Shown here piece after piece: positions 1 through 64,000 of a DNA stretch of 64,000 bases. Under the pieces are notes generated by a model, which saw nothing but the letters and a program-made list of their open reading frames with translations, searched no databases and had not been told where the DNA came from. The stretch is from NCBI RefSeq assembly GCF_000224785.1, contig NZ_AGAV01000005.1, positions 124,001-188,000 on the forward strand. Reading direction: 5' to 3'. The stretch is from Lentibacillus jeotgali. Lineage in GTDB: Bacteria; Bacillota; Bacilli; Bacillales; Amphibacillaceae. The number at the start of each line of letters is the position of its first letter. Position 1 is the first letter of the stretch. The position numbers were made by a program, and so were the translations under genes.

Positions 1-97
1 TTGGTTTTATAATATTTTCAAATTCATTCCAAAAATTTTCGCCAAAAAAATGATCCATATTTTTCCGCCAGTCAGACATTTGTTTGAAAGGATCCAT
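1..97 (-). CDS. Hsp20/alpha-crystallin-like protein, N-terminus only (partial)
   Basis: A minus-strand reading frame starts with ATG at 97 and stays open to the window edge, giving 32 residues that begin MDPFKQMSDWRKNMDHFF. A GGGGTG ribosome binding site lies about 7 nt upstream of the start. The aromatic, charged start resembles the N-terminal arm of small heat-shock (Hsp20) proteins of Bacillaceae, which act as ATP-independent holdases, but the alpha-crystallin domain itself lies outside the window. The gene is divergent from yebE. Existence of the gene is well supported by start and RBS; the family call is tentative. Confidence 0.5.
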   Translation of the reverse strand, partial: MDPFKQMSDWRKNMDHFFGENFWNEFENIIKP

Positions 98-215
98 GAT
101 AACACCCCATTTCAATAAAATGTTACGATAATTTATGCATCGGCGCGATAATAGGTGAATATCATGATTCAGGAAAAATCAATTGTCCCGGCTTTAACCG
201 GTAGGAGGTAAAAAG

Positions 216-845
216 TTGCTCAGTAATGCGTTTGTTATGGTAGCCATTATATTAGTCATCAATATTGTTTATGTGTCGCTTTCGACCATGCGGATGATTT
301 TGACGTTAAAAGGGCGGCGCTACATGGCTGCGTTTGTGAGTATGTTCGAAATCGTGGTTTACGTTCTCGGGCTGGGGCTTGTGTTGGATAACTTGAACGA
401 AATTCAAAATATCCTTGCCTATGCTATCGGTTTTGGTATTGGTGTTATTGTCGGGACTAAAATTGAAGAAAAGCTGGCGCTGGGCTACATTACTGTCAAT
501 GTTATTTCATCTGATCCCTATATCGAATTCACACGTCAGCTTCGCGAAAAAGGATATGGCGTGACAAGCTGGTTTGCTTATGGAATGGAGGGTGACCGGC
601 TCGCCATGCAAATTCTGACACCCAGAAAATATGAACTGAAGCTTTACGAAACAATCAAAACGATTGACCCGAAAGCGTTTATTATTTCCTATGAACCGAA
701 ACAGATCAACGGCGGCTTCTGGGTGAAACAAGTACGAAAGGGTCGATTGTTCAATAATAATAGCGGGGCCACGGCTCCCCCAGCAGCCCAGCGGTCGGTT
801 GCAAAGCCGGGGAATAACCGCAGTCAGCACCATTTTAACAAATAA
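216..845 (+). CDS. yebE: UPF0316/DUF2179 membrane protein YebE
   Basis: This 209-residue protein has three hydrophobic segments in the first ~85 residues followed by a soluble C-terminal domain of the DUF2179 type (around residues 100-170, with the FAYGMEGDR segment). It matches the YebE/UPF0316 family, whose function is not established. The start is TTG at 216, with GGAGG at 204-208 at proper spacing. In B. subtilis yebE lies just upstream of the purine operon, and the same holds here. The last ~35 residues are basic, Asn/Pro/Ala-rich and probably disordered. No terminator is evident between it and the pur control region. Confidence 0.85.
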
Positions 846-864
846 GGTGAGTGTTTGTTCTGCA

Positions 865-908
865 AAAACCGAACATTAAAATTTAATTATATATAATCGT
901 TCGATTTT
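865..908 (+). promoter_or_regulatory. Two inverted PurBoxes (PurR operator) upstream of the pur operon
   Basis: AAAACCGAACATT at 865-877 fits the B. subtilis PurBox consensus AWWWCCGAACWWT exactly. A second, imperfect box in inverted orientation, ATCGTTCGATTTT, lies at 896-908, 18 nt further on. Paired, inverted PurBoxes at this distance are the known binding arrangement of the PurR repressor, whose DNA binding is relieved by PRPP. The pair lies immediately upstream of the -35 element, as in B. subtilis pur. Confidence 0.85.
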
Positions 909-910
909 TG

Positions 911-940
911 TTGACATCATTAATCCGCCTCTGCTATGAT
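911..940 (+). promoter_or_regulatory. Sigma-A promoter of the purine operon
   Basis: A perfect -35 TTGACA (911-916) and a -10 TATGAT (935-940) are separated by 18 bp. Transcription would start near 947, just before the purine riboswitch aptamer and about 750 nt before purE. Confidence 0.85.
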
Positions 941-963
941 GAGACCATAAAATTCATACGCTG

Positions 964-1030
964 CCTCATATATTTTCGGGAATATGGCCTGAAAGTTTCT
1001 ACCCGGCACCGTAAATGCTGGACTATGAGG
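964..1030 (+). promoter_or_regulatory. Purine riboswitch aptamer, guanine/hypoxanthine class
   Basis: P1 is formed by CCTCATA (964-970) with TATGAGG (1024-1030). P2 is TTTCGGG/CCTGAAA around loop AATATGG. The conserved core GTTTCTACC is followed by P3 CCGGCA/TGCTGG around CCGTAAA. The ligand-selecting base in GGACTATG is C, as in xpt-type guanine riboswitches, rather than the U of adenine riboswitches. With the downstream terminator it should stop pur transcription when guanine or hypoxanthine is plentiful, in addition to PurR control. Confidence 0.93.
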
Positions 1031-1118
1031 GAGGATGGGACCACTGTGGCTACGCGGCTGTTTGACCTGTGCATGCAGCGTCAGGATTTCAGCAGCCATA
1101 CGTTTATTTAGTTGTGCT

Positions 1119-1172
1119 AAGTCTATTCATCTTCTCTCATAGAAATGAGGGAGACGGATAGACTTATTTTAA
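1119..1172 (+). terminator. Riboswitch-controlled terminator of the pur leader
   Basis: A ~21-bp stem with one mismatch and one bulge is formed by AAGTCTAT...CTCTCAT (1119-1140) and ATGAGG...TAGACTT (1145-1165), followed by ATTTTAATTTAAT. It lies about 90 nt after the aptamer, the place for a transcription-attenuation expression platform. The ORF-like reading frame across aptamer and terminator (908-1111) has no ribosome binding site and is not a gene. Confidence 0.75.
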
Positions 1173-1222
1173 TTTAATCTGTATCTACTTTTATTTCTGT
1201 TTAATCCTTACAGTTGGTGTAT

Positions 1223-1620
1223 ACTGCGACATAAGTGCTATGTTGATTTCGGCATAGTGTTACTTTCTGCCTCGCAGCCCGTATACACTTCGCCTTCCGG
1301 GGGCGGCTGGTAAGCCTCCTCGTGCTGGCGCACTGCGGGGTCTCACCGATGCCTTAGCTCCCCCAGGAGTCTTCGTGTATACGGGCTGCTAGTGAGGAAT
1401 TATACGCTTTAGTGTTTATTCAAAGCCAATAAATAAATGTACCGAGATTATAAACGCACAACACCAGTGGGGGAAAAACACGAAGACTCCTGCGGGAAAG
1501 CGAAGACGATGAGACCCCGCAGTGAGCGGTTTTCTCACGAGGAGGCTCATCGCGAGCCCGCGGAAAGCGAAGTGTTTTTCCGGAACGGCAGTCAACCAAC
1601 ATTTTAAACAATGTCGCAGT
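1223..1620. repeat. Inverted-end element copy 1: large imperfect palindrome in the pur leader
   Basis: ACTGCGACAT (1223-1232) and ATGTCGCAGT (1611-1620) are perfect 10-bp inverted ends. The interior holds two opposed copies of a GC-rich core of about 110 bp: the segment near 1285-1375 (containing GAGCCTCCTCGTG-like and ACTGCGGGGTCTCA motifs) reappears as its reverse complement near 1465-1590. The whole can fold on itself. It lies between the pur riboswitch terminator and purE, so it is part of the untranslated leader when the operon is read. The rest of 1172-1698 shows no gene. The 63-residue minus-strand frame here is a product of the repeat. Confidence 0.8.
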
Positions 1621-1698
1621 TTATGGATTTTGTTCTAAAAACAAGATAGGATTAGAAAATAGCTGCTATTAATTATAAATCGCGAAAAGAGGGATAGG

Positions 1699-2190
1699 AT
1701 GGCACGCGTTGGGGTCATTATGGGCAGTATCTCGGATTGGGAAACGATGAAACATACATGCAGCACATTGGATGAATTACACATCCCTTACGAAAAAGAA
1801 GTGATCTCGGCACACCGGACACCTGACGATATGTTCACATATGCAAAACAGGCAAGAGAGAAGGGGTTGAACGTCATTATCGCGGGGGCCGGCGGAGCGG
1901 CGCATTTGCCGGGGATGGTTGCAGCACAAACGATACTGCCGGTCATCGGGGTGCCGGTTCAGTCAAAAGCACTGAACGGACTCGATTCTTTGCTTTCAAT
2001 CGTGCAAATGCCCGGCGGTGTACCAACTGCAACGGTGGCAATTGGAAGATCAGGTGCAAAAAATGCCGGTCTTCTGGCTGCCCAGATGATTGGTGCATTC
2101 GACAATGATGTTGCTGATAGATTGAAAGATTATCGCGAAAGCATGAAACAATCAGTGAATGAAATGAGGGATGAGCTTGCAGACCAATAA
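1699..2190 (+). CDS. purE: N5-carboxyaminoimidazole ribonucleotide mutase PurE
   Basis: This 163-residue cytosolic protein is the class I PurE that converts N5-CAIR to CAIR, step 6b of purine synthesis, working with PurK. The family signatures are visible: MGSISDW near residue 9, SAHRTPD near 39-45 and [12 protein letters not shown] near 67-78. Length is usual for the family. The start follows a GAGGGATAGG ribosome site by a few nucleotides. It is the first gene of a twelve-gene operon. It is followed by purK, whose most likely start lies 13 nt beyond this stop. Confidence 0.97.
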
Positions 2191-2203
2191 GGTGACACTG
2201 CCC

Positions 2204-3307
2204 ATGAAAACAATTGGAATTATCGGTGGTGGCCAGCTTGGACGGATGATGGCCATCGCGGCAAAATATATGGGCTATCAGGTGGCGGTTCTCGACCCGA
2301 CATCAAACTGCCCGACCGCACAGGTTGCCGACCAGCAAATTACATCAGCTTATGATGATATGGACGGCATACAGAAACTGACTGATATCAGTGATGTCGT
2401 TACATATGAATTTGAAAATGTTGATCTTGAGGCGGCTGCTTATATTGAACGAACAGGCAAACTACCCCAGGGTACATATGCACTGGACATAGCCCAGAAC
2501 CGTGAAAAAGAAAAATTGATTATGAGTAACGCGGGTTTGCCGATCCCCGCCAATCAGATTGTCAAAGACAGTGAAATGTGTGTAAGCGCTCTTGAAAACA
2601 TGACGCTTCCGGCTGTCATAAAGACAGTCAGCGGGGGATACGATGGCAAAGGTCAGCTAAAGATAAACACGAAGGATGACATTGAAGCGGCATGTGAATT
2701 TTCCGATCAGCATGATGTATGCATTATCGAACAATGGGTGCCTTTTGATAAAGAAATATCCGTTATATTTACACGCGGGCAATCAGGTGAGATTACGTTT
2801 TTCCCGGTTTCCGAAAACGAGCACAAGGATCATATTTTATATAAAACAACTGTACCGGCCTCCATCAGCTCTGTGGTACAGCAAAAAGCACTTGATGCAG
2901 CAGGGAAACTTGCGGAAAAAATGAACATCATCGGAACGTTTGCGATCGAAATGTTCGTCAAAGGTGACAATATTTACCTGAATGAGATGGCGCCAAGGCC
3001 GCACAACTCGGGTCATTATACGATTGAGGCATGCACAATATCACAATTTGCGCAGCACATCCGGGCTATTTGCGGCTTGCCGCTGATGCCAATTGAACTG
3101 CTGCGGCCTGCTGTAATGGTCAATATTCTTGGTGATGATGTGGAAACGGCCTTGAATGTGCTTCCGGATATGCGGCGTGGTTTCCTGCATTTGTATGGCA
3201 AAGAAGCCATTAAACCGAAACGGAAAATGGGGCATATGATCTTTATCGCGGATACATTGGATGAGACAAAACAACAGCTGGCAGTATATGAGGAGGCAAA
3301 GCAATGA
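2204..3307 (+). CDS. purK: N5-carboxyaminoimidazole ribonucleotide synthase PurK
   Basis: An ATP-grasp enzyme of 367 residues that makes N5-CAIR from AIR, bicarbonate and ATP. The N-terminal [12 protein letters not shown] motif binds nucleotide; the ATP-grasp core holds [12 protein letters not shown] (near 140) and the metal-binding [13 protein letters not shown] (near 255). An upstream in-frame ATG at 2171 would overlap purE, but its only Shine-Dalgarno-like sequence is 2 nt away; ATG 2204 has AAGGTGA at 8 nt and gives the family-typical start [10 protein letters not shown]. It overlaps purB by 4 nt, implying translational coupling. Confidence 0.95.
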
Positions 3308-4605
3308 TTGAACGCTATACCCGGGAAGAGATGGGCGCAATCTGGAGCGAGGAAAACAAGTACAATGCATGGCTGGAGGTGGAGGTTCTCGCATGTGAAG
3401 CATGGCGTGAATTGGGAATTATTCCAGCTGAAGATGTGGAAAAAATTCGCCGCAATGCTTCTTTTGACGTTGAGCGGATTCAGGAAATCGAACAGGAAAC
3501 ACGACATGATGTGGTCGCCTTTACCCGTGCAGTTTCCGAAACGCTGGGTGATGAGCGCAAATGGGTGCATTACGGCCTCACATCGACAGACGTCGTTGAC
3601 ACCGCCCAATCCTATTTGTTGAAACAGGCGAATGAGATTATCCGTAAAGACTTGCACAATTTTATCGATGTCCTAAAAAATAAAGCAATTGAACATAAAC
3701 ATACCGTCATGATGGGGCGCACCCATGGCGTTCATGCCGAGCCAACAACGTTTGGATTGAAAATGGCGCTCTGGTATGAAGAAATGAAACGCCAACTGGA
3801 ACGCTTTGAGCTCGCAACAAACAATATTGAATTCGGTAAACTGTCAGGCGCAGTCGGCACTTATGCGAACATTGATCCATTTGTTGAACAGTATGTGTGT
3901 GAACAGCTTGGTCTGACACCGGCACCGGTATCGACCCAGACATTGCAGCGCGATCGTCATGCTGCGTATATCTCCAGCCTGTCACTGATTGCAACGTCGA
4001 TTGAAAAGTTTGCCACGGAAATCCGCGGTCTGCAGAAAACGGAGACGCGTGAGGTAGAGGAGTTTTTTGCAAAAGGACAAAAGGGTTCATCAGCCATGCC
4101 GCACAAACGTAACCCGATCGGATCGGAAAACATGACCGGCATTGCCCGTGTTCTTAGAGGGCATATGGTAACAGCGTACGAAAACGTCTCGCTTTGGCAT
4201 GAACGGGATATATCCCATTCATCGGCAGAACGGATTATTTTGCCTGATTCAACGATAGCATTGAACTACATGCTGAACCGTTTTTCAGGTATCGTAAGCA
4301 AACTGACTGTATTCCCGGAAAACATGAAACAGAACATTGATAAAACGCATGGCGTCATTTTTTCCCAGCGTGTCCTGCTCGCACTTGTTGATAAGGGCAT
4401 GAGCCGGGAAGAGGCCTATGATCTGGTGCAGCCAAAAGCCATGCAGGCATGGGAGACGGGAACACATTTCAAAGTACTGGTTGAGGACGATGAACAGGTT
4501 ACTACAAAGCTGACACAGGATGAGATTGACGATTGTTTTGATTATACATACCACCTTAAAAATGTGGATGCCATATTCGATCGAATTGGACTTGAGGTGG
4601 AATGA
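3304..4605 (+). CDS. purB: Adenylosuccinate lyase PurB
   Basis: A 433-residue fumarase/aspartase superfamily enzyme that cleaves SAICAR to AICAR and adenylosuccinate to AMP, releasing fumarate. The superfamily signature [11 protein letters not shown] is present near residue 262, and the [11 protein letters not shown] segment (near 141) carries an active-site His. Length matches the B. subtilis enzyme. It starts within the purK stop codon (ATGA overlap) and ends within the purC start, so it is tightly coupled in the operon. Confidence 0.97.
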
Positions 4606-5318
4606 TGAAAACAGATTTGTTATATGAGGGAAAAGCAAAGCTGGTTTATCAGGTTAGGGATAAAACGGGACACCTCGTGCTGGATTACAAAAATGATGCC
4701 ACGGCATTTAATGGCGGGAAAAAGGAAGTTTTTACCGGAAAAGGGCGTCTGAACAATGAAATATCCGCTTATATTTTTAACGTTCTAAATGAACAAGGCA
4801 TTCAGACACACTTTGTTGAAAAGCTTTCGGAAACTGAGCAGCTTGTTCATCAGACGGAGATTATCCCGTTGGAGGTTGTCGTCCGGAACGTGGCTGCGGG
4901 CAGTATTACACGACGGCTCGATATTAAAGCCGATACGCCGTTCAATCCGCCGCTTATCGAGTTGTTTTATAAAGATGATGATCTGGGAGATCCGTTGATC
5001 AACGATGAGCATGCTTTATTTCTGAGTGATATCAACAAATCCGAACTGCAGGAGATCAAAACGAAAGCATTGGAAATCAATCAGCAGCTTACTAGGATTT
5101 TCAAGGCGGTCAACCTTCAATTAGTTGACTTCAAGCTGGAATTCGGGCGGCTGGCAAGCGGGTGTATTGTATTGTCCGATGAAATTTCGCCTGACACGTG
5201 CAGGCTTTGGGATATAACAACACATGAAAATCTGGATAAAGATGTTTTCCGACAGGGAACCGGTGATTTGCTAGAAGTCTATCAAAAACTATTGAGTCGA
5301 CTGGAGGCCAGATCATGA
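4602..5318 (+). CDS. purC: SAICAR synthetase PurC
   Basis: A 238-residue enzyme joining CAIR and aspartate with ATP to give SAICAR. Typical motifs are [11 protein letters not shown] at the N-terminus, [13 protein letters not shown] near 90 and LVDFKLEFG near 175. Two adjacent ATGs (4602, 4605) are possible starts; GAGGTGG lies just upstream, and the first overlaps the purB stop. The 3' end overlaps the purS start by 4 nt. Confidence 0.97.
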
Positions 5319-5566
5319 AAAAAGTGACCATTCGTATTATGCCGAAGCAGGGTGTTCTCGATCCGCAGGGAAAAGCCATTCAAACATCGCTCAGTGCGCT
5401 AGGATTTTCTGAAGTGGAAGGTGTACAGACTGGGAAGCTGGTTGAACTTTTTCTGGAGGACTCTGAGGATATTAATAAACGAGTCGGCGAAATGTGTGAC
5501 AAACTATTGGCCAACCCGGTTATGGAAGACTATCACTTTGAAGTGGAGGGGGCTGTGCGTCCATGA
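5315..5566 (+). CDS. purS: Formylglycinamidine ribonucleotide synthase subunit PurS
   Basis: An 83-residue protein that matches PurS, the small subunit bridging PurL and PurQ in the three-part FGAM synthase of Gram-positive bacteria. It has the family layout: [13 protein letters not shown] near residue 9 and [17 protein letters not shown] near 55. Overlaps of 4 nt with purC and purQ and the adjacent purQ-purL genes support a stoichiometric complex. Confidence 0.96.
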
Positions 5567-6246
5567 AGTTCGCTGTCATCGTGTTCCCCGGTTCGAACTG
5601 TGACCGTGATATGTACCATGCTGTCATAGATGTTCTCGGGATGGAGGCTGATTTAGTCTGGTATGAACATAGCAATCTCGAAAACTATGATGCAATCCTG
5701 TTGCCGGGTGGGTTTTCTTACGGTGATTACCTGCGTTCGGGAGCCATCGCGTCAGCATCAGATGTGATGCAGCAAATCAAAGCACATGCTGAGGCGGGCA
5801 AGCCGGTGCTGGGTGTCTGCAATGGATTTCAAATACTGTTAGAAGCAGGTCTCTTACCCGGCGCTATGTTGCCCAACAAGAATCTGTCATTCATGTGTCA
5901 CCACGAGGCGCTTGCTGTTGCCAATCATGAAACACGCTTCACGACAAGCTTTGAAAAAGGCGAGGTAATCCATTTGCCGATTGCCCATGGTGAAGGGAAT
6001 TATTTCGCTGATGATGAAACCCTGTCTGAGTTGAAAATGGAAAATCGGATTGTTTTCACATACGCGAACAACCCAAATGGCTCAGCTGCGGATATCGCCG
6101 GCATCATAAACGGTGAGGGAAATGTTCTTGGCATGATGCCGCACCCGGAACGCGCCGTGGAAAAATTACTCGGCAGTAATGATGGCATCAGGCTGTTTCA
6201 GTCACTGATCGAAAATTGGAGGGACGCATATGCCGCTAACGCATGA
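5563..6246 (+). CDS. purQ: FGAM synthase glutaminase subunit PurQ
   Basis: A 227-residue class I glutamine amidotransferase that supplies ammonia to PurL. The oxyanion loop and [12 protein letters not shown] are near 45-56; the nucleophile Cys is in [10 protein letters not shown] near 86; the His-Glu of the triad are in [10 protein letters not shown] near 195. Length is normal. It overlaps purS by 4 nt and purL by 17 nt. Confidence 0.97.
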
Positions 6247-8449
6247 GATCAGTCCGGAAAGTGTTGAACGGGAAAAACTCTACCTTGAGATGGGACTGAG
6301 TGATGAGGAATATGCGAAGGTCAAGAATATTCTGCAGCGGCGTCCGAATTTTACCGAAACAGGAATCTTTTCGGTCATGTGGTCGGAGCATTGCAGCTAC
6401 AAAACATCGAAGCCGCTCCTGAGAAAGTTCCCGGCAGATGGCCCGCATGTTTTGCAGGGACCCGGAGAAGGTGCCGGTGTCGTGGATATTGGTGACGGGC
6501 AAGCGGTTGTTTTTAAAGTGGAAAGTCATAACCATCCATCGGCGGTGGAGCCATATCAAGGGGCAGCAACAGGTGTCGGCGGCATCATCCGCGATGTGTT
6601 TTCAATGGGAGCACGACCGGTTGCCTTAATGAACTCACTGAGGTTTGGCAATCTGACGACCGGCCGGACGAAATACCTGTTTCAGGAAGTTGTTCACGGC
6701 ATCGCTGGTTATGGAAACTGTGTCGGCGTCCCGACGGTTGGCGGAGAGGTTCAGTTTGATGATAGCTATGAGGAAAACCCCCTCGTTAACGCCATGTGTG
6801 TTGGGTTGATTAACCATGATGATATTCAAAAAGGTGTTGCTTCCGGTGTCGGTAACACGGTTATCTATGCAGGTGCGCCAACCGGCCGTGACGGTATCCA
6901 CGGGGCCACATTCGCCTCAGATGACTTAAGTGATGAATCTGACGAGGACCGGCCGTCTGTGCAGGTGGGTGATCCGTTTATGGAAAAACTGCTGATTGAA
7001 GCTTGCCTGGAGGTTATTCACTCTGATGCGCTCGTTGGGATGCAGGATATGGGGGCAGCCGGACTGACGTCATCAGCAAGTGAAATGGCGAGTAAGGCTG
7101 GTACAGGAATCGCCATGAACCTGGATTTTGTGCCGCAGCGCGAGCAGAATATGAATGCCTACGAATTGATGCTGTCTGAATCACAGGAGCGGATGCTGCT
7201 TGTTGTGAAACAGGGGCGTGAACAGGAAATCATTGATGTTTTTGAAAAATATGGTTTGCAGGCAGTGGCTGTCGGAGAAGTTACCGAGGAAAAATCATTC
7301 CTGCTCAAACAGCATGGTGAGATTGTTACCGATATTCCGGTTGATGCTTTGGCCGAAGAAGCACCGGTTTACCATATGCCGGCCAAAGAAGCAGCTTATG
7401 TTAAGGCTTTTCAGCGAATGGAAAATACAGTACCGTATGTCGGGGATCACACTGCAATGCTGAAGCAGCTTCTGCAGCAGCCGACGATTGCCAGCAAGGA
7501 AAGTGTCTACGATCAATATGATTCAATGGTGCAGACGAATACAGTTGTAACCCCGGGCTCAGATTCGGCCGTTATACGGATAAAGGGGACGGATAAAGCA
7601 TTGGCGATCACAACCGACTGTAATTCACGCTACATTTATCTAAATCCGGAAACCGGCGGCAAGATTGCTGTAGCTGAGGCAGCACGGAACATTGTCGCTT
7701 CGGGTGCACGGCCGCTTGGTCTGACGGATGGACTGAACTTTGGAAATCCGACCAATCCGGAAGTTTTCTGGCAGATGGAACAAAGTGTGGAAGGCATGAG
7801 TGAAGCTGCCCGTCATTTAGAAACGCCGGTCGTCAGCGGAAATGTATCACTTTACAACCAATCAAACGGCAGATCAATTTTTCCGACCCCGGTCGTTGGC
7901 ATGGTCGGTTTGATTGAATCGCTTGATCATTTAACACCGAGCTTTTTTCAGGAGCCGGGAGACCTGATCTATGTAATTGGGGAAGCAAAGGCTGAATTCG
8001 GCGGCAGTGAGCTGCAAAATGTCGTTGAAAGTACATATGAGGGAAAAGCGCCGGCCATTGATTTGCAGGTGGAGGCTGATCGTCAAGAGCAGCTGCTCAC
8101 GGCAATCCGGGAAGGGCTTGTCCGGTCAGCACATGACCTGGCTGAAGGCGGCCTTGGTGTTACACTTGCCGAAAGTGTTTTTAACGGAAAAGGGCTTGGT
8201 TTGGAAGCCGTAGTTTCCGGTGATCCGACGGTTGCGTTATTCAGCGAATCACAGTCGCGTTTTCTCGTTTCGGTAAAACCGGACCAACAACGGCAATTTG
8301 AAGCGGCAGTTGCTAATGCCAGTCAGATTGGGAGCGTTACCGATAGTGGTAAGTTCGTTGTAAGAGCCAATGATGGAACTTTAATCGACGAAGATGTCCA
8401 AATATTGCATGATTTATGGAAAGGAGCCATTCCATGCTTGCTGAAATGA
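6230..8449 (+). CDS. purL: FGAM synthase large subunit PurL
   Basis: A 739-residue AIRS/PurM-fold enzyme that converts FGAR to FGAM using ATP and ammonia from PurQ. Length is that of the small-type PurL without its own glutaminase domain, as expected when purS and purQ are separate genes. Motifs: WSEHCSYK near 49, [14 protein letters not shown] near 88-101 and the second-half [12 protein letters not shown] near 465. The start ATG 6230 is preceded by GGAGG within purQ. The 3' end overlaps purF by 16 nt at the start chosen here. Confidence 0.97.
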
Positions 8450-9840
8450 AAGGCATTAATGAAGAATGCGGCGTATTCGGAATTTGGGGACATGAAAAAG
8501 CAGCGGAACTGACATATTACGGCCTTCATTCAATGCAGCACCGTGGTCAGGAAGGCGCAGGCGTCGTGGCCAGTGACGGGAAACAGCTGAAGGCTCACAA
8601 AGGGCTTGGTCTTGTCAACGATGTTTTTAAACAAGCCGATTTCAGTGAAATTTCAGGTGCTTCAGCTGTCGGACATGTCCGCTATTCCACTCAGGGCGGG
8701 AAAGTCTTTGAGAATGTCCAGCCATTGGTGTTTAAATCACAGACAGAGGGCATGGCTCTGGCGCATAACGGGAACATCATGAATGCTAAATACTTGCGTG
8801 GTGAGCTTGAAGGTCAGGGAAGTATTTTACAGACCTCTTCCGATACAGAAGTGCTGGCACACTTGATTAAACGTACAGGACTTGGAATTAATGAAACGTC
8901 CATAACTGAGGCGATCAATAAAATTACCGGAGCATATGCGTTTGTTATATTGACCGAGGATAAAATGTATGCAGCGCTTGACCCGAGCGGAATCAGGCCG
9001 CTATCGATCGGCAGGCTTGGCGATGCCTATGTGGTGGCGTCCGAAACGTGCGCTTTTGATCAGATTGGCGCAACGTTCGAACGTGAAGTTTTGCCGGGCG
9101 AACTGGTGACGATCAGTGACGAGGGAATTGCGTCAACCCGCTTTGCCATGAGAGGCCGGCGGAAAATGTGTGCGATGGAATACGTCTATTTGTCACGTCC
9201 GGACAGTGATGTCAATGAGGTGAATGTTCATGCATCACGCAAACGGATGGGGAAAGAACTGGCAAAAGAATCACCGGCTGAAGCAGATATGGTTATCGGT
9301 GTTCCGGATTCGAGTATTTCGGCAGCCATTGGTTACGCGGAAGCGAGCGGTCTCCCTTATGAAATGGGCATCATCAAAAATCGCTATGTTGGAAGAACGT
9401 TCATCCAGCCTTCCCAGGAACTGCGTGAACAGGGTGTGAAATTGAAACTTGCCCCGGTCCGTGGGATTGTCACTGGAAAGCGGATCGTCATGATTGATGA
9501 TTCCATTGTTCGCGGAACAACCAGCAAACGGATTGTTCGTATGCTGAAAAAAGCAGGTGCGGCGGAAGTCCATGTCCGGATCGCCTCACCATTGATTCAG
9601 CACCCATGCTACTACGGGATTGACATGTCAACGCACGACGAATTGATTGCTGCCAATCATTCGATTGATGAAATAAGCGAGATTATCGGAGCAAACAGTG
9701 TGGCGTATTTATCAGAAACAGGGCTTGAGACAGCCATCGTTAAAGATAAGACGATTCATCAGGGCATTTGCATGGCTTGTATGACCGGAAACTATCCAGT
9801 GAAGGAAAACTCAGATCAGGAAGCTGTCTATAGAGGCTGA
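8434..9840 (+). CDS. purF: Amidophosphoribosyltransferase PurF
   Basis: This is the first committed enzyme of purine synthesis: PRPP plus glutamine give phosphoribosylamine. The product has 468 residues with an 11-residue propeptide ([11 protein letters not shown]) before Cys12, the N-terminal nucleophile after processing, as in B. subtilis. The PRPP loop [13 protein letters not shown] is near 350. Cysteines in [17 protein letters not shown] and GICMACMTG match the four ligands of the [4Fe-4S] cluster of the Bacillus-type enzyme. An upstream in-frame ATG (8416) is possible, but AAGGAG at 8421-8426 sets ATG 8434 at the right distance. Confidence 0.96.
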
Positions 9841-9873
9841 GTTTACATGCAGGAAAAAGGGGTGGGGCAACCA

Positions 9874-10893
9874 ATGGAAAATATGTACAAATCAGCCGGA
9901 GTCGATGTTAAAAAAGGGTATGATGCGGTCGAGCGCATGAAAAAGCATATTGAAAGAACCGCACGCAAAGAAGTGCTTGGGCATATCGGCGGATTTGGCG
10001 GTTTGTTTGAACTGTCGTCATTAAGCTATCATGAGCCTGTTCTAGTATCAGGGACAGACGGTGTCGGCACAAAGCTGAAGCTGGCAATTGATCTGGAGAA
10101 ACACGATACAGTCGGCATTGATCTTGTTGCCATGTGTGTGAATGATATCGTTGCCCAAGGAGCACACCCGCTGTTTTTCCTCGATTATATTGCATGCGGC
10201 AAAAATGATCCGGCCGTAATTGAACAACTTGTGGCGGGCATCGCTGACGGCTGCAAGAACGCAGGAGCAGCGCTGATTGGCGGTGAAACAGCGGAAATGC
10301 CTGGTATGTATGGTGATACGGATTATGATTTAGCTGGTTTTACAGTCGGGATTGCGGAAAAATCCCGTTTAATAACGGGTGAAAACATTTCATCCGGCGA
10401 TGCAGTGATTGGCTTGGCCTCAAGCGGCATTCATTCCAACGGGTATTCACTGGTGCGCAAGTTGGTGCAGGATTTGGATTTGGAAAAAACGTATGACTGT
10501 CTGGATGGACGGCTTGGGGACGTCCTGTTAACCCCAACCAGAATTTATGCCAAATCGGCCGGCGCAGTCATGAATGACATAACAGTGAAAGGCATCTCCC
10601 ATATAACCGGCGGTGGTTTTTTCGAAAATTTGCCCCGGATGTTGCCAGCCGGTCTTGGTGTGGAACTTGATCCAACGAGCTGGGAGCGCCCTTCAATATT
10701 TCCCTTTTTGCAGCAGTTGGGGAATATTGCTAATGAGGAGATGTACGGCATTTTTAATATGGGGATCGGTATGGCAATGATCGTTGCACAAAAGGACGTG
10801 GAGGGTGCGTTGAAAATTCTCGGAGAACATGGTGAAACAGCAACAGTGATTGGCAAAGTTGTTTCAAAAGAAGGAGTGCATATGACGTTATGA
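9874..10893 (+). CDS. purM: AIR synthetase PurM
   Basis: Phosphoribosylformylglycinamidine cyclo-ligase, 339 residues, closing FGAM to AIR with ATP. Motifs include [15 protein letters not shown] near 55-69, [11 protein letters not shown] near 140 and [10 protein letters not shown]-like [11 protein letters not shown] near 180. A longer frame opens at 9847, but the AAGGGGTG at 9858-9865 and family starts (short tail before YKSAGVDV) favour ATG 9874. It overlaps purN by 4 nt. Confidence 0.95.
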
Positions 10894-11459
10894 CAAACGC
10901 ACGGGCAGCCGTATTTGCATCCGGAACCGGCAGTAATTTTCGGGCTATCATGGAGACAGATAATTTGTTATGTGACGTCGTGCTGCTTGTTTGTGACAAA
11001 CCGGGCGCTGCCGTCATGGAAAAAGCTGAAAAGTTTGGGGTGCCGACATTTATTGTAAACCCGAAAGATTATGGATCGAAAGCTAATTATGAGCGTGTCC
11101 TGCTGGAAAAGCTGCATGAAACGGATGTGACGTGGATCTTTCTGGCCGGTTATATGCGAATTGTCGGTCCGACGCTCTTGGGGGAGTTTCCGGCGCGGAT
11201 CATTAACATCCATCCATCATTATTACCCGATTTCCCCGGTTTGGACGCTATCGGACAGGCATATGAAGCGAATGTGGGCTCAACAGGTGTCACTGTACAC
11301 TATATCGACGACGGAATCGACACCGGCCCGATTATCGCACAAGAGGAGGTCCCGGTTAATTTAGATGACACGAAGGAACAATTGACAGAACGGATTCAGC
11401 AAGTTGAGCACAAGCTTTATCCGCAAGTGATTCAAGAGCTGGTTAAAGAGAATCGCTGA
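10890..11459 (+). CDS. purN: Phosphoribosylglycinamide formyltransferase PurN
   Basis: A 189-residue folate-dependent GAR transformylase using 10-formyl-THF. Visible features are the phosphate-binding SGTGSNF near residue 11, [15 protein letters not shown] near 106-120 (catalytic Asn and His; many homologues have SFPG) and [10 protein letters not shown] near 143 with the catalytic Asp. It starts inside the purM stop. About 85 bp separate it from purH, the only sizeable gap within the operon; no terminator is evident there. Confidence 0.96.
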
Positions 11460-11544
11460 TAACCATAAATGAACTCGTGCGAGAGCGGCTCAAGCTCGTG
11501 AGACGCATCACCATAACAAACCACTAAAACAAGGAGTTTTTTTC

Positions 11545-13068
11545 ATGAAAAAGCAGGCATTGATAAGTGTTTCCGACAAAACTGGTATTGCCGATTTTGC
11601 CAAAGGATTGGCTGAACAAGGTTATGACATCATTTCAACCGGCGGCACTTTGCGAGCAATTCAGGATGCTGGCATCGAGGCAGCAGCTGTTGGAGACGTA
11701 ACGGGTTTCCCCGAGATGCTGGAGGGACGTGTCAAAACACTTCATCCGGTGATTCATGCAGGACTGCTGGCTAAACGGGATAATGACGAGCATAATCAGC
11801 AGCTTTCAAAGCGAGACATTACCCCGATTGATGTTGTTGTTGTAAACCTTTATCCATTTAAACAAACGCTTGATCAACCGGATGCCACCGAAGAAGATAT
11901 CATCGAAAACATTGATATCGGCGGACCGACAATGCTAAGGGCGGCAGCAAAAAGCTTCCGTGACGTGACGCCGGTTGTTGATCCGGACGATTATAATGAC
12001 GTTCTGCAAGCCATCCAAAATGATGAGCTTGATCTGACCATGCGAAAAAAATTAGCTGCAAAGGTATTCCGTCACACAGCACAATACGATGCGCTGATTG
12101 CTGGCTACTTTACTGATGACGTATTTCCTGAGAACTATACCATTACATATGAAAAAGTCCAGACATTAAGATATGGCGAAAATCCGCATCAGGAAGCGGG
12201 GTTTTATAAAGCACCAATTGAATCGCCGATGAGTCTTGCATCCGCCAGACAGCTTCATGGCAAGGAATTATCCTATAACAATATTCAGGATGCGAATGCG
12301 GCACTCGGTATCATTGCGGAATATGACAAACCGGCGGCCGTGGCTGTAAAGCATATGAACCCATGCGGTATCGGAATGGCTGCAGATTTGAACACAGCAT
12401 TTTCAAGGGCTTATGATGCCGATCCGGTTTCGATTTTCGGCGGGATAGTTGCCTGTAACCGGACAATCGATGCAGACACAGCTGAACAATTAAGCGGTAT
12501 TTTTCTGGAAATCGTCATTGCCCCGGCATTTACCGAGGAAGCTTTCACAACTTTAACGAAAAAGAAAAATATCCGGCTGCTTGAATTGAAAATGGATGAG
12601 GCAACAATCACATCTCACAAATTAACAAGTGTAAACGGCGGTGTACTTGTTCAAGACAACGACAACAAGGAAATCTGCCGCAATGATCTGTCATTCCCGA
12701 CTGAAAAGAAACCGACAGAAGCCGAGCTGGATGATTTATTATTTGCCTGGAAAGCGGTCAAACATGTTAAATCGAATGCCATTGTACTCGCAAGCGACAT
12801 GCAGACCCTTGGTGTTGGCGCAGGACAGATGAACCGTGTCGGGGCGGCAAGAATCGCGCTGGAACAGGCGGGAGATAAAACAAAAGGAGCAGCACTTGCA
12901 TCTGATGCATTTTTTCCTATGCCTGATACCGTAGAGGAAGCTGCTAAGGCAGGGGTTACAGCGATTATTCAGCCTGGCGGATCCAAACGTGATCAGGACT
13001 CGATTGATATCTGCAACCAATATGGCATTGCGATGGTTTATACAGGCACCCGGCATTTCAAACACTAG
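11545..13068 (+). CDS. purH: AICAR transformylase/IMP cyclohydrolase PurH
   Basis: A 507-residue bifunctional enzyme for the last two steps to IMP. The N-terminal MGS-like cyclohydrolase domain (about 1-190) begins ALISVSDKTGI with STGGT near 33; the transformylase domain includes YGENPHQEAGFY near 211 and the catalytic KHMNPCGIG near 268. The RBS AAGGAG is ~9 nt upstream of ATG. It is separated by 18 nt from purD. Confidence 0.97.
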   Translation: MKKQALISVSDKTGIADFAKGLAEQGYDIISTGGTLRAIQDAGIEAAAVGDVTGFPEMLEGRVKTLHPVIHAGLLAKRDNDEHNQQLSKRDITPIDVVVVNLYPFKQTLDQPDATEEDIIENIDIGGPTMLRAAAKSFRDVTPVVDPDDYNDVLQAIQNDELDLTMRKKLAAKVFRHTAQYDALIAGYFTDDVFPENYTITYEKVQTLRYGENPHQEAGFYKAPIESPMSLASARQLHGKELSYNNIQDANAALGIIAEYDKPAAVAVKHMNPCGIGMAADLNTAFSRAYDADPVSIFGGIVACNRTIDADTAEQLSGIFLEIVIAPAFTEEAFTTLTKKKNIRLLELKMDEATITSHKLTSVNGGVLVQDNDNKEICRNDLSFPTEKKPTEAELDDLLFAWKAVKHVKSNAIVLASDMQTLGVGAGQMNRVGAARIALEQAGDKTKGAALASDAFFPMPDTVEEAAKAGVTAIIQPGGSKRDQDSIDICNQYGIAMVYTGTRHFKH

Positions 13069-13086
13069 AATGGAAGGGGTTTTCCT

Positions 13087-14340
13087 ATGAATCTACTCGT
13101 TATCGGACGCGGCGGTCGTGAGCATAGCATGATTATGAAACTGGCTGAAAGTGATAAGGTTGATGCGATTTATGCAGCACCGGGAAACGCCGGGGCCCGT
13201 GAGGCTGCAGAATGTGTGGACCTTGATGAACTGGATATTGATGGATTGATAGAATTTGCCGTGAAAAAGAAAGTAGACTTGACGATTGTCGGTCCGGAAA
13301 ATCCGCTTCTTACCGGAATTGCCGACCGTTTTCGCGAAGCAGGGCTCGCTATTTTTGCCCCGGAAAAAGATGCTGCTTTAATCGAGGGCAGCAAGCGGTA
13401 TGCTAAAACTTTTATGGAAGAGAACAGTATTCCCACGGCTGCATATGCCACTTTTACGGATGCCGGTGAAGCCAAATCCTATATCGAAAAACAGGGCGCC
13501 CCGATCGTCGTTAAAGCTGACGGACTCGCTGCGGGCAAGGGGGTGATTGTTGCAGAGACAGTTCAGGAGGCAACAGATGCCGTTGATGACATGCTTGTTA
13601 ATGATGCTTTTTCCAAAGCGGGCAAGTCTATTGTCATTGAAGAATGCCTAGCCGGCGAGGAGTTTTCTCTGATGGCGTTTGTTCACGGAACGAACGTATT
13701 TCCAATGATACCAGCTCGAGATCATAAACGCGCCTATGACCAGGATAAGGGACCGAATACCGGCGGAATGGGAGCATACGCGCCTGTCAGGAATATTTCC
13801 CCGGAAACGCTGGCGTTTTCAGCTGAAAATGTTCTGCAAAGGGCCGCTGATGGAATGGCTGCAGCGGGCCGACCGTTTACCGGTATTTTGTATGCGGGGT
13901 TGATCATGACGGACAATGGACCGAAAGTAATCGAGTTCAATGCCCGGTTTGGCGACCCGGAAACGCAAGTGGTCCTTCCGCTTTTAAAAAACGATCTGCT
14001 TCAGGTTTTTCTCGATGTTCTCGATGGAAAAGATCCATTCTTACAATGGGAAGAACAATGCTGTGCGGGTGTGGTGCTCGCCGCAAAAGGGTATCCGGGT
14101 CGCTATAAAAAGGGTGTTAAGTTACCTGAAATGGATTTCGACGCCCGTTCGTTCGTCGCTCATGCCGGAACGCGGAAAACAAATGACGGAATCGTTTCCG
14201 ATGGGGGAAGAGTGCTGCTTGCAGGGGCAAAGGGCGCCGGTGTAGAAGAGGCTGCTGAATACGCATATAAATGGCTGGGACAAAATGTGGAATCAGAAGA
14301 GTTTTTTTATCGGAAAGATATTGGTGTTGAATATAGTTAA
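13087..14340 (+). CDS. purD: Phosphoribosylamine-glycine ligase PurD
   Basis: An ATP-grasp enzyme of 417 residues making GAR from phosphoribosylamine and glycine. Motifs: VIGRGGREHSM at the N-terminus, VVKADGLAAGKGVIVA near 139, DHKRAYDQDKGPNTGGMGAY near 214 and EFNARFGDPETQ near 282. It is the last gene of the operon and is followed by a strong terminator. Confidence 0.97.
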   Translation: MNLLVIGRGGREHSMIMKLAESDKVDAIYAAPGNAGAREAAECVDLDELDIDGLIEFAVKKKVDLTIVGPENPLLTGIADRFREAGLAIFAPEKDAALIEGSKRYAKTFMEENSIPTAAYATFTDAGEAKSYIEKQGAPIVVKADGLAAGKGVIVAETVQEATDAVDDMLVNDAFSKAGKSIVIEECLAGEEFSLMAFVHGTNVFPMIPARDHKRAYDQDKGPNTGGMGAYAPVRNISPETLAFSAENVLQRAADGMAAAGRPFTGILYAGLIMTDNGPKVIEFNARFGDPETQVVLPLLKNDLLQVFLDVLDGKDPFLQWEEQCCAGVVLAAKGYPGRYKKGVKLPEMDFDARSFVAHAGTRKTNDGIVSDGGRVLLAGAKGAGVEEAAEYAYKWLGQNVESEEFFYRKDIGVEYS

Positions 14341-14366
14341 TAGACTGGTTATCCTGTCTGTTCCAT

Positions 14367-14409
14367 GATAAAAACCCGCATTCTGTTAAAGGGAAAGCGG
14401 GTTTTTATC
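14367..14409 (+). terminator. Rho-independent terminator of the pur operon
   Basis: GATAAAAACCCGC (14367-14379) pairs perfectly with GCGGGTTTTTATC (14397-14409). The T-run is part of the right arm, so it could also act on the opposite strand. Confidence 0.85.
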
Positions 14410-14578
14410 AGTGGTTAAAGGACCCCGCTGAGCTCCCTTCTCCGGTTTTGTGCAAAGCCTAGTGCGTCCGCTTTTGGTGTTTTGTCACAAAAAATTCATT
14501 TCCCTTTTTAAAACAGTACCGTGTGAAAGCGTATTATATGTTACGATAGAAAAAACCATATATTGGGAGCGTTGTTGT

Positions 14579-16318
14579 ATGTCGGAAAACATCTTTTGGA
14601 GAAACCGCGAATTAAGAAAACATGTTGCTGTTATTGATGGGGAAGAGGCGCCTACAATAGTACTGAAAAACGGCACTTATTTAAATACTTATACGAAACA
14701 ATGGCTGCGTGCCAACATTTGGATTTTCAATGATCGAATTGTCTACGTCGGGGATAAACTCCCGGAAAAAAATCAATCAACGGAAGTCATCGACTGTGAC
14801 GGTATGTATCTGGTACCGGGATATATCGAGCCGCATGCCCATCCTTTCCTGCTATACAATCCTGAAAATCTGGCCATGCATGGGGCTGAATATGGCACGA
14901 CAACATTTATCAATGATAATCTTATGTTTAATTTTTTAATGGACCGAAAGAAAGCGTTTACTTTGTTGGATAAGTTTAACCAATCACCGGTTACGATGTA
15001 CTGGTGGGCACGGTTTGATTCACAGACAGCGTTGCAGCATCCTGAGGAATATTTCAATACGGAGACGGTATTGTCTTGGCTCAAGCATCCGTCCGTTATT
15101 CAGGGCGGCGAGCTGACAGCGTGGCCGCATCTGCTTGACGGTGACGACCGTCTGCTTTACTGGATTCAGGAGGCAAATCGGCTTGACAAACCGGTTGAAG
15201 GTCATCTGCCTGGCGCATCTGAAAGAACATTAACCAAAATGAAGCTGCTGGGTGTTGACGCAGAGCATGAGGCCATGACCGGAAAAGAAGCGATCCAACG
15301 TATGCAGCTCGGATATCAGGTCGGTCTGCGTCACTCATCAATCCGCCCCGATCTTCCGAATATACTTGAAGAAATGCTAGCCGAGGGCATCGATACATTT
15401 GATCATGTTACGATGACAACCGATGGTGCAACGCCCGCTTTCTATGAAAATGGTATTATGAACGTCTGTGTTGAGATAGCGATTGAAAAAGGTGTGCCGC
15501 TGACGGATGCTTACCGAATGGCGTCTCACAACGCTGCAACACATTATGGGCTGATTGATGATATCGGATGTATCGCCCCAGGCAGGGTAGCCAATATTAA
15601 TATTTTACAGGAAAAACAAAACCCGCATCCGGTCAGTGTTCTAGCAAAAGGTGAATGGGTGAAAAAAAATCATAAAGCGAAAGGCTTTTCCTCAGAAATC
15701 GATTGGGGGAAATATGACATTGAGCCGATTGCATTTGATTGGGATCTGACATTGGAAGATATGCAGTTCTCCGTTCCAATCGGCCTTAATATGGTAAATG
15801 ATGTTATCGTACAGCCATATGCCATCAAAACAGACGTAACACTTGATGTGATTCCGGATAGCACTGATGATGCCTTTCTCATGCTGATTGGCAGAAAAGG
15901 AAATTGGCGTGTCAATACGGCGATTAAAGGCTTTACAAATCGGCTGGGAGCATTGGCTAGTTCCTTTTCATCAACCGGTGACCTTGTATTCATCGGAAAA
16001 AGCAAACAGGATATGCTGCTTGCTTGGAGACGCCTGAAAGAAATGGGTGGCGGAATCGTACTTGCCCATGAGGGAGAAATCTTATTTGAGCTGCCGCTGA
16101 CTCTGAGCGGAAGCATGTTTGCCGGAACGATGCGCGAGCTAATGGGAAAAGAGAAGCAGCTGCGGGAATTGCTGGCGGACTTCGGTTATACATTTGGTGA
16201 TCCGGTCTACTCGATTCTCTTTTTATCAGCAACCCATTTACCGTACATCCGGATCACACAACAGGGTGTTGTTGATGTGAAAAAGCGTGAAGTGCTCTTT
16301 CCAGCAACGATGAGATGA
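14579..16318 (+). CDS. yerA: YerA, adenine-deaminase-like amidohydrolase
   Basis: A 579-residue member of the amidohydrolase superfamily, close to the AdeC/YerA group. Metal ligands are seen in YIEPHAHPF near residue 80, GHLPGAS near 210 and RHSSIRPD near 252; the C-terminal AdeC-type domain includes GGGIVLAHEGEI. The length fits B. subtilis YerA, which has the same position after purD. YerA is a paralogue of adenine deaminase and its substrate is unproven, so the adenine call is by family only. A longer frame opens at 14450, but GGGAG at 14565-14569 supports ATG 14579. Confidence 0.85.
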   Translation: MSENIFWRNRELRKHVAVIDGEEAPTIVLKNGTYLNTYTKQWLRANIWIFNDRIVYVGDKLPEKNQSTEVIDCDGMYLVPGYIEPHAHPFLLYNPENLAMHGAEYGTTTFINDNLMFNFLMDRKKAFTLLDKFNQSPVTMYWWARFDSQTALQHPEEYFNTETVLSWLKHPSVIQGGELTAWPHLLDGDDRLLYWIQEANRLDKPVEGHLPGASERTLTKMKLLGVDAEHEAMTGKEAIQRMQLGYQVGLRHSSIRPDLPNILEEMLAEGIDTFDHVTMTTDGATPAFYENGIMNVCVEIAIEKGVPLTDAYRMASHNAATHYGLIDDIGCIAPGRVANINILQEKQNPHPVSVLAKGEWVKKNHKAKGFSSEIDWGKYDIEPIAFDWDLTLEDMQFSVPIGLNMVNDVIVQPYAIKTDVTLDVIPDSTDDAFLMLIGRKGNWRVNTAIKGFTNRLGALASSFSSTGDLVFIGKSKQDMLLAWRRLKEMGGGIVLAHEGEILFELPLTLSGSMFAGTMRELMGKEKQLRELLADFGYTFGDPVYSILFLSATHLPYIRITQQGVVDVKKREVLFPATMR

Positions 16319-16437
16319 CGTATAATAAAAGAAAGAATCCTGAGATTTGAGTGTGGTGCGCCCGCCGGAATCAGATGTATCACGAAGCGCGGTGAACATG
16401 TATGATCAGAACCTTTTTCAAAAAGGGGTGGAAGGTA

Positions 16438-17496
16438 TTGAGAAAGGTTATTGTTTGCCTGTTGCTGTTCATGCTGTTGTTTTTTGCAGCATGTTCAGAT
16501 GATAAAGAAAAAAACGCAGGAGATAGTGAATCAAAAGAAAACTCCGTAGCAGAAAAAGAAGAACCTGCAGCCTCGGAAAACATGAATACATTCCCGCTGA
16601 CAGGAATTCATACCGATCAGCCGGTCAACAATCGGATTGTCAGTGTGATGGTCAACAATCATCGCAAGGCACGGCCGCAATCAGGTCTGAGCAAGGCGGA
16701 TATTGTTTTTGAAATTTTGGCGGAAGGGCGAATCACACGCCTCTTGGCCATGTACCAGAGCGAAATGCCGGATGTTGCTGGTCCTGTCCGTAGCGCACGG
16801 GAATATTATTTTGAATTGGCTGATGGCTATGATTCTATCTACATTTATCACGGGGCAGCCAACTTTGTGAACGATATGATTCAAAACCGTGGAATTGAAC
16901 ACCTGAACGGCGCTGTTTATGATAATAATGGGGAATTATTTAAACGGGAATCATTTAGGAATGCACCGCACAACTCCTATCTGCAATTTGGGGGCGTGTA
17001 TGAGACAGCAGAGCAAAAAGGGTATAATGTGACGCAGACATATGAGCCTTTACCATTTACTGCTGCAGAGGAAACGGACAACATCTCCGGTGATCCTGCA
17101 AAGAATGTTGAAATTGATTATTCCGATCAGCTGACATACGTGGTTAACTACAAATACGATGAAGACAGCGAGGCGTATACCCGTTACAGTGACGGAAAAC
17201 AATCTGTCGACCTGAACACTGGAGAACCGGTAACTGCCGATAATATTCTCATTGTGGAAGCGCCGCACCAAGTCATTGATGACGCAGGCAGGCGTGAAAT
17301 TGACTTAACATCAGGCGGTGACGCTTATCTTGTTCAGAAAGGCAAAATACGCCAGCTGAAATGGGAAAAACGTGATGGCAGAATCATCCCAGTAAAGGAC
17401 GGTAACCCGGTAAAGTTTATTCAAGGCAACACATGGATAAATGTGATACCAACAGAACCGGGAATTAAACAATCAGTTACGGTATCAGATGATTAG
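16438..17496 (+). CDS. yerB: YerB, DUF3048 lipoprotein
   Basis: A 352-residue putative lipoprotein. A basic start, hydrophobic core and lipobox FFAAC give Cys at about residue 18, followed by a Lys/Glu-rich linker. The body matches the DUF3048 family: N-terminal part with GLSKADIVFEILAEGRITR and RSAREYYFELADGYD, and a C-terminal DUF3048_C part. Function is not established. The start chosen is TTG 16438 with AAGGGGTGG 7 nt upstream; ATG 16402 in frame would add 12 residues and has a weaker site. It overlaps the frame of yerC slightly. Confidence 0.8.
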   Translation: MRKVIVCLLLFMLLFFAACSDDKEKNAGDSESKENSVAEKEEPAASENMNTFPLTGIHTDQPVNNRIVSVMVNNHRKARPQSGLSKADIVFEILAEGRITRLLAMYQSEMPDVAGPVRSAREYYFELADGYDSIYIYHGAANFVNDMIQNRGIEHLNGAVYDNNGELFKRESFRNAPHNSYLQFGGVYETAEQKGYNVTQTYEPLPFTAAEETDNISGDPAKNVEIDYSDQLTYVVNYKYDEDSEAYTRYSDGKQSVDLNTGEPVTADNILIVEAPHQVIDDAGRREIDLTSGGDAYLVQKGKIRQLKWEKRDGRIIPVKDGNPVKFIQGNTWINVIPTEPGIKQSVTVSDD

Positions 17497-17530
17497 AAGT
17501 GCGAGCTCAAAAAAGGCAGGTGATGTCATC

Positions 17531-17830
17531 ATGCAAATAGACAAACTGCGCGGAGAACAGCTGGACCAGTTGTTTGACGCGATTCTGTCGTTGAAGGATC
17601 GCGAGGAGTGCTATAAATTTTTTGATGATATTGCAACAATGTCCGAGGTTCATTCAATCGCTCAGCGGCTGCAGGTTGCAAAAATGTTGACAGAAGGTTA
17701 TACCTATAACTTTATAGAAGAGGAAACAAGCGCATCAACTGCAACGATCTCACGTGTGCGACGCTGCATTAATTACGGCAGTGACGGGTATAAAATCGTT
17801 CTGGATCGACTGCTTGATCAAAATGCGTAA
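17531..17830 (+). CDS. yerC: YerC, TrpR-like HTH DNA-binding protein
   Basis: A 99-residue TrpR/YerC/YecD-family protein. The helix-turn-helix lies at about residues 55-85 (EEETSASTATISRVRRC). ATG 17531 has AGGTGATG at 8 nt; the in-frame ATG at 17489 overlaps yerB and has no ribosome site. The target genes are unknown. It follows yerB closely and is closed by a hairpin terminator. Confidence 0.9.
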   Translation: MQIDKLRGEQLDQLFDAILSLKDREECYKFFDDIATMSEVHSIAQRLQVAKMLTEGYTYNFIEEETSASTATISRVRRCINYGSDGYKIVLDRLLDQNA

Positions 17831-17837
17831 AACTGTT

Positions 17838-17870
17838 GCTATCTCCAGATTTGGGGATAGCTTGTTTTAT
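17838..17870 (+). terminator. Rho-independent terminator after yerC
   Basis: GCTATCTCC (17838-17846) pairs with GGGGATAGC (17853-17861, one G-T pair), followed by TTGTTTTATT. The rest of the gap to pcrB holds nothing else recognisable. Confidence 0.8.
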
Positions 17871-18057
17871 TCGGCAGCCAACGCGCAGGTGCGCACTGCC
17901 CTGAACGTTCTCTTCAGGAAATTCCTCAATTTTTATCCCACTTAATCCTAAATTCATAGCGTATTTTTTGGTATACTTTAGAATGAAGGTAAAACGTGTT
18001 TTTACAGTGAATACGACTGACTAAATGAATCAATTATTAAATATGGGGGACTTTACG

Positions 18058-18750
18058 GTGAATGAAATCTTAACAAATTGGGAGCATTTATTTAAACTGG
18101 ACCCTGCCAAGGAGATCTCGGACGAGGATCTTGATGCGATTTGTGAGTCGGGAACTGATGCCGTAGTGGTCGGCGGCACGGATGATGTAACACTTGATGG
18201 GGTGCTTGATTTGCTTTCGCGCATCCGCCGACATTCTGTCCCGTGTGTCTTGGAAATATCCAATATGGCGTCGATCACACCCGGTTTTGACTTCTACTTT
18301 ATTCCGATGGTAATGAACAGTACGGAGAAAAAATGGATGATGGATCTCCAGCATCAGGCTATCAAGGAATACCGGGATTCAATGAACTGGGATGAGATTC
18401 TTATGGAAGGCTATTGTATTTTGAACGAAAATGCCAAGGCTTTTAAAGAGACGAAGTGCGAGATGCCGGATGATGAGGATGTTGTGGCATATGCCTATAT
18501 GGCGGAACATATTTTTCGGCTTCCGGTATTTTATATGGAGTACAGCGGGACGTATGGTCAGCCTGAACTTGTTAAAGATGTGAAAAAACAGCTTGACAAT
18601 ACAAAGCTCATCTATGGCGGTGGGATTAAAAGTGATTCCCAGGCCCGCGAAATGAAGGAGCAAGCCGACACCATTGTAGTCGGAAACCTGATTTATTCGG
18701 ATATCAACAAAGCCTTGAAAACAGTTAATGCAGTTAAAGATATGAATTAA
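18058..18750 (+). CDS. pcrB: Heptaprenylglyceryl phosphate synthase PcrB
   Basis: A TIM-barrel prenyltransferase of 230 residues that attaches heptaprenyl diphosphate to sn-glycerol-1-phosphate, giving an archaeal-like ether lipid in Bacillaceae. Motifs: EHLFKLDP near the start, ESGTDAVVVGGTD near 34, YMEYSGTYG near 162 and YGGGIKSDSQA near 190, both phosphate- or substrate-binding in the family. GTG 18058 follows GGGGGA at a good distance and gives the family-typical length; an upstream ATG at 18025 is less likely. Confidence 0.92.
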   Translation: MNEILTNWEHLFKLDPAKEISDEDLDAICESGTDAVVVGGTDDVTLDGVLDLLSRIRRHSVPCVLEISNMASITPGFDFYFIPMVMNSTEKKWMMDLQHQAIKEYRDSMNWDEILMEGYCILNENAKAFKETKCEMPDDEDVVAYAYMAEHIFRLPVFYMEYSGTYGQPELVKDVKKQLDNTKLIYGGGIKSDSQAREMKEQADTIVVGNLIYSDINKALKTVNAVKDMN

Positions 18751-18777
18751 AAGCAGTTCATTTAAAGGTGGTGTGTC

Positions 18778-20994
18778 ATGGTGAGTCAGACAATGCACGA
18801 CTTACTGAACGGACTAAACAAAGAGCAGCAAGAGGCCGTCAAACATACAGAAGGGCCATTACTGATCATGGCCGGAGCGGGAAGCGGCAAAACACGGGTG
18901 TTGACACACCGGATTGCTTATTTGCTCGGTGAAAAAGATGTGTCTCCCCGGAATGTTTTGGCGATTACGTTTACGAACAAGGCAGCACGAGAGATGAAAG
19001 AACGTGTCAATAAGCTGGTTGGAACAGAAGGCGGGCAAATTTGGGTTTCCACTTTTCATTCCATGTGTGTGCGTATTTTGCGCCGCGATATTGACAGGAT
19101 CGGATATAACCAAAACTTTACAATCCTGGACAGCGGTGATCAGCTGTCCGTCATTAAACAAATCCTGAAAGATCTAAACATCGACCCGAAAAAGTTTGAC
19201 CCGCGGGCAATGCTCGGGCAGATTAGCGGAGCGAAAAACGAACTGATTACACCGGAAGAATACAGCAAAAACGTCGGTGACTTTTTCCAGCGTCAGGTTT
19301 CACAGGTGTATGAACGCTATCAGAAAACATTGCAAAAGAATCAGGCACTCGATTTTGACGATCTGATTATGCAGACGATTCACCTATTCAAACGCGTCCC
19401 CGAAGTGCTGGAACATTATCAGCGCCGGTTCCAGTATATTCATGTGGACGAGTATCAGGATACCAATCATGCTCAATACTATCTTGTGAAACAATTGGCA
19501 AGCAGATATCAGAATCTTTGTGTTGTCGGCGATTCCGATCAGTCCATCTATCGCTGGCGGGGTGCTGATATCGCGAATATCCTGTCGTTTGAAAAAGACT
19601 ATCCGTCCGCACGGGTCATTTTTCTCGAACAAAACTACCGGTCCACGAAATCGATTCTTGCTGCAGCCAACGAAGTGATTCAAAACAATTCCGGCCGGAA
19701 GCCAAAGAATCTTTGGACTGAAAATGACGACGGCAGGAAGATTCATTATTTTCAAGGTGCAACTGAGCAGGAAGAAGCGTTATTTGTGACCGATAAAATT
19801 CAGGAATTGACCGGAGAAGGATTCTCGCCGAATGATATCGCGATTCTTTACCGGACAAATGCTCAGTCAAGGGCTATTGAGGATACACTGATTAAATCGG
19901 ATATCGGCTATCAGATGGTTGGCGGCACCAAATTCTATGATCGCAAAGAGATTAAGGATCTGACCTCTTATTTGCGCTTGATCACCAATCCGGATGATGA
20001 TATAAGCTTCGAGCGGGTTGTCAATGTGCCGAAACGCGGTATCGGGAAAACTTCTGTCGAGAAGCTGCGCGCATATGCAGCCGAACATGCAATTTCGTTT
20101 AACCAGGCAGTAAAAGAGGTCGATTTTATCGGCGTTACGAAAAAAGCAGCCAACGCACTGGCGGAATTCGGCAACCTAATTCAATCTTTGTCGCAACAGC
20201 AGGAATTTTTGACGGCGACAGATATGGTTGAAGCGATTCTAGAGCGAACAGGCTATGAAGAAATGTTGAAGAACGAACGGTCACTGGAGTCACAAAGTCG
20301 TCTGGAAAACCTTGAGGAATTTAAGACCGTCACCCAGGACTTTGAGGAAGGTGCTGAGGATAAAACACTCATCGCCTTTTTGACTGATCTGGCATTAGTA
20401 GCTGATATAGACCGTGTTGATCAGGAAGAAATGGATAATGAACCGAAAGTGACGCTCATGACTCTGCACGCCGCCAAAGGACTGGAGTTTCCAGTCATCT
20501 TCCTAGTTGGCATGGAGGAAAATGTCTTTCCGCACAGCCGGTCGATGTTTGACGATGAGGAAATGGAGGAAGAACGCCGTCTTGCCTACGTGGGTATTAC
20601 CAGGGCTGAGCAGCAGCTTTACCTGACCCATGCCAAAATGCGCACGATTTATGGCCGGACGAATATGAATCCGATCAGCCGGTTCATAAATGAAATACCG
20701 GAAGATCTGGTTGATGGAATCGAGCAGGCACGGGCGACGATGTATGGCTCGGTCGAAAAATCGGACAGCAAACCATCGCAGCCAAAACGCAGTGCCGGAA
20801 GAATGCAGCAGACGACCGGTGCGGAATCACAGGCCTGGAGTTCGGGCGATAAAGCGGAACATAAGAAATGGGGCGTTGGCACGGTCGTCAAGGTTCAGGG
20901 AGAAGGTGAAGGTATGGAGCTTGATATTGCCTTTCCCGCACCGACAGGCATTAAACGGCTACTGGCCAAGTTCGCACCAATCACGAAGCAATAG
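18778..20994 (+). CDS. pcrA: ATP-dependent DNA helicase PcrA
   Basis: A 738-residue UvrD/Rep-type SF1A helicase involved in repair, plasmid replication and displacing proteins from DNA. Walker A is [11 protein letters not shown] near 33-43, motif II DEYQDTN near 224, QxxR-type QNYRST near 283 and motif V/VI segments [11 protein letters not shown] and [11 protein letters not shown] near 562 and 608. The C-terminal 50 residues ([12 protein letters not shown] onward) form the Tudor-like domain known to bind RNA polymerase. RBS AAAGGTGGTG precedes ATG. It stands 14 nt before ligA. Confidence 0.97.
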
Positions 20995-21005
20995 GAGGTG
21001 CTTGA

Positions 21006-23012
<2,007 letters not shown>

Positions 23013-23024
23013 GGAGTGGGCGAT

Positions 23025-24239
23025 GTGTTTAAAAAAATAGCGATGATCCTGACAGGCACTGTTCTGATCCTGGCAGGCTGTACACCATCGATCAACAATG
23101 ACGATGAAGTTGTCCAGAACGAAGACAATAACGAACAACAGCAAAATTCAATCGTTTCCAGTCACCAATTGTCGGATGAAGATTATCGGACGATTCTGCC
23201 ATACCGTCCCAGTGCGTCCCGGGGCGTTATCACGAATCAGATGGGGAACCGAGTGGATATTGATGAGATGGAGACCGGGTTAAGAAGGCTGTCAAAAGAT
23301 TATTTTGATCCCGAAAAATACTTTTTTGAAGAAGGCCAGTATTTAACATCTGATATGCTATATAACTGGCTGGATACTTACCCGACGGACGAGCAGCTCA
23401 AGAACCTTGAGGAAAGGGTCCAAAATGAAGACGATCAGTTTAGTGAAGCAGATTTAAATGGACGAAAACAGGCGTTAAATCCGCCGCTGAATGAAGAGAA
23501 TGCCACAAAGGAAGATTATGAGAATAACCCAAAATACCTGACACACATTCTGGAGCAAAATTTTTTGAAGAAGAATGATGATAATACAGTGCAACTCGTC
23601 GGTGCATCACTCGGTATAGCGTTAAAGTCGGTCTATTCCTATGAAGTTGACGGCAATACCTATCATAAAGAAATTCCAAAGGCGGAAATGATGGAAAAAG
23701 GAAAGGAAATCGCCCAGACAGTATTGGAACGTGTCCGAAATATTGATGAAATGAGTAACATTCCCATTATGATTGCCCTATACAAGGAAGAAGCTCAAAG
23801 TTCACCGGTACCCGGCAATTTTGTAGCCAAAACAAGTGTTGATGCCGATCAGGCATCGATAGGCGAATGGGAGACAGTCAATGAAGAAAACGTTCTCTTC
23901 CCATCTGAAGAAGGAGAAGAAAAATACGCCGATACACAGAAGTTAGTACAAAATTTTGGCACGCGCATCGAAGAGTATTTTCCGGATTATGTAGGGGTGA
24001 TCGGTGAAGGTTTTTACATCGATGAAGAACTGCAGCAATTGACGCTTGAAATCCCGCTTGAATTTAACGGAAAAGGAGAAGTTATCGGCTTCACGCAATA
24101 CACGTATGGTCTGGTGGAAGAAATGTTCCAAGATTATTATGACTTGGAAGTAAAAATCAAGTCCAACCAAAAAATGGAGAGCCTTATATACCGAAACGCA
24201 GGTGACGATGAAGCCACTGTCCATGTCTATGATTCCTAA
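23025..24239 (+). CDS. camS: CamS family lipoprotein (sex-pheromone precursor family, YerH)
   Basis: A 404-residue lipoprotein with a short signal peptide and lipobox LILAGC (Cys at about residue 19). The body matches the CamS/YerH family. In staphylococci and enterococci, signal peptides of this family are the source of cAM373-type peptide pheromones; the cellular role of the mature protein is unknown. GTG 23025 has AAGGAGTG about 6 nt upstream; GTG 23016 in frame lies on the RBS itself and is rejected. It is downstream of ligA as in B. subtilis and directly precedes the RRNPP regulator locus. Confidence 0.88.
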   Translation: MFKKIAMILTGTVLILAGCTPSINNDDEVVQNEDNNEQQQNSIVSSHQLSDEDYRTILPYRPSASRGVITNQMGNRVDIDEMETGLRRLSKDYFDPEKYFFEEGQYLTSDMLYNWLDTYPTDEQLKNLEERVQNEDDQFSEADLNGRKQALNPPLNEENATKEDYENNPKYLTHILEQNFLKKNDDNTVQLVGASLGIALKSVYSYEVDGNTYHKEIPKAEMMEKGKEIAQTVLERVRNIDEMSNIPIMIALYKEEAQSSPVPGNFVAKTSVDADQASIGEWETVNEENVLFPSEEGEEKYADTQKLVQNFGTRIEEYFPDYVGVIGEGFYIDEELQQLTLEIPLEFNGKGEVIGFTQYTYGLVEEMFQDYYDLEVKIKSNQKMESLIYRNAGDDEATVHVYDS

Positions 24240-24273
24240 TCAAAAATATGAATAAGTCAATAGACCTAATAAT

Positions 24274-24327
24274 GTCAAGAATAGCCCTTTTCAGAAAGAA
24301 ATATGCGGAAAAAGGGCTATTCTTGAC
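24274..24327. repeat. Perfect 18-bp inverted repeat after camS
   Basis: GTCAAGAATAGCCCTTTT (24274-24291) is exactly complementary to 24310-24327, with an 18-nt loop. There is no T-run after either arm, so it is not a standard intrinsic terminator, though it probably ends or stabilises the camS transcript. It lies in the gap ahead of the regulator gene. Confidence 0.6.
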
Positions 24328-24419
24328 TAACTTTCCTCATTTCAGGAAAGTATGCAAGTTGTGGAGGGGTTTATTAGTATATTTACCCTTCAACTTTCCC
24401 AATATGAATTTTTGGAATT

Positions 24420-24439
24420 TATGTTATGATATAAACATA
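24420..24439. promoter_or_regulatory. Candidate operator overlapping the promoter of the RRNPP regulator
   Basis: TATGTT (24420-24425) and AACATA (24434-24439) form a perfect inverted repeat with an 8-bp spacer. It overlaps a -10-like TATGAT (24425-24430) and lies about 50 bp before the regulator start. The half-site resembles the TATG/CATA ends of PlcR boxes. A role as autoregulatory site is an inference. Confidence 0.4.
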
Positions 24440-24489
24440 GAATTATTACAAAGTTATTTTAAATTTCAGCTAGTGAGGTGGGTAAAAAG

Positions 24490-25758
24490 ATGGAAATCGG
24501 AGCCTATATCAAACTGCACCGAATCAAACAGGAAATGACCCAAGCTGAGCTGGCTGAAGGAATTGTCTCAAGCGCTTATTTATCAAAGATTGAAAACGAA
24601 AAAACTGATGCAAGCCTAAATGTGATTAGCTTATTATGCACCAGGCTGGGGATTCAGCTAGATAACGGATCTGATGAAGAGGTAAGAGAGAAACTGCAAA
24701 AATGGTATGGCATGTTATCATCTGATTATGATATGAACGAAATGGTTCAAAACTATCAAGAATTGAACAAGGTTATGTATGACAACCATTCAGCTGACAG
24801 TCTAGTCATGTTTGAGATTCATAAAGTACGCTATTTCCTGGTAATAGGTAAAATTGATGAGGCTCTGAGACAGGTTAATAAATTAACTGAAATGTCCGAT
24901 ACGTTTGACACTCTGCATCAATTCTACTGGTATAAATTCAAGGGAAACTACAGCACAGCCCAGAATGAATTTAATCAGGCAATGCGCATGTATGAAGCTG
25001 CAGAAGAAAAGTTGAATCAGCTGGAATTGCCAGAAGAAGAAGTTGCAGATTTGCAGTACACGATTGCGGTTACACATAGTAAGCTGCGGAATACCCTCGA
25101 AGCGATAGATTATGCCGAGAAGGCAATTGCAACTTTTCGGGTTACATACAACTTTAGCCGATGCGCACAATGCCATGTTGTATTGGGGATCTCATACCGT
25201 AGAATAAGGATGTATGATAAAGCAATCAAAAACTACAATTTGGCCAAACATTTGGGTGAATTGAAGCAAAACCCACAAATTATCCAATTGACGAACCAAA
25301 ATTTAGGTTATCTTTACTCGACGGTGGGAGAAACGGAAAAAGCTATCTATCATTATGAAGAGATAATTAAAGAACAAGAATTATTCTTATTTGAACGTAT
25401 ACTTGCAGCGACTTCATTAATTAAGGAATATTATAATATTAATAATTTTGATAAAGCCAAGGAAATGGTTAAAATGAGTCTAAAATTATTACATGAGCCA
25501 GAGGATCAAGACACGTTTCAATTATTTTTCTACATTGCCTATACTTACAAATATGCGATCAATCAGGAAGCTTCAAAGTTTGAGTCATTGGTGATTGACG
25601 AATTTATACCATATTTGAAAAAACATAAAGATTATGCTAATTTGGTTATTTATGCCAATATGCTTGCACACCATTTTGAAGGGAATAACAGATATAAAGA
25701 ATCTGTTAAATACTATAAGCTGGCTAATAGTACTTATGAAGAACTAATTAGCCTGTAA
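24490..25758 (+). CDS. RRNPP-family peptide-sensing regulator (XRE HTH plus TPR repeats)
   Basis: This 422-residue protein has an N-terminal XRE-type helix-turn-helix at about residues 5-58 (TQAELAEGIVSSAYLSKIENEK). The rest is all-helical with TPR-like repeats, for example EALRQVNKLTEM, EAIDYAEKAIATF, KAIKNYNLAKHLG and KAIYHYEEIIKEQ. Size and plan match NprR, PlcR and similar regulators that bind imported peptides. GAGGTGG (24475-24481) sets ATG 24490. A 46-residue secreted-peptide gene follows 14 bp downstream, the usual arrangement for a receptor and its signal. Base use is somewhat more AT-rich than in the flanking core genes. B. subtilis has other genes here. No closer identification is possible by eye. 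Confidence 0.85.
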   Translation: MEIGAYIKLHRIKQEMTQAELAEGIVSSAYLSKIENEKTDASLNVISLLCTRLGIQLDNGSDEEVREKLQKWYGMLSSDYDMNEMVQNYQELNKVMYDNHSADSLVMFEIHKVRYFLVIGKIDEALRQVNKLTEMSDTFDTLHQFYWYKFKGNYSTAQNEFNQAMRMYEAAEEKLNQLELPEEEVADLQYTIAVTHSKLRNTLEAIDYAEKAIATFRVTYNFSRCAQCHVVLGISYRRIRMYDKAIKNYNLAKHLGELKQNPQIIQLTNQNLGYLYSTVGETEKAIYHYEEIIKEQELFLFERILAATSLIKEYYNINNFDKAKEMVKMSLKLLHEPEDQDTFQLFFYIAYTYKYAINQEASKFESLVIDEFIPYLKKHKDYANLVIYANMLAHHFEGNNRYKESVKYYKLANSTYEELISL

Positions 25759-25772
25759 AGGGGGGGGATATC

Positions 25773-25913
25773 ATGAAAAAGCTAATAGCAACTGTAGCCT
25801 TTGGAACAATGCTTATTGGAGGAATTGCTGCTATGCAAGATGCACCAAATGAGTCTGCAATGGAATGGGAACCAACTGTTTTTTCAGTTAGCAATGATGT
25901 CAGCCACTTTTAA
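25773..25913 (+). CDS. Small secreted peptide precursor (PapR/NprX/Phr-like signal)
   Basis: A 46-residue frame with a strong ribosome site (AAAGGGGGGG, ~5 nt before ATG). Residues 1-20 form a signal peptide (two Lys, then hydrophobic to GGIAA); an acidic middle follows, and the C-terminus is FSVSNDVSHF. Size and plan equal PapR (48 aa) and NprX-type precursors, whose last 5-8 residues become the signal after export and cleavage. The active peptide here would be taken from the C-terminal end, for example SNDVSHF, which is an inference. It shares a transcript with the regulator and ends before a clear terminator. I do not recognise the peptide sequence itself. Confidence 0.75.
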   Translation: MKKLIATVAFGTMLIGGIAAMQDAPNESAMEWEPTVFSVSNDVSHF

Positions 25914-25961
25914 TCTATAAAGAACATTAATCTTTACCCTATTACAATATGATGTTATTTG

Positions 25962-25997
25962 CCTGAAACGGTGTGGAAAGCTGTTTCAGGTTTTTTG
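25962..25997 (+). terminator. Rho-independent terminator after the peptide gene
   Basis: CCTGAAAC (25962-25969) pairs with GTTTCAGG (25983-25990), followed by TTTTTTGT. It closes the regulator-peptide transcript. Confidence 0.85.
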
Positions 25998-26036
25998 TGT
26001 AATTTCAGGCCGGAAACATGCTTCTGTAAATTATGA

Positions 26037-26064
26037 TTTCAATGGGTGAAACATATGGTATAAT
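26037..26064 (+). promoter_or_regulatory. Promoter of the symporter operon
   Basis: An extended -10 TGGTATAAT (TATAAT at 26059-26064) with a weak -35 TTTCAA (26037-26042, 16-bp spacer) stands about 28 bp before the small accessory gene. B. subtilis opuE also has a stress (sigma-B) promoter; I see no clear sigma-B match here. Confidence 0.6.
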
Positions 26065-26091
26065 AAGACTATTCAGAAAGGGGGGTTAATA

Positions 26092-26199
26092 ATGGAGTAT
26101 GCCATTTCCGGGGCAACATGGATGTGGATGTTTATCCCAATGCCTGTTGTGGTATTGCTTTCAATTATTACATTGTTTACAGAGGGGAGGAATAAATAA
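26092..26199 (+). CDS. Symporter small accessory protein (35 aa)
   Basis: A 35-residue single-span membrane peptide (core WMWMFIPMPVVVLLSIITLF) with AAGGGGGGTT ribosome site. Its stop codon directly abuts the ATG of the sodium/proline symporter, and an AGGGGAGG site for that gene lies inside its 3' end, so the two are translationally coupled. Small peptides of this kind are known beside sodium:solute symporters and are thought to be subunits; the exact role is not established. Confidence 0.75.
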   Translation: MEYAISGATWMWMFIPMPVVVLLSIITLFTEGRNK

Positions 26200-27720
26200 A
26201 TGGGGCAGGCAACACTGATAGCGTTTATTGTCTATCTTATTGGGATACTTGTAATCGGTATCATCATGTACCGGATGACAAACAATCTGTCCGACTATGT
26301 TCTGGGCGGCCGTAAATTAGGCCCTGGGGTTGCCGCCCTAAGTGCAGGCGCATCTGATATGAGCGGATGGCTCTTATTGGGACTGCCGGGCGCTGTTTAT
26401 GCTGCAGGTCTTGCTGAAGCGTGGATGGCAATTGGTTTGTCGATTGGCGCTTATTTGAACTGGCAATTTGTGGCTAAGCGTTTGCGCATTTATACGGAGG
26501 TTTCGAATAATTCCATTACGGTTCCGGATTTTTTGGAAAACCGTTTTAAAGATAACTCGCACATTCTTCGGGTTATTTCTGCACTCGTTATATTATTGTT
26601 TTTTACATTTTATACATCATCCGGAATGGTAGCTGGCGCTAAACTGTTTGAGGCATCATTTGGACTGGATTATCAGGCGGCCTTATGGATCGGAACCATT
26701 GTTGTCGTGTCGTATACCTTATTGGGCGGCTTCCTGGCAGTTGCCTGGACCGACTTCGTTCAGGGCAGTTTGATGTTTCTGGCATTAATTGTCGTCCCGA
26801 TTGTAGCGATTAACGAGATGGGCGGCTGGAATACTGCTGTCCAGGCTGTCGGGGACATCAGTTCGACTCATTTAAATATGGTCGAAGGGGTCAGTATAAT
26901 TGCCATTATTTCATCCCTGGCCTGGGGAGTTGGTTACTTTGGACAGCCGCACATTATCGTCCGCTTTATGGCGTTAAGATCACCAAAAGATGTTCCGATG
27001 GCCCGTTTTATCGGTACAACGTGGATGGTCCTTGGCTTATACGGTGCGATATTTACAGGCTTTGTGGGGCTGGCATTCATCAGTACACAGGAAGTGAGTG
27101 TTCTGGGTGAGTTCGGTATTTCGGTCATAACAGAAAATGGTATCCAGATGCTTGAAGATCCGGAAAAGATTTTTATTGCCTTTTCGCAATTGTTATTCCA
27201 TCCGGTAATTGCCGGAATTCTGCTGGCTGCAATTCTGTCAGCGATCATGAGTACAATTGACTCACAGTTGCTTGTTTCCTCATCGGCAGTGGCGGAAGAC
27301 TTTTATAAAGCCATTTTCAAGAAAGAAGCAGGTGATAAGGAACTTGTATGGGTTGGCCGTATAGCTACCCTGATCATTGCCTTGATTGCCGCGCTTATTG
27401 CCATGAATCCTGAAAGTACCGTACTTGAACTGGTCAGCTATGCCTGGGCAGGATTTGGCGCTGCATTCGGTCCGACTATTTTACTGGCCTTATTCTGGAA
27501 AGGGTTCACCCGCAATGGCGCGTTTGCCGGAATTCTGGCCGGTGCTGTTACAGTTATTGTCTGGGGCGGCTTCCTGTCAGGCGGCATTTTTGACCTGTAT
27601 GAAATTGTTCCCGGCTTCCTGCTTAACCTGGTTCTAGCTATTGTTGTGAGTAAGTCAGGGAAACCTGAGGAAGGCGTTGAAGCTGAATACGAGGAAACCA
27701 TGTCAAAATTAAATGTGTAA
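26200..27720 (+). CDS. putP: Sodium/proline symporter (PutP/OpuE)
   Basis: A 506-residue sodium:solute symporter with 13 predicted membrane spans. Family motifs are SAGASDMSGWLLLGLPGA near 49-66 (substrate and sodium site), the GWFVAKRLR-like NWQFVAKRLR near 87 and SAIMSTIDSQLL near 344. The position after camS and before gatC equals that of B. subtilis opuE, the osmostress proline uptake system, so a role in osmoprotection or proline use is likely. PutP and OpuE cannot be told apart by eye. A terminator follows. Confidence 0.92.
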   Translation: MGQATLIAFIVYLIGILVIGIIMYRMTNNLSDYVLGGRKLGPGVAALSAGASDMSGWLLLGLPGAVYAAGLAEAWMAIGLSIGAYLNWQFVAKRLRIYTEVSNNSITVPDFLENRFKDNSHILRVISALVILLFFTFYTSSGMVAGAKLFEASFGLDYQAALWIGTIVVVSYTLLGGFLAVAWTDFVQGSLMFLALIVVPIVAINEMGGWNTAVQAVGDISSTHLNMVEGVSIIAIISSLAWGVGYFGQPHIIVRFMALRSPKDVPMARFIGTTWMVLGLYGAIFTGFVGLAFISTQEVSVLGEFGISVITENGIQMLEDPEKIFIAFSQLLFHPVIAGILLAAILSAIMSTIDSQLLVSSSAVAEDFYKAIFKKEAGDKELVWVGRIATLIIALIAALIAMNPESTVLELVSYAWAGFGAAFGPTILLALFWKGFTRNGAFAGILAGAVTVIVWGGFLSGGIFDLYEIVPGFLLNLVLAIVVSKSGKPEEGVEAEYEETMSKLNV

Positions 27721-27781
27721 TAGCTAAATTTAAGGGTAAAATCACCTATCCCTAAAAACCGTGACGTCAGCGGTAAAAACG

Positions 27782-27822
27782 AACAGCTGCCCCAGAAAGT
27801 CCAGGAGCAGCTGTTATTTTTC
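27782..27822 (+). terminator. Rho-independent terminator after putP
   Basis: AACAGCTGC (27782-27790) pairs with GCAGCTGTT (27807-27815), followed by ATTTTTC. Confidence 0.85.
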
Positions 27823-27928
27823 ATTCATTTGCTTAAAGACGCTACATTCTGCTATTATCAATAGTGTCTTTAAATAAATGTAATTATAATAAACGTAAGA
27901 TAAAATCATTTATATGGAGGTGCCCGGC

Positions 27929-28219
27929 ATGGCTGATATTTCAAAAGATGAGGTCAAGCATGTAGCCAACTTAGCACGGCTTGCCATTACCGAGGAAGAA
28001 GCGGATATGTTTACTGATCAGCTTAGTTCGATCATTGAATATGCCGAACAATTAAATGAATTGGATACAGAACATATAGAGCCGACTACGCATGTTTTGG
28101 ACTTAAAAAATGTTATGCGTAAGGACGAGCCGAAAGAATGGATTTCAAGAGACGAAGCGTTAAAGAATGCACCGGACAAGCAGGATGGTTATTTCCGCGT
28201 GCCGTCAATTTTGGAGTAA
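27929..28219 (+). CDS. gatC: Asp-tRNA(Asn)/Glu-tRNA(Gln) amidotransferase subunit C
   Basis: A 96-residue GatC that wraps around and stabilises the GatA-GatB complex. Typical motifs are [17 protein letters not shown] near residue 7 and the C-terminal [10 protein letters not shown]. The in-frame ATG at 27914 overlaps the ribosome site GGAGGTG (27916-27922); ATG 27929 is therefore the start. First gene of gatCAB. Confidence 0.96.
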
Positions 28220-28231
28220 GGAGGGAAATAG

Positions 28232-29701
28232 ATGTCACTATTTGACCACAGTATCAAACAATTGGAAGGTATGTTACATAAAAAGGAAATTTCGGCTGAA
28301 GACCTGGTTGATGCTTCATATAATCGCATTCATGAAGTCGATGACCAGGTTAAGGCATTTTTGACACTCGATGAAGAACAGGCCCGCAGCCAGGCAAAAC
28401 AGCTGGATGCCGCACCAGATGAAAATGCGCAGTTATTTGCTATTCCGGCCGGCATTAAAGACAATATTGTCACCAAAGGTCTGCGGACCACATGCGGCAG
28501 CCAGTTCCTGAAAAACTTTGATGATCCGCTCTATAATGCAACGGTTGTCGAAAAGCTGAACACAGAAAAAACCGTTACGGTCGGGAAATTGAACATGGAC
28601 GAATTCGCCATGGGATCCTCAACGGAAAATACCAGTTATACCCCAACCCGCAATCCGTGGAATACGGACTATGTACCGGGCGGGTCAAGCGGCGGATCGG
28701 CAGCATCGGTAGCTGCCGGTGAAGTGCTGTTTTCTCTTGGTTCAGACACAGGCGGTTCAATACGTCAGCCTGCATCGTTCTGTGGTGTTGTTGGTATGAA
28801 GCCAACATATGGACGGGTGTCTCGTTTTGGCCTTGTCGCATTTGCATCATCGCTCGACCAGATTGGGCCAATTACCCGCAGTGTGGAAGACAACGCACGC
28901 ATTCTGGAGATTATTTCAGGCCACGATAAAATGGATTCAACAAGTGCTGATGTTGATGTGCCTTCTTATACGGATAAGCTGACGGGCGACGTCAAAGGAA
29001 TGAAAATTGCCGTTCCAAAAGAATATCTTGCTGAAGGTGTCGCACCGGAAGTAAAAGAGGCAGTCATGAGTGCCTTGAAAGTTTATGAATCACTTGGTGC
29101 TGAGTGGGAAGAAGTTTCTCTGCCGCATTCCAAATATGCTGTCGCAGCATACTATCTGCTTGCATCATCCGAAGCCTCTGCCAATTTGGCCCGCTTTGAC
29201 GGTGTCCGCTATGGAGTGCGCTCGGACAAGGCAGATAATATGATGGATATGTTTACTTATTCCCGCAGCGAAGGATTCGGGGATGAAGTCAAACGCCGGA
29301 TTATGCTCGGAACGTTCGCACTGAGCTCCGGTTATTATGATGCCTATTATAAAAAAGCCCAGAAAGTACGGACACTAATCAAAAATGACTTTGATAATAT
29401 TCTAAAGGATTATGATGTCGTAATCGGACCAACTGCACCAACGCCTGCCTTTAAGGTCGGCGAAAAAATTGATGATCCATTGACCATGTATGCCAACGAT
29501 ATTCTCACAATTCCAGTTAACCTGGCTGGTGTTCCGGGGATTTCAGTGCCATGCGGTTTTTCTGAAGAAGGACTGCCAATCGGCCTGCAAATCATCGGCA
29601 ACGCATTTGCTGAAGGTACCGTTTATCGCGCGGCCCATGCATATGAGCAAGCAACTGATCATCATACAAAACGGCCTCAATTGGGAGGTGCCAAATCATG
29701 A
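28232..29701 (+). CDS. gatA: Asp-tRNA(Asn)/Glu-tRNA(Gln) amidotransferase subunit A
   Basis: A 489-residue amidase-signature enzyme that releases ammonia from glutamine for tRNA-bound Glu/Asp amidation. The Lys of the Ser-cisSer-Lys triad is in PAGIKDN near 75; [15 protein letters not shown] near 150 and the [12 protein letters not shown] segment near 171 carry the serines. RBS AAGGAGG is upstream, and it overlaps gatB by 4 nt. Confidence 0.97.
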
Positions 29702-31128
29702 ACTTTGAAACGATAATCGGACTTGAAGTACACGTCGAGCTAAAAACAGAATCGAAAATTTTCAGTCCAAGTCCCAACGCTTTTGGCGATGAGCCTAACT
29801 CGAACATCAACCCGATTGACCTCGGCTATCCAGGGGTGCTGCCGGTATTGAACGAAGAGGCGGTCAATTATGCGATGAAAGCGGCACTGGCATTGAACTG
29901 TGACATTGCAACCAATACAAAATTTGACCGGAAAAACTACTTCTACCCGGACAACCCGAAAGCTTACCAGATTTCCCAATTTGATCAGCCAATCGGCGAG
30001 AACGGCTGGATTGAGATTGAGGTAAACGGTGAGAAGAAGCGGATCGGGATTACTCGCCTGCATATGGAAGAGGATGCCGGCAAGCTGACCCACCAGGATG
30101 ATGGTCATTCGCTGGTTGACTTTAACCGTCAGGGCACACCGCTGATTGAAATTGTTTCGGAACCGGATATTCGTACACCCGAAGAGGCGTACGCCTATCT
30201 GGAAAAGTTAAAAAATATCATTCAGTATACCGGAGTTTCTGATTGTAAGATGGAGGAAGGATCACTGCGGTGTGATGCGAATCTTTCCATCCGTCCTATC
30301 GGGCAGGAAGAATTCGGTGTCAAAACGGAGCTGAAAAACCTGAACTCATTCTCATTCGTGCAAAAAGGTCTGGAATTCGAAGAGAAACGTCAGGAGAAAG
30401 AACTCCTATCAGGCGGCGAAATCCTGCAGGAAACACGCCGCTACGATGAAAAAACGAAAGAAACCATCCTGATGCGTGTTAAAGAGGGATCTGATGATTA
30501 CCGTTATTTCCCTGAGCCGGACCTTGTGCCACTCTATATTGATGAGGAATGGAAAGAGCGCATCCGTGCTGAAATCCCTGAATTGCCTGATACCCGAAAA
30601 CAGCGCTATATCAATGAATTAGAGCTGCCTGAATACGATGCTGCAGTTTTGACCAGTTCCAAGGAAATGGCCGATTTCTTTGAAGAGGCGGTCAATCATG
30701 GTGCCGATATCAAGCAAGCTTCCAATTGGCTGATGGGTGATGTATTGGCGTATATGAATAAGCATTACAAAGAGTTGAACGAATTAGCTTTGACGCCGGA
30801 AGCATTGGCTACTATGATTAAGCTGATCGAGGACGGTACGATTTCATCCAAGATTGCCAAGAAAGTTTTCGCAGAACTAGTAGAAAACGGCGGTGATCCG
30901 GAGAAAATTGTTAAAGAAAAAGGCCTTGTACAAATTTCCGACGAAGGTCAGCTGACTGAAATCATCACGAAAGTGCTCGATGAAAATGAACAATCGATCA
31001 TTGACTATAAAAACGGAAAAGACCGTGCCATCAAATATCTTGTCGGCCAGGTTATGAAGGTAACCAAAGGCCAAGCGAACCCGCCAATGGTCAACAAGAT
31101 CCTGCAGCAAGAGATTGATAAGCGGTAA
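29698..31128 (+). CDS. gatB: Asp-tRNA(Asn)/Glu-tRNA(Gln) amidotransferase subunit B
   Basis: A 476-residue GatB, the kinase and tRNA-binding subunit. It begins [13 protein letters not shown], has [13 protein letters not shown] near 82 and the LHMEEDAGK motif near 121, and ends in the helical YqeY-like tail. It shares an ATGA overlap with gatA. Normal length. Confidence 0.97.
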
Positions 31129-31222
31129 AAAGTTGAAGCGCTAAATAAGGAAAAACGCTAAACAAAACACCAGGTTTCTGTCTGTACTGCCGGGACGAAC
31201 AGAACGCCATATACGTATTCCA

Positions 31223-31258
31223 GGACTACTGTCATTTATGGCAGTAGTCCATCATTTT
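31223..31258 (+). terminator. Probable terminator after gatB
   Basis: GGACTACTGTC (31223-31233) pairs nearly perfectly with GGCAGTAGTCC (31240-31250); ATCATTTTC follows. The T-tract is weak. Confidence 0.65.
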
Positions 31259-31345
31259 CGGTCAATGACTTTTCAATCTGATCAAAAAGGGCTATGATAG
31301 ATTTTAGGTTCAAAAATTGATTTGCGTTATTTGAGGGGGAGTAAC

Positions 31346-32257
31346 ATGAAGAAAGCCCGCGTTATATATAATCCGACATCCGGGCGGGAAGCGTTTAAAA
31401 GGGAACTGGCCACTGTATTGGAACGGTTTGAAGTCGCCGGATTTGAAACCTCAGCACATGCCACCACAGCAGAGGGCGATGCCACAGATGCAGCCAAAGT
31501 TGCTGTTGAACGACACTTTGATCTTGTTGTTGCAGCAGGCGGCGACGGTACAATCAGTGAGGTCATTAATGGTTTGGCGGAGCAGGAGAACCGTCCAAAA
31601 CTCGGAATCATCCCGACCGGAACGACCAATGATTTTGCAAGGGCTCTGTGCATCCCCCGGGACATTGGAAAAGCAATAGATATTATTTTGGAAGGCCAGT
31701 CAATGCTTCTGGACATTGGCCGTGTAAATGAACACTATTTCATGAACATCGCCGGGGGCGGCAAGCTGACAGAACTCACATATGAAGTACCAAGCAAGCT
31801 GAAAACAATGATCGGGCATTTAGCTTATTATGTGAAGGGTATGGAGATGCTTCCGTCTGTAAAGCCGACCCGGGCACGTATTAAATACGACGGTCATGTC
31901 CTGGATGAAGATATTATGCTGTTTCTCGTATCCAATACCAACTCTGTCGGTGGTTTTGAAAAGCTGGCCCCTGATGCACGTCTGGATGATGGCTATTTTG
32001 ACTTGTTAATTTTAAAGAAAATGAATTTGGCCGAGTTTGTCCGCATTGCCAGTCTGGCCGTGAGGGGTGCCCATCTCGAGGATAAACGGATCCTGTATAC
32101 GCAGGCTAAACATATTAGCGTTGAAACGGATGATAAGATGCAGCTGAACATAGACGGTGAATACGGCGGGCTGCTCCCTGGTGAATTTACGAATTTGCAG
32201 CAGCATATCGAATTCTTTGTACCGGATAAATTTATCGAAAAAGATGACGAAGGATAA
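31346..32257 (+). CDS. dagK: Diacylglycerol kinase DgkB/DagK
   Basis: A 303-residue soluble lipid kinase of the DAGK catalytic family, phosphorylating diacylglycerol released by lipoteichoic acid synthesis. The nucleotide site GGDGTISEVINGL is near 66-78 and PTGTTNDFAR near 94. The position between gatB and yefA matches B. subtilis yerQ (dgkB). ATG 31346 follows GGGGGAG; an earlier ATG (31322) lacks a good site. Confidence 0.93.
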   Translation: MKKARVIYNPTSGREAFKRELATVLERFEVAGFETSAHATTAEGDATDAAKVAVERHFDLVVAAGGDGTISEVINGLAEQENRPKLGIIPTGTTNDFARALCIPRDIGKAIDIILEGQSMLLDIGRVNEHYFMNIAGGGKLTELTYEVPSKLKTMIGHLAYYVKGMEMLPSVKPTRARIKYDGHVLDEDIMLFLVSNTNSVGGFEKLAPDARLDDGYFDLLILKKMNLAEFVRIASLAVRGAHLEDKRILYTQAKHISVETDDKMQLNIDGEYGGLLPGEFTNLQQHIEFFVPDKFIEKDDEG

Positions 32258-32262
32258 TCAGG

Positions 32263-32290
32263 AAGACTGCTTTCAATGGCAGTCTTTTTA
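32263..32290 (+). terminator. Terminator after dagK
   Basis: AAGACTGC (32263-32270) and GGCAGTCTT (32278-32286) form the stem; TTTAATTT follows. Confidence 0.8.
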
Positions 32291-32350
32291 ATTTACACCA
32301 AGGATATGGTAGGATTAGAATCACATAAATGTACGAAAAGGAAGATATCA

Positions 32351-33736
32351 ATGGCGAAACAAGCAGCACCAGTAAAGAAGAATCAGACCATCACACTCCA
32401 ATTTGAAGATTTGACCCATGAAGGGAGCGGTGTCGGGAAAATCAATGGCTATCCATTATTTGTCCCTTATGCGCTGCCGGGTGAAGAAGGCGAAGTGAAG
32501 GTCGTTAAAGTCAATAAGAACTTTGGGTTCGGGAAACTGCTCAATGTGACTAAATCCAGCGAAGAGCGTGTTGAACCGCCATGTGATGTGTATTACAAAT
32601 GCGGCGGATGTCAGCTACAGCATATGAGCTATGATATGCAGCTCGATATGAAGCAGGAACAAGTTAAGAATGCGATGCGAAAAATCGCCCACCTGGAAGA
32701 CGTGCCGGTTCATCCGATCATTCGTATGGAAGATCCTTGGCGTTACCGCAATAAAGTGCAGATGCCTGTCGGGGAAAAAGAAGACGGTGAACTGAAAACT
32801 GGTTTCTACCAAAAACGCAGCCACCGGATCATTGATGGAATGGAAACGTGCAATATCCAGGATGAACTAAATGATCGCATGGTAGAAGCGGTACGCAGGA
32901 TAGCTGACCGGTTTGGCATTTCTGCCTATGATGAACAGAATGATACCGGTGTGTTAAGGCACATTGTCGTTCGCACAGGTGAAGTGACAAAGGATACAAT
33001 GATTGTCATCATTACCCGGACACCCGACATCCCGCATCAGGATGAGCTGGTCAAGGAACTGATCAATACTTACCCGCATATTAAATCGATCGTTCATAAT
33101 ATTAATGATCGAAAGACAAATTCCATTTGGGGCAAAAAATCCAAAGCGATTTGGGGAGAAGACTATATTTATGACACGATCGGCGACATTAAATTTGCTA
33201 TTTCCGCCAAATCCTTTTACCAGGTCAACCCGCCCCAGACGAAGAAGTTATATGATAAAGCATTGGAGTATGCCAGGATCGGCGGCAATGATACGGTCGT
33301 CGATGCTTACTGCGGTATTGGTACAATTTCGTTATTTATGGCGCAGGAGGCTAAAAAGGTTTACGGGGTAGAAGTCGTCCCGGAAGCCGTTGATGATGCC
33401 AAGAAAAATGCCAAACTGAATGGGTTCACCAATGCCGCGTTTTATGTCGGCGAAGCAGAAAAAGTCATGCCGTGGTGGACGGCTCAGGGATTGCGTCCGG
33501 ACGTGGTTGTCGTGGATCCGCCGCGGAAAGGCTGCGACGAGGAGCTGCTGAAGGCTATGCTGGGCATGGAGCCGAAGCGGATCGTATATGTTTCATGCAA
33601 CCCGTCAACATTGGCGCGGGATTTGCGCATTCTGGAAGACGGCGGCTATGTCACACAGGAAGTCCAGCCGGTTGATATGTTCCCGCAGACACATCATGTT
33701 GAATCGGTGTGCTGGCTGAAGAGGGAAGCTGTCTAA
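32351..33736 (+). CDS. rlmCD: 23S rRNA (uracil-C5)-methyltransferase RlmCD (YefA)
   Basis: A 461-residue RumA-type methyltransferase. It has an N-terminal TRAM domain (about 15-75), a cysteine cluster (CDVYYKCGGCQ near 78-90 and a further Cys near 168) typical of the Fe-S site, a SAM site DAYCGIGTISLFMA near 317 and the catalytic Cys in YVSCNPSTLARDL near 417. The B. subtilis orthologue methylates U747 and U1939. ATG 32351 has AAGGAAG upstream; the longer frame from 32276 begins in the previous terminator. Confidence 0.93.
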   Translation: MAKQAAPVKKNQTITLQFEDLTHEGSGVGKINGYPLFVPYALPGEEGEVKVVKVNKNFGFGKLLNVTKSSEERVEPPCDVYYKCGGCQLQHMSYDMQLDMKQEQVKNAMRKIAHLEDVPVHPIIRMEDPWRYRNKVQMPVGEKEDGELKTGFYQKRSHRIIDGMETCNIQDELNDRMVEAVRRIADRFGISAYDEQNDTGVLRHIVVRTGEVTKDTMIVIITRTPDIPHQDELVKELINTYPHIKSIVHNINDRKTNSIWGKKSKAIWGEDYIYDTIGDIKFAISAKSFYQVNPPQTKKLYDKALEYARIGGNDTVVDAYCGIGTISLFMAQEAKKVYGVEVVPEAVDDAKKNAKLNGFTNAAFYVGEAEKVMPWWTAQGLRPDVVVVDPPRKGCDEELLKAMLGMEPKRIVYVSCNPSTLARDLRILEDGGYVTQEVQPVDMFPQTHHVESVCWLKREAV

Positions 33737-33859
33737 TTAAAATATAAACTTCCCGGTTAAATAAGCATTTCCTGTCAGTTTGATAAAAAGAGCTCAAGCA
33801 TGGTATAAGTGTAAAAGAAGCAGAGAAATATTTGTTTTCATGATGAGAGGATTTTAAAT

Positions 33860-34837
33860 TTGGAAATGAAAGATAATTTTTGGCGTCATTTACCACGTCC
33901 GTTTTTTGTACTGGCGCCAATGGAAGATGTGACACATGTTGTTTTTCGCCATGTAGTGAGTGAAGCCGCCAGACCTGATGTGTTTTTTACAGAGTTTACA
34001 AACACAGAGAGTTATTGTCACCCAGAGGGGATCCATAGTGTACGCGGGCGTTTGACTTTTACAGAAGATGAACAGCCAATGGTGGCCCATATATGGGGAG
34101 ATAAGCCTGAATATTTCCGGCAAATGAGTATTGGTATGGCGGGTCTTGGCTTTCAGGGTGTGGATATCAATATGGGCTGTCCTGCCCCCAATGTGGCACC
34201 CAAAGGGAAGGGCTGCGGTCTTATCCGTCGTCCGGATGTTGCAGCAGATATTATACAAGCAGCAAAAGCAGGAGGATTGCCCGTAAGTGTGAAGACGAGG
34301 CTTGGTTACACGAATGTAGATGAATGGCATGACTGGCTGACACATTTATTGGAACAGGACATCGTCAATCTTTCCATTCATCTGCGTACGAAAAAGGAAA
34401 TGAGCAAAGTGGACGCGCATTGGGAACTGATTCCGGAGATCAAGAAACTTCGTGATCATGTGGCGCCAGATACACTTTTGACAATCAATGGGGATATCCC
34501 TGACCGTCAAACCGGATCTGAGCTCGCCCATCAATACGGTGTTGACGGGGTTATGATTGGGCGTGGTGTTTTTAAAAATCCATTTGCCTTTGAAAAGGAG
34601 CCGAAAGATCATAACAGTAAGGAATTGCTTGATCTCTTAAGGTTACATCTTGATCTTCATGATAACTATTCACAAGAATTTGAGCCACGTCCATTCAAAC
34701 CGCTTCGTCGTTTTTTTAAGATATATGTCCGCGAGTATCGAGGGGCGAGTGAATTAAGAAACCAGTTGATGAATACAGAGTCAACTGATGAAGTGCGTGC
34801 ATTACTCGATAACTTTGAGGGAAAGAATAGGAATTAA
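33860..34837 (+). CDS. tRNA-dihydrouridine synthase family protein
   Basis: A 325-residue flavoprotein of the Dus family. It begins [17 protein letters not shown]; the catalytic Cys is in [11 protein letters not shown] near 101-111; VKTRLGY near 147 and NGDIPDR / [13 protein letters not shown] near 214 and 232 bind FMN and RNA. TTG 33860 has GAGAGG 10 nt upstream; ATG 33866 is an alternative. It is a stand-alone gene; the tRNA position it reduces cannot be told from the sequence. Confidence 0.88.
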
Positions 34838-34881
34838 TGCTGTATGTCAAGACGATAATCTATTTCCCATAATGAATGACT

Positions 34882-34940
34882 AAAGACATGAACAAAAGAC
34901 GTTTCAGGTAAGAAATATCTTTTTTCATGTCTTTGTTTGG
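34882..34940 (+). terminator. Terminator after the dus gene
   Basis: AAAGACATGAACAAAAG (from 34882) and CTTTTTTCATGTCTTT (to 34934) form a stem with one small bulge; GTTTGG follows. Confidence 0.65.
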
Positions 34941-35031
34941 TTAATCCTTCCCTGTTTTCAGACAGAGATTATTGACGTTTACGTATTAAAGCGGTATAGG
35001 TACCTGGACACCATGATAGCAAATTGAATAA

Positions 35032-35265
35032 TTAACGTTGTCTTTCCCAATAATTATTCGCAGCAGCTATGGTTTGAAAATTTATTGCAATTACTTGTGA
35101 AGCTGATATTAGACTCTTTGCATTCTGTGAGTATTTAGGACGCAATTTTTTCCTGATCTTTTCAGATGGCTGTGTATATTGTACTCCCTTCTGTGCAAGT
35201 GTAATGGCTAATTCAAATCCCTCTTGAGGTGTTTTAGTTTTTAAACTTCTAAGCCATTTTTCCAT
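35032..35265 (-). CDS. Unrecognised 77-residue basic protein
   Basis: A minus-strand frame starting MEKWLRSLKTKTPQEG with the ribosome site AAGGGAG at 9 nt supports ATG 35265; further upstream ATGs in frame lie on or before that site. The protein is basic, has no membrane span and no cysteine, and is probably helical (AKSLISASQVIAINFQTIAAANNYW). It lies 142 bp downstream of the phospholipase-like gene on the same strand. I do not recognise the family. Confidence 0.6.
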   Translation of the reverse strand: MEKWLRSLKTKTPQEGFELAITLAQKGVQYTQPSEKIRKKLRPKYSQNAKSLISASQVIAINFQTIAAANNYWERQR

Positions 35266-35407
35266 GGATTTCATCTCCCTTATGATTACCTCATATATAA
35301 TATATGCCCATTTAAATGGAAAGTTCATAATTTAAAAGTATTGAATTCATGGCTATGTGGGATACAGGGCACAGACAAACTGAAATCCATTCTGATCACT
35401 TATTACT

Positions 35408-35683
35408 TTAACACCTGAAACGCGCTGCAATCCTCATGACATTGTAAATTGTCCTCGCATGCCTACCTTCTTGCGTATAAGGGTTTATCAGCGGGCGGAG
35501 ATGCTGAAGAAATTGCTGGTCGCAAAAGCATGGTGATCCCCCTTTTTGCAAACATTCATCATGCGCTCTGCAGGCAACATCAACTGCATTAATTGGTGCA
35601 CCTGGTCCGCTGCATCCTGGACCGCAGTATCGGTATCCTGGGAAAACGCAAAAGCCAGGGTGCGACTTTTTATACTGTGGCAT
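35408..35683 (-). CDS. Small phospholipase A2-like protein
   Basis: A 91-residue protein with the secreted/viral PLA2 core: a calcium loop YRYCGPGCSGPGAP (near 18-31) followed by VDVACRAHDECL (near 34-45) with the catalytic His-Asp pair. Six or more cysteines could form disulfides. There is no signal peptide. The nearest known plan is the short PLA2-like domain shared by parvovirus VP1 and some Bacillaceae proteins. AAGGAGAATTGAG precedes the ATG. Function is unknown; it could act on lipids after release or be structural. It is divergent from yeeE. Confidence 0.75.
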   Translation of the reverse strand: MPQYKKSHPGFCVFPGYRYCGPGCSGPGAPINAVDVACRAHDECLQKGGSPCFCDQQFLQHLRPLINPYTQEGRHARTIYNVMRIAARFRC

Positions 35684-35771
35684 CTCAATTCTCCTTTTCT
35701 TTTCGGTTATATTACAATATCGTATGTCTGCGGCGGTGCGGAGGTCTGTTTTAACACCTAATAAAAAAATT

Positions 35772-35800
35772 TTGACACAAAACCAATCAGCCTTTATTAT
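35772..35800 (+). promoter_or_regulatory. Promoter of the YeeE/YedE transporter gene
   Basis: TTGACA (35772-35777) and TATTAT (35795-35800) are separated by 17 bp. A short inverted repeat, CCCTA (near 35815) with TAGGG (near 35830), lies in the leader just before the ribosome site. Confidence 0.75.
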
Positions 35801-35849
35801 GATATATGATAAACCCTACTAAAATGATAGGGAAAGGATGTCTTTTTAA

Positions 35850-37109
35850 ATGGATTCATCTGCAAAAGTTCAGCCGATAGATGAAGTGAAAGATCCAGTA
35901 CAGCTAAAAGGTACTGATTTAAATAAACCGCAAATGCCATTGATCATTGGAGGTCTGATTGTTGGGGCGATTCTGCTGGTTTATCTTATGGCAACACAGG
36001 ATAGTGTACAGTCATTACTCCTTGTGATCGGTCTTTTGCTTGGGTATACATTATTCCATGCCCGTTTTGGTTTTACATCGGCATTCCGCAGGCTGGCATC
36101 AGTTGGAAACGGGAAGGCCCTAAGGTCGCACATGTTAATGCTGGCGGTGGCCGTTACGTTATTTGCACCGATTCTGGCTTTTGGATACTCATTTTTTGGC
36201 GGCGGTGTCTCTGGTTATGTGTCACCGGTAGGCGTCAGTCTTTTAGTTGGTGCCTTTATGTTTGGTGTCGGTATGCAGTTGGGTGGCGGCTGTGCATCTG
36301 GAACGCTTTACGCGGTAGGCGGTGGGCGCTCTGTCATGTTTATCACGCTATTATTCTTTATTGTCGGTGCAACGATTGGAGCATATCACTTACCTTTCTG
36401 GACAGAAGATCTGCCGTCATTTGAACCCGTTTCACTGGCAACATCGACAGGGTTTGGCTATGGCGGTGCCTGGCTATTATCGATTGTATTGTTTGGCCTG
36501 ATTGCCTGGATTACGCTGGTCGTGGAGAAAAAGAAACAGCCACCGAAAATGGCACCTAAACCAACTGAAGCAGGGTGGAAACGCATTTTCCGCGGTTCAT
36601 GGCCATTGTTCGCAGCGGCGATTGTATTAGCATTGCTGAACGCCCTGACGTTAATGACACGCGGTACACCATGGGGCATTACATCAGCCTTTGCTCTATG
36701 GGGTTCCAAGGTTGCACAATTCTTTGGAGTTGACGTGGCCAGCTGGGGATACTGGCAAGGTGCGAACGCGGCTGCATTGGAATCATCAATTTTTGCTGAT
36801 TCCACAACTGTTCTCAACTTTGGTGTTATTCTTGGTGCGTTTCTTGCATCGGCAGCCGGCGGTCTTTTCAAATTTTCAAAGATTACCGGCAAAAACGCAG
36901 CTGCATCAGTTATTGGCGGGCTGCTGATGGGGTATGGTGCCCGACTGGCATTTGGCTGCAATATCGGTGCGTACTTCGGTGGCATCTCATCATTCAGCCT
37001 GCACGGCTATATATGGGGCATCATGGCCCTTGCCGGAACATTCTTAGCGCTGTATCTCAGACCTAAGTTCGGATTATCCGTTCCAAAACCAAAAGACTCG
37101 TTTTGTTAA
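35850..37109 (+). CDS. YeeE/YedE-family sulfur (thiosulfate-type) transporter
   Basis: A 419-residue integral membrane protein made of two homologous halves. Each half has the family's Cys motif: MQLGGGCASGTLYAVGGG near 144-161 and ARLAFGCNIGAYFGG near 368-382, the cysteines proposed to relay sulfur compounds in TsuA. No TusA-like partner gene is adjacent, though many homologues have one. A basic cytoplasmic linker (EKKKQPPKMAPKP) joins the halves. It has its own promoter and terminator. The substrate is inferred from family only. Confidence 0.85.
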   Translation: MDSSAKVQPIDEVKDPVQLKGTDLNKPQMPLIIGGLIVGAILLVYLMATQDSVQSLLLVIGLLLGYTLFHARFGFTSAFRRLASVGNGKALRSHMLMLAVAVTLFAPILAFGYSFFGGGVSGYVSPVGVSLLVGAFMFGVGMQLGGGCASGTLYAVGGGRSVMFITLLFFIVGATIGAYHLPFWTEDLPSFEPVSLATSTGFGYGGAWLLSIVLFGLIAWITLVVEKKKQPPKMAPKPTEAGWKRIFRGSWPLFAAAIVLALLNALTLMTRGTPWGITSAFALWGSKVAQFFGVDVASWGYWQGANAAALESSIFADSTTVLNFGVILGAFLASAAGGLFKFSKITGKNAAASVIGGLLMGYGARLAFGCNIGAYFGGISSFSLHGYIWGIMALAGTFLALYLRPKFGLSVPKPKDSFC

Positions 37110-37204
37110 AACAGTTTTCTTAAAAATCGTTGTTTCGAATCCGCTTTAGGCTAACTAACAACAGTCCTTACAGCAACAGCCAAACCTAAGAAATCTCTAT
37201 TCAG

Positions 37205-37232
37205 GACCGGCTCTACTACAGAGCCGGTTTTT
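37205..37232 (+). terminator. Rho-independent terminator after the YeeE/YedE gene
   Basis: ACCGGCTC (37205-37212) pairs with GAGCCGGT (37220-37227), followed by TTTTTC. Confidence 0.9.
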
Positions 37233-37370
37233 TCTGTATATATCAACAGTCAGTAACGCAGACTGCAATTTGACAGAATCAGTATCGTTTTGTATAATTT
37301 GATTTAACTGTTCAAAACAAATTAAACAAATCGAATAGATTGAACTGATTAAAGAAAGGAAGGTGGATTT

Positions 37371-37934
37371 ATGGAAGCGAATGATGATATCCAAAAAATT
37401 GAAGAGTCCAGGGATATTTTGATCAGCGCAATCGCTCAGACGATGGTGATTTATGGTGTCACACCATCCGTGGGAAGAATTTATGGTGTTCTTTACTTTG
37501 CGGACAAACCGCTTAATCTTGACGACATTAAAGATCAGGTTGCCATGAGTAAAGGAAGTGTCAGCACAGGCTTGCGTGATCTTCTGGATACCGAAATGGT
37601 GATCAAAGTCTGGAAAAAAGGCGACCGAAAAGATCATTATATTGCTGAAAAAGATTTCTTCAAGAATTTCTTTGCCTTCTTCACCAAAATGCTGCGACAA
37701 GAGAGGAACATCATTTCAAGAGCCAACGAGCAGGTTGAAGGTACTCTTAAAGATATCGCAGTGAATGGTGATTCTGAAGAAGCGAAAGAGATGGCCCAAG
37801 GTGATCTCCAGGATATCGAGCAAACCATGACATACTTTGACTGGACGCTCCGATTGGCTAATGCCATGGAGTCAAGGGAGATATTTAACCATTTTCCAAA
37901 ATACAAAGGGGGTGACAGCGCTGGACAAGACTAA
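37371..37934 (+). CDS. gbsR: GbsR-family transcriptional regulator
   Basis: A 187-residue MarR-like winged-helix repressor of the GbsR/OpcR type. The HTH is near 56-85 (DDIKDQVAMSKGSVSTGLRDL), followed by a wing (WKKGDRKDHYI). Known members sense choline and control glycine betaine synthesis or uptake. Here it precedes a cysteine hydrolase and a betaine-type binding protein, so it probably controls them. The ribosome site GGAAGGTGG precedes ATG. It overlaps the next frame by up to 23 nt. Confidence 0.85.
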   Translation: MEANDDIQKIEESRDILISAIAQTMVIYGVTPSVGRIYGVLYFADKPLNLDDIKDQVAMSKGSVSTGLRDLLDTEMVIKVWKKGDRKDHYIAEKDFFKNFFAFFTKMLRQERNIISRANEQVEGTLKDIAVNGDSEEAKEMAQGDLQDIEQTMTYFDWTLRLANAMESREIFNHFPKYKGGDSAGQD

Positions 37935-38580
37935 TACTGCACTCGTATTAATCGATGTGCAAAAAGAAAGCGAATTCGGTATTGAGGGCGTGAATACCGT
38001 AGTAAATAATACAGAAAAACTGATTGCCGAATGTCGGAAAATGGGCATCCCGATCATATACACCCGGCATATTAACCGTGAGGATAAAATCGGTCTTTCA
38101 AATGAGGAACCTTTGACCGAAGAGGACAAACCGGTATTTTACAATAACGGGACCGATGCGGTAGAGATCAAGGACCAGATCAAGCCTGAAAAAGACGACA
38201 TTATCATTGATAAATACCGCTGGAGCAGCTTTTATGATACAAGTTTAGATCTGATGCTCAGGAATATGGGAATCAAACATTTGATTATGGGCGGATTTGT
38301 CACAGACGGCTGCTTGATGACGTCTGTGTTTGATGCTTACTTTCGGGATTATCAGGTGAATTTGGTGAAAGATATTTGCGGCGCTACGAATGAAGGTGCA
38401 CATATGGCATCGATCATGATTATGGCCAACTGGGTCTATGATCTCGCCATATTTGATACGTCTGAAATGATCAGGAAATTAAATGGTGAATCATACGCGA
38501 ACTGGGAAGCAACGTATCCCGATCAGCTGCAGTTCACACCCGAAATTATGCGTCAGATGTTTCATGGGTTGAACAGATAA
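37912..38580 (+). CDS. Isochorismatase-family cysteine hydrolase
   Basis: About 219-222 residues of the isochorismatase-like fold. The Asp-Lys-Cys triad is complete: ALVLIDVQKE near the start, IIDKYRWSSFY near 97 and GGFVTDGCLMTS near 133. The family includes N-carbamoylsarcosine amidase, nicotinamidase and true isochorismatase; the exact reaction is unknown. Start is uncertain: GTG 37912 lies on the AAAGGGGGTG site, whereas CTG 37921 lies at ideal distance. The frame overlaps the end of gbsR, implying coupling, and context suggests a quaternary-amine or related substrate. Confidence 0.82.
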   Translation: MTALDKTNTALVLIDVQKESEFGIEGVNTVVNNTEKLIAECRKMGIPIIYTRHINREDKIGLSNEEPLTEEDKPVFYNNGTDAVEIKDQIKPEKDDIIIDKYRWSSFYDTSLDLMLRNMGIKHLIMGGFVTDGCLMTSVFDAYFRDYQVNLVKDICGATNEGAHMASIMIMANWVYDLAIFDTSEMIRKLNGESYANWEATYPDQLQFTPEIMRQMFHGLNR

Positions 38581-38609
38581 ATATTGTTTTATCGCAAAGG
38601 AGGAAAACA

Positions 38610-39545
38610 GTGTTAAAGAGCATGAAACGACTAAGTATTACTGCAATAATTTTGTTATTGATGGTTCTGTCAGCATGTGGTGGCAGCAGTGAAGAGAATG
38701 AAGCCTCAGACGAAGGGTCAAATAGCGACAGTGGAGTGGAACTTGGGCAAAAAGAACTGACAATTCCTTACGTTGCATGGGCGTCGGCGACAGCCAGCAA
38801 CCATGTCATGGAAGTCGTACTGGAAGAAGCCGGCTACGACGTTACCTTGAAGCAGGTTAATTCCGGTGCAATGTATACAAGTGTTTCTGATGGTTCGGCT
38901 GATGCAACAATAAGCGTATGGCTGCCCCATACAGACGCGAGCTACTGGGAAAAGTATAAAGAGGACCTGGTGCATCTTGGACCAAATTTGGAAGGAGCAC
39001 CGCTTGGACTTGTTGTGCCTGAATATATGGATATTAACTCAATCGAAGACCTGAAAGAAAACAAAAATTCGATCGGTGATAAAACAGAATATACGATTAC
39101 AGGGATTGAACCCGGTGCCGGTCAAATGGAACTGACAAAAGAGGAAGTCATGCCAGAGTATGGGTTAGATGATTGGACATTGCAAGCGAGCTCTTCTCCG
39201 GCTATGGCCTCATCATTAGGCGAAGCTATTGAAAATAAAGAGCCGATTATCGTCACACTCTGGTCCCCGCACTGGACATTCTCGGAATATGATCTGAAGT
39301 ATCTTGAGGACCCAAAAAATATTTACGGTGATCCTGACAATATCAATACCATTGTCCGGAAAGACCTGGATGAAGACGCTCCGAAAGCACACAAAATACT
39401 TGATCAGTTTAAGTGGTCAAAAGATCAAATCGGAGAAGTCATGGTAAAAATAAACGATGGAATGGATCCTGCCAAAGCAGCTGAAGAATGGGTGAATAAC
39501 AATCAGGAAGCCGTTGATGAATGGATGAAAGGCACTAAGGAATAA
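38610..39545 (+). CDS. Glycine betaine/quaternary amine-binding lipoprotein (OpuAC-like)
   Basis: A 311-residue substrate-binding protein. The signal peptide ends in lipobox LSAC (Cys near 23), followed by an acidic Ser/Glu linker. The type II-like OpuAC fold shows ISVWLPHTDASYW near 110 and LWSPHWTFSEYDLKYLEDP near 220, segments that carry the Trp cage and His ligand of betaine-binding proteins. Start GTG 38610 has AAAGGAGG at 6 nt. No permease or ATPase gene is next to it, so it must work with a transporter encoded elsewhere, or serve as a sensor. Confidence 0.88.
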   Translation: MLKSMKRLSITAIILLLMVLSACGGSSEENEASDEGSNSDSGVELGQKELTIPYVAWASATASNHVMEVVLEEAGYDVTLKQVNSGAMYTSVSDGSADATISVWLPHTDASYWEKYKEDLVHLGPNLEGAPLGLVVPEYMDINSIEDLKENKNSIGDKTEYTITGIEPGAGQMELTKEEVMPEYGLDDWTLQASSSPAMASSLGEAIENKEPIIVTLWSPHWTFSEYDLKYLEDPKNIYGDPDNINTIVRKDLDEDAPKAHKILDQFKWSKDQIGEVMVKINDGMDPAKAAEEWVNNNQEAVDEWMKGTKE

Positions 39546-39578
39546 TCCATTTATAAGCTAAAAATGAATAGCCATTGA

Positions 39579-39616
39579 AAAAGCAGAAACCGAGACAAAC
39601 AGGTTTCTGCTTTTCT
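39579..39616 (+). terminator. Rho-independent terminator after the binding-protein gene
   Basis: AAAAGCAGAAACC (39579-39591) is exactly complementary to GGTTTCTGCTTTT (39602-39614). Confidence 0.88.
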
Positions 39617-39667
39617 GATATAATAAAGTTTGCATAAGACAGTTTTCATAACAGAAGGGGAATACAA

Positions 39668-40426
39668 ATGAAGAAACCAACTTTTCGGGACATCGAGATT
39701 ATAGGCGGTGTAATAGCAGAAAACGAACAATACAGGCATTATCATTATCCGGAAATGTTGATCAGATATGATAGTAATTTTATAGACTTTAAACTAATGC
39801 CCTCGCTGGCAGAATTCCAACAGACAGAGATATTTTTAAAAGAATTTCATCAGAAGTATAATCAGACACATTTAAAATTTGAATTTCCGGAAAATGAAAA
39901 AACGGGCCCTGGATTGCAGAAGTATTTTGAAGATAATGGCTATGATATTGGGTTTATGGAGTTATATGCCATTCAGCCAAATGATTTTCCTTTCCAGCAG
40001 GTAAATACAGAAATCCGGGTTGAGGAAGTAACTGAGCACAATTACAATGATTTCATCAGCCTGCAGTATGAAACTGACAGGCAAAACGGGGAATCGTTTG
40101 CCAATGAAAAGGTAAAACTGAGTCAAAAGCAGTTTGCTGATAAGAACAACATGAAGGTGATTGCTTACTATCAAGGGGAGCCTGCCGGAACGATGAATGT
40201 GATTCTCTCAGATGAGTTCGTTGAAATTGATGACCTGGCTGTCCAGGAGGAATTGCAGCGAAAAGGAATCGGCGGCAGTCTGCAGCGGTTTGTCATGGAC
40301 AGATTTTATGACCGGACGGTTATCTTGGTAGCTGACGGCCAGGACACAGCACGGGAGATGTATCAGCGGCAAAATTATCAGTATCTAGGGTTTAAATATG
40401 AGGTTCAGCGGATTGACGAGGAATGA
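39668..40426 (+). CDS. GNAT family N-acetyltransferase
   Basis: A 252-residue protein. The C-terminal half (about 115-250) is a GNAT domain: VEIDDLAVQEELQRKGIGGSL near 190-210 is the beta4-motif A region binding acetyl-CoA, and AREMYQRQNYQYLGF near 228 is motif B. The N-terminal ~110 residues look like a second, degenerate GNAT-like lobe. Substrate unknown. RBS AAGGGG is upstream, with a terminator of the previous gene in between, so it is its own unit. Confidence 0.85.
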   Translation: MKKPTFRDIEIIGGVIAENEQYRHYHYPEMLIRYDSNFIDFKLMPSLAEFQQTEIFLKEFHQKYNQTHLKFEFPENEKTGPGLQKYFEDNGYDIGFMELYAIQPNDFPFQQVNTEIRVEEVTEHNYNDFISLQYETDRQNGESFANEKVKLSQKQFADKNNMKVIAYYQGEPAGTMNVILSDEFVEIDDLAVQEELQRKGIGGSLQRFVMDRFYDRTVILVADGQDTAREMYQRQNYQYLGFKYEVQRIDEE

Positions 40427-40602
40427 CATTTTTGTGAAGTCGGGCATACGTGACTGAAACATGATATAATACCTATTGTGTCCTATGGTGAATGACTTTC
40501 CATAAAAGTAGCATACTGAAGCTATATAGTTCATTCTGCTTACAAAAACGGCACTAAACTTTTACAATATATAAAGAGATATTTTTTATCGGTTATGTTG
40601 CA

Positions 40603-40672
40603 TCTAATGCCCGATTGGTTCAACTAGCATTCAATGGGGAAAAGCTTTCCACTGAATGAAGTTTCATTTTAT
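40603..40672. repeat. Short hairpin repeat, copy A
   Basis: The segment from TAATGCCCGATT to TTTCATTTTAT is about 70 bp and is closely similar to 54052-54118. It folds as CATTCAATGGGGAAA against TTTCCACTGAATG. It lies between a promoter-like TATAAT (40465-40470) and ctaB, so it is in the ctaB leader. The rest of 40427-40694 shows no gene. Confidence 0.7.
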
Positions 40673-40694
40673 GTCAACTGAAAGGATGAAGAGG

Positions 40695-41630
40695 ATGAGC
40701 AGGCAAATTGTCACCTCATCAGATATAGGCGGTATTACATCAGAGAAAGAAAACCAAACATCAATTGCGGTGGATCTGAAATCACTGTTTAAATTACCGG
40801 TGCTTATTGCTAATGCTGTACCGATATTTGCAGGATTTTGGCTTGCCGTCTATTTTACGGAAGCTTCTTTTGCAGCAAACTTTGGCATTTTCTTACTGAC
40901 GATAATTGGCAGTACGCTCGTGATGGGCGGAGCACTTGTCATTAATAACTGGTACGATGTCGATATTGATACTGTGATGGACAGGACAAAAACACGGCCG
41001 ACGGTTACCGGCAACATCGGGCTTCGGACCGTCCTGTGGATTGGACTTGGGACAAGCATTATTGGTTTAGTTATGTTGGCTTTTACGACACTTGAAGCCG
41101 TCATTTATGCGCTTATCGGCTGGTTCACTTATGTTGTGCTGTACACGATGTGGTCCAAGCGCCGTTATACCTTGAACACGGTCATCGGCAGCATTTCAGG
41201 TGCAGTGACACCGTTAATAGGCTGGGCTGCCCTTGCACCAGCATCTAATATTGTTCCAATTGTACTGGCACTGATTATTTTTATTTGGCAGATGCCGCAC
41301 ACATTTGCGATTGCCATCCGCAAGTACGATGAGTACAAAGCGGCTAACGTCGCGATGCTGCCAGTTATTTATGGCATGGCAATCACGAAACGTCAGATGG
41401 TAGTTTATATAGCATGTCTTTTGCCGTTGCCGTTTTATCTGTTTTCGCTTGGAACAGCATTTGTTGTTATTGCAACTCTGCTTAACGTTGGATATTTTGC
41501 CCTGGCGTTCAGCGGTCTGTTTGCCAAAGACACACGAAAATGGGCGGATAAAATGTTTATGGTATCGGTAAACTATTTAATGATTATTTTTGTCGCTGCC
41601 ATCATCGCCACGGGCCCATGGTTTGGATAA
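40695..41630 (+). CDS. ctaB: Heme O synthase (protoheme IX farnesyltransferase)
   Basis: A 311-residue UbiA-family membrane prenyltransferase that adds farnesyl to heme B. The first Asp-rich motif NNWYDVDIDTVMDRTKTRP is near 78-96; the second region YDEYKAANVAMLPVIYG is near 207. About nine spans. ATG 40695 has an AAAGGATGAAG site; upstream ATGs in frame (from 40656) lie within the hairpin repeat. No cta oxidase genes are adjacent, so this may be the stand-alone paralogue (ctaO-like). Confidence 0.88.
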   Translation: MSRQIVTSSDIGGITSEKENQTSIAVDLKSLFKLPVLIANAVPIFAGFWLAVYFTEASFAANFGIFLLTIIGSTLVMGGALVINNWYDVDIDTVMDRTKTRPTVTGNIGLRTVLWIGLGTSIIGLVMLAFTTLEAVIYALIGWFTYVVLYTMWSKRRYTLNTVIGSISGAVTPLIGWAALAPASNIVPIVLALIIFIWQMPHTFAIAIRKYDEYKAANVAMLPVIYGMAITKRQMVVYIACLLPLPFYLFSLGTAFVVIATLLNVGYFALAFSGLFAKDTRKWADKMFMVSVNYLMIIFVAAIIATGPWFG

Positions 41631-41697
41631 TGCTGAAAGATTAAGGCTCAGATAAATTGGGAATTAGTATAGTAAAACTATTCAGGAGGTAATCTTT

Positions 41698-41973
41698 ATG
41701 GCAGATATCAAAAAAGGTGACCACAAGTTTTATATCGGCGACGATGAGCAAAACCCGAAAGCAGAGATTACATTTAAGGAAATAGGCGAGCATGAGCTGA
41801 ATGTCGATCATACGTATGTTTCCGAAGAACTCCGCGGTGAGGGCATCGGCGGCAAGCTTGTTGAAAGAATGGTCGAACATGCACGCAGCGAAGGAAAGAA
41901 AATCGACCCGACATGCCCTTATACCAGGAAGAAAATAGAGGAAACATCTGAATACCACGACGTACTCGCCTAA
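41698..41973 (+). CDS. Small GNAT-like N-acetyltransferase (YidJ/YjdJ type)
   Basis: A 91-residue single-domain protein of the short GNAT group (Acetyltransf_CG). The acetyl-CoA motif is VSEELRGEGIGGKLVERMVEHAR near 41-63, and the family C-terminal TCPYTRKKIEE with a conserved Cys is near 72. Substrate unknown. RBS AGGAGG is 8 nt before ATG. Confidence 0.88.
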   Translation: MADIKKGDHKFYIGDDEQNPKAEITFKEIGEHELNVDHTYVSEELRGEGIGGKLVERMVEHARSEGKKIDPTCPYTRKKIEETSEYHDVLA

Positions 41974-42000
41974 TAAGATACCGTCCCATAGCATAATGTG

Positions 42001-42028
42001 CCAGGGTTACAATGCCCTGGTTTTTTTA
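42001..42028 (+). terminator. Rho-independent terminator after the small GNAT gene
   Basis: CCAGGG (42001-42006) pairs with CCCTGG (42015-42020), followed by TTTTTTT. Confidence 0.88.
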
Positions 42029-42067
42029 ATATAATTGAATATAAGCTAGGTGGAAGAGGTTCGGATC

Positions 42068-42712
42068 ATGCAAAAAGTGGCGAAGATCATTTATGAAAGT
42101 ATCATGATTTTGCTTGTGATGCTTACGATAATAACAATTTGGACAGATGATACGTATAACTCGACAATCAGTTGGATCGTATGGGCAGTGTTTTTTGCTG
42201 ATTTTACCGTCCGCTTTATTTTATCTGGTTCAAAGTGGGATTTTATCAAACATAATCCCTTTCTTATCATTGCTATCATCCCGTTTGATCAGTTTTTTCA
42301 GGTGGCCAGAATCGTACGGATTATCTATCTCTTCCGAATAAAAACAATCACAAAATATTATGTCGTGCCATTTGTCGAAAAGCTGACATTTCAATCGAAG
42401 TCACTGATCCTGTCCATTATCCTATTTTTGCTGCTTGCAGAAGCCGCTCTTATCTGGACAAATGAAGGATCTGTCGGGACTTATTTTGACGGGCTATTCG
42501 TTGTGTTAGGCTATTTGCTCTTTTTTGGTCACCGGGTTTTTGAGATAGATCAGTCCATTTCAGTCTGGACATTGACAGTGGTTTCAGTTATCGGCATTGC
42601 CATTCAGGGACTAGCGCTGCAGTGGGTGTTTAATCGAATTGAGCGTATTTATAAGCGGTTTAAAAATAAGCGTGGACCGCATTCGGACGAACGGGAGGAA
42701 GCCAAAAGTTAA
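42068..42712 (+). CDS. Voltage-sensor/ion-channel-like membrane protein
   Basis: A 214-residue protein with a voltage-sensor-like four-helix part: the fourth helix has spaced arginines (VARIVRIIYLFRI near 84-96). Two further hydrophobic segments frame a pore-like region (GTYFDGLFVVLGYLLFFGHR near 143-162), but the potassium selectivity filter (TVGYG) is missing. It ends with a basic-acidic tail. ATG 42068 has GAAGAGG at 8 nt; a GTG at 42050 is less likely. The ion conducted, if any, is unknown. Confidence 0.75.
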   Translation: MQKVAKIIYESIMILLVMLTIITIWTDDTYNSTISWIVWAVFFADFTVRFILSGSKWDFIKHNPFLIIAIIPFDQFFQVARIVRIIYLFRIKTITKYYVVPFVEKLTFQSKSLILSIILFLLLAEAALIWTNEGSVGTYFDGLFVVLGYLLFFGHRVFEIDQSISVWTLTVVSVIGIAIQGLALQWVFNRIERIYKRFKNKRGPHSDEREEAKS

Positions 42713-42836
42713 TCTATGGCGGTGCGCGATAGATGGACGAAGAATCGCTATAGTTTGCCCCATAATCGCTGCAGGTTCCTCAATAACCTCTATAACTTTT
42801 AAGTTATAATAGGATCTTCATAAATACACGATTGAT

Positions 42837-43694
42837 ATAAACTGCGACATAGTGAAAAATGTGTGCGCTTAAACACCGCTTCGGAAATACACTACGCACA
42901 CCTTAGGGCGGCTGGTGAGCCTCTGCGTGCTGGCGCACTGCGGGGTCACCTATGCCTCTGCTCCCGCAAGAGACTCAGCGTATTTCCTTCGCTAAGTTTT
43001 GTTTCACAGACCAAGATATTTTACGATGGCTAAAGACCGATTTCTCAACCATTAACCTAGCAGGAATATACTCACTTCCGTGGGCTCACCACGAACCTTC
43101 TTGCTTTCAAAAAACGCTCGCGTGGGTCTCGAAGGATCGCTGTCCCACAGAAGCCTCTCATATTCATTTTTGCTGCTTGAATGACTCACTTTTCTTCCGA
43201 TCGAAGTTTTGTGTTGTTCGATCGCATGAAGCGGGCACAAGGATGTGCGGCGCTCTGAACTTCGCGCGAGAGTGGCATGAAATCGCGCGACACTCCTTGG
43301 ATTTCGCGCGAGAGTGGCATAAAATCGCGCGACACTCTCTTGGTTTCGCGCGAGGGTGACATGAAATCGCGCGACACTCTTGGTTTCGCGCGAGGGTGGC
43401 ATAAAATCACGCGACATTCCTTGGATTTCGCGCGAGAGGACTCCTCGTACTCAGATGTCGTGAACAAAATACACTGCGCTAACGTGGCGTTGATTGGAGC
43501 GAAGGGCAGGAGACTCCTGCGGGAAAGCGGGCGGCTGAAGATCTGAGCAGGGAGCGGGTTTTGCTTCCGAGGAAGCTGAAGCGTTGTCCTAAGGTGTGCG
43601 ACTGCCAAGCAGCGGAAATCAAACGCTGCAATAGCGAAGTGCATTTCCGAAGCGATGTTATTCCACTCAACTCTGTCTTTACGTCGCAGTTTAT
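42837..43694. repeat. Inverted-end element copy 2 (about 858 bp, composite)
   Basis: ATAAACTGCGACATA (42837-42851) and TACGTCGCAGTTTAT (43680-43694) are 15-bp inverted ends with one mismatch. Inside are one GC-rich core like that of copy 1 (42902-42990, with GCACTGCGGGGT), a middle part shared with copy 3, the TCGCGCGA array, and a second GC-rich block (43500-43660). ORFs across it (135, 121, 190, 89 aa) follow the repeats on both strands, lack ribosome sites and are not accepted as genes. Just before it, TATAACTT/AAGTTATA (42791-42808) is a perfect short palindrome. No gene is seen from 42713 to 43785. Confidence 0.8.
43260..43440. repeat. Tandem array of ~41-bp units with TCGCGCGA palindromes
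   Basis: Four full units and one partial: TTTCGCGCGAGAGTGGCAT, then AAATCGCGCGACACTC, then a TTGG-type joint. Each unit holds two TCGCGCGA palindromes about 20 bp apart; eight are intact and one is changed (TCACGCGA). The array ends in GAGGACTCCTCGTACTCAG, as in copy 3. It lies within the larger element. Confidence 0.88.
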
Positions 43695-43740
43695 GCATTT
43701 CGGTCAAAAAACAACAAACTGTTAGAAAGAAAACCCATGT

Positions 43741-43770
43741 AAAAAGATCTGCCGTCAATGGCAGATCTTT
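43741..43770 (-). terminator. Terminator of the P1 peptidase gene
   Basis: On the minus strand AAAGATCTGCC, loop ATTGAC, GGCAGATCTTT, then TTTACATGG. It lies 16 bp beyond the peptidase stop codon. Confidence 0.85.
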
Positions 43771-43785
43771 GCATCTAATAGCCCA

Positions 43786-44763
43786 TCACCACAGCGGAGC
43801 TTTCTCGACCACGCGTCCTTTCCGTCCTCTCGTTGTTTCAGCCTGGCGGAGTGAATTGATGACGGCTTCTTCTGTCGTCTCGACGACAGCCTGGAAAAGT
43901 CTGTTCATGACAGGATGGTCGTCACGGAGAAATGTTTCATTTTCCACAGCGGATCCACTGTTATGGTCAAATAAATTGGCAGTTGAAAATGCAATGGCGA
44001 TATCACCGCTCCCATGGCCAATATAGCTGCCGGTTCGCCCTAATCCGGCTGCAGTACGATTGGCAAGACGTTTCAGCTGCCGGTCGTAAAGCGGTGCGTC
44101 GGTTGCAATCACCATCATAATTGATCCATCAGGTGTATTCATATGAATCCTATTGAAATCGGCGAATAGTGCATGTTCCCGTTTGCCGAAATTGCTGTTC
44201 ACCAGACATCCGACTGTATAGCCTCTCACCATCCGTGATGATGCCCCGATTCCACCTTTATAACCGTAGCAGACCATCCCTTTTCCTGCCCCGATGGCAC
44301 CTTCTTCAATCGTCTCCCCGGATGCACGTTCAATTGCCTCTACCGCATGTTCCGGTTTGACAGCCCGAAGACGCATTGAATTCAAATAGCTGTCATTGCA
44401 CTCGCCAACGACGATATTGATTGAGCTTGCTGTATCGCCGATTTCCGGATTTTCACCAAGCATATATTGAAGCGTTCCCTGCAAGACAGGACCAATACTG
44501 AACGTGTTTGTCAGCATAATGGGTGATTCCAGCAGACCTAGCTCGTCAATTTGAACAAGGCCGGCTGTTTTTCCATATCCGTTAATGACAGAGTTTGCGG
44601 CCCGGACCTTGTTTCGGAAAAGGCTTTTACTATGAGGTAGTATAGCAGTGATCCCGGTGCAAATGGTATCCTTTTCATTGATTTCTTCATAGAGCGTTAC
44701 ATGACCGACTTTTACTTCCGCCACATCAGTAATGCAATTATTTCTCCCTTTTCGCAGCTGCAT
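43786..44763 (-). CDS. P1 family peptidase (DmpA/BapA-type aminopeptidase)
   Basis: A 325-residue member of the P1/DmpA family, self-processing N-terminal nucleophile hydrolases that cleave N-terminal residues or beta-peptides. The likely cleavage site and nucleophile Ser are in GCLVNSNFG near 186-194. Other family segments: ITDVAEVKVGHVTL near the N-terminus, GAIGAGKGMVCYGYKGGIG near 155-173 and GSGDIAIAFST near 251. The ribosome site AAGGGGT precedes ATG 44763. No signal peptide, so probably cytosolic. Substrate unknown. Confidence 0.87.
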   Translation of the reverse strand: MQLRKGRNNCITDVAEVKVGHVTLYEEINEKDTICTGITAILPHSKSLFRNKVRAANSVINGYGKTAGLVQIDELGLLESPIMLTNTFSIGPVLQGTLQYMLGENPEIGDTASSINIVVGECNDSYLNSMRLRAVKPEHAVEAIERASGETIEEGAIGAGKGMVCYGYKGGIGASSRMVRGYTVGCLVNSNFGKREHALFADFNRIHMNTPDGSIMMVIATDAPLYDRQLKRLANRTAAGLGRTGSYIGHGSGDIAIAFSTANLFDHNSGSAVENETFLRDDHPVMNRLFQAVVETTEEAVINSLRQAETTRGRKGRVVEKAPLW

Positions 44764-45111
44764 AGATGTACCCCTTCATATAATAGATTTAGTAGCATTA
44801 TAGCAGACTGTTTCCGGTCTGAATAATATAGGTTTTTTCACATAATTGTTTTTTAGTGAATTTGAAATGATTGAAGGACATACGATGGTATCAGATTGGG
44901 TTTTCGAAAAGGTTGTTTACATAATGACAAGTATTTTTTAGGCCCGGTTTTATATATTTGCTGTCTGGAGTCTGGGACAAGCCATATGATTATTTATCGC
45001 CATATACGGATGTGGCGCTGTATGGTTATATGGTGATCTTATGATTTTTGATTCTTATATCTATCACAAGTTTGGTTGATTTTCTCTATAACAAAAAAAG
45101 AAGGTGAAATC
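44764..45111. other. Divergent intergenic region without a gene
   Basis: AT-rich gap between the leftward P1 peptidase and rightward ccdA. On the minus strand a TATAAT-like hexamer lies about 35 bp before the peptidase start. On the plus strand only short frames without ribosome sites are seen. Confidence 0.5.
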
Positions 45112-45855
45112 ATGACAGCCGCTTCAAATTTAACGATTTGGCTGGCATTTGGAGCAGGTATTCTTTCATTCCTGTCCCCTTGCACATTGCCGATTTTCCC
45201 GGCGTATTTATCCTATATTACCGGTATGAGTGTGAAGGAACTGAAAGAAAATCAAGATATCAGGATACGCAGTAAACTGCTGATTCATTCCGTTTTTTTC
45301 CTGTTGGGAGTCTCTACTGTGTTTCTTGGCCTAGGTGTCGGTATTTCCTTTTTAGGTCAGTGGATTCAGGGGATGCTGACAGGCGATTCAGGTTTATTCA
45401 TTCAGCGTATTGCCGGTATTTTCATAATTGGGATGGGCCTCTTTGTAGCAGGCTTGCTTAATATCTCATCCTTTATGAAGGAAAAAAGGATGCAATTTGC
45501 ACGTAAACCAGCGGGCTATTTAGGGACGATTTTTGTCGGCGTGGGATTTGCCGCAGGATGGACCCCCTGCATCGGGCCGATTTTTGCGTCTATATTGGCT
45601 GTGGCAGCAAGCAACCCGACACAGGGAACGATTTATACCACTATGTATATAATCGGCTTCGCACTGCCTTTTCTCATATTGACATTTTTCCTTGGGTCGA
45701 CACATTTGATTCTCCGTTACAGCCAGAAAATCATGAAAGCAGGCGGAGCGGTTATGATTTTTATGGGCATTTTGCTGTTTACAGGCCAAATGACACGGAT
45801 CTCACAGGTGTTGCTCAAGCTTGTAGAAGATACATGGCTTTCTAATCTGGGTTAA
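45112..45855 (+). CDS. ccdA: Cytochrome c biogenesis protein CcdA
   Basis: A 247-residue DsbD-like membrane protein with six spans that carries reducing power from cytosolic thioredoxin across the membrane. The redox cysteines are in SFLSPCTLPIFPAYLSY (near 25) and GWTPCIGPIFAS (near 151). ATG 45112 has GAAGGTGAAAT upstream; the frame from 45076 has no site. It pairs with the next gene, its probable partner, 15 bp downstream. Confidence 0.92.
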   Translation: MTAASNLTIWLAFGAGILSFLSPCTLPIFPAYLSYITGMSVKELKENQDIRIRSKLLIHSVFFLLGVSTVFLGLGVGISFLGQWIQGMLTGDSGLFIQRIAGIFIIGMGLFVAGLLNISSFMKEKRMQFARKPAGYLGTIFVGVGFAAGWTPCIGPIFASILAVAASNPTQGTIYTTMYIIGFALPFLILTFFLGSTHLILRYSQKIMKAGGAVMIFMGILLFTGQMTRISQVLLKLVEDTWLSNLG

Positions 45856-45870
45856 AGGGAGGTTTTAGAT

Positions 45871-46470
45871 ATGAAAAAAATAGTGATTATTGTTGTTTTA
45901 ACAGGAATGTTTGCATGGGCCGTTTATGATCTGACTGCCGATTCACGGGGGGAACAGTCGATTGATGAGAATAATTTTACGGTTGCGGAAAACACAGCAG
46001 ATCAGGAGAAAAGCGATAAACTGAATGAAGACTCCGGCTCAGATGAAACAGGTCTGGAAGTTGGTGATATGGCACCTGATTTTAAGTTGGAAACGCTTGA
46101 AGGGGAAGAGGTTTCTTTGTCCGACTATCGCGGTCAGCGGGTGGTGGTGAATTTCTGGGCAACCTGGTGTCGGCCATGCCGCGCTGAAATGCCGGACATG
46201 CAGAAGTTTTATGAGGATAAAGATGTTGAAATTTTAGCAGTTAATTTAACCAGTTCGGAAAGCAGCCAAAGTGGTATTCAGGATTTTGTTGATGCATATC
46301 AACTGACATTTCCGGTCTTAATGGATAAGAATTCGGAGGTAGCCAACCAGTATCAAATAAAGCCAATACCGTCATCCTTTATGATTGACTCCAGTGGAAG
46401 AATTCAGTTTAAGGCATTGGGAGCCATGAACTATGAGCTGATGGTACAGGAGTTTGAAAAGATGCCATAA
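45871..46470 (+). CDS. Membrane-anchored thioredoxin-like protein (ResA/TlpA family)
   Basis: A 199-residue extracytoplasmic thiol-disulfide protein. An N-terminal membrane anchor (about 4-24) is followed by an unusually long acidic linker (about 30-65) and a thioredoxin fold with active site ATWCRPCRAEMPD near 94-106 and a cis-Pro (KPIPSSFMID near 170). It is in an operon with ccdA, which would keep it reduced; roles in cytochrome c maturation (ResA) or spore envelope (StoA) are both possible. Confidence 0.88.
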   Translation: MKKIVIIVVLTGMFAWAVYDLTADSRGEQSIDENNFTVAENTADQEKSDKLNEDSGSDETGLEVGDMAPDFKLETLEGEEVSLSDYRGQRVVVNFWATWCRPCRAEMPDMQKFYEDKDVEILAVNLTSSESSQSGIQDFVDAYQLTFPVLMDKNSEVANQYQIKPIPSSFMIDSSGRIQFKALGAMNYELMVQEFEKMP

Positions 46471-46491
46471 TTATTCTGCTGGCGTGAAAGA

Positions 46492-46517
46492 TTTCCCTTT
46501 ATTTTTATAAAGGGAAA
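46492..46517. terminator. Perfect hairpin after the ResA-like gene
   Basis: TTTCCCTTTAT (46492-46502) pairs with ATAAAGGGAAA (46507-46517) around TTTT. It lies 21 bp past the stop. No T-run follows on the plus strand, so termination strength is uncertain. Confidence 0.5.
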
Positions 46518-46529
46518 AAAACAGGATGA

Positions 46530-46564
46530 TTGTATTCTACTGCTGGCAGGTGCTATACTATAAT
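46530..46564 (+). promoter_or_regulatory. Promoter of the riboflavin operon
   Basis: TTGTAT (46530-46535) and TATACT (46554-46559), overlapped by TATAAT (46559-46564), precede the FMN aptamer. Confidence 0.6.
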
Positions 46565-46587
46565 AAATTTAAAATATGAATGCTTAA

Positions 46588-46733
46588 TATTCCTTCGGGG
46601 TCGGGTGAAATTCCCAATCGGCGGTGATGAAGCACAGCTTCCGAGTCCGCTACCCGTGCGGTTTTCCAACCAAGCGGTGGATCCGGTGAAACTCCGGAAC
46701 CGACAGTGACAGTCTGGATGGGAGAAGGAATTT
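46588..46733 (+). promoter_or_regulatory. FMN riboswitch (RFN element)
   Basis: The outer stem is ATTCCTTC with GAAGGAAT. Conserved blocks in order are GGGGTCGGGTGAAATTCCCAA, GGCGGTGATGAAGC, CCGTGCGGT, GCGGTGGATCCGGTGAAACT and CCGACAGTGACAGTCTGGATG. This is the six-arm FMN aptamer upstream of rib operons. FMN binding should favour the terminator at 46846. Confidence 0.96.
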
Positions 46734-46845
46734 TTACGGATCGTTTACATAGGTCAAGTGTATGCAATTGATGTTTTCGATTGCGATAAGCTTGGCTGAA
46801 TTGCCTAATAGTCATAAACGATACGATAAAATTCTGCCCTTGTAG

Positions 46846-46873
46846 CCTCTGAAGCGAATTCAGGGGTTTTTTT
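46846..46873 (+). terminator. Riboswitch-controlled terminator of the rib leader
   Basis: CCTCTGAA (46846-46853) pairs with TTCAGGGG (46859-46866, one G-T pair), followed by TTTTTTT. It stands between the FMN aptamer and ribD. Confidence 0.88.
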
Positions 46874-46934
46874 AGTATTTAAATTGAAAGAGAAGCCGAA
46901 TGAATCCCCGATTGTTTCATAAGGAGGAGTAACC

Positions 46935-48044
46935 ATGAACGATGAACACTATATGCAAATGGCGCTTAACCTGGCCAGCAGTGTTTCAGGCCAAACAGGT
47001 CCGAATCCGCCGGTTGGCGCGGTTGTAGTTAAGAATGGCGAAATCTTAGGAGTAGGTGCGCACTTGAAGGCAGGGGGGCCGCATGCGGAAGTTCATGCGC
47101 TCCAAATGGCCGGCGACAAAGCAAAGGGTGCAACAATTTATGTCACGCTTGAGCCGTGCAGCCATTATGGTAAAACACCGCCATGTGCTGACTTGATCAT
47201 AGAAATGGGATTAAGCCGGGCGGTTATTGCCATAAAGGATCCGAATGAAAAAGTCGCGGGGCGCGGGATAGAAAAGTTAGAAGCAGCAGGTGTCGATGTT
47301 GAGTTGGGTGTGCTGCAAAAAGAGGCGGCAGCGGTTAATAAGTTTTTTTTCCACTACATCCGGACCAAAACGCCGTATGTAACAATGAAGTCTGCTGTCA
47401 GCCTGGATGGTAAAACCGCAACACATACGGGTGACAGCAAATGGGTGACCGGTGAGGCGGCAAGGCGCGATGTCCACCAATATCGTCATATCCATGATGC
47501 GATTCTGGCGGGTGTGAAGACGATTCTTGCTGATAACCCAAGTTTGACAGTACGTATTCCGAATGGCGGTAAAAATCCGCTGCGCATCATTCTTGACAGT
47601 GACCTGCGCACGCCGACGGATGCAAATGTCGTAAATGATCAACAAGCTGATACATGGATTTTCACTAAAGAGCATATCAGAGAAGAGAAAATGGAACCGT
47701 TTAAGGAAAAAAGCGGTGTGAGCATCATTCCGCTTGACTCACTGGATTCTGTCACTGTGCTTAACTATTTGGGAAGCAGGAAGATCATGTCATTGTTCGT
47801 TGAAGGCGGTTCTGCAGTTAACGGGTCTTTTCTGGAAAGCGGAAAAATCAATCAGCTTGTGCAGTATATGGCACCTAAACTAATTGGCGGAAAAGACGCG
47901 CCTTCGTCTATCGCGGGCAACGGCTTTAGGCATATGACAGAAACACTGCCGCTGGATATCACAAACGTGGAAATGATCGGAGAGGACATTAAAGTCATAG
48001 CAGAACCGCAAAAGGGTGATACAGATGTTTACGGGGATTATTGA
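46935..48044 (+). CDS. ribD: Riboflavin biosynthesis deaminase/reductase RibD
   Basis: A 369-residue bifunctional enzyme. The N-terminal deaminase has the zinc motifs HAEVHAL (near 50) and PCSHYGKTPPC (near 75-85); the C-terminal reductase includes SLDGKTATHTGDSKWVTG near 157 and FVEGGSAVNGSFL near 291. AAGGAGGAG precedes ATG. It overlaps the start of ribE. Confidence 0.96.
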   Translation: MNDEHYMQMALNLASSVSGQTGPNPPVGAVVVKNGEILGVGAHLKAGGPHAEVHALQMAGDKAKGATIYVTLEPCSHYGKTPPCADLIIEMGLSRAVIAIKDPNEKVAGRGIEKLEAAGVDVELGVLQKEAAAVNKFFFHYIRTKTPYVTMKSAVSLDGKTATHTGDSKWVTGEAARRDVHQYRHIHDAILAGVKTILADNPSLTVRIPNGGKNPLRIILDSDLRTPTDANVVNDQQADTWIFTKEHIREEKMEPFKEKSGVSIIPLDSLDSVTVLNYLGSRKIMSLFVEGGSAVNGSFLESGKINQLVQYMAPKLIGGKDAPSSIAGNGFRHMTETLPLDITNVEMIGEDIKVIAEPQKGDTDVYGDY

Positions 48045-48615
48045 AGAAAAGGGCACGACCAAACAAATAAAACAAGTATCCGAGAAATCAATTCAAATGA
48101 CAATCGGATCGTCAAGAGTCTTGAAAGATATTCAAATTGGTGACAGTGTTTCAGTCAATGGTATCTGTCTGACCGTAACGAACTTTACAGATACCAGTTT
48201 TCAGGTGGATATCATGCCGGAAACGGTGAAAGCAACTTCCCTCGGGCTGCTTGTGGAAGGATCGCATGTGAACCTTGAGCGTTCGATGCCAGCAAATGGC
48301 AGGTTTGGCGGGCATTTTGTCTCCGGTCATGTGGATGGGACCGGAACGATTGTCCGAAAAGAAAAACAGGAAAATGCGATATATTATGATGTGGAAATTC
48401 CGGAAGAACTGGTCATTTACTTTATCATGAAAGGATCTGTTGCAGTCGATGGTGTCAGTCTGACAGTTTTCGCCATCAGTGGCAGCACGTTTACGATATC
48501 ACTTATCCCTCATACAGTGTTCGAGACAGTATTGGGCGATAAAGGCGAGAAGGACATCGTCAATATTGAATGTGACATGCTGGCTAAACATGTAAAAAAT
48601 ATACTCAGCCAGTAG
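48025..48615 (+). CDS. ribE: Riboflavin synthase alpha chain RibE
   Basis: A 196-residue trimeric enzyme forming riboflavin from two lumazines, built of two similar barrels, each with a copy of the VNGICLTV / VDGVSLTV motif (near 46 and 144). The N-terminus [10 protein letters not shown] is typical. ATG 48025 is chosen over the in-frame GTG 48016, which lies within the AAAGGGTGAT ribosome site. Confidence 0.95.
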
Positions 48616-48656
48616 CATCATGTAAATTGATTCCAAAAACAAAGGAAGTGGACAAC

Positions 48657-49859
48657 GTGTTTCATACAATTGATGAAGCGATAAACGATTTGAAAGCAGG
48701 AAAACCGGTGATTGTGGTTGATGATGAAGACCGGGAAAATGAAGGTGACCTGGTGGCATTGTCGGAAAAAGCGACACCGGACGTAATCAATTTTATGATT
48801 ACCTATGGAAAGGGTCTTGTGTGTACATCCATTAAATCGGATTTAGCCGGGAAACTAAAATTGCCATTGATGACGAGTCAGAGTAGTGACCCGTTCAGAA
48901 CAGCATTCACTGTCAGCATCGACCACAACGATACAACAACGGGTATTAGCACAGATGAGCGTTCGAAAACAATCCGGGCACTGCTTGATCCGAATGTTAA
49001 TGCGGAAGATTTTAAGCAGCCCGGCCATGTTTTCCCGCTGATCGCCAAAGATGGTGGCGTTTTAACACGACAGGGTCACACAGAAGCTTCCATCGATCTG
49101 GCAGATTTAAGCGGTGCCTTCCCGTCAGGCGTCATTTGTGAAATTATCAAAGACGATGGCACAATGGCCCGGGTACCGGATTTACGTAAAATGGCTGATG
49201 AATTTGGTCTGAAGCTTATATCGATTGCAGATCTGGTTTCTTACCGGAAGCAGCATGAAATTCATGTCAGCCGGGCTGTAAAAACGACACTGCCGACCGA
49301 TTTTGGTACGTTTACCGTGTATGGTTACACGAATGATTTAGATGATAAAGAACACATTGCACTCGTGAAAGGTAATGTTCATGAAAAAGAGACTGTATTG
49401 GCCAGGGTGCATTCTGAATGCCTGACAGGTGATGTGTTTAGTTCCCATCGCTGTGATTGCGGGCCGCAGCTGTATGAGGCTTTAAATAAAATTAATGAAG
49501 CAGGCGCCGGTGTATTAGTATACATGCGTCAGGAAGGGCGCGGAATCGGGCTGCTTAACAAACTGCGTGCCTATCAGCTGCAGGATTCCGGAATGGATAC
49601 AGTTGAAGCGAATGAACAGCTTGGATTTGCTCCGGATATGCGCGAATATGATATCAGCGCTCAAATTTTGAAGGATATCGGCTCAGAAAAAGTAAATCTT
49701 TTGACGAATAACCCTGAAAAAATGCGGGGGCTTCAGTCTCACGGCATTCAAATCGATGCACGTGTACCGATCGAGACGGGTTCAACGGCGGAGAATGAAC
49801 GCTACATGCACACCAAATCTCAAAAGATGGGGCATTTATTCAGTTTTCATCATAACTAA
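48657..49859 (+). CDS. ribBA: Bifunctional DHBP synthase/GTP cyclohydrolase II RibBA
   Basis: A 400-residue fusion. The N-terminal DHBP synthase has [13 protein letters not shown] near 21-33 and [12 protein letters not shown] near 138; the C-terminal GTP cyclohydrolase II has the zinc cysteines in [18 protein letters not shown] near 253-270 and [13 protein letters not shown] near 290. GTG 48657 has AAAGGAAGTGG at a good distance; the frame open from 48627 starts before that site. Confidence 0.95.
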
Positions 49860-49873
49860 AGGAGATGATCAAT

Positions 49874-50344
49874 TTGGGGAAAACATTTGAAGGCAGTCTT
49901 GTTGGCTCAGACTTGAAAGTTGGCATCGTTGTGGCACGGTTTAATGACTTTATTACGAGTAAGCTGCTGGAAGGGGCAGCAGATACCCTGAAACGGCACG
50001 GTGTCAAAGAAGAGAATATTGATATTGCCTGGGTTCCGGGCGCATTTGAAATTCCTGTCGCTGCCGGGAAAATGGTGGCCAAGGATGAATATGATGCTGT
50101 TGTGACACTTGGGGCGGTTATACGCGGCTCAACGCCACATTTTGACTATGTTTGCAGTGAAGCGGCCAAAGGGATATCCAATGCGGCAATGCAGTCCGGC
50201 AAACCGGTTATTTTTGGTGTGCTGACGACTGAAACCATCGAACAGGCGATTGAACGCGCCGGGACGAAAGCCGGTAATAAAGGATCGGAATCAGCTGCTG
50301 CGGCAATTGAAACAGCAAATGTCATCCGAGAACTAAACGGGTAA
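49874..50344 (+). CDS. ribH: 6,7-dimethyl-8-ribityllumazine synthase RibH
   Basis: A 156-residue lumazine synthase that assembles into a capsid-like shell around RibE in Bacillus. Motifs: [16 protein letters not shown] near 20, [11 protein letters not shown] near 55, [15 protein letters not shown] near 82 (catalytic His) and [10 protein letters not shown] near 129. TTG 49874 lies 9 nt from AAAGGAG; the ATG at 49865 touches that site. Last gene of the rib operon; I see no terminator after it. Confidence 0.94.
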
Positions 50345-50454
50345 TTGTTCATAGGCTCAATTATTTTTTCAGCTCCTTAAACTTTCATAATGGCATAGTC
50401 GGCCTCAGTAAGATACACTAGAGTTAGAAGATTGTATAACTGGAGGCAGTCAAA

Positions 50455-50652
50455 ATTAAAGGCTTAATTTATCAAATCATCATAGTTGGCGTTATCTGGA
50501 TTGGAATGGCGTTCTACTTCACATATATGGACCCGGCAAGCAAATTTATTTTCTACTTGGTGACATCCTGGCTGTTATTTTTAGTTGTCATGCTGTTAAA
50601 ACAGCTAATTAAAAACCGCGGTAACGATAAAGATTCAACTACGGGAAGGTAA
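50455..50652 (+). CDS. Small two-span membrane protein, possible ATT start
   Basis: An open frame of 65 codons with two clear hydrophobic segments (LIYQIIIVGVIWIGMAFYF and FIFYLVTSWLLFLVVMLL) and a basic-polar tail. TGGAGG (50441-50446) is 8 nt before an ATT codon; there is no ATG, GTG or TTG at that distance, and the only in-frame ATG (codon 18) would destroy the first span. It ends 4 bp before the ABC-F gene and contains that gene's GGAAGG site. Either a rare ATT initiation or a damaged start is implied. Family not recognised. Confidence 0.5.
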   Translation: MKGLIYQIIIVGVIWIGMAFYFTYMDPASKFIFYLVTSWLLFLVVMLLKQLIKNRGNDKDSTTGR

Positions 50653-50656
50653 TACA

Positions 50657-52537
50657 ATGCTCACGATCGAGAACTTATATAAAACATATGGCGACAAGAT
50701 ATTATTGAATGATATTTCGTGTATGATCAAACCCAATGACCGAATCGGACTGATTGGTGTCAATGGCACCGGTAAATCCACTTTCTTGAAGGTCATTGCC
50801 GGGATTGATACAGCGGAAAAAGGCACCATCAACCATGCAAAAGATTATCAAATTGAATATTTGGCTCAGGAGCCTGAACTGGAGCCGGGATTGAATGTGA
50901 TTGAGCAAATTTATTACGGGGAAGCAGCCATTATGAAGGTCATGCGTGAATACGAACAGGTACTTCTAGAGCTGCAGCATCATCCCGAAAATGAAAAAGT
51001 CCAGGAGCGCCTGATGGAAAAACAGCAGCAAATGGACGAACATGAAGCATGGGAAGCCAATACAGCCGCTAAAACAATTCTTACTAAACTGGGAATCACA
51101 AATTTCCATAAAAAGGTAGAGGAGCTCTCAGGCGGTCAGAGAAAACGGATAGCCATCGCCAAGGCACTCATTCAGCCAGCTGATCTTTTAATTCTTGACG
51201 AGCCGACCAACCATCTGGATAATGAAACAGTCGACTGGCTTGAGAAGCATTTGGCATCATACAAAGGTGCGCTGATGCTCGTAACACACGACCGTTACTT
51301 CTTAAATCGGGTCACCAATCAGATTTTCGAATTGGATAAAGGCAATCTTTATACGTATGACGGCAATTATGAATTATTTTTGGAGAAAAAAGCAGAGCGT
51401 GAAGCACTGGAAAGAAGCTATGAAGAGAAGCATCGGAATACATTGCGCCGCGAACTTGCCTGGCTAAAGCGTGGGCCAAAAGCACGCGGAACTAAGCAAA
51501 AAGCACGCGTTGAGCGGGTTCAGGAGATGCGACAACAAACATTTGATACGGAATCCCGGGATGTGTCTTTTGAAGCAGGATCCACCAGGCTCGGCAAAAA
51601 AGTCATCGAGCTTGAGGGAATTGAAAAAAGTTACGGTTCCGAACAGCTGATAGCGGACTTTGATTTTCTGGTTGTTCCGGGTGATCGTCTGGGGATTGTG
51701 GGACCGAACGGCTCGGGAAAAACAACACTTCTGAATATTATAGTCGGACGCCTCGCACCGGATAAAGGTGAAATTGAAATCGGACAAACAGTTAAAATCG
51801 GGTACTATACGCAGGGTGATGAAGAACTTGATGACGATAAACGGCTTATTGAGTATATCCGGGAAGTTGCCGAGGTGATCCATACAAAGAATGGTGACGT
51901 CATTACGGCGGAACAAATGCTGGAAAGATTTTTGTTCTCGCGCCGTGAACAATGGAATTATATCCGGAAATTGTCCGGCGGGGAACGTCGGCGTCTATAT
52001 TTGCTTAAAGTTCTGATGTCGGAACCAAACGTGCTGCTGCTGGATGAGCCGACCAATGATTTGGACACACAGACACTGGGAGTCCTCGAAGAATATCTCG
52101 ATCAGTTTCCGGGGGTTGTCATTACGGTATCGCACGACCGGTATTTTCTAGATCGTGTCGTTGATCATATGCTTGTTTTTAAAGAAAATAACCCGATTGA
52201 GCATTTCTACGGCAACTACAGTGAATTTTTGAAATGGGAAAAAGAGGCGCAAAAACAGTACGGACCAAAACCGTCAAAAAAGTCCGGCCAGAAACCGGCT
52301 CGAAAGAAGAAGATGTCTTACAATGAGAAGATGGAATGGGAAACAATTGAAGATGATATAACAGAACTGGAGACCATGATTGAAAACCTTCAGGAACAGA
52401 TAGCCGGTGCCGGGAGCGATACTGGAAAAGTACAAGAACTTTATAAGGAACAACAGGAAATTGAGGAGAAACTGGAAGCAAAAATGGAACGCTGGGAAGA
52501 GCTTTCGCTTCTGGCAGAGGAATTGGAAATCAAATAG
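50657..52537 (+). CDS. ABC-F family ribosomal ATPase (Uup/YfmR type)
   Basis: A 626-residue soluble protein with two ABC domains: Walker A GVNGTGKST near 34 and GPNGSGKTT near 350; signatures LSGGQRKRIA near 156 and LSGGERRRLY near 438; Walker B ILDEPTNHLD and LLDEPTNDLD. A P-site tRNA-interaction linker with basic residues (RRELAWLKRGPKARGTKQ) lies near 263-281. The C-terminal basic coiled coil (about 540-626) is typical of Uup/YfmR, which relieve stalled ribosomes. No membrane span, so not a transporter. Confidence 0.88.
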   Translation: MLTIENLYKTYGDKILLNDISCMIKPNDRIGLIGVNGTGKSTFLKVIAGIDTAEKGTINHAKDYQIEYLAQEPELEPGLNVIEQIYYGEAAIMKVMREYEQVLLELQHHPENEKVQERLMEKQQQMDEHEAWEANTAAKTILTKLGITNFHKKVEELSGGQRKRIAIAKALIQPADLLILDEPTNHLDNETVDWLEKHLASYKGALMLVTHDRYFLNRVTNQIFELDKGNLYTYDGNYELFLEKKAEREALERSYEEKHRNTLRRELAWLKRGPKARGTKQKARVERVQEMRQQTFDTESRDVSFEAGSTRLGKKVIELEGIEKSYGSEQLIADFDFLVVPGDRLGIVGPNGSGKTTLLNIIVGRLAPDKGEIEIGQTVKIGYYTQGDEELDDDKRLIEYIREVAEVIHTKNGDVITAEQMLERFLFSRREQWNYIRKLSGGERRRLYLLKVLMSEPNVLLLDEPTNDLDTQTLGVLEEYLDQFPGVVITVSHDRYFLDRVVDHMLVFKENNPIEHFYGNYSEFLKWEKEAQKQYGPKPSKKSGQKPARKKKMSYNEKMEWETIEDDITELETMIENLQEQIAGAGSDTGKVQELYKEQQEIEEKLEAKMERWEELSLLAEELEIK

Positions 52538-52614
52538 TTTAAAAAATGGCATGCATAAATTTGTATATTCACCAATTTTATGTTTAATTTGTATCGTATT
52601 GCGGAAAATAGAAG

Positions 52615-52623
52615 TGGTATAAT
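52615..52623 (+). promoter_or_regulatory. Extended -10 promoter for the 222-residue protein gene
   Basis: TGGTATAAT at 52615-52623 is a good extended -10 hexamer 23 bp before ATG 52646; no good -35 is seen. Confidence 0.5.
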
Positions 52624-52645
52624 CCATATCGGAGGAGGTAAGAGA

Positions 52646-53314
52646 ATGAAGCTATTTCAAGTCAGAAAAGGACAATTTGTCTATTATAAGAATGAGCTTC
52701 ATAAGGTGTATTCCGTAAAGCCTATGTTCAAGCAATCCGTACACCTTTATCGTTTAAAGGATATGCAGCAGGACATAACAAGAGCCAGCAATATTGAACC
52801 GTGCAGACCAAAACATAACGATTCATTTATTTTTTACGGGAAACGCTACACAGTTGATAAAAACAAGAAACCTGAGCCGGGTGATTACATTTTAATCATT
52901 AAGCCTGCGCCAGATTTTCTCGATCATTATTCACTTAATGAAATCGAAAAAGTCGACAATGTAGAAGATGGGAATGTCGTCACAACACGGGATAATGGCG
53001 TTAAACACAGCGAGTATGTTGTATTGGTTCCCGGAAAAACGGAAGATAGTGAAGATATAGCCTATTATGATAAAACACTTGTTTCAGAAGTACAGCTTGC
53101 AGAAGATGAATCACCGCAGATATCCGGTGACGATGGCAGCGACAATCCGGTAGTCGGGGATATTTATTATGATGTTAAAAACAACACGAAGGCAATGGTT
53201 GTTGCGATGACAGAAGATGAAGTATTTTTGGGACATAATGTCAGAGTCCATGTATCGAATTTGTCGGATGAAAACCAATTCCGATTAATCTACCGTTTTG
53301 ATGAAGGATTTTAA
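52646..53314 (+). CDS. Unrecognised 222-residue cytosolic protein
   Basis: ATG 52646 has a strong GGAGGAGG site and its own extended -10 promoter. The sequence is rich in beta strands and acidic residues, without membrane spans or signal peptide. The N-terminal part (FQVRKGQFVYYKNELHKVYSV) and C-terminal part (VVGDIYYDVKNNTKAMVVAM) look like two short barrel-type repeats (each with a YY or VYY strand), with a middle barrel-like part (PEPGDYILIIKPAP). I do not recognise the family. A terminator follows. Confidence 0.8.
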   Translation: MKLFQVRKGQFVYYKNELHKVYSVKPMFKQSVHLYRLKDMQQDITRASNIEPCRPKHNDSFIFYGKRYTVDKNKKPEPGDYILIIKPAPDFLDHYSLNEIEKVDNVEDGNVVTTRDNGVKHSEYVVLVPGKTEDSEDIAYYDKTLVSEVQLAEDESPQISGDDGSDNPVVGDIYYDVKNNTKAMVVAMTEDEVFLGHNVRVHVSNLSDENQFRLIYRFDEGF

Positions 53315-53335
53315 TAATTGAATTGAAGTTTAAAA

Positions 53336-53362
53336 AAGCATCGGCGTTCCGGTGCTTCTTTA
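53336..53362 (+). terminator. Terminator after the 222-residue protein gene
   Basis: AAGCATCGG (53336-53344) pairs with CCGGTGCTT (53349-53357, one G-T pair), followed by CTTTATCTTT. Confidence 0.7.
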
Positions 53363-53408
53363 TCTTTGGCTCTTTTCGTTTACTTTGAATTTTTTCATCG
53401 AAGTTGAG

Positions 53409-53853
53409 ATAAATTGCGACATAGTGAAAAATTTGTGTGCGATAAACCGCTTTGGAAATACACTTCGCTAAGTTTTGTTTACGGACTTTATATTTTACGA
53501 CGGACAAAGCCCCGATTTCTCAACCATTAACCTAGCAGGAATACTTTTGCTGCCTAAATGACTCGCTTTTCTTCCAATCGAAGTTTTGTGTTGTTCGATC
53601 GCGTGGCGCTCTAAATTTCGCGCGAGGGTGGCACGGAATCGCGCGACACTCTTGAATTTCGCGCGAGAGTGGCACGGAATCGCGCGACACTCTTGAATTT
53701 CGCGCGAGAGTGGCACAGAATCGCGCGACACTCTCTGAATTTCGCGCGAGAGTGGAACAGAATCGCGCGACACCCTCCAGATTTCGCGCGAGAGGATTCT
53801 TCGTACTCAGAAATCGTGAACAAAAAATACACTGTCATTACGTCGCAGTTTAT
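53409..53853. repeat. Inverted-end element copy 3 (445 bp)
   Basis: ATAAATTGCGACATA (53409-53423) and TACGTCGCAGTTTAT (53839-53853) match the ends of copy 2. The left part (AGTGAAAAAT-TGTGTGCG, GGAAATACACTTCGC) and the segment TCGAAGTTTTGTGTTGTTCGATCGC are shared with copy 2, but the GC-rich core is absent. Frames on both strands (92, 96, 113 aa) are repeat artefacts without ribosome sites. No gene is seen from 53315 to 54115. Confidence 0.8.
53616..53795. repeat. Second tandem array with TCGCGCGA palindromes
   Basis: Four full ~40-bp units and one partial, TTTCGCGCGAGAGTGGCAC then GGAATCGCGCGACACTC. Nine intact TCGCGCGA palindromes at about 20-bp steps. The array ends in GAGGATTCTTCGTACTCAG, homologous to the end in copy 2. 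Confidence 0.88.
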
Positions 53854-54051
53854 GGAAATTGTTAAGGATTCAAATAGTGGGGATAGCAATAAAAATTTCA
53901 AAAATAGTCTTACTTATCGACAATTCTTGACCTTGGGCTATCTCTCAACTCGTAGCGGAAAAAGTCAAAAAGTCAAAAAGTCAAACAACTTTAATTTATC
54001 CCGCATATAATGGACAGTAATCCGCCAAAGGACATCGACTAACTGTTCCTA

Positions 54052-54118
54052 AATGCCCGATTCTGTTCAACTAACAACCAGTGGGGAAAAACGCCTCACT
54101 GATTGCAGTTTCACTTTA
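54052..54118. repeat. Short hairpin repeat, copy B
   Basis: AATGCCCGATT...GTTCAACTAAC...CAGTGGGG / CCTCACTG...GCAGTTTCACTTTA closely follows copy A at 40603-40672. Its end contributes the TAA stop of the CoA-disulfide reductase gene on the minus strand, so it may serve as that gene's terminator. Confidence 0.7.
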
Positions 54119-55459
54119 TGATTCAAGCATACTTTCCGCTTTATAGCCGAGGACATTAATTGGGTCTTTTGGCGATGAATATGGCGGAGCATAACCAAGC
54201 TCCAGCTCCGGAAGATCATAGACGGTCATTTTTGCCTTCATGACTGTTGCCATGACTGCTAGACGTTTATCAACGCCTTCCCTGCCAACGGCCTGAGCGC
54301 CATATATACGTCCGTTTTCAGCGTCAAACAAAACTTTTAATGTGATTTTTTCAGCACTTGGATAATATCCGGCATGAGATAGACCCTCATGCACAGCTTC
54401 TTTATAGTTGATGTCCAAATGCTTGAGCACGGCTTTATTCAGCCCTGTGGCGCCCGCACTCAAATTAAATACTTTGAATATAGCTGTACCCTGAACACCC
54501 GCATATGGATTAGTGCCGCCCTGGAGGTGGTTGACGAGAATAAAAGCCTGCCGGTGTGCCGGACCAGCAAGCGCAACATGTCTTGGTGTCCCGGTCAGCA
54601 GATCATTTGTCTGGATTGCATCACCCAGAGCATAAATATCAGGGTCGCTTGTTTGCATATAATCATTTACTTTAATGCCCCCTGTTTCGCCGATCTCCAG
54701 TCCACTGTCCTCAGCCAATACCTTATTCGGCCTGATCCCGACGGCCATAATAGTCATGTCCGCTTGAACGCTCTTTCCGCTTGTTAAGTCGAGTGTTGCA
54801 CCGTTGTTGGAAAATGATTCAAGACTTTCATCAAGCAGAAGCTGGACCCCTTTTGCTTTGAGGTGGTTTTCGATTATAGCAGCCATATCCTGATCAACCA
54901 GTTTCATGACTTGTTCGCTACGGTCAATGATTGTACAGTCAATACCACGTGCGTGTATATTTTCCACCATTTCGAGCCCGACGAAACCAGCGCCGACAAT
55001 GGCGCAACTCTGAGGCTTTTCCGTTTCAATATAATGTTCAATTGCGTCCATATCCGGTATGCTGTGCAGGGTGAATGTCCGATTGTCATTCATTCCTTCA
55101 AGTTCAGGCTTTTTGGCGGAAGCCCCGGGCGAGAGAATCAATTTATCATAAGATGTCCGATGTTCCCCTGCAGAGTCCCGATAGGTAAGCTGTTTGTTTT
55201 CTCGGTCGATCGAAGTCACTTCCGTATTGGTTCGCAGGTCCAGGTCAAATTTGCCGGCAATTTTATCGCTGCTGACAAGCAGTTGGTCCCGTTTATCAAC
55301 AACGCCGCCGATATAATATGGCATGCCGCAAGTTGAGAAAGCGACATGTTCATCCTTATCAAACAACGTAATTTTCGAGTCATTATCATTTCGGCGGATT
55401 TGGGCAGCAACATTGGCCCCGCCTGCCACGCCTCCGACGATGACAATTTTATTTGCCAT
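54116..55459 (-). CDS. cdr: CoA-disulfide reductase
   Basis: A 447-residue FAD/NAD(P)H pyridine nucleotide-disulfide oxidoreductase. FAD site GGVAGGANVAAQIRR near 9-23; single redox Cys in AFSTCGMPYYIGG near 43, the hallmark of CoA-disulfide and NADH oxidase types; NAD site AIVGAGFVGLEMVE near 152; second FAD segment DIYALGDAI near 277. The C-terminal dimer domain ends YAPPYSSPKDPINVLGY. It keeps coenzyme A reduced in the cytosol; a related role in NADPH oxidation or persulfide reduction is possible. Confidence 0.85.
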   Translation of the reverse strand: MANKIVIVGGVAGGANVAAQIRRNDNDSKITLFDKDEHVAFSTCGMPYYIGGVVDKRDQLLVSSDKIAGKFDLDLRTNTEVTSIDRENKQLTYRDSAGEHRTSYDKLILSPGASAKKPELEGMNDNRTFTLHSIPDMDAIEHYIETEKPQSCAIVGAGFVGLEMVENIHARGIDCTIIDRSEQVMKLVDQDMAAIIENHLKAKGVQLLLDESLESFSNNGATLDLTSGKSVQADMTIMAVGIRPNKVLAEDSGLEIGETGGIKVNDYMQTSDPDIYALGDAIQTNDLLTGTPRHVALAGPAHRQAFILVNHLQGGTNPYAGVQGTAIFKVFNLSAGATGLNKAVLKHLDINYKEAVHEGLSHAGYYPSAEKITLKVLFDAENGRIYGAQAVGREGVDKRLAVMATVMKAKMTVYDLPELELGYAPPYSSPKDPINVLGYKAESMLES

Positions 55460-55574
55460 ATGTAATTACCTCCCTTTTATAGTAAAATTCCCTTTTTTGA
55501 ACTGGATTAACCTCAAATGCTAAAGTTCACAATTAAGCACACAATTAATCTTATGTTTCAGTATCCCCATAGAT

Positions 55575-55601
55575 AAATGGAAGCCTGCTGTGCAGACTTC
55601 C
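55575..55601 (-). terminator. Probable terminator of the kyn operon
   Basis: On the minus strand GGAAGTCTGC, loop ACA, GCAGGCTTCC, then ATTTATC. It lies just past the transporter stop; the T-tract is weak. Confidence 0.6.
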
Positions 55602-55605
55602 GCGA

Positions 55606-56940
55606 CTAAATGATCCCTAATGAATTTAAAAATACGATAATGATCGTAAGCGGCACGAGCCAGCGCATGATCTGAAACCAGAGCTGGAAAACCCCGGATG
55701 AAAGGTTGTTGCCATATAAAAATTCCTGTTTCATCAAGGCGCGATCCATCCTGATTCCGATAAATAACGCCATCAGCAAACATCCGCCCGGAAGCATTAT
55801 GTTGCTGACAAGAAAGTCACTGGCGTCAAACACGGTCTTGCCAAAAATTTTAAAATCTGAAAGCGCACTTGAAGACAGGGCAGCAGGAATCCCAGCAAAG
55901 AAAACGATTAGACCGGAGACCCAGACGACTTTGGTCCGTGAATAGTTCTTTCTGGCAGTGACGGCTGATGTCATAATCTCCAGCATGCTGAATGCAGATG
56001 TGAAAATGGCAAATAGGAATAACAACAGGAATAGGGTTAAAAATACCTCACCAAACGGCATTTGCGCGAAAGCTGCCGGCAGTACCATGAACAGCAGACC
56101 AGGGCCTTCAGTCGGTTCCAGCCCGAATGAAAATACAACAGGGAAAATGGCCAGCCCTGCCAAAAGCGACACAAAAATGTTCATGAGTGAAACAGACGCT
56201 GCTGAAAAGGGTAGACTCACATCTTTTTCAAGATAGGAACTGTATGTCACCATTACGGAAAAACCGACAGCCAGGGCAAAGAAAGACTGTCCGAGCGCGT
56301 ACAAAATACCTTCTGCTGTCATTTTAGAAAAGTCCGGCTGCAGAAAGAATCTTAAGCCTTCCGCCGCACCTTCAAAGGTAATGGAACGGAAGACCAGTAT
56401 AATAAAGAAAATAAACAATAATGGCATCATCACTTTGCTTGCTTTTTCAATCCCCTCTTTAATACCAAAGGAAACAATAATGACGGCAAGGATTAAAAAC
56501 AGGGCATGCCCGGAGATAGCGATAAGCGGATTGCCGGTAATCGCTCCAAATAACTGCTCATAATTGGCATTCTCTGAAATGACGGAGCCAAATAGCGACA
56601 TGACGCTGTAAATGAGCACCCAACCACCGACAACACTGTAAAATGACAATAGGATAAATGAGCCGGCGACCCCCCAATAGCCGATAATTGACCAACCGCT
56701 GCCGGGAGCGAGCTTTTTGAAGGCGCTGACAGCTTCCTTCTGGGCCCCGCGGCCGATAACAAATTCAGTGATCAGCAAGGGGAGCCCGATGATTAATGTA
56801 AATACAATGAATAGCAGGAAAAAGGCACCGCCCCCATTCATCCCGGTCATATAAGGGAATTTCCATATGGCGCCGAGGCCGATTGCCGCTCCTGCTGATG
56901 ATAAAATAAATCCAATCCTGGAAGACCAATAATCCCGCAT
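55606..56940 (-). CDS. Neurotransmitter:sodium symporter (NSS) family transporter
   Basis: A 444-residue LeuT-fold transporter with about 11-12 spans. The unwound TM1 motif SSAGAAIGLGAIWKFPYMTG (near 13-32) is the sodium and substrate site. As fourth gene of the kynU-kynB-kynA unit it probably imports tryptophan, an inference from context. ATG 56940 has AGAGGAG upstream; an upstream ATG (56973) lacks a site. About 81 bp separate it from kynA. Confidence 0.88.
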   Translation of the reverse strand: MRDYWSSRIGFILSSAGAAIGLGAIWKFPYMTGMNGGGAFFLLFIVFTLIIGLPLLITEFVIGRGAQKEAVSAFKKLAPGSGWSIIGYWGVAGSFILLSFYSVVGGWVLIYSVMSLFGSVISENANYEQLFGAITGNPLIAISGHALFLILAVIIVSFGIKEGIEKASKVMMPLLFIFFIILVFRSITFEGAAEGLRFFLQPDFSKMTAEGILYALGQSFFALAVGFSVMVTYSSYLEKDVSLPFSAASVSLMNIFVSLLAGLAIFPVVFSFGLEPTEGPGLLFMVLPAAFAQMPFGEVFLTLFLLLFLFAIFTSAFSMLEIMTSAVTARKNYSRTKVVWVSGLIVFFAGIPAALSSSALSDFKIFGKTVFDASDFLVSNIMLPGGCLLMALFIGIRMDRALMKQEFLYGNNLSSGVFQLWFQIMRWLVPLTIIIVFLNSLGII

Positions 56941-57021
56941 AATTGACTCCTCTCCATATAAAAATGTAACCAATATTATAAACCATTTTGGACGCCATCC
57001 ACAATCACAGACTGCAAGGAG

Positions 57022-57858
57022 TTATATGTCGGTCCGCAGTTCCCATAATTCCGGAAAGAAATAGTGCCCGAGCACCTGCTTCAAATAACCGACACCTGAG
57101 GACCCGCCCGTGCCTGTTTTATGTCCGATGATCCGTTCCACTGTTTTCATATGCCGGAAACGCCACTGCTGGAACCAGTCTTCAATATCGACCAGCTTTT
57201 CCGCCAGTTCATAAAGTTCCCAATATGTTGATACATCACGGTACACGTCCATCCATGCTTTCTCGACTGAAGTGTTCTTTTCGTACGTTTTGGAAAAATC
57301 ACGATTGAGTACTTCCTGATCAATATCAAATCCATGCCGGGCCAAAGCCTTGATGGCAACATCATAAAGCCCGGGTTTATGATAGGCTTCCTCCAAATGT
57401 GCATAAACTTCCGCGTCTTTTTCATAAATCTTTAAAATATGTGGTGCCTTATAGCCCAACACGAATTCAACCAGACGATACTGGTATGACTGAAATCCTG
57501 AGGCATTTCCGAGTTTGTCGCGGAACTCCAGGAACTCGGCAGGCGTCAGGGTTGCCAGGACATCCCAGGCATGAATGATTTGCGACTGTATTTTTGAGAC
57601 GCGGGCAAGCATTTTAAAAGAAGCCCTTAGATTATCCCGTTCGATCGCTTCAATCGCGCCTTTTGTTTCGTGGATAATCAGCTTTAGCCAAAGTTCGCTC
57701 ACTTGATGGATGATGATAAACAGCATTTCATCATGATGATTGGAAAGCCGTTTTTGACTGTTTAATAGAGTGTCAAGCTGTAAGTAATCGCCATAGGTCA
57801 TTTTTTCCAAAAAATCGGTGTGAATGTCTTTTTCCTGTTCGAACGGATTATCGCTCAT
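57022..57858 (-). CDS. kynA: Tryptophan 2,3-dioxygenase KynA
   Basis: A 278-residue heme enzyme opening the indole ring of L-Trp to N-formylkynurenine. Motifs: [14 protein letters not shown] near 22, [17 protein letters not shown] near 41-57 (distal His), and [23 protein letters not shown] near 225-247 with the axial heme His and substrate-binding Thr. RBS AGGAGGTGAT precedes ATG. It lies 13 nt after kynB, in the same operon. Confidence 0.96.
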
Positions 57859-57871
57859 GGCAAATCACCTC

Positions 57872-58507
57872 CTATTCGTCAATTGGCTTCAGCACGGCAC
57901 GGACCGGACTGCCATCAGCACCGTCTATGGCAAGTGGCAGGGCAATCAGTTCGTAGCGTCCGGGCTTTACGTGATCAAGCATCAGGTTTTCCAATATAAA
58001 AATATTCTTATCATATAGTGCATGGTGTGCAGCCAAATCCTTACTTTCAGGCGGATCCACAGAGGGCAAATCAACGCCAATAAGCTTGACGTCCTGTTCA
58101 TGAAGGAATTCCGCAATACTTGGGTCAAGCTCCGGCATTTGATCGGGAAAGCGTTTCGGGTTATTGGGCAATGATGTATGCAGTAAAACACGTGCAGCCC
58201 CGTACAGGTTATATGGACGAAGTGTTTCGGCTGTGATTTTGTCGGTATGACTCACGTCAAGCACGACAGCTTCACCGATATACAGGTTGAGGTCCAGCTG
58301 ATCGACGGTTTTACCGCCGGCATCGTAGTGGAATGGTGCGTCAATATGTGTGCCGGTATGGATGCTACCGGTGATTTGACCGACGTTGACCGACCCGGTT
58401 TGTTCTGTCGTATAAGTAAGTGAATAGTCAAATGGCATGTCACCGGGGAAGTGGGCCATGTTATTAGTGAGCGGCTGTGAAATATCGATCCAATTTGCGT
58501 GTGTCAT
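57872..58507 (-). CDS. kynB: Kynurenine formamidase (arylformamidase) KynB
   Basis: A 211-residue cyclase-family metal hydrolase that removes formate from N-formylkynurenine. The metal motif HTGTHIDAPFHYD is near 51-63, with the later His/Glu region (DLPSVDPPESKDLAAHHALY) near 147. Its ATG shares ATGA with the kynU stop, so translation is coupled. Confidence 0.95.
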   Translation of the reverse strand: MTHANWIDISQPLTNNMAHFPGDMPFDYSLTYTTEQTGSVNVGQITGSIHTGTHIDAPFHYDAGGKTVDQLDLNLYIGEAVVLDVSHTDKITAETLRPYNLYGAARVLLHTSLPNNPKRFPDQMPELDPSIAEFLHEQDVKLIGVDLPSVDPPESKDLAAHHALYDKNIFILENLMLDHVKPGRYELIALPLAIDGADGSPVRAVLKPIDE

Positions 58508-59778
58508 CAGGCAATGATACCCCTTTCGTTTTCAAAATGTTTATAGCGTGCCTCAATCATGATTGTTTTCAGAATCTGAATGGTCTCCCATACTTCTGTA
58601 AAGGTATTGTACAGTGCAACTGGGGCTAGGCGGATACCGTTGGGTTTCCGAAAATCAGGCACGACACCGTCAGCTTTTAAGGCCTTACAGATACGGGCGG
58701 CATCCGGATGTTCAATATAAACGTGACCGCCTCGTGTTGTGTCGTCCTTTGGATTTGCGATTGTAAATCCATAATCGGCCAGCTCAGTTTCAAGCAGATT
58801 CATTAAGTATTTTGTTAACTGGAGTGATTTTTGCCGGATATTGTCGATGCCGGCCTGTTTGAACATCTCCAGCGAGCCAATGAGCGGTACAGCACTCAGG
58901 AGATGCGGTGTACCAATCTGATAAGTTCCGGCATCCTGAGCGGGTGTGAGGGTATGCTCCATATCAAATTGTTTCGCCTTCGATGAACTGAACCACCCGG
59001 CAAGCCCCGGTTCACGGCCAAAATGTTTTCGGTTCACATAAAGCCCGGCGACGCTCCCTGGGCCGGCATTCAAATGTTTATACGTGCACCAGAAGGCAAA
59101 GTCGACGCCCCATTCCGACAATTGATGCGGCACCGATCCGATCGAGTGGCAAAGATCAAAGCCAATTGGAATCCCGCGTTTATGTGCTTCATCCGTTAAT
59201 GTTTTCATGTCGAGCACTTGGCCGCTCCGGTACAGGACTGCTGGAAGTACAATCAGGGCAATGTCATCAGTCATCGCATTGATAATGTTCCTTGTGTCGA
59301 GCGTGTTGTCGTCGTTGCTTTCGACTTGAACGAGGTGTTCGGCCGGATCATACCTTTTCAGCTGCAGTTGGCTTTTCAGCGCATAAATATCAGAGGGAAA
59401 GTTCAGGGTATCGGCCAGTATCATTGTTTTCATTCCCTCAGGCTGGTAAAAGCTGGCGGTGAGCTGATGAAGGTTAGTGGTCGTCGAGCCGGTAACAACG
59501 ACTTCTTCAGAGCTGGCACCGATTAACGGAGCTGTCATTGCCCCGAGTTTTTCGGACAGGTAATACCACGGCTCATTGCCTTTCGTCCATCCCTCAATCG
59601 CATAAGTTTTCCACGATGCCATCATGTCATCAACAGCCTGTTCTGCCCGCTTTGACAACAGGCCTAGCGAGTTACCGTCCAGATAAATCGTATTTTCAGG
59701 CAGATAAAATTCATCCCGGAAACTTGCCAGCTCATCTTGCTGGTCCAAATAAGCCGCATACGTTTTCTCAGTATTCAT
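58507..59778 (-). CDS. kynU: Kynureninase KynU
   Basis: A 423-residue PLP enzyme splitting kynurenine to anthranilate and alanine. The PLP Lys is in [17 protein letters not shown] near 230; other motifs are LDGNSLGLL near 34 and [13 protein letters not shown] near 201. Two ATGs (59781, 59778) are adjacent; spacing to GGGGTG favours the second. First gene of the kynUBA-transporter operon, divergent from the aminotransferase. Confidence 0.95.
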
Positions 59779-59861
59779 CATATCACCCCATTTAAATGAA
59801 TTGGTGGATTTCTTTAATCATAACAATGAAATGAGCTGTTTGAAATATTTAATATGTTTTG

Positions 59862-59873
59862 CGTTTTAAAACG
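59862..59873. promoter_or_regulatory. Perfect 12-bp palindrome in the kynU / aminotransferase divergent region
   Basis: CGTTTTAAAACG is fully palindromic and lies about 85 bp before kynU and 140 bp before the aminotransferase gene. It could be an operator for a shared regulator; this is inference. Confidence 0.3.
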
Positions 59874-59984
59874 TGGTCTGGGAGCCTTCAAAAGAAACAG
59901 CTTACTCCTTTTAAAATAATTTATTCACAAACAGTTGCAATTTTTCAGACCGTGATTTACACTAACAGCAGATAATTGAAATGG

Positions 59985-60003
59985 CATTTCATAAAATGAA
60001 ATG
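59985..60003. promoter_or_regulatory. Inverted repeat directly before the aminotransferase ribosome site
   Basis: CATTTCA (59985-59991), spacer TAAAA, TGAAATG (59997-60003). The right arm runs into the TGGAGGA ribosome site. It may be an operator or an RNA hairpin affecting translation. Confidence 0.35.
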
Positions 60004-60014
60004 GAGGATACGGA

Positions 60015-61193
60015 ATGTCTTTTGTTTCTGATAAAGTGAGTAATTTGCCGCCATACCTATTTTCCGAAATTCAGCAGATGAAAAAGAAGCTTCAGGAAGA
60101 TGGTGTTGATGTGATCGATTTGGGGATTGGCGCACCGGATTTGCCGACACCTGACTTTATTGTTGATAAGCTGGCTGAGGAATCAAAAATTCCTGCCAAT
60201 CATCGTTATTCCGCATATAGCGGTTCTAAAGAATTTAGGGAAGCGGTTGCTCATTTTTACAAAAAGCAGTACGATGTTGACTTGGATACGGAGACAGAAG
60301 TGCTCGCTGTAATCGGATCGAAAGAGGGGATTGCCAATCTGATGCATGCGACCATAAACCCCGGGGATATGGTGCTAGTACCTGATCCTGGATACCCAGT
60401 TTACGAGACGGCTGTCCATTTAGCTGGCGGGAAGAGCGCAGCATTGCCATTGGATGATACAAATGGGTATGCGCCGCTATATGATCATGTGGACCAGGAA
60501 TCTATCAATCAGGCGAAATTAATGCTATTAAACTATCCCGGTAATCCAACGGCGGCAACAGCAAATTATGACACATTTTTGAAAGCGGTTGCATTATCCC
60601 GGGCAAATCAGCTGTTGCTTGTAAACGATGCAGCGTATGACATGATTACGTTTAAAGGTTATAAAGCGCCAAGTGTGTTGCAGGTACCGGATGCCAAAGA
60701 ACTTGCTGTGGAATTCGGATCACTGTCGAAGAGTTTTAATATGACTGGCTGGCGGATCGGTTACGTTGTCGGGAACAGGGAGGTCATTAGCGCACTGGCA
60801 ACGTTTAAAAGCAATATTGACACAAGCCAGTTTTTACCGATTCAAAAAGCGGCTGCTGCTGCACTGCGAAGCGATTTCTCAGCAGTTAAGAAGCATAACA
60901 CGATTTACCAGCAGCGCATGGAGAAACTTTATAAAGCGTTCAAAAAGCTTGGTATTAAGGCAGACAAACCAAATGGTACGATCTTTCTTTGGGCAAAAGT
61001 ACCGGATGGTTTCACATCGATGTCGTTTGCAAACAAATTGCTTCACGAAGGGGGTGTGATTGTTACCCCTGGAAACGCGTTTGGTTCACGGGGGGAAGGC
61101 TATTTCAGAGTGGCACTGACGGTCACATCTGAACGTTTAGATGATGTTATTGTCCGCATGAGCCAGCTGAATTTAAAGGAGGTGACCGATTAA
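60015..61193 (+). CDS. PLP-dependent class I/II aminotransferase
   Basis: A 392-residue fold-type I aminotransferase. IDLGIGAPDLPTPD near 34-47, PGYPVYETAVHLAGG near 121, NYPGNPTAATA near 174 (substrate-binding Asn), and SLSKSFNMTGWRIGYVVG near 236-253 with the PLP Lys and Arg. Similar to the LL-diaminopimelate/aspartate-type subgroup of Bacillaceae, which includes aromatic and branched-chain aminotransferases; substrate unknown. It leads a three-gene unit with a ThDP enzyme and an aldehyde dehydrogenase. Confidence 0.88.
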   Translation: MSFVSDKVSNLPPYLFSEIQQMKKKLQEDGVDVIDLGIGAPDLPTPDFIVDKLAEESKIPANHRYSAYSGSKEFREAVAHFYKKQYDVDLDTETEVLAVIGSKEGIANLMHATINPGDMVLVPDPGYPVYETAVHLAGGKSAALPLDDTNGYAPLYDHVDQESINQAKLMLLNYPGNPTAATANYDTFLKAVALSRANQLLLVNDAAYDMITFKGYKAPSVLQVPDAKELAVEFGSLSKSFNMTGWRIGYVVGNREVISALATFKSNIDTSQFLPIQKAAAAALRSDFSAVKKHNTIYQQRMEKLYKAFKKLGIKADKPNGTIFLWAKVPDGFTSMSFANKLLHEGGVIVTPGNAFGSRGEGYFRVALTVTSERLDDVIVRMSQLNLKEVTD

Positions 61194-62867
61194 ATGAAAA
61201 TAACTTCAAATCCCCGAACTACCAAAACGATGACCGCAGCACAAGCAATCGTGGAGTGTATGAAAACGGAAGGTATAAGCGATGCGTTCTGTGTTCCAGG
61301 CGAAAGCTATCTGCCTTTAATGGATGCACTGTATGATGAATCCTCCATCAGATTAATATCAGCAAGGCATGAAAGCGGGGCAGCTTTTATGGCGGACGGA
61401 TATGCCAAGTCATCCCTGAAGCCCGGTGTTGTGATGGCTACACGAGGCGTGGGGGCATCCAATCTTTCCATTGGGGTTCATACCGCTTATCAGGATTCCA
61501 CGCCAATGATTGTTTTCCTGGGACAGGTACACAGTAAGTTCCGCGGCAGGGAAGGCTTTCAGGAAATTGATCTTGAGCAGTATTTTCGACATACCGCCAA
61601 GTGGGCTGTTGAAGTGAAAGCCCCGGAACGCGTGGCGGAAATCGTGCAGCGGGCGTTCCGTATCGCTCAGACAGGAAGGCCAGGACCGGTTGTCGTGTCA
61701 TTACCGGAAGATGTTCTGCCCGCTGAGGCGGAGATGACGTTCGGGCCGCCTGCTGTTAAACCGAAACCAGTACCGGCTCAGGAAGAAATTAAACTGGTGG
61801 AAGAGCTGTTGGCCACATCTGAAAAACCACTGATCATTGCCGGCGGGGGTGTGAAAACTTCAGAAGCTGAAGACGCACTCGTGTCATTTGCCGAAAAATA
61901 TAGTCTGCCCGTGATTGCAGCGTTTCGCAGGCAGGATGTGTTTCCTAACAATCACCGATTATATGCGGGACATCTTGGGCTGGGGACAAATGCAAATATC
62001 CTCCAGACCGTGAAGGAAGCAGGTACGATACTGGCGATCGGAACTCGGCTGTCAGAAGTGACGACACAGGACTATCAGATCCTGGCACCAGAGAAAAAAC
62101 TGATTCACATCGATATCAGTTATGACGTCATCGGCAAAGTATACAGTCCAGATATAGGTATTGTTGCTGATGCAAAAAAGGCACTTAAGGCACTGGAAAG
62201 AATGGAGATTAAAAGCACCTGGAAAAGCTGGGTGAACAGTCGTCGCCGTGCTTTTGAGGAGATAAGCAGTCTGGGTGTTTCGCATAAAGACGCAATCAAC
62301 AAGCATATAGTGTCAGTGATGGCGGGCATGTTGCCTGATAACGCACTGGTTACCAATGACGCCGGGAATTTTGCTGGCTGGCTGCACGCGTTCTATCCGT
62401 TTAAGGGAAAACATACGTATGTTGGGCCGACTTCCGGTGCCATGGGATATGGTCTTCCGGGAGCACTTGGAGCGAAACTGGCACTGCCGGATAAACCGGT
62501 CATCGCTCTGGCTGGTGACGGGGGATTCATGATGACGATGCAAGAGCTGGAAACCGCGGTCAGATACAAGATCCCGGTCATCAGTCTCGTGTTTAACAAT
62601 GACATGTACGGAACAATCCGGATGCACCAGGAGATGCATTATCCCGAAAAAGTTATTGGTACTGACTTGGGGCGTATTTCATTCAAAAATTTGGCCGAAA
62701 GCGTCGGGGCAGAGGGCTACTTGGTCAAGAGCGCCGATGAATTTTCTGAAGCGTTTGACGCGGCACTACAAAACAATGTGCCGGCAGTTATTGAAATTAT
62801 GACCGAAAAGGAACAGATTTCCGTTTCATCCACGATTACACAAATCCGTGATCGTGCTAAGAGATAG
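61194..62867 (+). CDS. Thiamine diphosphate-dependent enzyme (acetolactate synthase-like)
   Basis: A 557-residue ThDP enzyme with three domains. The N-terminal Pyr domain has FCVPGESYLPLMDAL near 32 and the catalytic-type Glu in ISARHESGAAFMADGYAK near 55-72; the central domain is FAD/nucleotide-like; the C-terminal PP domain has the ThDP/Mg motif LAGDGGFMMTMQELETA near 441-457 ending LVFNN. ATG 61194 directly abuts the previous stop, with AAGGAGGTGA inside the aminotransferase end. It lacks a small regulatory subunit and amino-acid synthesis neighbours, so a catabolic 2-oxo acid decarboxylase or lyase is as likely as acetolactate synthase. Confidence 0.88.
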   Translation: MKITSNPRTTKTMTAAQAIVECMKTEGISDAFCVPGESYLPLMDALYDESSIRLISARHESGAAFMADGYAKSSLKPGVVMATRGVGASNLSIGVHTAYQDSTPMIVFLGQVHSKFRGREGFQEIDLEQYFRHTAKWAVEVKAPERVAEIVQRAFRIAQTGRPGPVVVSLPEDVLPAEAEMTFGPPAVKPKPVPAQEEIKLVEELLATSEKPLIIAGGGVKTSEAEDALVSFAEKYSLPVIAAFRRQDVFPNNHRLYAGHLGLGTNANILQTVKEAGTILAIGTRLSEVTTQDYQILAPEKKLIHIDISYDVIGKVYSPDIGIVADAKKALKALERMEIKSTWKSWVNSRRRAFEEISSLGVSHKDAINKHIVSVMAGMLPDNALVTNDAGNFAGWLHAFYPFKGKHTYVGPTSGAMGYGLPGALGAKLALPDKPVIALAGDGGFMMTMQELETAVRYKIPVISLVFNNDMYGTIRMHQEMHYPEKVIGTDLGRISFKNLAESVGAEGYLVKSADEFSEAFDAALQNNVPAVIEIMTEKEQISVSSTITQIRDRAKR

Positions 62868-62900
62868 GATATACACTATCAATTTTAGGAGGTATAACTT

Positions 62901-64000
62901 ATGGCTCAAAGCTTGCTTGAGACAAAAAAGCTGAACAATTTTATTAACGGCGAATGGGTGGAAACGAGTGAATCCACTCGGGTGATCAATCCGGCCAATG
63001 GTGACACAATCGTGAATGTTCCTCTGTCAGATAGCGGGGCAGTCAACAATGCAGTGGAAGGTGCGAAAAAAGCGCAAAAAGAGTGGGCATTGGTACCTGC
63101 ACCGCAAAGGGCTGAAGTATTGTTTAAAGTCGGGCAGATGATGAAAGAGCGGAAAGAACGGCTTTCCCAGCTGCTGACGATGGAAAACGGCAAAGTGCTG
63201 GAAGAGGCGCGCGGTGAAGTACAGGAAGGCATCGACATGGCATTTTACATGGCAGGGGAAGGGCGCCGCCTGTTCGGCCACACTACACCGGCTGAACTAC
63301 CGAATAAGTTTTCGATGAGCCAGCGCGCTCCGGTTGGCGTTGTCGGTATCATCACACCGTGGAACTTCCCAATTGCAATTGCCACCTGGAAGTCGTTTCC
63401 GGCCATTGTTGCCGGCAACGCGGTTATTTGGAAACCGGCAACTGAAACGCCAATTATGGCCTATGAACTGGCAAAAATCCTTGAAGAAGCTGGGCTGCCA
63501 AAAGGCATTATGAATGTGGTGTATGGTAAAGGCTCACAGGTCGGTGATGCGATGGTCCATCATGCTGATATCAAGGTCATTTCGTTTACCGGATCGAATG
63601 ACACTGGACGTCATATCGCCAGCGAATGCGGCAGGCAATTGAAAAAAGTTTCCCTCGAAATGGGCGGTAAAAATGCGATTACGGTCATGGATGATGCTGA
63701 CCTCGATCTGGCAGTGGAAGGCATTCTCTGGAGTGCTTATGGCACAAGCGGTCAGCGCTGTACGGCGGCCAGCAGAGTGATTGTTCATGAAGACGTGAAA
63801 GAACAGCTTGAGGAGCGGCTGCTTGTCGAAATTGAAAAATTAACTATCGGCGACGGATTAGATGAATCCAATACAGTAGGGCCGATCATCAACAAGGCCG
63901 GTCTTGAAAAAATCGAAAAATATATTCAGATCGGCAAAGAAGAGGGGGCCAATTTGATTGCTGGCGGCTATGTGCTTGATGACGGTAAATATACAAACGG
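62901..64000 (+). CDS. NAD(P)-dependent aldehyde dehydrogenase, 3' end outside window (partial)
   Basis: The frame starts at ATG 62901 with TTAGGAGGTA upstream and is open to the window edge, giving 366 residues of a ~490-residue family. Motifs: [15 protein letters not shown] near 150 (NAD site), KPATETP near 177, [12 protein letters not shown] near 231, the catalytic Glu in [11 protein letters not shown] near 253 and the catalytic Cys in [10 protein letters not shown] near 287. It follows the ThDP gene by 33 bp and would oxidise an aldehyde made in the same pathway. Substrate unknown. Confidence 0.93.

Follow-up and report, generated by a model that had tools for sequence, protein, structure and literature searches.

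An NprR-like receptor–precursor pair beside camS in Lentibacillus jeotgali and related genomes, with a predicted pheromone core inside the precursor

In Lentibacillus jeotgali, a gene for an HTH–TPR regulator is directly followed by a very short gene. Do the two genes form a peptide quorum-sensing pair, what known system do they resemble, and which part of the short product is the signal? We analyzed a window of 64,000 nucleotides containing both genes (NZ_AGAV01000005.1, positions 124,001 to 188,000). A preliminary description, made from the sequence alone, had proposed an RRNPP receptor with its peptide precursor. Re-reading of the sequence confirmed its coordinates, its gene lengths and the 14-bp gap between the receptor gene and the 46-codon small gene (Table 1), as well as a strong ribosome site, AAAGGGGGGGATATC, 5′ of the ATG at 25773. 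The pair had been placed between camS and a proline symporter gene, and CamS (PF07537) and the sodium/proline symporter PutP were both found as neighbors, together with GatC and GatA. The upstream neighbor CamS (23016-24239) is worded in Pfam as sex pheromone cAM373 precursor; thus, a second peptide-signal-related gene adjoins the pair. A 35-codon membrane-type ORF (26092-26199) is located directly 5′ of putP. It had no Pfam match up to E = 0.01, lies downstream of the pair in the same 44 of the 100 loci analyzed below as putP, and perhaps encodes a small symporter partner.

Table 1. Features of the receptor–precursor locus in window coordinates.
Feature	Position	Strand	Basis or remark
Upstream half of the operator, perfect inverted repeat ACTTTCCT-N6-AGGAAAGT	24330..24351	.	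Conserved in near relatives, variant in others
Promoter-proximal operator element ACTTTCCCAATATG...GGAATTT	24393..24420	+	No second copy in the genome when up to 3 mismatches are allowed
-10 hexamer TATGAT, 30 nt after the start of TTTCCC	24425..24430	+	Spacing conserved in relatives
Receptor, 422 aa: HTH (residues 7-58) and nine TPR-like helical hairpins (residues 59-421)	24490..25758	+	Pfam, PDB, predicted fold
Signal-peptide precursor gene, 46 aa, Sec-type leader (residues 1 to ~22)	25773..25913	+	Relatives, controls, weak PhrK-family match
Predicted mature pheromone core EWEPTVF (residues 31-37)	25863..25883	+	Conservation, tandem arrays, covariation
Variable C-terminal tail SVSNDVSHF, predicted to be trimmed off	25884..25910	+	Not conserved, no significant covariation
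Highly conserved 3′ untranslated element TTTACCCTATTACAATATGAT	25933..25953	+	59 of 95 loci; single copy in the genome
Predicted intrinsic terminator of the receptor–peptide operon	25961..25991	+	Similar hairpins there in many orthologues

Pfam analysis of the receptor gave HTH_3 (E = 4.7e-9) and TPR (best E = 6.5e-13), and the AimR model PF22871 was not among the 17 families listed up to E = 1. The best PDB sequence match was NprR (4gpk, E = 1.9e-12), followed by Rap proteins. The 3D structure was modeled using AlphaFold2 with 25 sequences (mean pLDDT 90.2, pTM 0.76). The model had nine helical hairpins after the HTH, and Foldseek returned apo NprR first (5dbk, E = 4e-11) and then RapI, RapF, and RapJ. 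The structure prediction bore out the TPR fold expected of the regulator. The reading as an RRNPP receptor with a secreted propeptide also stood, given the Pfam, PDB and fold matches and the adjoining small gene with a Sec leader, which together with the TPR receptor makes the RRNPP(A) layout. The layout had been likened to both PlcR–PapR and NprR–NprX. The NprR likeness held, as the receptor has the N-terminal HTH and nine-TPR architecture of NprR. The PlcR likeness did not go beyond an HTH–TPR activator with a downstream propeptide: PlcR–PapR belongs to a five-TPR clan (PMC12700828, available extract) with a C-terminal pheromone, whereas nine hairpins and an internal signal were found here. 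Rap–Phr systems share the TPR fold and the small secreted precursor downstream, but Rap proteins have no HTH domain, unlike this receptor.

The relationship to NprR was also examined by sequence identity and by a tree. The receptor was 19.5% identical to NprR over 344 residues, and it neither reached at least 30% identity, the value used in the available part of PMC10075063, nor grouped with Bacillus thuringiensis NprR. In a tree of 41 TPR regions, 27 family members (of 100) formed one clade (98/97), and the nearest outgroup was a Priestia koreensis plasmid receptor (97/90). B. thuringiensis NprR paired with a Rap protein on long branches, a placement that is unsure, and did not stand beside the family clade.

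Receptor orthologues (E ≤ 1e-70) were found in 99 of 159 family genomes, representing 25 of 46 genera and 113 places; the 100 loci analyzed are regions covering 101 of these places. The receptors of L. kapialis and L. halodurans were 83% and 80% identical to that of the window. camS was upstream on the same strand in 88 of the 100 loci, and gatC was also downstream in 84. The remaining 12 loci without the camS arrangement were all from one genus (g19), where most genomes are multi-copy. A gene for L-glutamate-gamma-semialdehyde (P5C) dehydrogenase was located between camS and the receptor gene in 43 loci. Because camS and gatC flank it in 84 of 100 loci, the pair is not a foreign island at this place. 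One genome of the same genus (G005) had camS, the 35-codon ORF, putP, and gatC, with the pair absent. The locus was indeed more AT-rich than its surroundings, as first described (GC 0.37 and 0.35 in 24001-26000, versus 0.43 and 0.45 in the flanking kilobases). Receptor GC was lower than camS GC in 83 of 84 loci family-wide; therefore, the AT-richness is no sign of recent transfer, and that explanation was rejected. A search for a mobile origin of the family gave no match in phages. Viral contigs gave one weak, HTH-only match to the receptor, and the 19 plasmid records that matched it were all below 60% identity. Of five related plasmids, four have 'hypothetical protein' as the annotation of the downstream ORF, and one lists no such ORF.

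The small gene was searched for with an ORF caller that demands a basic-hydrophobic leader and scores ribosome sites. Beside the receptor, it accepted a small leader-bearing ORF in 95 of 100 loci; the distance from the receptor stop was between -32 and +29 nt (median 14). Because shuffled regions (38 of 1000) and camS stops (5 of 88) were rarely accepted, the small ORF is not a chance finding, and the same gene pair does recur in related genomes, as had been anticipated. We regard the pair as an NprR-like and inherited RRNPP quorum-sensing system. Among the 100 loci, the small gene was absent beside the receptor in L139, L150, L153, and L154, and L128 had a truncated one; the four receptors without a recognizable precursor are possible listeners to other systems. 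Five genomes of one genus (G166, G167, G168, G169, and G172) had three to five receptor genes each, many of them away from camS and with diverged precursors, such as RPPSPT and LQPNPT. The more distant receptors L026, L027, and L028 were accompanied by HPDP/HPPP-type precursors, and that of L026 contained tandem ESHPDPQ units.

Which part of the precursor is the signal was addressed by comparing the 95 precursors. The preliminary description had placed the signal within the last 5-8 residues (SNDVSHF). That would agree with most RRNPP propeptides, in which the signal is C-terminal (PMC9765709, available extract), and with the tail that single-copy precursors retain after the first core (6-16 residues, median 9, in 72 single-copy precursors). 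However, the conserved part was internal. The leader, whose extent was judged by eye, had a weak PhrK-family match (17.8 bits versus a cut-off of 35). Behind it, a heptamer core was conserved, the pheromone commonly having the form xEP[ST][IV][FL]. A core could be assigned by pattern in 86 of the 95 precursors; the nine others, all from genus g19 (L129, L132, L134-L136, L140-L142, and L152), were left out. Mean pairwise identity among the 72 single-copy precursors was 0.49 for the leader (residues 1-20) and 0.47 for the core, but 0.18 for the last six residues. The conservation of C-terminal residues that a C-terminal signal was expected to show was not found.

Tandem arrays pointed in the same direction. 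Fourteen precursors of more than 60 residues were arrays, and 69 of their 70 core copies were identical within their own array, while the linkers varied in 10 of the 14. Copies were located by the central tripeptide, so copies altered there would be missed, and L145, whose repeat is shorter and less distinct, was left out of the count. In three arrays (L118, L144, and L146) the last core copy was the protein end, and no tail was present at all. A signal in the last residues is thus very improbable, also in view of the covariation results below. The C-terminal assignment is very probably wrong and the signal probably lies inside the precursor, to judge from these comparisons; the true signal is perhaps 5-7 residues long and ends at F37. 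Literature searches with the core peptides EWEPTVF, DAEPSIF, AEPSIF, and EPSIFS, and on NprR quorum sensing in Oceanobacillus, found no relevant paper.

Covariation between precursor and receptor was analyzed at contact positions fixed beforehand from PMC4970707 (available extract), namely NprR R126, Y165, W167, H201, N306, D309, and R343. Relatedness was controlled for by using 42 disjoint closest pairs; the tests of the tail and the last six residues used at most 35 single-copy pairs and had less power. There were 31 pair tests in all, with uncorrected p-values. For the six-residue core, the contact columns as a set outranked the other TPR columns (Mann-Whitney p = 0.0009, 42 pairs). By core position, the contact-set p was 0.0025 at P-1, 0.0073 at P-2, and 0.0076 at P+3, and P+1 (0.11), P+2 (0.07), and P-3 (0.66) were not significant alone in the 42 pairs. 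A search for covarying peptide tails in relatives had been suggested; instead, the core covaried and the tail did not significantly do so with the receptor contacts. In at most 35 pairs, nine tail positions gave p-values of 0.056-0.85, with the lowest at the first tail residue, and the last six residues gave 0.43-0.97. Seven leader positions used as controls gave 0.04-0.80, one of the seven reaching 0.04.

Individual columns were also ranked in the 42 pairs. For changes at P-2, the top of 322 receptor columns was 305 (NprR D309), with T278 scoring nearly the same. For changes at P-1, column 198 tied first with H143, and column 161 (W167) was sixth. In a mutual-information scan without relatedness control, contact column 305 ranked first only for P-2, and non-contact columns were first elsewhere (R200 for P-1, Y80 for P+1, and T195 for P+2). 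Column 198 aligns with NprR H201, which stacks on a lysine of NprX (PMC4970707, available extract). Unlike in NprR–NprX, this position is K in 81 of 100 receptors, and the pheromone residue aligned with the NprX lysine is E in 64 of 86 cores. K198 was present in all 64 systems with E before P in the pheromone and in 13 of the 22 others (Fisher p = 1.1e-6, ignoring relatedness). The pheromone E and receptor K198 are put forward as a candidate specificity contact. The peptide is predicted to bind the receptor and change its activity, a point on which the core–contact covariation bears only indirectly.

NprR residues with known roles in tetramer formation, dimer formation, and Spo0F binding were taken from PMC4970707 (available extract) and compared in the alignment of 100 receptors. 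As in NprR, the tetramer residues Y223 and F225 were kept (100 and 97 of 100), and Asn275 was invariant, as was W79. The dimer residue Y410 was kept in 97. The position of N407 was V in 49 receptors, including that of the window, and N was not among its six commonest residues. NprR itself has a second function (PMC4970707), and the receptor could mainly inhibit the sporulation phosphorelay by binding Spo0F, with the peptide relieving inhibition and DNA binding being secondary. The fold is nearly as close to Rap proteins, and two residues that also serve this mode, W79 and Y223, are conserved. However, of the Spo0F-binding residues only Y223 was general: D107 and Y118 were found in 0 of 100 and E188 in 4 of 100, so three of four were lost, while the HTH and a widespread operator were kept. 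We consider this alternative quite unlikely. Because the tetramer and dimer residues are mostly kept and three Spo0F-binding residues are lost, a transcription factor is expected rather than a Rap-like sporulation inhibitor.

A two-part operator was found upstream of the receptor gene. TTTCCCAAT occurred near the receptor start in 88 of 100 loci, and 72 of these also had an AGGAAA box at 44-59 nt. In the 72 promoters with both, the distance from AGGAAA to TTTCCC was 51 in 57, 50 in 14, and 53 in 1. A TATAAT-like -10 hexamer (5-6 of 6 positions) was located at +30 from TTTCCC in 76 of 88 promoters and at +31 in 9. As the operator overlaps the promoter region, the receptor might repress its own operon, with the pheromone relieving the repression. 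This is unlikely, since the TTTCCCAAT box at the -35 place and the fixed 30-31 nt to the -10 hexamer in 85 of 88 promoters make an activator-dependent layout, and NprR–NprX is an activator (PMC4970707, available extract).

The inverted repeat at 24330-24351 is the sole perfect copy in the window's genome. It was perfect at the receptor in 10 of 12 genomes of the genus, one of which had one further perfect copy, and in another genus 10 of 11 genomes had a single perfect copy, located at the receptor. Other genera had ATTTTCCT-N5-AGGAAAAT, doubled arms, or one arm only; the spacer differs between genera, being either 6 or 5 nt, an uncommon feature in a site for a fixed dimer. With up to 2 mismatches, the palindrome matched 22 places in the window's genome versus 18 for the reversed control, so as a regulon signal it is near chance; the six of 21 non-receptor places that were inspected were all inside reading frames. 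The single box AACTTTCCCAATATG had 17 two-mismatch matches in that genome. In a scan of the window's genome for the operator, only the receptor promoter qualified clearly, which suggests that the operon is probably self-activating.

Operator-like sites elsewhere were searched for in relatives. Five genomes of the genus had six extra palindrome places. Three of them look like terminators beside thiamin-type genes, L224 has a terminator-like form inside a frame, and L223 and L227 are intergenic. L227, traced to a subtilase gene, was dropped: it had no -10 hexamer at the right distance, and the site had 3 mismatches in a second species and no counterpart in the window's genome. A paired-site scan of 60 family genomes gave matches in 33, mostly at the receptor promoter. 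There were 16 non-receptor places and 16 matches of the reversed-pattern control; therefore, matches as such mean little, and only spacing and extended matches set the candidates apart. Four non-receptor places share the receptor's spacing, and three of them have a -10 hexamer at +31. The exception is L284, a strong site (score 24.4) upstream of a predicted secreted protein with an ambiguous start. The weaker sites L286 and L287 (16.3 and 15.9) come from two species of a single genus and precede the same secreted-lipase gene at an identical position. As a control, 1.37 Mb of reversed sequence, far less than the genomes scanned, scored no higher than 6.0.

The fourth place, L285 in genome G165, is likewise strong, had the highest site score of these (31.6) and precedes a gene for an HTH-AimR protein (PF22871, E about 1e-60). 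Its operator is a perfect palindrome with the TTTCCCAAT box 51 bp downstream. The AimR gene is followed by a small propeptide-like gene ending in DPGGGIGN (about 1740-3300, G165:C55), and the contig also carries ArdC, LPD1, DnaA_N, and topoisomerase genes, which are plasmid-type and mobile-element-like. The same genome carries a chromosomal receptor–peptide pair. From the site, it is conceivable, although we lean against it, that a mobile element has its arbitrium (AimR) gene under the direct activating control of the host's chromosomal quorum-sensing receptor. If the site is real, host and mobile-element communication would be linked, and the element's decision circuit would be wired to the population signal of its host.

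The pair, its conservation, the leader, the repeated core, the operator and the covariation can be seen in the sequence; from them we infer processing and import of the peptide, an activating and not a repressing receptor, and its targets in the window's genome. The likely scheme is an NprR-like RRNPP operon in which the precursor would be exported by Sec and trimmed at both ends outside the cell, giving the pheromone that ends at F37. This would be re-imported by the oligopeptide permease and bound in the TPR groove. The bound receptor, a dimer of dimers, would occupy the two-part operator, with the AGGAAAGT box 51 bp upstream of the TTTCCCAAT box that takes the place of the -35 element, and would activate its own operon and a small number of other genes. 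For NprR–NprX, the active form is a tetramer, and its binding to two DNA sites has been suggested (PMC4970707, available extract).

Like NprR–NprX of the Bacillus cereus group, the pair combines an HTH and nine-TPR receptor with a small secreted precursor and a short proline-containing pheromone, which is SKPDIVG there (PMC5641580, available extract). Tandem pheromone copies are also described for NprR propeptides, in 17 of 17 atypically large ones (PMC9765709, available extract). Unlike in NprR–NprX, the core is internal and the tail disposable, and the family has a fixed place between camS and gatC. The outgroup pair on the Priestia koreensis FS-1 plasmid (NZ_CP061869) is NprR-like, with 32% identity and EKEPGPL in its propeptide; it differs in being plasmid-borne and outside the family clade. 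Two plasmid NprR–NprX systems are reported in this strain in the available part of PMC10075063, and the pair matched here is presumably among them. Virgibacillus is among the genera listed with NprR in the available part of PMC9765709. In view of these reports, the family may already be counted, unexamined, within the broad NprR group of those papers. It is a real clade of NprR-like quorum sensing, undescribed in the searches made. The initial observation was correct and its interpretation right in kind, but wrong on the signal position. The 86 assigned cores among 95 precursors, with one receptor family and mostly one chromosomal place, make a large natural series, in which single-copy precursors occur alongside tandem ones and which offers a candidate specificity contact and a defined operator. 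It allows tests of the joint change of signal and receptor and of the excision of internal or repeated pheromones, the latter called an open question in PMC9765709 (available extract).

Rfam analysis of 24200-26200 gave six matches, all far below the gathering score. Pairing of the 3′ element (TTTTTACCC) with the receptor ribosome site (GGGTAAAAA) was rejected, as the complementarity was present in some Lentibacillus and lost in genera with an unchanged 3′ element. The G-poor 3′ element, TTTTTTACCCTATTACTATATGAT, is located directly 5′ of the terminator and is kept near letter-for-letter across genera. It is possibly a 3′-end-derived small RNA.
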